From Chloroflexota bacterium (lineage in GTDB: Bacteria; Chloroflexota; Anaerolineae; Anaerolineales; UBA11858), in the NCBI GenBank assembly GCA_016865865.1, contig VGOC01000027.1:1-35252 (forward strand): a stretch of 35,252 bases of DNA. The letters are read 5' to 3'. The notes under the pieces are model-generated. The model was not told where the DNA came from. It made no database searches and was given only the letters and a program-made list of their open reading frames with translations. This document shows, piece after piece, positions 1-35,252 of this stretch. The translations under genes were made by a program, and so were the position numbers. Positions within the stretch are counted from its first letter, which is position 1; the number at the start of each line of letters is the position of its first letter.

Positions 1-194
1 ACTACTGGATGAGTCATATCATCAAGCGCATCCATTCTGGCGAGGGCAGCGAATTCGATGTCGAATTGTTGCACAGCGTCGCCAGGCAAATCCAAAACAA
101 ATGTTTGTGCGCTCTGGGAGAATTCTCCATCCAGGCGGTGATGACGGGCATCGAGCGTTTTCCGCAGGATTTCGAGGCGACGGTACAGAACTGA
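1..194 (+). CDS. nuoF: NADH-quinone oxidoreductase subunit F, C-terminal end (5' truncated by window)
   Basis: Frame 3 reads YWMSHIIKRIHSGEGSEFDVELLHSVARQIQNKCLCALGEFSIQAVMTGIERF..., a NuoF C-terminal pattern; directly upstream of nuoG. Confidence 0.85.
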   Translation, partial: YWMSHIIKRIHSGEGSEFDVELLHSVARQIQNKCLCALGEFSIQAVMTGIERFPQDFEATVQN

Positions 195-200
195 TAATTT

Positions 201-261
201 ACCGCGGAGATCGCGGAGGCCGCAGAGATAACAACTCTGCGCACTCCGCGAACTCTGCGGT
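201..261. repeat. Quasi-palindrome of CGCGGAG/CGCAGAG words between nuoF and nuoG
   Basis: Left arm ACCGCGGAGATCGCGGAGGCCGCAGAG (201-227); reverse complement of 235-261 is ACCGCAGAGTTCGCGGAGTGCGCAGAG; 23/27 identical. Confidence 0.85.
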
Positions 262-288
262 TAGCCACACGTATCTCGTGGAGTTTCT

Positions 289-2712
289 ATGACAAAAGAA
301 GTCACATTAACCATCGACGGCAAGCAAGTCACTGTTCCAGAAGGCACGTTAGTGGTGGATGCGGCCAAGAAGATCGGCATTAACATCCCCGTCTTCTGCT
401 ATCACCCCAAAATGGAGCCAGTGGGCATGTGCCGCATGTGTCTGGTGGATATTGGCCGCCCGGTGATAGACCGCCAGACCAAACAGCCCGTGCTTGAAGA
501 GGATGGTTCTACTAAGATTCAGTTTGGAGGGAAACTGGAAACCGCATGCACGGTGCCCGTCTCCGAGGGGATGGTGGTCGAGGGGTTAAGCGAGAAAGTC
601 AAGCAGGGTCGTAAGGAGATCGTCGAATTCTTGTTGACCTCACACCCACTGGACTGCCCGATCTGCGACAAAGGGGGCGAGTGCCCGTTGCAAAACCTGA
701 CTATGGATCACGGCCCGGGGGAGAGCCGTTTCATCTACGATGACAAAATCCATTTCGACAAGAACGTGCCCCTGGGCGATCTGATCTGGCTGGATCGTGA
801 ACGTTGCATCCAATGCGCCCGTTGCATCCGCTTTCAGAGAGAAATCGCCGACGACGCGGTGCTGGAGTTCTTCCACCGCGGGCGGGCTACGGATATTATC
901 ACCAACTCGGAGCCGGGGTTCGACTCCTATTGGTCGGGCAACACAACCGATATTTGTCCCGTCGGCGCGCTGACCACGGCGGATTTCCGGTTTGGCGCGC
1001 GCCCCTGGGAATTGAAAAGCGCGGCCTCGATCTGCACACACTGCCCGGTAGGCTGCAACATGACCTACAACACCCGCCGCGAGGCCAAATCCGGCGGGGA
1101 TATCGTCATCAAACGGGCTATGCCGCGGCAGAACGAGTGGGTCAACGAGTTGTGGCTCTGTGATAAGGGCCGCTTTGCCTATCACTTCGCCGAGAACGAA
1201 AATCGTCTGACTCAACCGTTGATCCGCAAAGGCGGAAATCTGACTCCCACAAGCTGGGATGACGCCCTGGCATTGGTGGCAGATCAATTCAAGAACGCCG
1301 GAGAAAGTCTGTTGACCCTGGTGAGCGGGCGCCTGCCCAATGAGGATCTTTTCAATTTGAAGAAGCTCACGGATGGGCTTGGCGGAAAAGCCAGATTGCA
1401 CTCTTACATGGCCGGTGGCGATCTGGTCGCCCAGGTTGGTTTAAGCGAAGGTTCCAATCTGGCAGAGCTGGGCGAGGGGGATGTTATCGTCGTGGTTGCT
1501 TGCGACCTGGAGGAAGAAGCTCCGATTTGGTGGCTGCGGGTCAAGGCCACTGTTCAACGTGGGGCCAAACTGATCGTTGCCAACCCGCGCCCTACCAAGC
1601 TGGATCGGTATGCCACAGAAATCATTCGCTATCAGTACGGAGAAGAGATCAGTGCTGTAAGACAGGTTGGCAACCTGTCCTACGCCGAGAACGCGGTCGT
1701 CTTTTTCGGCAGCGATGGCATCGGGTTGGAAACTTCTGCTGCGCTTGCGATAACATGCGCCAATCTGCTCATCCAGAGCGGCCATGCTGGCAAGCCAAAC
1801 AACGGCCTGGTCGGGGTGTGGCCGCGGGCTAACGAACAAGGCGCGTGGGATATGGGTTTCCGCCCCGGCGCAAACCTGGCTGAGGCGAAAGCGCTCTATA
1901 TCGTTGGCGCAAATCCGGTCGGCGACGATCCGGCGATTGCTGAGATCATCACTCAGGCCGATTTCGTGGTCGTTCAGGAGCTATTCCTGACCAAGACCGC
2001 TGAACTGGCCGATGTAGTGCTCCCTGCCCAGGCGCAGATCGAGCGCGAAGGCACTTACACCTCCGGCGAGCGGCGCGTACAGCGTTTCTACCCTGTTGTA
2101 CTACCCAAAGTCGATACCCGCCCCGACTTCGACATCGCTGCCCAGATTGGCGCCAAAGTCGGCGTGGAACTCAAAGGGCGTTTCCCCTCCCTGGTGATGT
2201 CCCAAATTTGCGCTGAGGTCCCTGGCTACGAGAGCATAACTTACCAGAGATTAGCCGAGGTCACTGAACAATGGCCAATCGTTGGGCGTGGCGATCTCTA
2301 TTATGGTGGTACAAGCTATGAGAATAAACAAGGCCTGGGGATTCAGTTGCACTCCCAACGTGGTTTTGGTACTTCCAAAATCTCGAACTACGAACTTCCC
2401 AAAGGTGAAGTTATCGCCGTGCCCATCACATTGTTGTACGACCGCGGGAGCATGATCATCCCCTCGGAAGTGCTGCACCCCCGAATTCCAGAGCCGTATA
2501 TCCTGGTCAACCCTCAGGATTCCCTGACGCTCAAAACCACGGACGGCATGATGGTGGGCATCAGCATCAACGGCGGCGAATCCAGCAATATTGTCGTCCG
2601 GGAAGATGAGAATGTGCCGCAAGGTTTCGCCCTCATCCCCCGCAGCATGGGTGTGCCTATTGATAAACCGAGACAATTCGAGATTCGCATCGCCGAAGCT
2701 GCAATGGCATAA
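289..2712 (+). CDS. nuoG: NADH-quinone oxidoreductase subunit G
   Basis: N-terminal 2Fe-2S ferredoxin domain (CYHPKMEPVGMCRMCLV), CPICDKGGECPLQ, CIQCARCIRFQ, CTHCPVGC, molybdopterin oxidoreductase body. Confidence 0.97.
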   Translation: MTKEVTLTIDGKQVTVPEGTLVVDAAKKIGINIPVFCYHPKMEPVGMCRMCLVDIGRPVIDRQTKQPVLEEDGSTKIQFGGKLETACTVPVSEGMVVEGLSEKVKQGRKEIVEFLLTSHPLDCPICDKGGECPLQNLTMDHGPGESRFIYDDKIHFDKNVPLGDLIWLDRERCIQCARCIRFQREIADDAVLEFFHRGRATDIITNSEPGFDSYWSGNTTDICPVGALTTADFRFGARPWELKSAASICTHCPVGCNMTYNTRREAKSGGDIVIKRAMPRQNEWVNELWLCDKGRFAYHFAENENRLTQPLIRKGGNLTPTSWDDALALVADQFKNAGESLLTLVSGRLPNEDLFNLKKLTDGLGGKARLHSYMAGGDLVAQVGLSEGSNLAELGEGDVIVVVACDLEEEAPIWWLRVKATVQRGAKLIVANPRPTKLDRYATEIIRYQYGEEISAVRQVGNLSYAENAVVFFGSDGIGLETSAALAITCANLLIQSGHAGKPNNGLVGVWPRANEQGAWDMGFRPGANLAEAKALYIVGANPVGDDPAIAEIITQADFVVVQELFLTKTAELADVVLPAQAQIEREGTYTSGERRVQRFYPVVLPKVDTRPDFDIAAQIGAKVGVELKGRFPSLVMSQICAEVPGYESITYQRLAEVTEQWPIVGRGDLYYGGTSYENKQGLGIQLHSQRGFGTSKISNYELPKGEVIAVPITLLYDRGSMIIPSEVLHPRIPEPYILVNPQDSLTLKTTDGMMVGISINGGESSNIVVREDENVPQGFALIPRSMGVPIDKPRQFEIRIAEAAMA
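1657..1683. repeat. REP-like palindrome GTAAGACAGGTT-GGC-AACCTGTCCTAC inside nuoG
   Basis: 12-nt arms with one mismatch, 3-nt loop; encodes in-frame ..AVRQVGNLSYA.. in NuoG. Confidence 0.8.
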
Positions 2713-2746
2713 TTATGTAAAAACGTTCAACGTTTTGAGGTAACTT

Positions 2747-3748
2747 ATGGAACCAGCATTAATCATCGAATGGATCATCAAATCTGTCATCATACTCCTG
2801 ATAGGAGTAATCGGCACTTTTTATGGAACCCTATTCGAACGGAAGGTATTGGCCCGTATTCAGGTACGCATTGGTCCTAACCGGGCAGGCCCCGCGGGCA
2901 TCTTTCAACCTGTGGCAGATGGCATCAAATTGATCTTCAAAGAAGAGTTGATCCCTGCACAGGCCGACAAGCTGATGTTCATCCTGGCGCCAATCATCAC
3001 CGTGCTGCCTGCACTGATCATTTGGGCCGTGATCCCCTGGGGAAGCCAGATTGTCATCGCCGGACGAGAGATCAAGCTCTATCTGGCTGATGTCAACATC
3101 GGTGTATTGTATTTGACCGCCGTGGCATCTATCGCGGTTTATGGGATCGTCATCGCGGGATGGTCTTCGAACAACAAATATGCTCTTTTGGGTGGTCTGC
3201 GCTCTTCAGCTCAAATGGTCAGCTATGAATTGGCTTTAGGTCTGTCACTCATTGGCCCAATCATGCTGACCGGATCGATGAGCCTGGTCGATATCGTCGA
3301 AGCTCAAAGCAAAGTTTGGTATGTTATCCCACAGTTTGTAGCCTTTATTATCTTCATAATCACTGGCCTGGCTGAGATCAACCGCTCGCCCTTCGACATG
3401 CCCGAGGCTGAACAGGAGTTGACCGCCGGCTATCATGCTGAATATTCCGGCATGAAATACGCCCTTTTCATGATGGCGGAATACATCAAGATGATCGTCA
3501 TATCGGCTATTGCTGCCACGTTGTTCTTGGGAGGTTATCGGCTGCCCTTCATCGATATCCCTGCATTCCTGGAACCCCTGGTTTTCTTCATCAAAATCTT
3601 GATCCTGCTCTACTCAATCGTTTGGGTGCGGGCAACTTTCCCCCGCTTCCGCTACGACCGCCTGATGGCCTTTGGCTGGAAAATCCTGTTACCCTTATCC
3701 CTGGCAAATGTTTTCGTGACTGCCATAATACTGGTGCTTAAAGGGTAG
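2747..3748 (+). CDS. nuoH: NADH-quinone oxidoreductase subunit H
   Basis: Multi-TM protein with ERKVLARIQVRIGPNRAGPAGIFQPVADGIKLIFKEE and SPFDMPEAEQELTAGYHAEYSGMKYALF. Confidence 0.97.
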   Translation: MEPALIIEWIIKSVIILLIGVIGTFYGTLFERKVLARIQVRIGPNRAGPAGIFQPVADGIKLIFKEELIPAQADKLMFILAPIITVLPALIIWAVIPWGSQIVIAGREIKLYLADVNIGVLYLTAVASIAVYGIVIAGWSSNNKYALLGGLRSSAQMVSYELALGLSLIGPIMLTGSMSLVDIVEAQSKVWYVIPQFVAFIIFIITGLAEINRSPFDMPEAEQELTAGYHAEYSGMKYALFMMAEYIKMIVISAIAATLFLGGYRLPFIDIPAFLEPLVFFIKILILLYSIVWVRATFPRFRYDRLMAFGWKILLPLSLANVFVTAIILVLKG

Positions 3749-3778
3749 CAGATCGCGGATAAACAAAGGAGACAATCC

Positions 3779-4303
3779 ATGGCGTTCCCAGAACGAGCCA
3801 ATGCTCATGAATTAATCAAAGGGTTGTGGATCACCTTCAAATCCATGTTCGAAAAGCCGGTGACCATCCAATATCCGGAAGTCAAACGACCTGTCAAGGC
3901 GCGCTTCCGCGGCCGTCATGTTCTCAACCGTTATGAAAACGGCCTCGAGAAGTGCATTGGATGCGCGCTCTGCGCAGCAGCCTGCCCGGCGAATGCTATC
4001 TTCGTCGAAGCCTCAGAGAATACCGATGATGAGCGTTATGCTCCCGGGGAGCGCTACGCCAGCACATACGAGATCAACCTGCTGCGCTGCATCTACTGTG
4101 GATTTTGTGAGGATTCCTGCCCCACAGAGGCGATTACGCTCGAGGACAATTACGAGTTATCTTTCGACAGCCGCTTCGGTGCAATCTACACAAAAGAGAG
4201 GCTGCTCGTCCCTGTGCCTGAGAATGGCAAGCCAACCCCGCAAGCCGTCCAGCCGGGGATATTCACCCGCTCCGTGCCTGTGATGGCGGACCCGGTGGAT
4301 TAG
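3779..4303 (+). CDS. nuoI: NADH-quinone oxidoreductase subunit I
   Basis: Two 4Fe-4S motifs CIGCALCAAACPANAI and CIYCGFCEDSCPTEAI. Confidence 0.96.
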   Translation: MAFPERANAHELIKGLWITFKSMFEKPVTIQYPEVKRPVKARFRGRHVLNRYENGLEKCIGCALCAAACPANAIFVEASENTDDERYAPGERYASTYEINLLRCIYCGFCEDSCPTEAITLEDNYELSFDSRFGAIYTKERLLVPVPENGKPTPQAVQPGIFTRSVPVMADPVD

Positions 4304-4346
4304 ATTTCTGGATGTTGGATATTAGATATTGGATATTCATTGGTAA
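4304..4346. repeat. Low-complexity TGGATATTAGATATTGGATATT direct-repeat spacer between nuoI and nuoJ
   Basis: Reads ggatgttggatattagatattggatattcattgg. Confidence 0.6.
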
Positions 4347-4352
4347 CTGACG

Positions 4353-4865
4353 ATGACACCTGAATTGATCACCTTCATCTTTCTCGCCTTGATTGCTGTG
4401 GCCTCGGGACTGGGGATGCTCTTCAGCCGCAACGCCGTTTATTCTGCTATTTACTTGATCATCAATTTCGTCACCGTGGCCGTCTTCTACTTGCTATTAG
4501 GTGGAGCGTTCATCGCCGTCAGCCAGGTAGCTGTTTACGCCGGCGCGATCATGGTGCTTTTCTTGTTCGTGATCATGCTCCTGGGCGCAGACAGACTGGG
4601 CGAAAGCAAGACCCTGGCCTGGCAACGTCCCCTGGCGATCATCCTGGCTATAGGATTGATCGCCGAGACCTTATTCGTGCTGTTCTTCCAGGCAAGCGAT
4701 CTGGTTGCAGTACAGACCCTACCCGAGGGCTTTGGCAGCCCGGCGTCGGTTGGCAACACACTGTTCAGAGAATACTTGTTGCCCTTCGAAGTAACCTCGG
4801 TGCTGCTTTTGGTGGCAATGATCGGTGCGATTGTTTTGACGAGGAGAGAGAAAACGCAGTCGTGA
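4353..4865 (+). CDS. nuoJ: NADH-quinone oxidoreductase subunit J
   Basis: [52 protein letters not shown]. Confidence 0.96.
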
Positions 4866-4942
4866 AACGTGATTTTCGCAGCAGGAGTTCGTCTTTCACG
4901 CTTCACTCATTACGTTTTACGCATTACGTTCTACACTTTACG
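4860..4942. repeat. CGTGAAACGTGA / TTTCACGCTTCAC / ATTACGTTTTACG word-repeat region between nuoJ and nuoK
   Basis: cgtgaaacgtga on the left; tttcacgcttcactcattacgttttacgcattacgttctacactttacg on the right. Confidence 0.65.
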
Positions 4943-4951
4943 GAGAAAACT

Positions 4952-5254
4952 ATGCTCCCAGTAACCTATTATGTAGGATTATCCGCAGTATTATTCGCCA
5001 TCGGCGCGCTGGGCGTACTGATTCGGCGGAACGCCATCATCATCTTCATGTCCATCGAACTGATGCTCAACGCCGCCAACCTGGCTTTCGTAGCCTTCGC
5101 CCGCGAATACGGGGCGCTCAGCGGCCAGATTTTCGTCTTCTTCGTGATGACAGTAGCCGCCGCAGAAGTAGCCGTCGGCCTGGCGTTGATCGTGGCTATT
5201 TTTCGCACCAAGCAAAGCATTGATGTGGATCAGATGAGCAGTCTTAAAGGGTAA
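4952..5254 (+). CDS. nuoK: NADH-quinone oxidoreductase subunit K
   Basis: [52 protein letters not shown] is open back to a GTG at 4862 but the conserved start is 4952. Confidence 0.95.
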
Positions 5255-5370
5255 TTGGGGATTGGTAGATTGGTAAATTGGGAATTAGTAGATTGGTTAC
5301 CAGGAAAGGATTTCCCCAATCTACCAATCTACCAGCTACCAACCTACCAGCTACCAGCTACCAATCTACC
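5255..5370. repeat. ATTGGTAGATTGGTA / TACCAATCTACCAGC tandem-word quasi-palindrome between nuoK and nuoL
   Basis: Left ttggggattggtagattggtaaattgggaattagtagattggt; right ccccaatctaccaatctaccagctaccaacctaccagctaccagctaccaatctacc. Confidence 0.85.
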
Positions 5371-5395
5371 GCCATACCAAGAGAGACCAAGAATT

Positions 5396-7513
5396 ATGTT
5401 ACTCAGCGAAACCATATCGAACACGCCCAACTTCTTCTACCTGGCCCCCTGGGTAGTCTTTTTCCCAGTCATCGGGCTGTTGATCAACATTATTTTCGGT
5501 GGTCGTTTCAGCGAGAAAGTTATCGGAACTGTCGCTAGCGTCGCCTCAGGGCTGACCTTCGTGGTTGCCGCGTTGATGGTGCTGTCGCTGCGCGCACACC
5601 CTGAAGGCGCTACCATCCCCCTGGCAGAATGGATCACCATCGGAGAACTGCAATTGGATTGGGCCTTCCGCGTGGACACACTCTCGGTCACGATGATGAT
5701 GGTGGTTGGCGGAGTTGGCACCCTGATCCATATCTACGCCATCGGCTACATGCATGAGGATGTACAGTACAAGAAAGACCCCAAACGATACCGGCGCTTC
5801 TTCGTCTTCTTCAACCTGTTCATCGCCGCCATGATGATCCTGGTCAGCGGAGATAATTATCTTATGCTCTTTATCGGTTGGGAGGGCGTTGGGCTGTGCT
5901 CCTTCTTGCTGATCGGTTTCTGGTACGAGATGGACACGCTAGCCCGGCCCAGCACCGCCAACGCCATGGCTGCCAAGAAAGCCTTCGTCACCAACCGCGT
6001 CGGCGACTTCGGTTTCTTGATCGCCGGCATGATGATGTTCTGGACGTTCAAGAGCGTGCAGTTCGATAACGTCTTCCTGGCCGCCGAACACATCGCCGAG
6101 AATCAACCCGGGATCATCCTTGCAATCACCCTGTTCATGCTGCTGGGTGTGGCCGGGAAGTCGGCGCAGATCCCACTCTATGTCTGGCTGCCTGACGCCA
6201 TGGCCGGCCCGACCCCGGTTTCGGCGCTGATCCATGCCGCGACTATGGTCACGGCGGGTGTTTATCTGGTGGCGCGCTCGGCGCCGCTCTACTCGCTGGT
6301 ACCGCAGGCGCAGGGCGTTGTAGCCCTGGTCGGCGGGGCGACGGCGCTGTTCGCGGCCACGATTGCCGTGGGCCAATACGACATCAAGAAGGTCCTGGCC
6401 TACTCGACAATCTCGCAGCTTGGCTTCATGGTCGCCGCGGTCGGGATGGGCGCTTTCGTGGCCGGGATGTTCCACCTGGTGACGCATGCTTTCTTCAAGG
6501 CGCTGCTCTTCCTCTCAGCAGGTTCAGTGATCCTGGGCGTCGAGCGCGGGCATCATCACGCTGCACATAAACACCACAGGCGTGGCGATCACCATGGGGA
6601 AGCAGATTTCGATCCCGGCGATATGCGTAATATGGGCGGGATGCGCAAGACCATGCCGGTCACTTTCTGGCTATACGTCATCGGCGCTCTGGCCCTGGCA
6701 GGCATCTTCCCCCTGGCTGGCTTCTGGTCGAAGGACGAGATTCTGGCCGAAGCCACGGCCTTGAACTTCACCGTCTATATTCTCCTGGCGGTTGCGGCTT
6801 TTTTCACCGCCTTCTACATGGGCCGACAAATCTGGATGGTCTTCTTCGGACAACCGAAACACGAAGCCGCCGGGCACGCTGAAGAGAGTCCACTTGTGAT
6901 CACAGTACCCCTGATGATCCTGGCTGCGCTCTCGATTTTGGGCGGCGCGCTCAACTTGCCAGGCGTGCATACCTTTACGGAGTGGCTGGAACACACCTTC
7001 GAGGCTTTCGAAGTGCATGTGCACGTCGGGGAGTTCAACATCATCGTAGCAATCACTTCAACGATCTTGGCCTTGGTCGCCATCGGCCTTTCCTGGTTGC
7101 TCTACGGGCGTAGAACCGTCTCCAGGGATCAGCCAGACCCGCTCAAACGGATTCTCGGGCCCATCTTCGTTGGCATGGAGAACAAATGGTGGATTGATGA
7201 GCTTTATTGGGCAGTCATCCTCAATCCCTATGTCGCCCTGGCGCGTTTCACTGCAGATGTGATTGACGGGCGTTTCTGGCATGACTGGTTCCACGACAAA
7301 GTCATCGCCGGAACATACCAATGGCTCAGCAAAACCTTCCTGGACGCCTGGTTCGACCAGCGCGGCATTGATGGCTTCGCCAACGGCCTGGCTCAGGCTG
7401 TCAAAGAACTGGCCCAACGCCTGCGCGGCATCCAAACCGGCTTCGTGCGCAACTACGCCCTGTCGGTTTTCATCGGCGTGGTTGTCATTCTTGGATACTT
7501 AATATTGCAGTAG
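5396..7513 (+). CDS. nuoL: NADH-quinone oxidoreductase subunit L
   Basis: Proton-translocating quinone oxidoreductase motifs (LFIGWEGVGLCSFLLIGFW, SAQIPLYVWLPDAMAGPTPVSALIHAATMVTAGVYL). Probable ATG at 5396; ORF open to 5255. Confidence 0.96.
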   Translation: MLLSETISNTPNFFYLAPWVVFFPVIGLLINIIFGGRFSEKVIGTVASVASGLTFVVAALMVLSLRAHPEGATIPLAEWITIGELQLDWAFRVDTLSVTMMMVVGGVGTLIHIYAIGYMHEDVQYKKDPKRYRRFFVFFNLFIAAMMILVSGDNYLMLFIGWEGVGLCSFLLIGFWYEMDTLARPSTANAMAAKKAFVTNRVGDFGFLIAGMMMFWTFKSVQFDNVFLAAEHIAENQPGIILAITLFMLLGVAGKSAQIPLYVWLPDAMAGPTPVSALIHAATMVTAGVYLVARSAPLYSLVPQAQGVVALVGGATALFAATIAVGQYDIKKVLAYSTISQLGFMVAAVGMGAFVAGMFHLVTHAFFKALLFLSAGSVILGVERGHHHAAHKHHRRGDHHGEADFDPGDMRNMGGMRKTMPVTFWLYVIGALALAGIFPLAGFWSKDEILAEATALNFTVYILLAVAAFFTAFYMGRQIWMVFFGQPKHEAAGHAEESPLVITVPLMILAALSILGGALNLPGVHTFTEWLEHTFEAFEVHVHVGEFNIIVAITSTILALVAIGLSWLLYGRRTVSRDQPDPLKRILGPIFVGMENKWWIDELYWAVILNPYVALARFTADVIDGRFWHDWFHDKVIAGTYQWLSKTFLDAWFDQRGIDGFANGLAQAVKELAQRLRGIQTGFVRNYALSVFIGVVVILGYLILQ

Positions 7514-7636
7514 ATAGTAACTACTCAGCCAAACGGAGAAATTCCCGAAAAAAGGGTGTGCGCAGGGGGCGTAGCCCCCTGCGCACACCCTTTTTTCGGG
7601 TAAATCCGTTCGATGGCTGAGCAGTTACAGTAGATA
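7509..7636. mobile_element. Putative MITE-like palindromic element (7517-7628) flanked by 8-bp direct repeats AGTAGATA
   Basis: Outer arms GTAACTACTCAGCCA / TGGCTGAGCAGTTAC (one mismatch); inner perfect 27-bp inverted repeat 7544-7570 / 7574-7600 with loop GTA; AGTAGATA at 7509-7516 and 7629-7636. Confidence 0.75.
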
Positions 7637-7643
7637 AAAGTAT

Positions 7644-7753
7644 TTCACCGCGAAGACGCGAAGAACGCAAAGGGTTCGAAATAGTTCATTGCGCAAGAAA
7701 AAAATCTTCGCACTCGGCCGCAGGCCCGCATAGCGTGGCGTCTTTGCAGTGAA
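7644..7753. repeat. CGCGAAGACGCGAAGAACGC quasi-palindrome between nuoL and nuoM
   Basis: Left end TTCACCGCGAAGACGC; reverse complement of right end TTCACTGCAAAGACGC. Confidence 0.7.
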
Positions 7754-7762
7754 TTTTGGATT

Positions 7763-7847
7763 ATCAGTAGATCACGAAAAGGATCATAAGCCCGTCCCCG
7801 GGCGACCCGATGACGGGTCTTTGATCCTGGTTTCGTGAAGTGCTGAT
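7763..7847. repeat. Palindromic element, copy A of a GGATC-AAGCCCGTCC-CGGGCG-CCC family
   Basis: Core 7781-7827 ggatcataagcccgtccccgggcgacccgatgacgggtctttgatcc closely matches 18608-18654; outer arms atcag..cacgaaa / tttcgtg..ctgat. Confidence 0.75.
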
Positions 7848-7869
7848 TATTGATGGACGAGGATATATT

Positions 7870-9399
7870 ATGAACCTAGTTTTGCATCCCCTTACCCTGG
7901 TGACTTTCTTCCCCCTGTTGGGCGTGCTGGTTTTACTGTTCTTTCAACCGGAACGCAAGAACGCCCAACGATGGACGGCGCTGATCACCTCCTTGATTAC
8001 CTTCGGCATCTCGCTGTGGCTGCTGGCAGATTTCGATGCCAAAAACCCAGATTTGCAGATGACCATCAACCTGCCCTGGATTCAGGTAGCCGGCTGGAAT
8101 ATCAGCTATGCCATGGGCGTGGACGGCCTGAGCATCCTGCTGGTGCTGCTGACCACCTTCCTGACGCCGATCTCTATTCTATCGACCTGGACGGCTGTCG
8201 AAGAGCGGGTCAAAGATTTCATGCTCTTCTTCCTGCTGTTGGAAGTGGGCATGACCGGTGTCTTCCTGGCCCAGGATCTGTTCCTGTTCTACATCTTCTG
8301 GGAATTTACCCTGGTGCCGATGTACTTCCTGATCGGCATTTGGGGCGGCCCCAACCGCATGTACGCGGCGATCAAGTTCTTCTTGTACACCATGGCCGGC
8401 TCACTGTTGATGCTGTTGGCCATCCTGTGGTTAGGCATCTACCAGAACACCTTCTCCGTGCCGGAACTGATCGCGAGGGGTGGCATTCCGGCAAATATTC
8501 AATTATGGCTCTTCCTGGCCTTTGCCGCCGCCTTCGCCATCAAAGTGCCCATGTGGCCGCTGCACTCGTGGCTCCCGGATGCGCACGTAGAAGCGCCTAC
8601 CGCCGGTTCGGTGATCCTGGCGGGCGTATTGCTGAAGATGGGCACCTACGGCTTCGTGCGGTTCAATATCCCGCTCTTCCCGGCCGCTGCGGTGAAAGCC
8701 GCCCCCTGGATGGCGCTGCTCGCCGTCATCGGCATCATCTACGGCGCGGCGGTCTCTTACGCACAGAAAGACATCAAGAAACTGGTCGCCTACTCCTCGG
8801 TCAGTCACCTGGGCTTCGTGATGCTGGGCCTGTTTGCCCTGAACCCCCAGGGCATCCAGGGCGGCATCTTGCAGATGATCAACCACGGCTTGAGCACAGG
8901 CGCATTGTTCCTCCTGGTGGGCATGATCTACGAACAAACCCATACCCGCGATTTCGACGTGTACGGCGGTCTGTGGAAATTGATGCCAGTCTACGGCACG
9001 TTGACCCTGATCGTAGCGCTGTCCTCGATGGGTCTGCCCGGCCTGAACGGCTTCGTCGGCGAGTTCACCATCCTGTTAGGCGCTTTCGGCTCCAAGGCCA
9101 TCGGCTCTCCCTGGTTCGCGGGATTATCCGCCATCGGCGTGATCCTGGCGGCGGTCTACATGCTGTACATGTTCCAGAAGATGTTCCTGGGACCGCAGGG
9201 TTCCGTCGTCGCAGAAGTGGAGAAACACGGCCACGGCATCAAAGACCTGAACTGGCGTGAGATCATTACCCTGGTGCCCATCCTGGTATTCATCTTCTGG
9301 ATCGGCCTGTATCCCAAGCCTTTCTTCGCCCTGATGGCGCCCGCCGTTGACAAGCTGGTGGCTGCGGTGCAGATGGCAGCAAATGTAGCAATGCATTAA
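7870..9399 (+). CDS. nuoM: NADH-quinone oxidoreductase subunit M
   Basis: FYIFWEFTLVPMYFLIGIWGG, KVPMWPLHSWLPDAHVEAPTAGSVILAGVLLKMGTYG; start M at 7870. Confidence 0.96.
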   Translation: MNLVLHPLTLVTFFPLLGVLVLLFFQPERKNAQRWTALITSLITFGISLWLLADFDAKNPDLQMTINLPWIQVAGWNISYAMGVDGLSILLVLLTTFLTPISILSTWTAVEERVKDFMLFFLLLEVGMTGVFLAQDLFLFYIFWEFTLVPMYFLIGIWGGPNRMYAAIKFFLYTMAGSLLMLLAILWLGIYQNTFSVPELIARGGIPANIQLWLFLAFAAAFAIKVPMWPLHSWLPDAHVEAPTAGSVILAGVLLKMGTYGFVRFNIPLFPAAAVKAAPWMALLAVIGIIYGAAVSYAQKDIKKLVAYSSVSHLGFVMLGLFALNPQGIQGGILQMINHGLSTGALFLLVGMIYEQTHTRDFDVYGGLWKLMPVYGTLTLIVALSSMGLPGLNGFVGEFTILLGAFGSKAIGSPWFAGLSAIGVILAAVYMLYMFQKMFLGPQGSVVAEVEKHGHGIKDLNWREIITLVPILVFIFWIGLYPKPFFALMAPAVDKLVAAVQMAANVAMH

Positions 9400-9406
9400 A
9401 ATACGG

Positions 9407-9691
9407 ATGAGAATTCGCTATTACCTCGATCCTGATACCGGCACACACCACATCCACAACCATCATGTTGATGAAAACGAAGTCGAGGATGTCCTCGATA
9501 ATCCGGGAGAAGACCGTCCCGGCCGTGAAGGGTCAAGAATAGCTATTGGCCAAACACGAGCTGGGCGCTACTTGCGAGTCATATATGTGTTAGATCCAGA
9601 ACCAGATAGTGTCTTTGTCATAACTGCCTATGAATTGCGAGGCAAACCATTGACGGCCTATCGGCGACGCAAAAGGCGAAGGAGTAAATAA
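9407..9691 (+). CDS. Small DUF4258/RelE-like putative toxin
   Basis: 94 aa; HHVDENEVEDVLDNP...GRYLRVIYVLDPEPDSVFVITAYELRGKPLTAYRRRKRRR resembles DUF4258-type toxins; TAATG overlap with next gene. Confidence 0.65.
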   Translation: MRIRYYLDPDTGTHHIHNHHVDENEVEDVLDNPGEDRPGREGSRIAIGQTRAGRYLRVIYVLDPEPDSVFVITAYELRGKPLTAYRRRKRRRSK

Positions 9692-9909
9692 TGAACAGAA
9701 AGAATAGGTTCCCCCCAGGATGGGACGAGGAAAGAGTCCGTCAGGTACTCCTGCACTATGAAGATCAAACAGAAGACGAGGCTTTAGCGGAAGATGAGGC
9801 AGCCTTCGAAGATAAAGATCAAACATATATCCAGATTCCCCGCAATTTGGTGCCTGCCGTTAGAGAATTAATCGCGAAACAACAAACCGCAATACCTCGA
9901 AGCGCATAA
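9691..9909 (+). CDS. Small acidic putative antitoxin
   Basis: 72 aa, acidic middle (EDQTEDEALAEDEAAFEDKDQ), FPPGWDEERVRQVLLHYE, IQIPRNLVPAVRELIAKQ; coupled to the upstream basic partner. Confidence 0.6.
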   Translation: MNRKNRFPPGWDEERVRQVLLHYEDQTEDEALAEDEAAFEDKDQTYIQIPRNLVPAVRELIAKQQTAIPRSA

Positions 9910-9929
9910 CAAACTGTACATGGATCCCT

Positions 9930-11372
9930 ATGACAACAACCGATTTCCTCTCCATCCTCCCAATAACCATCCTGGTCGCCTGGGCCAGCATGATTTTGCT
10001 GGTGGATGTCTTTAACCATAAGCAAAAGTGGCTCTCTCCCCTTCTAGCAGCCGTCGGCCTGGCGGTTGCCCTGAGTTTCTCCATCGCCCAATCAGGGAAC
10101 TCCTACGCGGGTTTCAACGGCATGGTGATCGTTGACGGATTCACCGCCTTCCTCGACGTGCTCTTCTGCGCCAGCGGCCTGGCGGGCATCGCCCTGGCCT
10201 ATGACTACAACAAACGCATGGGAATAGACCGCGGCGAATACTACGTTTTATTGATGTTCTCTATCAGTGGGATGATGCTGATGTCCGCAGCGGCTGACCT
10301 GATCGTGGTTTTCCTGGCCCTGGAGTTGCTCTCGATCCCGCTCTACGTTTTGGCCGGGTTCGCCCGCCCGAGGCTGGATTCTGAAGAGGCGGCTTTGAAA
10401 TATTTCCTGCTGGGCGCGTTCGCCGGCGGTTTCGTGGTCTATGGCGTGGCGCTGGCCTTTGGCGCTGCCGGCTCGACTGCCCTGGGCGCAATCTTCGCCG
10501 CTGTCAGCGCCGGGACTGCTGACATGACCCTGCTCGTGATCGGCGCGGGGTTGATCCTGGTAGGCTTTGGCTTCAAGGTCGCTGTGGTGCCTTTCCAAAT
10601 GTGGACTCCCGATGTTTACCAGGGCGCCCCCTCTGCTGTGACTGCGTTCATGGCTGTGGGCGCGAAGGCAGCCGGTTTCGCGGCTTTGCTGCGAGTGTTC
10701 ACAGCGGCCCTTCCCTCCCTTTACGACGAACTCGTCCCGGTGATGTGGGTGCTTGCCGCGCTGACGATGATCGTTGGGAATATTATTGCCATCGCCCAAA
10801 CCAATATCAAGCGGATGTTAGCGTATTCCAGCATTGCCCATGCCGGTTACATCTTCATGGCCCTGGTGGCATTCGGGCAGCAGGCCGTAGCCGCCGACGC
10901 GGTCGCTGCGGCGTTATTCTATCTGCTGGCCTACGCCGTGACCAATTTCGGCGCCTGGGGCGTAGTCATCGCTCTGGAGAAAGCCGAAGGGAAGGGCTTA
11001 CAATTGGATGATTACGCCGGACTGGGCCGCAAATATCCTGCCCTGGCTGCGGCCATGCTTGTCTTCATGCTTTCCTTTACCGGCGTGCCCCCAACGCTGG
11101 GATTCGTGGGTAAGTTCTTCCTCTTCCGCACCGTGCTGGAAGCCGGCTTCGTCTGGCTGGCGATCATCGGCGTGCTGACCTCGCTGATATCGGCCTCCTT
11201 CTACCTGCGCGTGTTAGTGATCATGTACATGCGCGACGGCGAGCCGGAAGTCAGCCGCCCGGTTCTGCTTAACCTGACCACTGGACTTACCGCCGTTGGC
11301 ACGGTCGTGTTGAGCATCGTCTCGGTGCCGCTATTCCGATGGGCCAGTCAGGCGGTGTTGAGGCTGTTTTAA
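9930..11372 (+). CDS. nuoN: NADH-quinone oxidoreductase subunit N
   Basis: GFGFKVAVVPFQMWTPDVYQGAPSAVTAFMAVGAKAAGFAALLRV, NIKRMLAYSSIAHAGYIFMALVAFG. Confidence 0.96.
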   Translation: MTTTDFLSILPITILVAWASMILLVDVFNHKQKWLSPLLAAVGLAVALSFSIAQSGNSYAGFNGMVIVDGFTAFLDVLFCASGLAGIALAYDYNKRMGIDRGEYYVLLMFSISGMMLMSAAADLIVVFLALELLSIPLYVLAGFARPRLDSEEAALKYFLLGAFAGGFVVYGVALAFGAAGSTALGAIFAAVSAGTADMTLLVIGAGLILVGFGFKVAVVPFQMWTPDVYQGAPSAVTAFMAVGAKAAGFAALLRVFTAALPSLYDELVPVMWVLAALTMIVGNIIAIAQTNIKRMLAYSSIAHAGYIFMALVAFGQQAVAADAVAAALFYLLAYAVTNFGAWGVVIALEKAEGKGLQLDDYAGLGRKYPALAAAMLVFMLSFTGVPPTLGFVGKFFLFRTVLEAGFVWLAIIGVLTSLISASFYLRVLVIMYMRDGEPEVSRPVLLNLTTGLTAVGTVVLSIVSVPLFRWASQAVLRLF

Positions 11373-12379
11373 CGCGGCTGAACGATCAATTTTAAACACC
11401 CCACTTCTGATGAACACATTTTTTCCAATAACTCCCGGTAAAACTGATAATTCTCATAAGGGATATACTCGCGCACACGGCCATCCAACAATGGGATATA
11501 GCCGCCCTGCTCTAGCAAGGGCGGCACAACACGCTCGACTTCCCTTCTGATGGCCTCTTTATCTCCGAGCAAAATATCCAGATCAATTCCGGCTATCAAA
11601 CCCAGATCACCGCCAAACTCTCGGCGGATATCCAGATAATCCATAGCGTTGGGTTCTACTTCGCAGGCCCAAAGACAATTGATTCCGTATTCGACCGCGC
11701 CTGGCAAGATGACACGGGTATTGGCGTACGTGCGCAAAATGAGAGTCTCTATGTCATGCTTTGCAATGACTGCCATCAGCGGCTTCAAACTCTCGAGCAC
11801 AAATTCCTGGTGCATCTTAGGCGAGACCAGGGAACCGTCATTGCCGCCAATCGGTTCACTGAAAACCACCGCATCCACGGTCACATCCTGCAAGATGCGG
11901 TCGGTCAGCCTGGCAGCAAATTCGCCGTGCATATTCATCAACGCTTTCACGAAATCGGGCGCGTCGGTGAGCAGAACCATGACTTCTTCGAAACGATCCC
12001 ATCCCCCAACGCCCAGGGTCAGGAACAGGCCCTCGTGGACGCGCAACAAGAGAGGGTAATCACGCTCCTGAAAAGCCCGCAGGCGTTTCGACCATTTTTC
12101 GGGGAGGCGAACAGGGTCGTCGGAATCCAAACTGGCGCGCAATCGGTCCAGTTCAGCCATCGTCGTAGGCCATCTGTCCAATTCGGGGTGGGGGTCTAAA
12201 TCGAGGAGAATCTCCTCACGCCGGTCATAGGCAAATTTCCGGGCAAGGTCTTTTTCGGTTCTCAGCCCGTACTGCTTCCACACCTCGAACACCTCTGACC
12301 GGATTCCCTCCCCGAAAAGCGGCGGCCGGTCAGGAGTTCCATGACGCATGATTTCGAGAAATCGTTGCCGGCTGTTCAT
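11369..12379 (-). CDS. Uroporphyrinogen decarboxylase (URO-D) family protein
   Basis: MNSRQRFLEIMRHGTPDRPPLFGEG...VVFSEPIGGNDGSLVSPKMHQEFV...LIAGIDLDILLGDKEAIRREVE. Confidence 0.8.
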   Translation of the reverse strand: MNSRQRFLEIMRHGTPDRPPLFGEGIRSEVFEVWKQYGLRTEKDLARKFAYDRREEILLDLDPHPELDRWPTTMAELDRLRASLDSDDPVRLPEKWSKRLRAFQERDYPLLLRVHEGLFLTLGVGGWDRFEEVMVLLTDAPDFVKALMNMHGEFAARLTDRILQDVTVDAVVFSEPIGGNDGSLVSPKMHQEFVLESLKPLMAVIAKHDIETLILRTYANTRVILPGAVEYGINCLWACEVEPNAMDYLDIRREFGGDLGLIAGIDLDILLGDKEAIRREVERVVPPLLEQGGYIPLLDGRVREYIPYENYQFYRELLEKMCSSEVGCLKLIVQPR

Positions 12380-12463
12380 TGTTCGATCACCTGAACCTAT
12401 TCCTAAAGGAGGCGTGATTTTTTCCATACAAGTGTATGTCCCAATTAAGATGAGTTGATCTCC

Positions 12464-13000
12464 TTACTCACCCATGAGTTTAGTACGAACCGTCCGAAAA
12501 TCTTCAAGTTTTCCCTCAACTATTGACCATCTTTCTATTTCTTCGAAATCTATATCATTCTCTTGAGCAACAAGGATTGCCTGAGCGAGACATTGCTGAT
12601 CACCCCAATAAAAGTAAGCAAGCAACCTATCTTTGACACAATCAGTCGGAGAAATGAGTTTTAGTATTCCCGTCGAGAATTCTATTTCATTTATCGAATC
12701 TACCGGCTCTTGCCCTACCGAAAGCGGCCCCGGGGGAAACTCAATAAAAAATTGAGTATCGGGATGAATAAAATGGCGCCCCTTTTCTTGAAATTCAATT
12801 TCACTCATCGCTTCCTGGATTATAAGTCTCCTAACAAAATAGACGTTCACCAAATCAATATCCAATGAAACATATTTCCCGCTGCTATAGATCGAAACAG
12901 ATGCCCCGCCTGATAGAATTGCTTCGATTCCTCTTTCTCTAAGATGGGTTTGAACAAAGGCGGCAAGTTCACCTTGCGTCATTTCCGCAATAGATTTCAT
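12464..13000 (-). CDS. Nucleotidyltransferase-fold protein (DUF6036/AbiEii-like)
   Basis: GIEAILSGGASVSIYSSGKYVSLDIDLV (GG..xDxD-like motif), ISPTDCVKDRLLAYFYW. Confidence 0.6.
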   Translation of the reverse strand: MKSIAEMTQGELAAFVQTHLRERGIEAILSGGASVSIYSSGKYVSLDIDLVNVYFVRRLIIQEAMSEIEFQEKGRHFIHPDTQFFIEFPPGPLSVGQEPVDSINEIEFSTGILKLISPTDCVKDRLLAYFYWGDQQCLAQAILVAQENDIDFEEIERWSIVEGKLEDFRTVRTKLMGE

Positions 13001-13326
13001 TATGGCTTTTCGCTGCGCATAGGCCTACGCCGATTCATGATGAGACGCTCTTGAACTTCTTCAGGATAGAATGAGAGTGCCTTTTCAAGCAAACTTTTCA
13101 GTTCACTCAAGAAAGCGTAACGCGGGTTGAACATGAATAGTCGTGTTCGTCCGGCTTTTCGGCAGATTAATACACCGCCAAGCTCCAGTTTTTCCAATTG
13201 CTTTTGAATGGGATCAAGATTAGTATCGAAAAATCGTGCAATCTCTCTCGCGTAACCTTCATCACGCGCAAAAATATAAATCAAAACGCGCTCTGCACTT
13301 ACAGACCCGAGAAGTGGCTCTAACAT
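13000..13326 (-). CDS. Winged-HTH transcriptional regulator paired with nucleotidyltransferase
   Basis: YAREIARFFDTNLDPIQKQLEKLELGGVLICRKAGRTRLFMFNPRYAFLSELKSLL; stop/start overlap TAATG with the 12464-13000 gene. Confidence 0.65.
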   Translation of the reverse strand: MLEPLLGSVSAERVLIYIFARDEGYAREIARFFDTNLDPIQKQLEKLELGGVLICRKAGRTRLFMFNPRYAFLSELKSLLEKALSFYPEEVQERLIMNRRRPMRSEKP

Positions 13327-13350
13327 AATTGCCTATGATGAAAGTAATAG

Positions 13351-13386
13351 ACCTACACAAAAGGTCATACAACCTAAATCATAGGT
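13351..13386. promoter_or_regulatory. Two 15-bp operator-like inverted repeats in the promoter of the HTH/nucleotidyltransferase pair
   Basis: ACCTACACAAAAGGT (13351-13365) and ACCTAAATCATAGGT (13372-13386), 21 bp centre to centre; minus strand reads TATAATG directly upstream of the second site. Confidence 0.55.
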
Positions 13387-13403
13387 CATTATAATACGGA
13401 ATC

Positions 13404-14354
13404 TTAGTTTCCACCAATACATTCTCCATACAACTTGCGGTGCACTACGCTCAACGCCCGCACCTGTTCCACCGCCCGGTAAGAAGACCGCACCAAAGGC
13501 GCACTCTCCACCCATCGAAAGCCGACGCCCAGGCCAAATTCTTTCAGCTCGGCGAACTCCTCCGGCGTGTAATAACGCTCGATGGGCAGGTGCCTGCGGC
13601 TGGGCTGCAAATACTGGCCGATGGTGAGAATATCCACCCCCCAGGCGCGTAGATCGCGCATCGTGGCTTTGACTTCATCCAGCGTCTCCCCCAAACCCAC
13701 CATCAGGCCGGACTTGGTTAGCACCTCGGGATCGAGCTGCTTCGCATGGCGTAACGTGGCTTCAGCCCAGGCGTAATGATCCTGCGGCTGCACAACCCCG
13801 AACAAACGAGGCGTGGTCTCCACGTTGTGGTTGAGGATTTCAGGTCGGGCCTCCATGACGATGCGAAGCGCCTCGAGACTGCCTTTGAAATCGGGGATCA
13901 ACACCTCGATGGAGCAACCTGGCAGCAACTGGCGAATGCGCCGGATGACCATGGCGAAGATCGGCGCGCCGCCATCCCGGCGATCGTCTCGGTTGACGCT
14001 GGTGATCACGGCGTGTTTGAGCTTCATGTCAGCCACAGCCTGGGCGACGCGCTCCGGCTCATCCCAATCCAAAAACGAAGGCTTGCCATGCCTGACGTCG
14101 CAGAAACCGCAAGCGCGCGTGCAGACATCCCCCAACATCAAGAACGTGGCCGTGCCCGCCCCCCAGCATTCCCCCAAATTCGGGCACATGGCTTCCTCGC
14201 AGACGGTGTGCAAAGCCTTAGCCCGCATCAATTGCCCCACTTCTCGAACCATCTTCCCCGACGGGGCGCGCACCCTGATCCATGGCGGTCGTCGCCTGGG
14301 CGTGGTATCAGTCTCCTCGAGTTTTACACGATCACGGGTAGAAGTAACCGGCAT
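13404..14354 (-). CDS. lipA: Lipoyl synthase
   Basis: [36 protein letters not shown] (radical SAM CxxxCxxC), [26 protein letters not shown]. Confidence 0.97.
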
Positions 14355-14381
14355 GATGTCTCCTCGTGTCCTTCGTGGACT

Positions 14382-15731
14382 CTATTTATTAGAATCGCTC
14401 CCCCCCTGGATTTCCTGAACCCTGAGGCGAATCCCGCTCACGGACAGGACTTCCACGCGGGACCCTGGGGTGATCGGCGCGCCCTGGGCGGATTCTGCGC
14501 TCCAAAGCTCGCCCCCTACTTGCACAGAACCAGACCCGAAGGGAGGAATCTCCTCCCTGACTACGCCCACGCGTCCAACCAGGGCCTCGCGTCCCGTCCG
14601 CACAGGAGTCCTCTGGGCGCGCACAGCGAAGGTCAAAGCGATCGCGAACATCCCTCCGGTGATCAAGGAACTGACAATCACCAGGGGCACCGAAACTCGC
14701 TGAAACTCTGGCGTGGCCGGGGAATTGAACAACACCAATGCCCCGACAATCAGAGAACCAACCCCCGCGGCAGTGAGCGCGCCATGAGTTGGAGCCTTGA
14801 TATCCAAAACGAAGAGTGCAAATGCCGTGGCTAAAAAGATCAACCCAAACCAGTTGACCGGCAGAACCCCCAGCCCGTAGGCCGCCAGCGAGAGACACAC
14901 CACCCCGATGAACCCTGCCACCCAACCGCCAGGATGAGAAAGTTCGATCAAAATGGCCTGCACCCCGATCGTGAGCAAGATGAAAACGATATTGGGGTTG
15001 GTCAAAACGAAGAGCAACTGCTCGATCAAATTTAGCTCCAACCTGGAGACCTCGGCGTTAGCGGTGTGCAGGATACGCTCTCCTTCCAGGGTCTCGACTT
15101 TGTATCCATCCAGTTGGCTGAGCAGGTCATGGACATCGTTGGCAATAAAATCTACGAAGCCTGCTTCGACAGCCTCCCTTGCCGAAATCGCCTTGGCTTC
15201 TTCGATGGTCGCTTCCGCCAGGGCGACCACTTCAGGCCCGCGCCGCTCCGCCAGAGAGCGCACCTGCGCCTTGAGAATCTCTTTGACCTTGGCCTCCATG
15301 GTTTCGCCGATATCCTCCCCCTGCGCGCCCACCGGACTGGCCGCTCCAATAGCTGTTTCCGGGGCCATGGCGGCCACGTGCCCGGCCAGGGTGATCACCG
15401 TGCCAGCGCTGCCGGCAATTGCGCCACGCGGAGCCACAAAGATCACCACGGGGATTGTGCTGCCGCGGATGATCTCGACAATATCTGTCATCGTCTCCAC
15501 ACCGCCGCCGGGCGTGTTGAGTTGAAAGATCAGCACTTCCGCGCCGCGCTGTTCGGCCAAACGGATGCCGCGCGCCAGGTATTCGCCCATCGTCGGCGTG
15601 ACGGCGCCATCGGCTGTGAGCACCATCGCCAGGGGGATTTCCTCCTGAGCATTAATGATGGGCACAACAATCAATCCAATCAGGACAATGGCCGGTGTAA
15701 CAATGCTTATAAGTTTCCGTAATCTACTCAT
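14382..15731 (-). CDS. NfeD-like membrane serine protease (ClpP-class)
   Basis: ILTADGAVTPTMGEYLARGIRLAEQRGAEVLIFQLNTPGGGVETMTDIVEIIRGSTIPVVIFVAPRGAIAGSAGT, C-terminal NfeD OB-fold. Confidence 0.88.
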   Translation of the reverse strand: MSRLRKLISIVTPAIVLIGLIVVPIINAQEEIPLAMVLTADGAVTPTMGEYLARGIRLAEQRGAEVLIFQLNTPGGGVETMTDIVEIIRGSTIPVVIFVAPRGAIAGSAGTVITLAGHVAAMAPETAIGAASPVGAQGEDIGETMEAKVKEILKAQVRSLAERRGPEVVALAEATIEEAKAISAREAVEAGFVDFIANDVHDLLSQLDGYKVETLEGERILHTANAEVSRLELNLIEQLLFVLTNPNIVFILLTIGVQAILIELSHPGGWVAGFIGVVCLSLAAYGLGVLPVNWFGLIFLATAFALFVLDIKAPTHGALTAAGVGSLIVGALVLFNSPATPEFQRVSVPLVIVSSLITGGMFAIALTFAVRAQRTPVRTGREALVGRVGVVREEIPPFGSGSVQVGGELWSAESAQGAPITPGSRVEVLSVSGIRLRVQEIQGGSDSNK

Positions 15732-15775
15732 TGTTCACTCACCACTTTCTCTAAGCAATGCCGCACCGCTACCTC

Positions 15776-16642
15776 TTACCTCATCTGCTTTCGCAAGCCC
15801 ACATCACTACGGATCAGCATCAACCCAACATAAGCCGATGGCGCTTGACTAACCAGGATCAAAGAAAAGAATATCATATACACCAATCTGATCGCCGGCA
15901 GCTCCTCTGCATACTTCTTCCGCGTCTCCTCAATAGAAGATTGCACATCCGATAAGCTCTCAGCCAGTTCCTCGATCTGCGGTTCGAGATCCTCGACCTG
16001 CTGATTGACTAAATAAAGATCCTCTGCCAAAACTGAGAGATCATCGCGCAGGGTCAACAAATCTATGCTGGTGGTGTTCAAGTCATTCTCCATCCCGCGC
16101 AAATCTTCGGGAATATCTTCCAGGTTGCTGTTCAGGTTTTCCAGAGCCTGATCCAAAGGTACTTCAGGGGTGTAGTCCACCCCCAGGCCGATTTTGAACG
16201 CTTCACCAAACGGGTTAGGGATCGTAAACTGAAATCCCGACAAGAAGGTCAAGGTGTCATCCACGGCGGCGGCTGTCTCGATCAGGCCGGGCATGGAGGC
16301 CTGCACTCCCTCCAGCGCCTCTGGCACATCCTGGGTGATGACCTGAGAGGCCTCTGCGATCAATGGACGTGTATCCGTGAGGGTGAAAGTAATACCCACG
16401 ATCGCCTCGCGCACCGTACCCAGTGACTCTTCCACAGAGGAGAGAGCTTCACCGGTTTCGTCCAGTAGACCATAGGCATTGCTCAAGTTCTCTTCGAACA
16501 CAGTCAGATTGCGATCCAGGAAATCTTGTGAACAGTGGATGACTCGATCTCCATAGTACAGGCCTGTGATGCTCAAAGCAGCCCAAATCAAGCAAATCAA
16601 AAGCCTGAGGATGCCCATGATTCGTGAAAGATGATTGTGCAT
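15776..16642 (-). CDS. Conserved hypothetical membrane protein with long coiled coil
   Basis: TM segments at both ends; heptad-rich centre. Confidence 0.7.
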   Translation of the reverse strand: MHNHLSRIMGILRLLICLIWAALSITGLYYGDRVIHCSQDFLDRNLTVFEENLSNAYGLLDETGEALSSVEESLGTVREAIVGITFTLTDTRPLIAEASQVITQDVPEALEGVQASMPGLIETAAAVDDTLTFLSGFQFTIPNPFGEAFKIGLGVDYTPEVPLDQALENLNSNLEDIPEDLRGMENDLNTTSIDLLTLRDDLSVLAEDLYLVNQQVEDLEPQIEELAESLSDVQSSIEETRKKYAEELPAIRLVYMIFFSLILVSQAPSAYVGLMLIRSDVGLRKQMR

Positions 16643-16693
16643 ACAGATACTTTACAACAAAGCGCCCCTTTATGCAACCCATTCGAGCAATGC

Positions 16694-16722
16694 TTGACCC
16701 AAAACGCGCCTCACGGTAAAAT
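16694..16722 (+). promoter_or_regulatory. Sigma70-like promoter upstream of the tRNA pair
   Basis: TTGACC (16694-16699), 17-nt spacer, TAAAAT (16717-16722). Confidence 0.6.
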
Positions 16723-16752
16723 CACTCCGCTTCGTCAGAATGCCGAGTACAT

Positions 16753-16824
16753 GCGGGCGTGGCCAAGTGGTAAGGCATCAGCCTTCCAAGCTGATATTCG
16801 CCGGTTCGAATCCGGTCGCCCGCT
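16753..16824 (+). tRNA. tRNA-Gly (anticodon TCC)
   Basis: Acceptor GCGGGCG/CGCCCGC, anticodon arm TCAGC-CTTCCAA-GCTGA, T-arm GCCGG-TTCGAAT-CCGGT; no encoded CCA. Confidence 0.93.
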
Positions 16825-16827
16825 CTC

Positions 16828-16900
16828 GGGCCCATAGCTCAGTGGTCAGAGCGAGCGGCTCATAACCGCCAGGTCGCTGGTTCGATCCCAGCTGGGCCCA
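16828..16900 (+). tRNA. tRNA with CAT anticodon (Met, or Ile2)
   Basis: Acceptor GGGCCCA/TGGGCCC, loop CTCATAA with CAT at 16861-16863, T-arm GCTGG-TTCGATC-CCAGC. Confidence 0.9.
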
Positions 16901-16905
16901 CTGTT

Positions 16906-17556
16906 GTGTTAGCAGTATTGTTAATCACAGGTGGTTACCTGCTGGGATCGATTCCCTCGGCGTATTGGGCTGGTCGCTGGATCAAGGGGATTGATCTGCG
17001 CCAGTACGGCAGCGGCACCGTCAGCGGCTCGATGGTCTGGGAGCATGTCGCCCGGTGGGCTATTTTCCCGGTTGGAATCTTCGACATCGCGAAAGCCGCT
17101 CTGCCAACCTGGCTGGGATTGGAACTCGATTTGGGGGAGAACATCGCCGCTGCCGCAGGTCTGGCAGCAGTCGTAGGCCATAACTGGCCGATTTATCTGG
17201 GCTTCAAGGGTGGACGGGGATTGAGTCCCTTTATAGGTGTTCTGTTGATCATTTTCCCCTGGGGCTTCCCATGGATGCTGGCTTTCCTCGCAATTGGTTT
17301 CTTGTTAGGAGACTCAGCCCCATGGGCCTTAGCAAGTCTTGGCACGCTGCCTCTACCTGCTTACTGGCTGGATAAGCTCGCCACGGTCTCCTTCGCCGCG
17401 GGGAGTATGCTGCTGGTGACTTTGGGCAAACGGTTAGAAGCCAACGGTAGACCGCTGCCACCCCCTGGCATCGAGCGTCGCCAGGTGCTGCTGCGGCGCT
17501 TGATTCTCGACCGCGATATCCTCTCCCACACCGAATGGATCAACCGCCAGCCTTGA
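16906..17556 (+). CDS. plsY: Glycerol-3-phosphate acyltransferase PlsY family
   Basis: GYLLGSIPSAYWAGRWIKGIDLRQYGSGTVSGSMV, VVGHNWPIYLGFKGGRGLSPFIGVLL; GTG start. Confidence 0.88.
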   Translation: MLAVLLITGGYLLGSIPSAYWAGRWIKGIDLRQYGSGTVSGSMVWEHVARWAIFPVGIFDIAKAALPTWLGLELDLGENIAAAAGLAAVVGHNWPIYLGFKGGRGLSPFIGVLLIIFPWGFPWMLAFLAIGFLLGDSAPWALASLGTLPLPAYWLDKLATVSFAAGSMLLVTLGKRLEANGRPLPPPGIERRQVLLRRLILDRDILSHTEWINRQP

Positions 17557-18471
17557 ACCGCCGATCAATGACTCATCCAAGAATTCGATGATCTCCGGAA
17601 TCAGCTCATCCAATACCGGGTTTCGCACCTCGCTGTGATTAGCTCCTTCGACCAACCACATTTGTTTGGGCCGCTCAGCCAGGGCAAACAGATGATAAGC
17701 CTGCTCCTGCGTGATCCGCCGATCATCGCTGCCATGCACCAACAGCAGCGGTCGCGGCGAGATTCGAGCGATCAAATCCTGCGGGCGGACATCACAGCGG
17801 CAAAACCCTTTGCGAAACTCCGAGAACCTCATCGTTAAATCCAGAACGAATTTCGGTATCAGCGCCGGACGATTGGTCTCCCACACTTCTTCGAGCGTAG
17901 CGAAAGGCGCGACTGCTACGACCGCGCCAATATGGCGATTGCGGGCAGCGCTGATGATAATCGAGGCGGCCCCCGCAGAATGCCCGATCGCCCCAATGCG
18001 ATGAATATCTCTGGCGTCATGAAGATAGCTCACCGCCGCGTCGACATCTTTGCTTTCCTTGGCCCCATAAGTGAACCCGGTGCGGTTGCCATCGCTGCGC
18101 CCGTGACCACGATAGCTGAAGAGCAGCACGTGGTAACCGGCTTCATGCAATGGGCGAACCAGCGATAACCCGGAGCGCTGATCCCTGGATGTAGCAGGGG
18201 CGTAGATGATCGCCGGAGCATCCTGTTTGCCTGCCGGGAAGAGCCAACCCCGCAGGATCAAACCATCAGTTGTAGGGAAGGTCACTTCTTCGTAGGGAAT
18301 CCCAAGTGCATCTGTCTGGCTGGAAAAACCATAGAGAAAGATTGGGGGGATGGTGGCTGCTAATTCGCCAACCAGCGGGCTGCTCACAGCGAGCAGTGAG
18401 GTGCTCAATAGAATTGTCGAAATAATTCTCGAACCTAACACGCCTGTTTGATAAAACTCTCCAATACACAA
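17434..18471 (-). CDS. Alpha/beta hydrolase, serine aminopeptidase type; start uncertain
   Basis: LLFSYRGHGRSDG, IGAIGHSAGAASIIISAA, PRPLLLVHGSDDRRITQEQAYHLFALA, EGANHSEV. Confidence 0.85.
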   Translation of the reverse strand: MCIGEFYQTGVLGSRIISTILLSTSLLAVSSPLVGELAATIPPIFLYGFSSQTDALGIPYEEVTFPTTDGLILRGWLFPAGKQDAPAIIYAPATSRDQRSGLSLVRPLHEAGYHVLLFSYRGHGRSDGNRTGFTYGAKESKDVDAAVSYLHDARDIHRIGAIGHSAGAASIIISAARNRHIGAVVAVAPFATLEEVWETNRPALIPKFVLDLTMRFSEFRKGFCRCDVRPQDLIARISPRPLLLVHGSDDRRITQEQAYHLFALAERPKQMWLVEGANHSEVRNPVLDELIPEIIEFLDESLIGGSRLAVDPFGVGEDIAVENQAPQQHLATLDARGWQRSTVGF

Positions 18472-18473
18472 AT

Positions 18474-18499
18474 TTCGCAGGAGATTATTCTCCTGCGAA
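18474..18499. terminator. Perfect hairpin TTCGCAGGAGA-TTAT-TCTCCTGCGAA
   Basis: 11-bp perfect stem between DegV and hydrolase genes; no clear U-tract, so function uncertain. Confidence 0.45.
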
Positions 18500-18576
18500 C
18501 AGGCGGGGAGTTTACCAAGCAGATCCGATTACCGTCAAGTGAGGCGGTACGATTCTTAGAGAATACTAATATGACA

Positions 18577-18674
18577 GCGCAAGGTTGGCTGGATTATACC
18601 GAAAACCGGATCGGAAGCCCGTCCTCGGGCGCCCCAAGGACGGGGCTTGGGATCATTTTAAGGGAACCTTGCGC
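18577..18674. repeat. Palindromic element, copy B of the GGATC-AAGCCCGTCC-CGGGCG-CCC family
   Basis: Outer arms GCGCAAGGTT (18577-18586) / AACCTTGCGC (18665-18674); core 18608-18654 ggatcggaagcccgtcctcgggcgccccaaggacggggcttgggatc. Confidence 0.78.
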
Positions 18675-18687
18675 GGTAATAATAAGC

Positions 18688-19590
18688 CTATTCGTGATAA
18701 TATGCCAAACCGATAATCCCTGGGCCAGCGTGCACCCCAATGACCGGCGTCATACTGGTAATAAAAATCTCATCAGGCTGAAGTTCTTGGAGGGCCAAAT
18801 CGCGTAACCGGGCTGCCTGATCAGGCGCATCACCCTCCATCACCGCCAGGCGTAAGCCAGGTTTCCCGGCAACCCGCTCAGCCACCCAGGCGACCATTTT
18901 CTCCAAAGATCTACCCGCTCCTCGTACCCGGGCAATGGGGGCAACCAATCCATCATCACCGATGTTCAAGATTGGTTTGACATCAATCATATTTCCCAAC
19001 ATGTAAGCCAATTTCCCAATCCGCCCGCCGCGCGCCAGGTATTCCAACGTATCCAGAGTCGCCACGAAACCTGTACGAGTTCTCACATCTTTGGCGATAT
19101 CCATGACTTGCCCCAATGCGGCCCCTCGACAGGACGCCTGAGCAGCCTCGATGGCGATAAAACCCTGGGCAATGGTTGCCGTTCGGGTGTCGAAAACCCC
19201 GATTTCACGGTCGGGATACTCCTCTCGGATCATCGGCGCTGCTTCGAGAGCAGTATCATACGCGCCGCTCAGCTTGCCAGACACAGGCAGATACAAGATA
19301 GACCCTGCTCCAGCTTGTAACCGTTCCCGGAATACCTGAAGATACTCCCCTAACGAGGGGTGAGAGGTTCGAGGTAGGATACCTTCAGTGCGCATACGCT
19401 GGTAAAGCTCCGTCGGGGTGATATCCACTTCGTCCCGGAAGGTCGCATCTTCCACGAGGACCGAAAAAGGCACCACCGAGATTCCCAATTCGCCCGCCAC
19501 TGTCGCGGGGACTTGCGCAACACTGTCGGTCACCACCGCGACTTTGCCATCATCAATGTATTGTGAAAGAGAGTGAGTAGTCATATGCAT
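18688..19590 (-). CDS. DegV family fatty-acid-binding protein
   Basis: VAVVTDSVAQVPATVAGELGISVVPFSVLVEDATFRDEVDITPTELYQRMR, TSHPSLGEYLQVF, SGKLSGAYDTA. Confidence 0.93.
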   Translation of the reverse strand: MHMTTHSLSQYIDDGKVAVVTDSVAQVPATVAGELGISVVPFSVLVEDATFRDEVDITPTELYQRMRTEGILPRTSHPSLGEYLQVFRERLQAGAGSILYLPVSGKLSGAYDTALEAAPMIREEYPDREIGVFDTRTATIAQGFIAIEAAQASCRGAALGQVMDIAKDVRTRTGFVATLDTLEYLARGGRIGKLAYMLGNMIDVKPILNIGDDGLVAPIARVRGAGRSLEKMVAWVAERVAGKPGLRLAVMEGDAPDQAARLRDLALQELQPDEIFITSMTPVIGVHAGPGIIGLAYYHE

Positions 19591-19782
19591 TAGCGAACCT
19601 CGATTATTACGAAGTTATCCTCTCCAAGACTGAGCCAGGTGTGTATGCGATTATATCCTATGAATCCACTGCAGAATCCTCGTTCATGTGTTTTTTCAGT
19701 GAACTGATCTTAAGTCTATACCAAACTCTGTCCCATTGAAGTAAAATTAGGGGCGTTTCGTATCGAATGAAGAGAGACCCGA

Positions 19783-19830
19783 AAAAGGGTGGGCGTGGGC
19801 GGGCGCATCCCTCCACACCTCTTTTCCGGG
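19783..19830. repeat. G-rich quasi-palindrome CCCGAAAAAGGGTGGGCG...CTCTTTTCCGGG upstream of terC-like gene
   Basis: acccgaaaaagggtgggcgtgggcgggcgcatccctccacacctcttttccggg; shares ends with the 7544-7600 hairpin. Confidence 0.5.
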
Positions 19831-19860
19831 AATTTTTCGACTTTCAAGAAGGAATATTTT

Positions 19861-20613
19861 ATGGAGTGGCTAGCTAGTCCTGAAACCTGGATTGCCCTAC
19901 TAACGCTGACGGCCCTGGAAATCGTCCTCGGCATAGACAATATCATCTTCATCTCCATTCTAGCCGGAAAACTTCCCGCGCATCAACAAAAGAAGGGCCG
20001 TCTGATCGGCCTGATCATGGCTATGCTGACGCGCATCTTGCTGCTCTTCTCTCTCGCCTGGCTCACTAGACTCACCGACCCCTTTTTCCACGTGTTCGGA
20101 CATGGTGTATCGGGAAGAGACATCATCTTGATCGTCGGCGGCTTGTTCCTACTAGCCAAAAGCACTGTGGAGATCCATGAAAGACTGGAAGGCAAAGAAG
20201 GAGAAGCCTCTGCCAGGGTGAAAGCATCTTTTACTGCGGTTGTCATCCAGATCATGCTTTTGGATATCGTCTTTTCCCTGGACTCGGTGATCACGGCCGT
20301 GGGTATGGCCAACCAACTGGCCGTAATGGTAACAGCGGTGATCATCGCCGTGCTGATTATGCTCTACGCGTCCGGGCCGATTAACAGCTACGTCAATGAT
20401 CGGCCAACGCTGAAAATCCTGGCCTTGAGCTTCTTACTGCTGATCGGCGTCAACCTGGTGGCGGATGGCCTGGGTTTCCACATTCCCAAAGGCTACACCT
20501 ACTTCGCCATGGGCTTCTCCTTCTTCGTCGAGATGCTCAACCAGCGCCTGCGCGAACGAAAAGAACATCCCATTCAACTGCGGCGGGCTTACATCGAAGA
20601 GGAATCTTCATGA
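19861..20613 (+). CDS. TerC family integral membrane protein
   Basis: LEIVLGIDNIIFISILAGKLP, IMLLDIVFSLDSVITAVGMANQ, FSFFVEMLNQR. Confidence 0.93.
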   Translation: MEWLASPETWIALLTLTALEIVLGIDNIIFISILAGKLPAHQQKKGRLIGLIMAMLTRILLLFSLAWLTRLTDPFFHVFGHGVSGRDIILIVGGLFLLAKSTVEIHERLEGKEGEASARVKASFTAVVIQIMLLDIVFSLDSVITAVGMANQLAVMVTAVIIAVLIMLYASGPINSYVNDRPTLKILALSFLLLIGVNLVADGLGFHIPKGYTYFAMGFSFFVEMLNQRLRERKEHPIQLRRAYIEEESS

Positions 20614-21716
20614 GCAATACCAGGCATCCTCTAAAACAGATATCCGTTGTCCTGGTCAATATTGCTGCGGTAGGATTGGTTTTCGTAGCAGCGCTTTTGG
20701 GATGGGATCGCCTTAGAGCGCGAGGATCAACCCCACCCCCCGCGCAGCCCCTCCCCCTCGAGGTCTCACCCACACCCAAACAGGAGATTCAAGCCGACGT
20801 TCAGGTTGGTCTGCCAGCCCTGGCATCTGACTCGCCCCCAAAGGTCTACGGCATCACGCGCATCGCTTCCATGGATACGACAATCCCCACCCGCCCCCGC
20901 GTTGACGTGACCACCTATACAGTCGAGTTGGGCGACAGCCTCTTCAGCATCGCCGATCAATTCAACCTCAAAGCAGAGACGATCCTATGGGGCAATTTCG
21001 ATATCTTAGAGGACAACCCGCATTTGCTCAACGCCGGGCAAGTGCTCAATATTCTGCCCGTCAATGGCACCTATTACCAGTGGCAAGAGGGAGATAATCT
21101 GAGGCAGGTAGCAGATTTCTTCAAAGTCGCCCCGCAGGCGATCATCGAATACCCCGGAAACCGCTTCGACCTGACCGAGGCATCCGTAGAGAATCCCTCG
21201 ATCGAGGAAGGTACCTGGTTGATCATCCCAGGGGGAAGGCGCGCCATCAAGGATTGGGGACCTCCGGCCATCACCCGCGAGAATCCAGCCTCGGCTGCCT
21301 ACTACGGCGCAGGCCACTGTGGAGCGGTCTACGAGGGCGCGGTCGGCACATTCACCTTCCTCTGGCCGACCACCAGCCACGAGATCTCTGGCTATACGTA
21401 TGACCCCTCTGTGCACCCCGCCATAGACATCGCTGGCCAGGAAGGCAACCCCATCTACGCTACCGATAACGGCGTGGTGGTTTACGCCGGCTGGAGCGAT
21501 TATGGCTACGGCTACCTGATCGTCATTGACCACGGCACAGGATGGCAATCAGCCTACGCGCACCTGAGCGCGGTGGGCGTATCCTGCGGGCAGAGCGTCT
21601 TCCAGGGCACGCTGATCGGCGCATTGGGAAACACAGGCAGATCAACCGGGGCGCACTTACACTTCGAAATGGTCTATAATGGAGCTAAGGTCAATCCGCT
21701 GAACTTCGTACAGTAA
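20610..21716 (+). CDS. LysM domain / M23 peptidoglycan endopeptidase, membrane anchored
   Basis: YTVELGDSLFSIADQFNLKAETILWGN (LysM); HPAIDIAGQEGNPIYATDNGVVVYAGW...VIDHGTGWQSAYAHLS...GRSTGAHLHFEM (M23). ATGA overlap with the TerC gene. Confidence 0.92.
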   Translation: MSNTRHPLKQISVVLVNIAAVGLVFVAALLGWDRLRARGSTPPPAQPLPLEVSPTPKQEIQADVQVGLPALASDSPPKVYGITRIASMDTTIPTRPRVDVTTYTVELGDSLFSIADQFNLKAETILWGNFDILEDNPHLLNAGQVLNILPVNGTYYQWQEGDNLRQVADFFKVAPQAIIEYPGNRFDLTEASVENPSIEEGTWLIIPGGRRAIKDWGPPAITRENPASAAYYGAGHCGAVYEGAVGTFTFLWPTTSHEISGYTYDPSVHPAIDIAGQEGNPIYATDNGVVVYAGWSDYGYGYLIVIDHGTGWQSAYAHLSAVGVSCGQSVFQGTLIGALGNTGRSTGAHLHFEMVYNGAKVNPLNFVQ

Positions 21717-21719
21717 AAC

Positions 21720-21794
21720 GTTGCGCGGGATTCATACCGCAACCAAAAGGCGACATGAATGTCGCGCTACAAGATTTGCGCGAACGAAGCAAAT
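21720..21794. repeat. Cluster of three short hairpins between LysM-M23 and PLD genes
   Basis: GTTGCG..CGCAAC (21720-21743), GCGACATGAATGTCGC (21750-21765), ATTTGC..GCAAAT (21774-21794). Confidence 0.6.
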
Positions 21795-21822
21795 GTCGAG
21801 TGGTAATATTGTAAAATGTGAA

Positions 21823-22890
21823 ATGTCTAGAATTATCGCCGCTATCCTCCTCATAACGACCATCGCCGCCTGCGTCCCTGCTGCTCCCACGACCCTCGAG
21901 CTGTTGCCGACGATCACTCCCATCGGAGATTCCGCAAGCGCGAGCGACTGGATCACGGTCTATTTCACCGACCCCGACAGCCCAGACGCGGAGAGCCACC
22001 GTGGCGGCCCCGACGAGGCGCTGGCAGTGGCCATTGATCAAGCGCGTTTCAGCGTTGATGCGGCGATGTATGATTTCAATCTGTGGGGCATCCGCGACGC
22101 CCTGATCTCCGCTCACCAGCGCGGGGCTACGGTGAGAGTAGTCACCGAGAGCGATAACCTGGACGAGATGGAAATCCAGGAGTTGATCGAAGTCGGCATC
22201 CCGGTGATCAGCGACCGCCGGGAGAGCCTGATGCATAATAAGTTCGTGGTCATAGACGAATACACAGTCTGGACCGGCTCGATGAACTACACCATCAACG
22301 ATGCATATAAGAACAACAACAATCTGCTCGAAATACGCTCCTCCCGGTTGGCCGAAAACTATCTCACCGAATTCGAGGAAATGTTCGTCGGCGACTTCTT
22401 CGGAAATCATGTCGTTGCTCGAACCCCCCACCCCTCTCTGGACATCCAGGGCATACGCCTCGACAATTACTTTTCCCCCGATGATGGCGTCGCAGCCGAG
22501 ATCATCGAACTAATCCGTAGCGCGGAAGAGAGTATCTACTTCTTGATCTTTTCCTTCACCTCCGACGATATCGCTGCAGCGCTCATAGAAAAAGCCGGGC
22601 AGGGAGTTGCCGTATCCGGCGTGTTCGATGAAGGGCAGTATCGCTCCAACCGCGGCGCCGAGTTCGATCATCTGCGCGAGGCCGGGCTAGATGTGCGCCT
22701 GGACGGCAACCCCCGTAACATGCACCATAAGGTCTTCGTCATAGATAAGCAGATCGTCATCACCGGCTCCTATAATTTCAGCGCTTCGGCGGAAGAGAGT
22801 AACGATGAGAATACGCTGGTGATCTACGACGCTGAGGTCGCCGCGCTGTACCTGGCAGAGTTCGAGCGTGTGCTTGCAAACGCAAAGTAA
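21823..22890 (+). CDS. Phospholipase D-like lipoprotein with two HKD motifs
   Basis: Lipobox IAAC; MHNKFVVIDEYTVWTGSMNYT and MHHKVFVIDKQIVITGSYNFSASAEESNDEN. Confidence 0.92.
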   Translation: MSRIIAAILLITTIAACVPAAPTTLELLPTITPIGDSASASDWITVYFTDPDSPDAESHRGGPDEALAVAIDQARFSVDAAMYDFNLWGIRDALISAHQRGATVRVVTESDNLDEMEIQELIEVGIPVISDRRESLMHNKFVVIDEYTVWTGSMNYTINDAYKNNNNLLEIRSSRLAENYLTEFEEMFVGDFFGNHVVARTPHPSLDIQGIRLDNYFSPDDGVAAEIIELIRSAEESIYFLIFSFTSDDIAAALIEKAGQGVAVSGVFDEGQYRSNRGAEFDHLREAGLDVRLDGNPRNMHHKVFVIDKQIVITGSYNFSASAEESNDENTLVIYDAEVAALYLAEFERVLANAK

Positions 22891-22965
22891 GCAAGGAATA
22901 GAAAATATACCTCGTCTACCTGTTACCCTACCCACCGAACACACACCCAAAACGGAGAACCGATC

Positions 22966-23292
22966 ATGTACTTCTACGATCCTTCCGAACGCCCCTCCAA
23001 AGTACTCGCCCCCGGCATCCATGCGCGCACATTTTGGGGCAAAAAGATGCTCATCGCCGCCGTTGACCTCGACCCCAACACGCGCCTGCCCCGCCACAGT
23101 CATCCTCATGAACAACTTGGCAATGTCATTCAGGGTCAGATGGAACTAACCATTGGCGAGGAAACTCGCTTGCTGCAACCTGGCGATGTATACATCATCC
23201 CCGGCGGCGTAGAGCACGAAGCCCACACCTTCGATGAAGCCGTCAAAGTGATTGATGTTTTCAGTCCGGCGCGGGAAGAGTACAAATACTAG
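22966..23292 (+). CDS. Cupin domain protein
   Basis: LPRHSHPHEQLGNVIQGQMELTIGEETRLLQPGDVYIIPGGVEHEAHTF. Confidence 0.88.
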   Translation: MYFYDPSERPSKVLAPGIHARTFWGKKMLIAAVDLDPNTRLPRHSHPHEQLGNVIQGQMELTIGEETRLLQPGDVYIIPGGVEHEAHTFDEAVKVIDVFSPAREEYKY

Positions 23293-23362
23293 ATCGTAAA
23301 AGAAACTGGGCTACTTAGCCTTTCGCCTCGATCCGAAGGATGCCGAAACCCCGGACTCGAAG

Positions 23363-25048
23363 ATGCAGCTACCCGACAGCTCCCAACCCAAAAAGAGCAC
23401 AGATTTAAGCGCTGTATACGAGATCATCCTCCTGATCTGGCTTTCGATCTTCGCCTTCCAGATGACCTTCAGGGCTGGTGAGCGGGGTTTCTTCGCCTTC
23501 GACCAGGCGATTGTTTTCGATGGCGGCTACCGCGTATACTCCGGACAAATCCCCTATAAAGATTTCCTGATCCCCTTTGGCCCGGTGACATTCTGGCTGC
23601 AGGGCGCAATCTTCGGGGTGTTCGGAGTTAATTATGCCAGCTATATTCTCAGCGCGGCGCTCGTCAATACGCTAATCACCGGGGGAAGTTATTATCTGTT
23701 GCGAAAACTCTTTCCACAACCAAAAATCGTCGCATACCTGGGATGTCTCCTCACGGCGGTCTGGTTTTATCCCCCCTTCGGGACGCCCTGGCCTGATCAG
23801 ACCGCTTTCTTCTTTTCGTTTGCCGCCCTGCTCGTTTCGATCGTTGGGCTGCTCAGCAATCAACGATCGAATAGGAGGGAACTGATTCTTTTCACTTCAT
23901 CGGGGCTGCTATCCTTCGTCGCATTCATCAGTAAACAAAACGCTGGGGCCTTTTTCGTACCGGTTTTAGCCCTGCTGTTCTTCGTGGCAAATCCAGGCTC
24001 TCTACGGAACAGCGCCAAAGGATTCGGCCTCTTCTCGCTGGGCTGGCTTGGTGGACTCGTCGTTTTCGGCCTCTGGCTCTTGACCAAATCAGACCTGGGA
24101 CTCTTCTTGAGATATTTTTTCGAAATCCCTGCCTCAGAGGTCAGCGCGGACCGAATGCCAGGCAATTTCTTGGAGGTCATCCAGACCGTTTTCATGGGCG
24201 AGGGGCTTCCCCCCATCGTCTTGCTGACGGTCTTCTCTTCCTTCGTGGCTATCATGCTGCTTGGTTTCGAGGCAAGGTCGTCTAAAAATCGCCAGCTCGA
24301 TGACAAACACCGTTTAATCTCCATCACCCTCGCGCCCTCGCTATTCTTGTACCACAACATCTTCCTGGGGACCTCCAACAACCAACCAGAGAACTCTATC
24401 CCCTTCGTTGGCCTGATCGCCGCGATCAGCTTTGGTTTGCTGCTCACCACTCGAAAAATACCGCTCGGACAATCGCCCAAATCCTGGGACATCGCCAGAG
24501 TTTTGGCAAAGGATTTCTCTCTGTTCGTCATTCTCGGCCTGTCTGCAGCGGCGTTCTGGCTTGGCGCAAACATAGCCATCTCTCGGGCGGTTCATGGCAT
24601 CTTCCAGGGAGCAACATTCCCGCACACGTTGACAAACGATAGACTCTCGGCGCTGAAATGGGGTGAGCCAACCCGCATCCAAAGACGCATCCCCCCCGAA
24701 GACATTAATCAACTGGTCAATTATCTGGAAACACGGGACGAAAATTTCTTCGTCTTTCCCGATTTCACCATCTTCTATGGGGTGCTGGATGCGCCGTCGC
24801 CACAACCTCTGGTCTGGTTTCACCCCGGATTGACTTACTCGAAAGCATACGATCCCGAACTCGATGCCTGGATCGTTTCCGATTTGAAAGAGAATCAAGT
24901 TAGAATCATCGTCATCGAAGAAAATTCCTGGTTCCTCACACAAGAAAGGCTTGACGATTTTCCTCGCCTCGAAACTTTCCTCACCGACCACTTCAGGCTA
25001 GAGAGACAAATAGGTAATTTCATCATCTATGTGCAAAAAGATCACTGA
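23363..25048 (+). CDS. Multi-TM GT-C/ArnT-like putative glycosyltransferase
   Basis: AFDQAIVFDGGYRVYSGQIPYKDFLIPFGPVTFWLQGAIFGVFG; many TM segments; soluble C-terminus. Confidence 0.65.
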   Translation: MQLPDSSQPKKSTDLSAVYEIILLIWLSIFAFQMTFRAGERGFFAFDQAIVFDGGYRVYSGQIPYKDFLIPFGPVTFWLQGAIFGVFGVNYASYILSAALVNTLITGGSYYLLRKLFPQPKIVAYLGCLLTAVWFYPPFGTPWPDQTAFFFSFAALLVSIVGLLSNQRSNRRELILFTSSGLLSFVAFISKQNAGAFFVPVLALLFFVANPGSLRNSAKGFGLFSLGWLGGLVVFGLWLLTKSDLGLFLRYFFEIPASEVSADRMPGNFLEVIQTVFMGEGLPPIVLLTVFSSFVAIMLLGFEARSSKNRQLDDKHRLISITLAPSLFLYHNIFLGTSNNQPENSIPFVGLIAAISFGLLLTTRKIPLGQSPKSWDIARVLAKDFSLFVILGLSAAAFWLGANIAISRAVHGIFQGATFPHTLTNDRLSALKWGEPTRIQRRIPPEDINQLVNYLETRDENFFVFPDFTIFYGVLDAPSPQPLVWFHPGLTYSKAYDPELDAWIVSDLKENQVRIIVIEENSWFLTQERLDDFPRLETFLTDHFRLERQIGNFIIYVQKDH

Positions 25049-27203
25049 GACGCTTCAGAGACTCGCCCAAAGTCCATACAGCCTCTTCGTCGTCTTGCTG
25101 TTTGTTTGCCTGCTGGCTTATGGCCTCAACATCCCCTGGCTGGGATTTTATTGGGATGACTGGCCGTGGATCTGGTTTTCGCATGTATTGGGCCCCGAGG
25201 GGATGTTGCAAATTGATGTGGAGCACCGACCGATCTCCGGGGTGATCCTGTGGGTGGGCGCGCTCCTGTTCGGAGAGAATCCTATCGGCTGGCAAATCTA
25301 TAATTTCGTCTTGCGGCTTCTGGGAGCCCTGGCCCTGGGGTGGGCGCTAAAAAAGATCTGGCCACAGCACCGGGGACAAATCACCTGGTCTGCATTGCTT
25401 TTCCTGGTCTACCCGGGTTTCGGCCAACAGTTCGTCGCCGTCAATACCAGCCGTCACCTCTTCCCGCTGATCACCTTCTTTCTCTCGATAGGCTTGATGG
25501 TCAATGCGGTTAACGCAGCCCGAAACAAAGGCCGCTACTGGCTGCTCATCAGCCAAGCCTTGCTGCTCTCGTTGATCAGCATGTTCACCACGGAATATTA
25601 TTACGGGCTGGAATTGATCCGACCGGTGATCCTGTGGTTGTTGATCCGCAGAGAGGAAAAACGATTCTCACAAACCCTCCTCCCGGCGATCAAAGCCTGG
25701 CTGCCATACCTGATCCCGCTCATCGGGATCTTTCTATGGCGTTACGCCATCTCCAAGAGCGTCAATTACCAGATTGTTTTATACAATGTGTCAAGTCCAT
25801 CCTCTGAACGGAGCATTCTGCAACTGCTTTGGGGCGGCGTCCAGGATATTCTCACGGGGGGCATCAGCGCCTGGTTCGAGGCCTTTCGACTTCCCGACCC
25901 CGCTTTATTCGGCTTGCGCACCCAAATCAATTATTTGGGGATCGTGCTCGTCAGCGCGGTGGGCGTTCTGCTTTATTTTGTTTTCCTGGGTTTTCCGCAA
26001 ATGCGGAATAAATCGCCGAGAAAGCCCCCCCAGCCCCCCAACCTTGGGGGGAGCGAAAAGATTCCCCCCAGGATTGAGGGGGCAGGGGGGCGAATGCGTA
26101 ATTGCTATTTCCTTCGAAAAGATGCCAAGCAAGATAAACCTTGGGGGCAGGAAGCGCTCATTTTAGGTGTATCAGCCCTGGTCGTCAGCCCGATCCCCTT
26201 TTGGGTTACCGGGCTGAATCCCAGGTTGAGCTTCCCCGACGACCGCCTGAATCTGCCGATGATCTTCGGGGCCTGCCTGCTCCTGACGGCCTTCCTCGAT
26301 CTGATCATCAAGCGTGATTCCCACAAAGTGCTTCTGCTCTCTATTCTCATCGGCTTTTCGGTGGGCAGTCATAACCGGAACGCCATCAACTATCGCCGGG
26401 ATTGGAAATATCAAATCGCCTTCTTCCAACAACTGATCACGCGCATCCCTGGCCTTGAAGAGAACACCGCCATCTTGATCAATGAACTGCCCAACAATCG
26501 CTCTACGGATAACTCGCTGACCGCCCCGCTGAATTGGGCCTACGCGCCGGATTTCTCGGGCGGAAATATGCCGCTGCACATGTTCTATTCCGAATTGCGC
26601 TTTGGGCGCGAAGAAACCACGCTCAATGCCGATACGCCGCTTAATCTGGTTTATCGCTTTTTCCCCTTTCGAAGCGCCGTTGGACAAACCCTGGTGATCT
26701 ATCACCGCCCACCAGCCTGCTTGCGCGTCATGGACAACCAGCGCGATCACTACTTCCCGCAGCTTCCTCCCTATATCAAGGACATCCTGCTTTTCTCCAA
26801 CCCAAGCCGTATCATCACTGAGCCTGAAAAGCCCGCTGTTCTGCCAGATGTGTTTGCCAGGGAACCTCAGCCTCTGAACTGGTGTTACTACTTCGAGAAA
26901 GCCGATCTGGCTCGCCAGCAAGAGGATTGGGAACAGGTCGCCGAACTCGGCGATATCGCATTCGCCCTGGATGACTCCCCCAACCACGCCTCGGAGCGAG
27001 TGCCTTTCATCGAGGGGTACGCCCATGTCGGCCAATGGGACAGGGCGGAAGAACTGACCTTCGAATCCCTGAAGATAGACCGATTCATGGGCCCCATGCT
27101 CTGCGAGACCTGGGAGCGTATCGAGGCGGGTACATCGCCATCATCCGAACGCGATACAATCCTCGAGAAAATCAATACGCAGCTAAATTGTTCGCTCTAT
27201 TAA
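25029..27203 (+). CDS. Multi-TM GT-C-like putative membrane protein with soluble C-terminal region
   Basis: LGFYWDDWPWIWFSHVLGPEGMLQIDVEHRPISGVILWVGALLFGENPIGWQIYN; overlaps the previous CDS by 20 nt. Confidence 0.65.
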   Translation: MCKKITETLQRLAQSPYSLFVVLLFVCLLAYGLNIPWLGFYWDDWPWIWFSHVLGPEGMLQIDVEHRPISGVILWVGALLFGENPIGWQIYNFVLRLLGALALGWALKKIWPQHRGQITWSALLFLVYPGFGQQFVAVNTSRHLFPLITFFLSIGLMVNAVNAARNKGRYWLLISQALLLSLISMFTTEYYYGLELIRPVILWLLIRREEKRFSQTLLPAIKAWLPYLIPLIGIFLWRYAISKSVNYQIVLYNVSSPSSERSILQLLWGGVQDILTGGISAWFEAFRLPDPALFGLRTQINYLGIVLVSAVGVLLYFVFLGFPQMRNKSPRKPPQPPNLGGSEKIPPRIEGAGGRMRNCYFLRKDAKQDKPWGQEALILGVSALVVSPIPFWVTGLNPRLSFPDDRLNLPMIFGACLLLTAFLDLIIKRDSHKVLLLSILIGFSVGSHNRNAINYRRDWKYQIAFFQQLITRIPGLEENTAILINELPNNRSTDNSLTAPLNWAYAPDFSGGNMPLHMFYSELRFGREETTLNADTPLNLVYRFFPFRSAVGQTLVIYHRPPACLRVMDNQRDHYFPQLPPYIKDILLFSNPSRIITEPEKPAVLPDVFAREPQPLNWCYYFEKADLARQQEDWEQVAELGDIAFALDDSPNHASERVPFIEGYAHVGQWDRAEELTFESLKIDRFMGPMLCETWERIEAGTSPSSERDTILEKINTQLNCSLY
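26020..26091. repeat. C/G-rich nested palindromic repeat inserted in-frame in the GT-C-like CDS
   Basis: gaaagcccccccagccccccaaccttggggggagcgaaaagattccccccaggattgagggggcaggggggc; encodes RKPPQPPNLGGSEKIPPRIEGAGG. Confidence 0.8.
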
Positions 27204-27300
27204 AACCAGGACTTACGCAGTTCGATAAAAAATACCGGAAATTGGGGGTGTGCGGGGTGCTTCGCACCTACAAACCCTATTCCTCGCCAATATCTATCCC

Positions 27301-27870
27301 ATGCCTGACAAAAAATTCACCATCGAAGACAAAAACGGGGCAAAGATCAGCATCACCGTCCACCGTGACAAGCGCATCAAAAAACATTCCAAGTGGATGT
27401 GGCAGGGGGATGGCAGCATCTTGCTGCGCGTCCCTTATCGCCTGCCCAACCGCGTCATCGGTCAATTCCTCGACCAGATCGCCATAGAATTGGAGAAACG
27501 CGAAAAGATCGCCGAGCGCCGCACTGACGCCGAACTCCAGCAGCGCGCCGAGCATCTCAACAAAACCTGTTTCGGGGGAAAGATCGAGTGGAAAGCCATC
27601 CGCTGGGTGGGCAATATGGAGATGCGCCTGGGCAGTTGCACTAACGGTGGTCCAACGGACGGCCACATTCGCATCAGCGATAAGATCAAAAAATGGCCGG
27701 GATGGGTGATTGATTACGTCATCGCCCACGAGATGGTGCACCGCCTGCACAGCGATCACAGCGCGGCATTCTGGGCTACACTGACCGAGGGCTACCCACT
27801 GAGCGAGCGGGCGCGCGGCTTCATCAAAGGGGTGGGGTTTGCTGAGGGGCGGCAGTATGAGGATGATTAG
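27301..27870 (+). CDS. YgjP-like (M48/DUF45) metallopeptidase
   Basis: WKAIRWVGNMEMRLGSCTNGGPTDGHIRIS, VIDYVIAHEMVHRLHSDHSAAFWATLTEGYP (HExxH). Confidence 0.88.
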   Translation: MPDKKFTIEDKNGAKISITVHRDKRIKKHSKWMWQGDGSILLRVPYRLPNRVIGQFLDQIAIELEKREKIAERRTDAELQQRAEHLNKTCFGGKIEWKAIRWVGNMEMRLGSCTNGGPTDGHIRISDKIKKWPGWVIDYVIAHEMVHRLHSDHSAAFWATLTEGYPLSERARGFIKGVGFAEGRQYEDD

Positions 27871-27904
27871 GGCGTAAACAGGCTCGAAACATCCGCTGTA
27901 GGGG

Positions 27905-27910
27905 TATAAT
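27905..27910 (+). promoter_or_regulatory. Consensus -10 (TATAAT) directly upstream of the methyltransferase ATG
   Basis: gggtataatagaactaATG, ATG at 27918; no convincing -35. Confidence 0.45.
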
Positions 27911-27917
27911 AGAACTA

Positions 27918-29507
27918 ATGACCGAAATAAGAAATTTGCGGCAGCTTTCACTTTTCCCAACTCTTGCTGATGACAACAATAGCCTGAGTAGATTCTCCTT
28001 TTCGCATGAAGATGTTTGTGCTCAGGATGAGCGCATTGCGTTGGAAGAGCGATATGCCGAATTCCTAGAAGAAACATCCAAGTTCAATCGTAAATTAGTC
28101 AGTTATCAGGGGAACAAAGGAGCCATTATTCATGGGTGGATCAAATATCGCGAGGGGTTCTCCGCTCAACTGGTCGAGGATTTAATTCGAGAATTTAGGA
28201 TCGAACCGGGCGGAAAAGTTCTCGATCCTTTCAGTGGCTCATCGACGACCTTGCTCGTAGCAAAATCCATGGGCATCGACGCCGTAGGAATCGAAATCAT
28301 GTCGGTGTGCCATCTGGCCTGGGAAGCAAAATCCATTTTTTATGAATACGATCTCGGCGAGCTAAAGCAAATACGCGCCTGGCTTGTTGATTCGCAAACC
28401 GAAAAGGCTGAGGCGCGTTTTCCCCATATTACGATTACAGAAAGTGCTTTCCCACCGGAAGCCGAACACGCCATCATGTTCTACACCCATTGGGTCGAAA
28501 ACCTGGATGTCAGTAAAGCAGCTAAAACTCTGCTCAGGCTAATACTGACCAGCATCTTGGAAGAAGTCAGCTACACGCGCAAAGATGGGCAATACCTTCG
28601 CTGGGATTATCGCTCTGAAAAGGTACGAGAACGCAACCGGATTCGCCAATCTCAGGGCAAGAAGCCCATCAAAAAGGTTGACCTGGGATCGCTGCCATCT
28701 GTCAAAGAAGCCTTGGTAAGCGCGTTCGATATCGTTATCGCTGATATTCGAAAATTGCAAGAACTTCCTTTTCGTCAAAGCCATCAAGAATTGATCAAGG
28801 GAAACAGTATGTATGTTCTGCCAACACTTGAACCCAACCAATTCGACGCAGTAATTACCTCACCACCCTATTGTAATCGCTACGACTACACACGCACCTA
28901 TGCTTTGGAACTTGCTTATCTAGGCGAAGGCGATGGCATCTTCGATCTGCGCCAGAATTTGCTGTCGTGTACTGTCGAAAATCGCTCAAAGTTAAATCTG
29001 CTGCAAGAACACTATAAAGCATTCGGGCGAGGCGACCGGTTCGACGAAATCCTTCAAACAGTATGGAAGAATGCGGCCTTCCAGGAAATCAATCGAGCAC
29101 TCCAAAACCGTTGGGAACGCGGCGATATGAATAATCGAGGCGTTCTACGGATGGTTGAACAGTATTTCACAGAATTGACTTTTATCTTTGCAGAACTGCT
29201 TCGCATCTGCAAACCCGGTGCGCGGGTGGCTTTTGTCAACGATAATGTCCGTTATGGGGGCGAAGTCATCCCAGTTGATTTGTTAACAACGGATCTGGCA
29301 GTCAATCTCGGTTTTGAGCCGGTAAAAATTTACGTATTGCCGCAGAGAAAAGGAAATAGTAGCCAACAAATGAGCAGATTTGGGCGAGAAGCATTGCGAA
29401 AGAGCATCACGGTGTGGAGGAAACCCAATGGCAAACGGGTTAATTCATGCCCCGAAAGCGATATTCGAATATTCTCCAGAGCACAAGAATCGGAGAGAGG
29501 AATGTGA
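27918..29507 (+). CDS. Type II DNA methyltransferase (N4-C/N6-A, TSPPY)
   Basis: KVLDPFSGSSTTLLVAKSMGIDAVGIEI and FDAVITSPPYCNRYDYTRTYALELAYL. Confidence 0.88.
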   Translation: MTEIRNLRQLSLFPTLADDNNSLSRFSFSHEDVCAQDERIALEERYAEFLEETSKFNRKLVSYQGNKGAIIHGWIKYREGFSAQLVEDLIREFRIEPGGKVLDPFSGSSTTLLVAKSMGIDAVGIEIMSVCHLAWEAKSIFYEYDLGELKQIRAWLVDSQTEKAEARFPHITITESAFPPEAEHAIMFYTHWVENLDVSKAAKTLLRLILTSILEEVSYTRKDGQYLRWDYRSEKVRERNRIRQSQGKKPIKKVDLGSLPSVKEALVSAFDIVIADIRKLQELPFRQSHQELIKGNSMYVLPTLEPNQFDAVITSPPYCNRYDYTRTYALELAYLGEGDGIFDLRQNLLSCTVENRSKLNLLQEHYKAFGRGDRFDEILQTVWKNAAFQEINRALQNRWERGDMNNRGVLRMVEQYFTELTFIFAELLRICKPGARVAFVNDNVRYGGEVIPVDLLTTDLAVNLGFEPVKIYVLPQRKGNSSQQMSRFGREALRKSITVWRKPNGKRVNSCPESDIRIFSRAQESERGM

Positions 29508-30433
29508 TGAATACCAAAACGGTAAGTACTACACTTCCCCGCATTATCAATGAGTCAGGGGAATTGTATCGTACTAAAATTATTATTGGGCATACCAAGT
29601 GCTGTAACTGCAAGCCTAATCATCTAAATTGCATGACTGCGAAAGAATGGATAAAAAGCCAACTTGGTGTTTGGCAGTTCACCTATGAAGGGCGTGATAT
29701 TCGAGATAAGAATTTGCATCCTGCTACATTTCCTCTTTCTTTAGCAAAGAGGGTTATTGAACTATTCACTCATGAAGGGGAATTGGTTATTGATCCTTTT
29801 GTTGGCAGCGGAACCACATTGCTTGCCGCGCAAGATTTAAACCGCAATGCAGTTGGTTTTGATTTGCATTCAGACTATATTGAGCTTTGCAAAGAACGCC
29901 TCGTCTATAACAATCTTTTTAATCAGGCCCAACAAATAGCTGTAAAGGACGATGCCTTAAATATTGATCAATATTTAGAGCCAGAATCAGTTAAGTTGAT
30001 TTGGACTTCGCCACCATATGCAAATTTATTAAACCGCAAACGCAAGAATAAATCGCGGCGAGGCGATGAACGTCAGAATGAGCAATTTGGTAAAGTGGAA
30101 CAATACTCACAAGACCCAAGAGATTTGGGAACAATGCCATTGGATGTTTACACTCAGGCTATGGGTGATATTTTTGAACGACTCCTTCATCTTCTTAAAC
30201 CCAAAGCACATTGTGTCATAAATATCCCTGATATGTGGTGGGAGAATGAACGTATCACAATTCATGTTTCCCTTATCCAAGAGTTGAGAAGGCGAGGATA
30301 TGAACTTAGGAATACAATTATTTGGGACAGAACAAACATTGTTAATCGAATAGGAATTTTTGGCTGGCCCAGCAACTATATTACTATGGGGACAACATTC
30401 GAATACCTGTTAGATTTCTGGAGGCCAGCATAA
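29507..30433 (+). CDS. Type II DNA methyltransferase (N4-C/N6-A, TSPPY), second enzyme
   Basis: VIDPFVGSGTTLLAAQDLNRNAVGFDLHSDYIELCKERL and KLIWTSPPYANLLNRK; N-terminal CCNCKPNHLNC; TGATG overlap with the first MTase. Confidence 0.88.
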   Translation: MNTKTVSTTLPRIINESGELYRTKIIIGHTKCCNCKPNHLNCMTAKEWIKSQLGVWQFTYEGRDIRDKNLHPATFPLSLAKRVIELFTHEGELVIDPFVGSGTTLLAAQDLNRNAVGFDLHSDYIELCKERLVYNNLFNQAQQIAVKDDALNIDQYLEPESVKLIWTSPPYANLLNRKRKNKSRRGDERQNEQFGKVEQYSQDPRDLGTMPLDVYTQAMGDIFERLLHLLKPKAHCVINIPDMWWENERITIHVSLIQELRRRGYELRNTIIWDRTNIVNRIGIFGWPSNYITMGTTFEYLLDFWRPA

Positions 30434-30437
30434 TTTT

Positions 30438-31223
30438 ATGAAAACTTATACCAAAGATACTCTTATCGCTGAACTTCGTGAAGTAAGCAGGATGGGCTGG
30501 ATACCTAATGCCCGCCCTGGTAATCCTGGAGGCATAGGAAATACGCTCGAAGACTTGCTTGGAATCCAAGAAAATAATCTGCCAATTCCCAACGCCGCAG
30601 AATGGGAGCTAAAGTGCCAGCGTACAGAAAGCACATCCCTGACCACCCTCTTTCACATGGAACCTTCTCCACGCGCTTTCAAATTTGTCCCCAAGATTCT
30701 TCTGCCCAAGTATGGCTGGAAACATGAACTTGCGGGAATCAAATATCCAGAGAATGAGATGAGTTTTCGCCAAACTATTCACGGTGTAGCAAGAAGCGAC
30801 AGGGGTTTCAAAGTAATCGTTGATCACAAGTTTCAGAAAATCTTGGTTTCCTTTAACGCGAATGCTGTTGCCTCGGAACATTATGCTTGGCTAAGAAATG
30901 TAGTCTTATCCGCGGGAGTAAACGAGCTAAACCCGCAACCGTATTGGGGTTTCGACGACTTACATCACAAGTCCGGGACCAAACTGCTCAACTGCTTTTA
31001 TGTCCAAGCTGAAGCGAAGAAACAGGAAGGCCAAGAATTTTTTCATTACAACAGGGTCTTAATTCTTCAAGGATTCAGTTTTGAAAACTTTCTCACAGCA
31101 ATCGAAGAAGGCAATGTATTGATAGACTTCGACGCTCGAACCGGTCATAATCATGGCACAAAATTCAGGCTACGCCATAATGCAAGGCCGAAGCTTTATT
31201 CCCAAATACAAGAGGTCGTGTAA
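30438..31223 (+). CDS. MvaI/BcnI-family restriction endonuclease
   Basis: GNPGGIGNTLEDLLGIQENNLPIPNAAEWELKCQRTESTSLTTLFHMEPSPRAFKFVPKILLPKYGWKHE matches the MvaI/BcnI family pattern with E..ELK. Confidence 0.8.
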   Translation: MKTYTKDTLIAELREVSRMGWIPNARPGNPGGIGNTLEDLLGIQENNLPIPNAAEWELKCQRTESTSLTTLFHMEPSPRAFKFVPKILLPKYGWKHELAGIKYPENEMSFRQTIHGVARSDRGFKVIVDHKFQKILVSFNANAVASEHYAWLRNVVLSAGVNELNPQPYWGFDDLHHKSGTKLLNCFYVQAEAKKQEGQEFFHYNRVLILQGFSFENFLTAIEEGNVLIDFDARTGHNHGTKFRLRHNARPKLYSQIQEVV

Positions 31224-31241
31224 AACGGGAGGTGGCTTAAC

Positions 31242-31573
31242 ATGCCGTTGGTCGGACAATCATTTTTGCTGATGAACCTGATATTGCAATTTACGATCGA
31301 GATGTAATTCAGACGGCGATTGAAGTCAAAGGAGGCATTGATACAGCAGGCGTTTTAGAGCGCATCGGCGCAGCGATCAAAAGCCTTAGCCGTGCCAGAG
31401 AAGAAAACCTCAATTCAGTCACTATCTTGCTTGTGCAAGGCGTTTCGATGACTCAACGAGCAGCCGATGATTTAGCCATCAACCAACAAGCTGTCAATCA
31501 TTGGTTCACCATCGAGGATTTCCTCGAAGACGAGACTCGACGAGAACAAGTATTCAAGTTGATGAACATATAA
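31242..31573 (+). pseudogene. Fragment of a second restriction endonuclease (EVK-containing, possibly XcyI-like), frameshifted near its start
   Basis: Frame from 31247 reads VGRTIIFADEPDIAIYDRDVIQTAIEVKGGIDTAGVLERIGAAIKSLSRAREENLNSVTILLVQGVSMTQRAADDLAINQQAVNHWFTIEDFLEDETRREQVFKLMNI* without a start codon; GGGAGGTG plus ATG at 31242 lies in another frame. Confidence 0.6.
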
Positions 31574-31588
31574 CGCTCTTGAATACAC

Positions 31589-31627
31589 ACAAGGTGACTG
31601 GCACTTCTCAAGTGCCAGTCACCTTGT
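31589..31627. terminator. Perfect 18-bp hairpin, probable bidirectional terminator
   Basis: ACAAGGTGACTGGCACTT-CTC-AAGTGCCAGTCACCTTGT followed by ATTTTT; lies between convergent genes. Confidence 0.75.
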
Positions 31628-31635
31628 ATTTTTCC

Positions 31636-32982
31636 CTACTCCGTCTCGAACTGCACCTCCACGCTCATCCCTGCGCGCAGGCCGGGGGGCGGCGCGTCCA
31701 ACTCGATGGTCGTGGTGTAGACCACATCCCCTCCTAGTGTTTCGGCCAGGGGCGCGATATTGCTGACCCGCCCACTGAATTGCTCCCCCAGGGCTTTGAC
31801 GAACACCATCACCGATTGCCCGATGGCGATTTTGGGTAGGTCGCGCTCGCTCAGGTCGCTGGTTTCCACATGCAGATTTTGAATGTCAGCTAATACCAGG
31901 ATCGGCTGCCCCGGTGTGACCCACTCACCGCTGCTGATATTCACCTGGGCGACCACGCCCGCGAACGGCGCTGCCAGGGTGAGCTGTTCGAGAGCGGCCT
32001 GAGCAGCTTCGAGCTGCGTGCGGGCGTTCTTCAGGCGCGCTTCCGCCAGGCGCACCTGATCGGGGTCTGGGCCGGCGCTGAGGATGTCGTAATCGCGCTG
32101 CGCTTTGGCCAGTTGCGCCTGCGCTAATGCCAAATCAGCCTCCGCTTGATTCTGATCTATCGAGTTGGTCGTCCCGATCAGATGATTGTAAGTGCGTACC
32201 GTGGCGTCGTAATCTTTCTGTGCCTGAGCCAGCCTACTGAGCATGGCCGCCCGTTCCACGTTCGTTTCAGGTTTGTTCTCGAAAGGCTCGAAATCATCGC
32301 GGGCCTTGTCCAGTTTATCCTGGGCCAGGATCATGTTGGCATAGGCAGTGTCTATATCTACCTGCGGGGCGGCAGCCTGCATGTTGCTGAGGGCACGCTC
32401 GGCGTCGCGCAACGCATCCTGATAATCGGCAATCGCCTTGAGCGCCTGGGCAAGCTGCACGTCCATATCTTTGGAGAGGGCGTCGAGCGCCTGCTGGGCT
32501 TGCTCCAGCTCGAACTCTGCCGCGCTGACCGCCGCTCCGAGGCTCTCCTGACCCTCGAGCTGCGCCAAGACCTGCCCTTCTGCCACGGCTTCGCCAACGC
32601 TGACATTCACAGCGGCCACCTTCCCACCCAGCGTGAATACCAGCCGGGCTTCCTGCGCTGGAGTCATGCTCCCTGAAGCAACTACAGCCCCGCTATCTAT
32701 CTGTGGCGAGGTCGGGAGGGCCGAAGACTCTTGATCCAACACGATGGTGGGCAGCGGGGTGGGCGTAGCCGGGGTAAATACAGTACATCCGGCCAATACA
32801 AGCAGGGAGATCAAAAACAGAAGTGTTCCTGGATAAACGATGAAAGAAATCGTACACGGATTTAACGGATTCCCGCGGGTAGATTTTATATTTCTGCTTT
32901 TTATCCGTGCCAATCCGCGTTCATCCGTGTACGAATTCCCATCCCGCTTGATGGGAAACAAGTGTAATATTTCGAAATTCAT
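31636..32982 (-). CDS. HlyD/RND-type periplasmic adaptor lipoprotein (MacA-like)
   Basis: Lipobox [29 protein letters not shown], long coiled coil, [35 protein letters not shown] at 32982 overlaps the ATPase stop. Confidence 0.88.
32851..32933. repeat. CGTACACGGATTTAACGGATT / AATCCGCGTTCATCCGTGTACG quasi-palindrome in the 5' part of the adaptor ORF
   Basis: Left cgtacacggatttaacggattcccgcgg; right reverse complement cgtacacggatgaacgcggattggcacggat. Confidence 0.8.
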
Positions 32983-33668
32983 TTTCCCTTTCCGTTATTG
33001 TCTGTGACCAAGCCATCTCTGAGAGTAATCACCCGCCGGGCAAATTGGATCACGCGCGGGTCGTGGGTAGCGAACACGAAGGTGACGCCGGTCTCCTGAT
33101 TCAAACGAGTCATGATTTCCATGACTTGCTTACCGTTTGGCGTATCGAGATTGGCGGTCGGCTCGTCGGCCAGAATCAAAGCTGGTTGGGTGGCCAGGGC
33201 GCGAGCAATAGCCACGCGCTGCTGTTCGCCGCCGCTTAATTGGTCAGGGCGATGATTGGCGCGGTCTTTCAGATCAACCGCCTCGAGCAGATGCCTCACA
33301 CGCTCACGCCGTCCGTTGGCGCTCTCGCCGGTCAGCAACAGAGGCATCTCGATATTTTCATAGGCCGTCAGGGTGGGAATCAGGGCAAAGAACTGGAAGA
33401 TGAACCCAATCGTCCCACGGCGCGTATCGGCGCGGCGGCTGCGATTGAGCTTGCTGACATCCTTGCCATTGATGAAGACCTTCCCACTTGAGGGTTGGTC
33501 GAGGCAACCGATCAACTGTAACAGGGTGGTTTTCCCTGAGCCGGAGGGGCCGACCAGAGCAGTGAATTCGCTGTTTTCGATAGAGAGGCTGACGCCGCGC
33601 AGGGCATGGGTTTCGACCTCGCCCATTCGATAGACACGGGTAACATTCTCGACTTTTACGACTTCCAT
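32979..33668 (-). CDS. ABC transporter ATP-binding protein (MacB/LolD type)
   Basis: Walker [12 protein letters not shown], signature [15 protein letters not shown], Walker [13 protein letters not shown]. Confidence 0.96.
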
Positions 33669-33684
33669 GGTGTACTCCTTGGGA

Positions 33685-34902
33685 TCATTTCCCGTCGCGC
33701 AATGCTCTGACGGGCTCCATTCTCGAGGCCAGCACAGCCGGATACAACCCGGCCAGCAGCGTGACGATAAAAGACAAAACGGTCAGGCTGATTGCATCCC
33801 GCAGCGTAAGTTCAGTGTAAATCGTATTGCCAATCAACAGGCCGGTCATGCCCATGTTGCCGATATAAAAACCGTTCTTGGAAAAGTAGGTCACCAGCAG
33901 CAGGCCGAAAATCAGACCCATGATCACGCCGCCGACAGCCAGCAGCGAAGATTGGATCAGGAACATAGACATGATCTGGCGTCCTTTCATCCCCAAAGCT
34001 GAGAGGACGCCGATTTCACGCGTGCGTTCGAAGACCGACATGATCAGGGTGTTGATAATGACCGTGGCAGTGATGCCTAACACAATCAGATACAAGATGA
34101 AGATGTAGCTGTTAGCCATCTCTTCGACCTGCATGATCATTTCGTTCATCTTCGGCCAGGTCAGCACTGCGAAGTCTGCTCCTTGCATGGCTGCGGCGAC
34201 TGTCTCGGTATCGGCTTTGTCATTCAGCAGGATAAAAATCGTGCTGGCATGTCTTTCGGCCTGAGTGATGGCCTGCGCTTTTGCCAGCGGCAGGAAGATG
34301 GTCACGCTGTCGAAGCCGTAGGTCTGGGTGGAATAGATGCCCCGGATGGTGAAGACCTGCTCGTCCACATCGCCGGAGGAGGTGTTGACCGAAAGACTGA
34401 TGGAATCGCCAACCCCGAGGGACATTTTTTCGGCCAGGGGTTGACCGATCAACACGCCTTCACGATCATCGGGAGTCAGGAATTCCCCCTCGAGCAGGCC
34501 GATGCGGTAAGGGTCGTTCGCCTCCGAGGACGGATCAATGCCGTAGATGCGCACCCCGGCAGACTCATCGCGCACGGCCACGATGCCGCTGGCAAACAGG
34601 CGCGGCGAAGCGGTTTTGACCGGGTCGAGGCTCTCGATTTGCGCAGCCAGTTGTTCAGGATCGGCGATCAAATTTTCCCATTTCAGGCTGGTCTTGCTTT
34701 CTTCGTAGGAAGCCATGCGCACCTGCAAATGACCGGATTGCAGCAGGATCGTGGCATCCATGGCGCTGTTCATCTCTCCATTGAAGAAGGCAGCCACCAG
34801 CAAGAGCAGGGCCAGCCCCATCGCCAGCGCCAGAGCAGAAAAGAAGGAGCGGCGACGGTTGCGTCCCAGGTCGCGAAATGCGATTTTGAGGATTTGTTTC
34901 AT
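33685..34902 (-). CDS. ABC transporter permease (FtsX/MacB-like)
   Basis: N-terminal [42 protein letters not shown], MacB periplasmic domain, [28 protein letters not shown]-terminal [13 protein letters not shown]. Confidence 0.93.
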
Positions 34903-34912
34903 AGCCGGTCTC

Positions 34913-35252
34913 CTAGACGTAATGCAACGCCTCAGCAGGTTCGCGGTTGGCGGCCTCGCGGGCAGGGATCACCGCGGCCAGTGCTGCAATGATCGCCACC
35001 GTCAGGGCGCGCCCCAACAATTTGCTGACGCCCCATGAGGGGTAAATCCGCCCGTTGATCAAAGCCATATAGCTGGTGATATTCGAGAAACTGCTATAAT
35101 CCAGGCCAACCTGCTTGAGCAAGCCATTGAGGCCCAACCCCATCACGACGCCGGCAGCCACACCCACCAGGCCGATAAAGGCGCCCTCCAGGATGAACAA
35201 TGCCGAAATCTGGTACGGGCGCAGACCGAGGGCAGCCAGCAGGCCGATCTCG
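34913..35252 (-). CDS. ABC transporter permease, FtsX-like C-terminus (5' end beyond window)
   Basis: Minus strand reads EIGLLAALGLRPYQISALFILEGAFIGLVGVAAGVVMGLG...IPAREAANREPAEALHYV*. Confidence 0.88.
   Translation of the reverse strand, partial: EIGLLAALGLRPYQISALFILEGAFIGLVGVAAGVVMGLGLNGLLKQVGLDYSSFSNITSYMALINGRIYPSWGVSKLLGRALTVAIIAALAAVIPAREAANREPAEALHYV

Follow-up and report, generated by a model that had tools for sequence, protein, structure and literature searches.

Why do the spacers of one nuo operon carry dyads that follow a single plan, with tandem short words in one arm and their reverse complements in the other, when the word differs from spacer to spacer? The operon lies in the window that we analyzed, a stretch of 35,252 nucleotides covering positions 1-35,252 of contig VGOC01000027.1 from a Chloroflexota bacterium (GCA_016865865.1), whose own genome we call G000. 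The features are listed in Table 1. The tandem-word dyads are real, and none of those in the window has an ORF inside. The dyad between nuoF and nuoG pairs the arm CGCGGAG..CGCGGAG..CGCAGAG with CTCTGCG..CTCCGCG..CTCTGCG, and the stop codon of nuoJ (4863-4865) falls within the first word of the nuoJ-nuoK dyad.

Table 1. Genes and word arrays of the window (positions of the whole stretch).
Feature	Position	Strand	Remark
nuoG	289..2712	+	context; order conserved in relatives
nuoI	3779..4303	+	context; order conserved in relatives
nuoJ	4353..4865	+	context; order conserved in relatives
nuoK	4952..5254	+	context; order conserved in relatives
nuoL	5396..7513	+	context; order conserved in relatives; query for locating orthologous operons
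nuoM	7870..9399	+	context; order conserved in relatives
word dyad, nuoF-nuoG spacer	201..261	.	GxxExxY-class word (CRCNRAK, period 9)
direct GGATATT words, nuoI-nuoJ spacer	4304..4346	.	one-armed; S23-class word, period 7
CGTGAAA / TTTTACG dyad, nuoJ-nuoK spacer	4861..4942	.	S23-class word; imperfect hairpin
ATTGGTAG word dyad, nuoK-nuoL spacer	5255..5370	.	S23-class word, period 8
CGCGAAGA.CGCGAAG.AACGCAAAG / GCGTCTTTGCAGTGAA dyad, nuoL-nuoM spacer	7644..7753	.	GxxExxY-class word
TACACGGATTTAACGGATT / AATCCGCGTTCATCCGTGTA dyad	32851..32933	.	GxxExxY-class word

Dyads of this kind are more frequent than matched controls allow. Across 435 kb of the same genome, 56 tandem 7-mers have one or more reverse complements nearby, compared to 7–10 in dinucleotide shuffles and 12–18 in order-3 Markov sequence. 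If two or more are required, the count is 15, against 0–1 in controls, and seven of these 15 lie outside predicted genes, where 12% would be expected (p=0.001; the gene mask is crude and errs against the excess). The central claim of the original prediction, one architecture written in many words and not one copied element, is upheld above chance. RNA folding, scored against 200 dinucleotide shuffles per dyad, agrees for four of the dyads described there: z is −8.7 between nuoF and nuoG, −7.4 at 32851-32933, −4.8 between nuoK and nuoL and −3.4 between nuoL and nuoM, with 0/200 shuffles as good in each case. The nuoJ-nuoK spacer does contain the words, but its hairpin is weak and folds no better than shuffles (z −1.2, 23/200 as good). 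The nuoI-nuoJ spacer has direct words only, as had been noticed (z −1.6).

The words themselves are not, as was initially thought, unrelated. They follow two grammars, each bound to its own gene family. Class 1 words (period 7–8) flank genes for S23/23S-rRNA-IVP four-helix-bundle proteins as inverted arms, and class 2 words, CRCNRAK with a period of 9–10, do the same for genes of the GxxExxY family, PD-(D/E)XK nucleases in which the D..ExK residues are conserved. A full cassette consists of a 5′ tandem-word arm, a gene of about 120 codons and a 3′ arm of reverse-complement words. We scored arms by aligning the upstream sequence with the reverse-complemented downstream sequence, taking the 99th percentile of 500 random ORFs as the cut-off. 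Paired arms exceed it at 54/71 S23 genes and 18/30 GxxExxY genes and are not detectable at the other 17 and 12; the median S23 arm alignment is 16.0, versus 8.5 for mismatched pairs. Tandem words with a period of 7–8 precede the ORF in 53 of the 57 paired S23 cassettes. CRCNRAK occurs at least twice in the arms of 15/18 GxxExxY cassettes and in those of 0/57 S23 cassettes (Fisher p 4e-13). Three cassettes (L203, L271 and L291) match both PF05635 and TIGR02436, the S23/IVP four-helix-bundle models. A scan of ORFs of 70–450 codons between word arms at diverse loci gave no third loop gene family. We rejected the idea that word similarity tracks protein relatedness at all depths: for S23 it does so only above about 55% identity, where the pairs may be orthologs.

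Gene-bearing cassettes with the words of the window are found in the same genome. One arm of the S23 cassette L271, which has ATTGGTAG arms, matches both arms of the nuoK-nuoL dyad by BLAST. Matched by word, the S23 cassette L291 (G000:C24) has the GGATATT arms of the nuoI-nuoJ spacer, and the GxxExxY cassette L290 (G000:C63) has the same word, ACACGGATT, as the 32851 dyad. In these three cases a gene-less form has ends in common with a gene-bearing element of its genome, as MITEs do. The word of the nuoJ-nuoK dyad, CGTGAAA, recurs in an S23 cassette with GTGAAACGTGAAACGTG arms (L353) in the family member G014. Word abundance also goes with cassette presence. The word RATTGGTARATTGG occurs in 14–44 copies in G000, G003, G011, G014 and G019 and in 0–1 copies in 36 other genomes; by a strict count, an S23 cassette with this word is present in 3/5 of the copy-rich genomes and 0/36 of the others (p 9e-4). 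G011 fails the strict count, and G019, despite 14 word matches, yielded no such cassette. Gene-less dyads of one word vary in array length, their loops are unrelated, and the copies at 13 ATTGGTAG loci share no internal sequence, which MITE copies would. Since both arrays and loops differ, dyads of the same word are not plain duplicates of a single master element.

Comparison of orthologous sites shows filled, empty, deleted and swapped states. The nuoI-nuoJ spacer holds GGATATT in the window and AACAGTAATCAG/ACTGATT dyads in the congeners G001 and G003. The nuoK-nuoL dyad has a homolog in G003, is absent from G001, G004 and G006, and G002 lacks the word. Between nuoL and nuoM, related dyads are found in G003 and G001, and the spacer of G002 is empty (27 nt). 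The limits of the nuoF-nuoG spacer in relatives are approximate, which does not affect the other nuo spacers. At the L290 site, a GxxExxY cassette is shared by G000, G003 and G001; G002 has an arm, an ORF fragment and an arm, that is, a cassette decayed by internal deletion; G004 has a gene-less dyad with another word and G022 an S23 cassette with yet another. One spacer thus houses three different elements across relatives. The L271 site is filled in G000 and G003 and is a short empty spacer in G001, G004 and G022. Presence and absence at orthologous sites is what one expects of MITEs. The predicted word switching did occur, at nuoI-nuoJ and in the G000:C63 spacer; the alternative of plain descent holds for the nuoK-nuoL and nuoL-nuoM dyads shared with G003, with word turnover elsewhere. 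No target-site duplication was apparent at two compared sites, where the flanks have diverged, and no defined terminus was seen.

We think that the dyads probably belong to two classes of small mobile cassettes that form hairpins, and that they are the gene-less, non-autonomous, MITE-like forms of these. Each of the two proteins would recognize its own word class and help the cassettes to move; S23 might do so as an Avd-like binder of nucleic acids, GxxExxY presumably as a nuclease. Internal deletion, movement in trans or both could yield the gene-less forms. Insertion between operon genes may be tolerated because the transcript would fold the insert away, and the arrays may afterwards change by repeat slippage. 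Neither S23 nor GxxExxY is a known transposase, an observation that we count against mobile cassettes.

One could also argue that the dyads are older, independent repeats and that selfish S23 and GxxExxY genes home into their loops. Gene-less dyads do far outnumber genes (G000 has 17 ATTGGTAG pattern matches and one such cassette), different elements occupy the L290 site in different relatives, and a PD-(D/E)XK nuclease would suit homing. We nevertheless consider homing unlikely. The two gene families hold to their own word grammars, and the abundance of a word family goes with the presence of its cassette; both fit a cassette that is inherited as a unit. Moreover, the sole transition state seen, in G002, is a decayed cassette and not a dyad that has been loaded with a gene.

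The original prediction suggested a common generating mechanism such as hairpin-templated slippage. In a local-origin model of this kind, such slippage or quasipalindrome correction builds each dyad in place, without any mobile element. Any tandem array could plausibly slip, arrays of the same word vary in length and loop, and they often adjoin or overlap the upstream stop codon. This model was already weakened by the recurrence of the same words across phyla; words also recur in numerous spacers of a single genome, and the class of a word goes with the gene between the arms. Permutation gives no support at gene ends either: 7 gene-end words recur in the adjoining array versus 4.3 ± 1.9 when permuted, and at k=8 the count is 0 versus 1.1. 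Arms of the same locus resemble each other no more than arms from different species do. Hence, we regard a purely local origin as quite improbable. Two related ideas were rejected on the same data, namely that words are copied from the upstream gene end (GGATTAG/GGATATT at nuoI is suggestive by eye) and that the two arms are homogenized by concerted evolution.

It is very improbable that the dyads are selected RNA structures of the operon, such as processing sites, attenuators or terminators, and not mobile elements. Their position in the spacers of a single operon and their good folding would suit such a role, but the corresponding spacers of congeners are without them, genes of all kinds in many phyla have the same words beside them, and structural conservation at one spacer was not seen across the order. 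A search for intrinsic terminators (a G+C-rich stem followed by a T run) gave no match that coincides with a dyad, and Rfam found two tRNAs in the window and nothing else. REP or REPIN palindromes moved by a Y1 (RAYT) transposase are scarcely credible here: palindromic units are dispersed between genes in both cases and Y1 transposases occur in 20/21 genomes examined, but REPs are near-identical copies of one conserved palindrome, whereas here words and loops vary and the arms enclose S23 or GxxExxY genes, not Y1.

The original prediction knew of no named class for such dyads, but there is a named relative, the 23S rRNA intervening sequence (IVS) with an S23 ORF (PMC4990558). In Coxiella burnetii the IVS has an S23 ORF, a 28-bp terminal stem and tandem GACAGAT heptamers; IVSs are regarded as selfish, their sporadic distribution suggests horizontal transfer, and their origin and mobility were still unclear after 25 years (PMC4990558). 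Both IVSs and our class 1 cassettes place a four-helix-bundle ORF between stem-forming inverted repeats, with purine-rich tandem heptamers before it. Unlike the IVS, which sits in 23S rRNA and is excised by RNase III, the cassettes here and their gene-less forms lie in protein-operon spacers genome-wide, use many words and come in two classes, the second of which carries a nuclease gene. Since the window dyads lie in nuo spacers and not in 23S rRNA, and the cassettes examined stand between protein genes, we do not file them as IVSs. The IVS would instead be a class 1 cassette that landed in rRNA.

Intergenic tandem 7-nt words, sometimes running over gene ends, are also found in unrelated phyla, and cyanobacterial STRRs are one such heptamer repeat group. 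Others are the TAACTGA repeats of Beggiatoaceae, Cyanobacteria and Bacteroidetes, for which horizontal transfer is suspected by a mechanism that is not known (PMC4679880), and the heptanucleotide elements of Geobacter metallireducens (PMC2700814). In contrast to our dyads, the heptamer repeats on record are direct and use a single word or a small number of words, and a search of the TAACTGA paper found S23 and four-helix-bundle proteins nowhere in it. MITEs resemble our elements as gene-less inverted repeats with the ends of a gene-bearing element, down to the internal-deletion intermediate in G002, but here there is no known transposase, visible target duplication or common loop, and the ends are variable tandem words. 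Borg tandem repeats likewise evolve fast and arise independently within one replicon type; as summarized in PMC9879509, they are direct repeats of giant archaeal elements and have neither paired arms nor a gene in a loop. In the open-access literature we found no prior description linking the dyads with S23 and GxxExxY cassettes; GxxExxY appeared only in unrelated contexts, and the word sequences in nothing relevant.

More tentatively, we suggest a wider reading that has a serious chance of being correct without being the likelier outcome: very widespread mobile elements, with tandem arrays of an element-specific word as ends and non-transposase S23 or GxxExxY proteins as mobilizers, may jointly account for the 23S IVS, the heptamer repeats of Cyanobacteria and Beggiatoa and, across bacterial phyla, a large share of the repeats in operon spacers. 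The dyads may reveal the source of puzzling bacterial rRNA inserts, and one word-armed cassette plan would link the origin of the IVS with the way in which intergenic heptamer repeats spread horizontally. S23 and GxxExxY, which are very common and without known function, would gain a testable role, and many natural pairs of empty and filled sites would become available outside pathogens. Small orphan genes annotated inside operons, here in cas operons and between fabD and fabG, would also be accounted for.

The elements are spread widely. At least 119 contigs, some of them from isolates, contain a 24-nt CGCRRAG pattern for which about 0.1 match is expected; they represent more than 15 phyla, and in 5 of these contigs a GxxExxY gene adjoins the pattern. 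GxxExxY genes with word arms are found in Bacteroides, Gemmatirosa and Bernardetia. S23 genes with word arms lie on plasmids of Gemmatirosa (Gemmatimonadota) and, inside cas operons, on cyanobacterial plasmids, and 10/11 S23 genes of viral contigs have word arms as well.

The nuo operon of the window, one entire contig (35,252 bases) of a 3.25-Mb draft genome, has the sequence and genes described in the original prediction, and its gene order is kept in 20 relatives. Word dyads, with tandem short words in one arm and their reverse complements in the other, had been proposed for four nuo spacers and a fifth site. Three of the nuo dyads and the fifth are indeed present, whereas the nuoJ-nuoK dyad is a weak hairpin; the nuoI-nuoJ words are direct, as claimed. 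Chance, for which a shuffle comparison had been suggested, does not account for such structures: 435 kb of the own genome contain 15 tandem 7-mers with at least two reverse complements close by, compared with 0-1 in shuffles.

Positions of dyads and other features in the window
Feature	Position	Observation
Word dyad	201-261	present; fold better than 200/200 shuffles
nuoI-nuoJ words	4304-4346	direct only
nuoJ-nuoK dyad	4861-4942	weak hairpin, fold z -1.2
nuoK-nuoL word dyad	5255-5370	present; fold better than 200/200 shuffles
nuoL-nuoM palindromic element	7520-7632	27-bp perfect inner stem, RNA fold z -13.4
nuoL-nuoM word dyad	7644-7753	present; fold better than 200/200 shuffles
nuoL-nuoM second long hairpin	7771-7850	z -5.1
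Small gene between nuoM and nuoN	9407-9691	DUF4258/BrnT-like product, read by eye only
Word dyad	32851-32933	present; fold better than 200/200 shuffles

Every one of the predicted words has a gene-bearing counterpart, and we read the window dyads as gene-less relatives of such arm-gene-arm cassettes. In the own genome, the nuoK-nuoL word ATTGGTAG and the nuoI-nuoJ word GGATATT arm S23 genes (four-helix-bundle genes of 23S rRNA intervening sequences; loci L271 and L291), and ACACGGATT, the word of the fifth dyad, arms a nuclease-type GxxExxY gene (L290). The nuoJ-nuoK word CGTGAAA arms an S23 gene in the family member G014 (L353), and CGCGGAG and CGCGAAG form arms of relatives' GxxExxY genes (L192, L272, L282). 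Both arms of the nuoK-nuoL dyad are matched by the L271 locus (BLAST).

The GxxExxY genes (defined by TIGR04256 and PF13366) and S23/IVP genes (TIGR02436 and PF05635) in relatives' genomes carry inverted word arrays on both sides, often with a word specific to the gene. We aligned the 250 nt upstream of each gene to the reverse complement of the 250 nt downstream and set the cut-off at the 99th percentile of 500 random ORFs. Paired arms exceeded it in 54 of 71 S23 and 18 of 30 GxxExxY genes. Pairing arms between different genes abolishes the S23 signal (median score 8.5, compared to 16.0). The two families have distinct word grammars: CRCNRAK words with a period of 9-10 are found in 15/18 GxxExxY and 0/57 S23 cases (Fisher p 4e-13), and the period is 7-8 in 53 of 57 S23 arms. 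The purine-rich arm is mostly 5' (86% and 83% in the two families), but we give this bias no weight because non-word hairpins are similarly biased (74%).

Orthologous nuo spacers gain, lose and change dyads among relatives. The ATTGGTA dyad between nuoK and nuoL is shared by the window and G003; the spacer is short in G001, G004 and G006, and in G002 it lacks the word. Between nuoL and nuoM, the own genome, G003 and G001 have related CGCRRAG dyads, and G002 has a 27-nt spacer. Between nuoI and nuoJ, GGATATT in the own genome is replaced by AACAGTAATCAG / ACTGATT dyads in G001 and G003. Hence, the predicted word switching occurs, but part of the pattern is simple descent. Distant members of the order have nuo spacer words of their own (TCGATAT, AATTACCC, CCTAAC).

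Cassettes come and go at fixed sites as well. The L290 spacer holds the GxxExxY cassette in the own genome, G003 and G001, the first part of the ORF between arms in G002, in G004 a gene-less dyad built on a different word, and in G022 an S23 cassette whose words are GAATTGCG. The own genome and G003 carry a cassette in the L271 spacer, which is short in G001, G004 and G022. The word RATTGGTARATTGG is abundant in five genomes (17 copies in the own genome, 40 in G003, 39 in G011, 44 in G014, 14 in G019), occurs at most once in each of 36 others, and reversed-pattern controls gave zero. In a strict count of 92 cassettes in 31 genomes, S23 cassettes with this word occur in 3 of the 5 word-rich genomes and 0 of the 36 others (p 9e-4). 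G011 has a weaker match outside the strict count; in G019 no such cassette was found.

Local slippage, one of the sources suggested for the dyads in the original prediction, would not readily produce identical words in unrelated lineages. The pattern CGCRRAGACGCRRAGAACGCRRAG is found in at least 119 contigs, against about 0.1 matches expected by chance in 257 Gb, and a GxxExxY gene adjoins the array in 5 of the 119 loci listed. The matches listed include Pseudomonadota, Bacteroidota, Planctomycetota, Cyanobacteriota, Acidobacteriota, Chloroflexota, Verrucomicrobiota, Spirochaetota and others, the isolates Microcoleus vaginatus HSN003, Allochromatium warmingii and Chloroflexus islandicus among them. 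Viral contigs carry the pattern too, in 27 stretches.

Cassettes also extend beyond the order. Paired word arms flank plasmid S23 genes of Pseudanabaena, Anabaena sp. 90, Picosynechococcus, Calothrix brevissima, Geminocystis and Gemmatirosa, and 10 of 11 S23 genes in viral contigs; the S23 gene of Nostoc C052 has words on a single side, and that of a Calothrix sp. PCC 7716 plasmid has no paired arms. GxxExxY genes have CRCRGAG arms in Bacteroides finegoldii, Gemmatirosa and Bernardetia, a short ACACGGATT pair in Treponema saccharophilum and a single arm in Sphingomonas; in Persicobacter and Prevotella, CRCNRAK arms are absent. Some word-armed S23 genes lie within CRISPR operons of cyanobacterial plasmids (L376, L378, L380), between cas6 and cas4 in Pseudanabaena and Anabaena sp. 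90 and between cas10 and cmr3 in Picosynechococcus, and may be mistaken for CRISPR accessory genes.

Arms, word classes, presence and absence, swapping and spread are observed features; beyond these, the elements may be mobile, driven by the proteins encoded in their loops, and the arrays might slip after insertion. S23 faintly matches Avd, a diversity-generating retroelement protein (E 2e-5), and GxxExxY keeps its D and E-x-K residues in 18 aligned members; both features are compatible with nucleic-acid roles without being proof of them. Gene-less dyads sharing one word have unrelated loops, so either arrays are remodelled quickly or gene-less forms are made other than by copying.

Related elements have been described separately. 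The intervening sequence in Coxiella 23S rRNA combines a 28-bp terminal stem with an S23 ORF that tandem GACAGAT heptamers directly precede; where such elements come from was unclear to its authors, who raised the possibility that the ORF serves mobility (PMC4990558). Horizontal spread, without a mechanism, was suspected for TAACTGA heptamers in Beggiatoaceae, Cyanobacteria and Bacteroidetes (PMC4679880). In open-access full texts we found no paper that links the two, describes GxxExxY as the gene of an element or prints CGCAGAG-type words; earlier descriptions may exist elsewhere.

True copies of some word dyads also exist at scattered sites: the own genome has three near-identical 105-nt CACAGAT dyads whose flanks are shared as well (L055:284, L057:4264, L063:1202). 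The near-perfect palindromic element between nuoL and nuoM, which the second long hairpin adjoins, has about 190 near-identical copies in the own genome and none in eight relatives, five of them of the same genus. It is a recent, genome-specific MITE-like burst of another kind than the word dyads. Besides the small gene between nuoM and nuoN, other nuo spacers hold small genes in some relatives; the 503-nt nuoJ-nuoK spacer of the congener G003 (L033) reads, from translation by eye, as a HicA/HicB-like gene pair.
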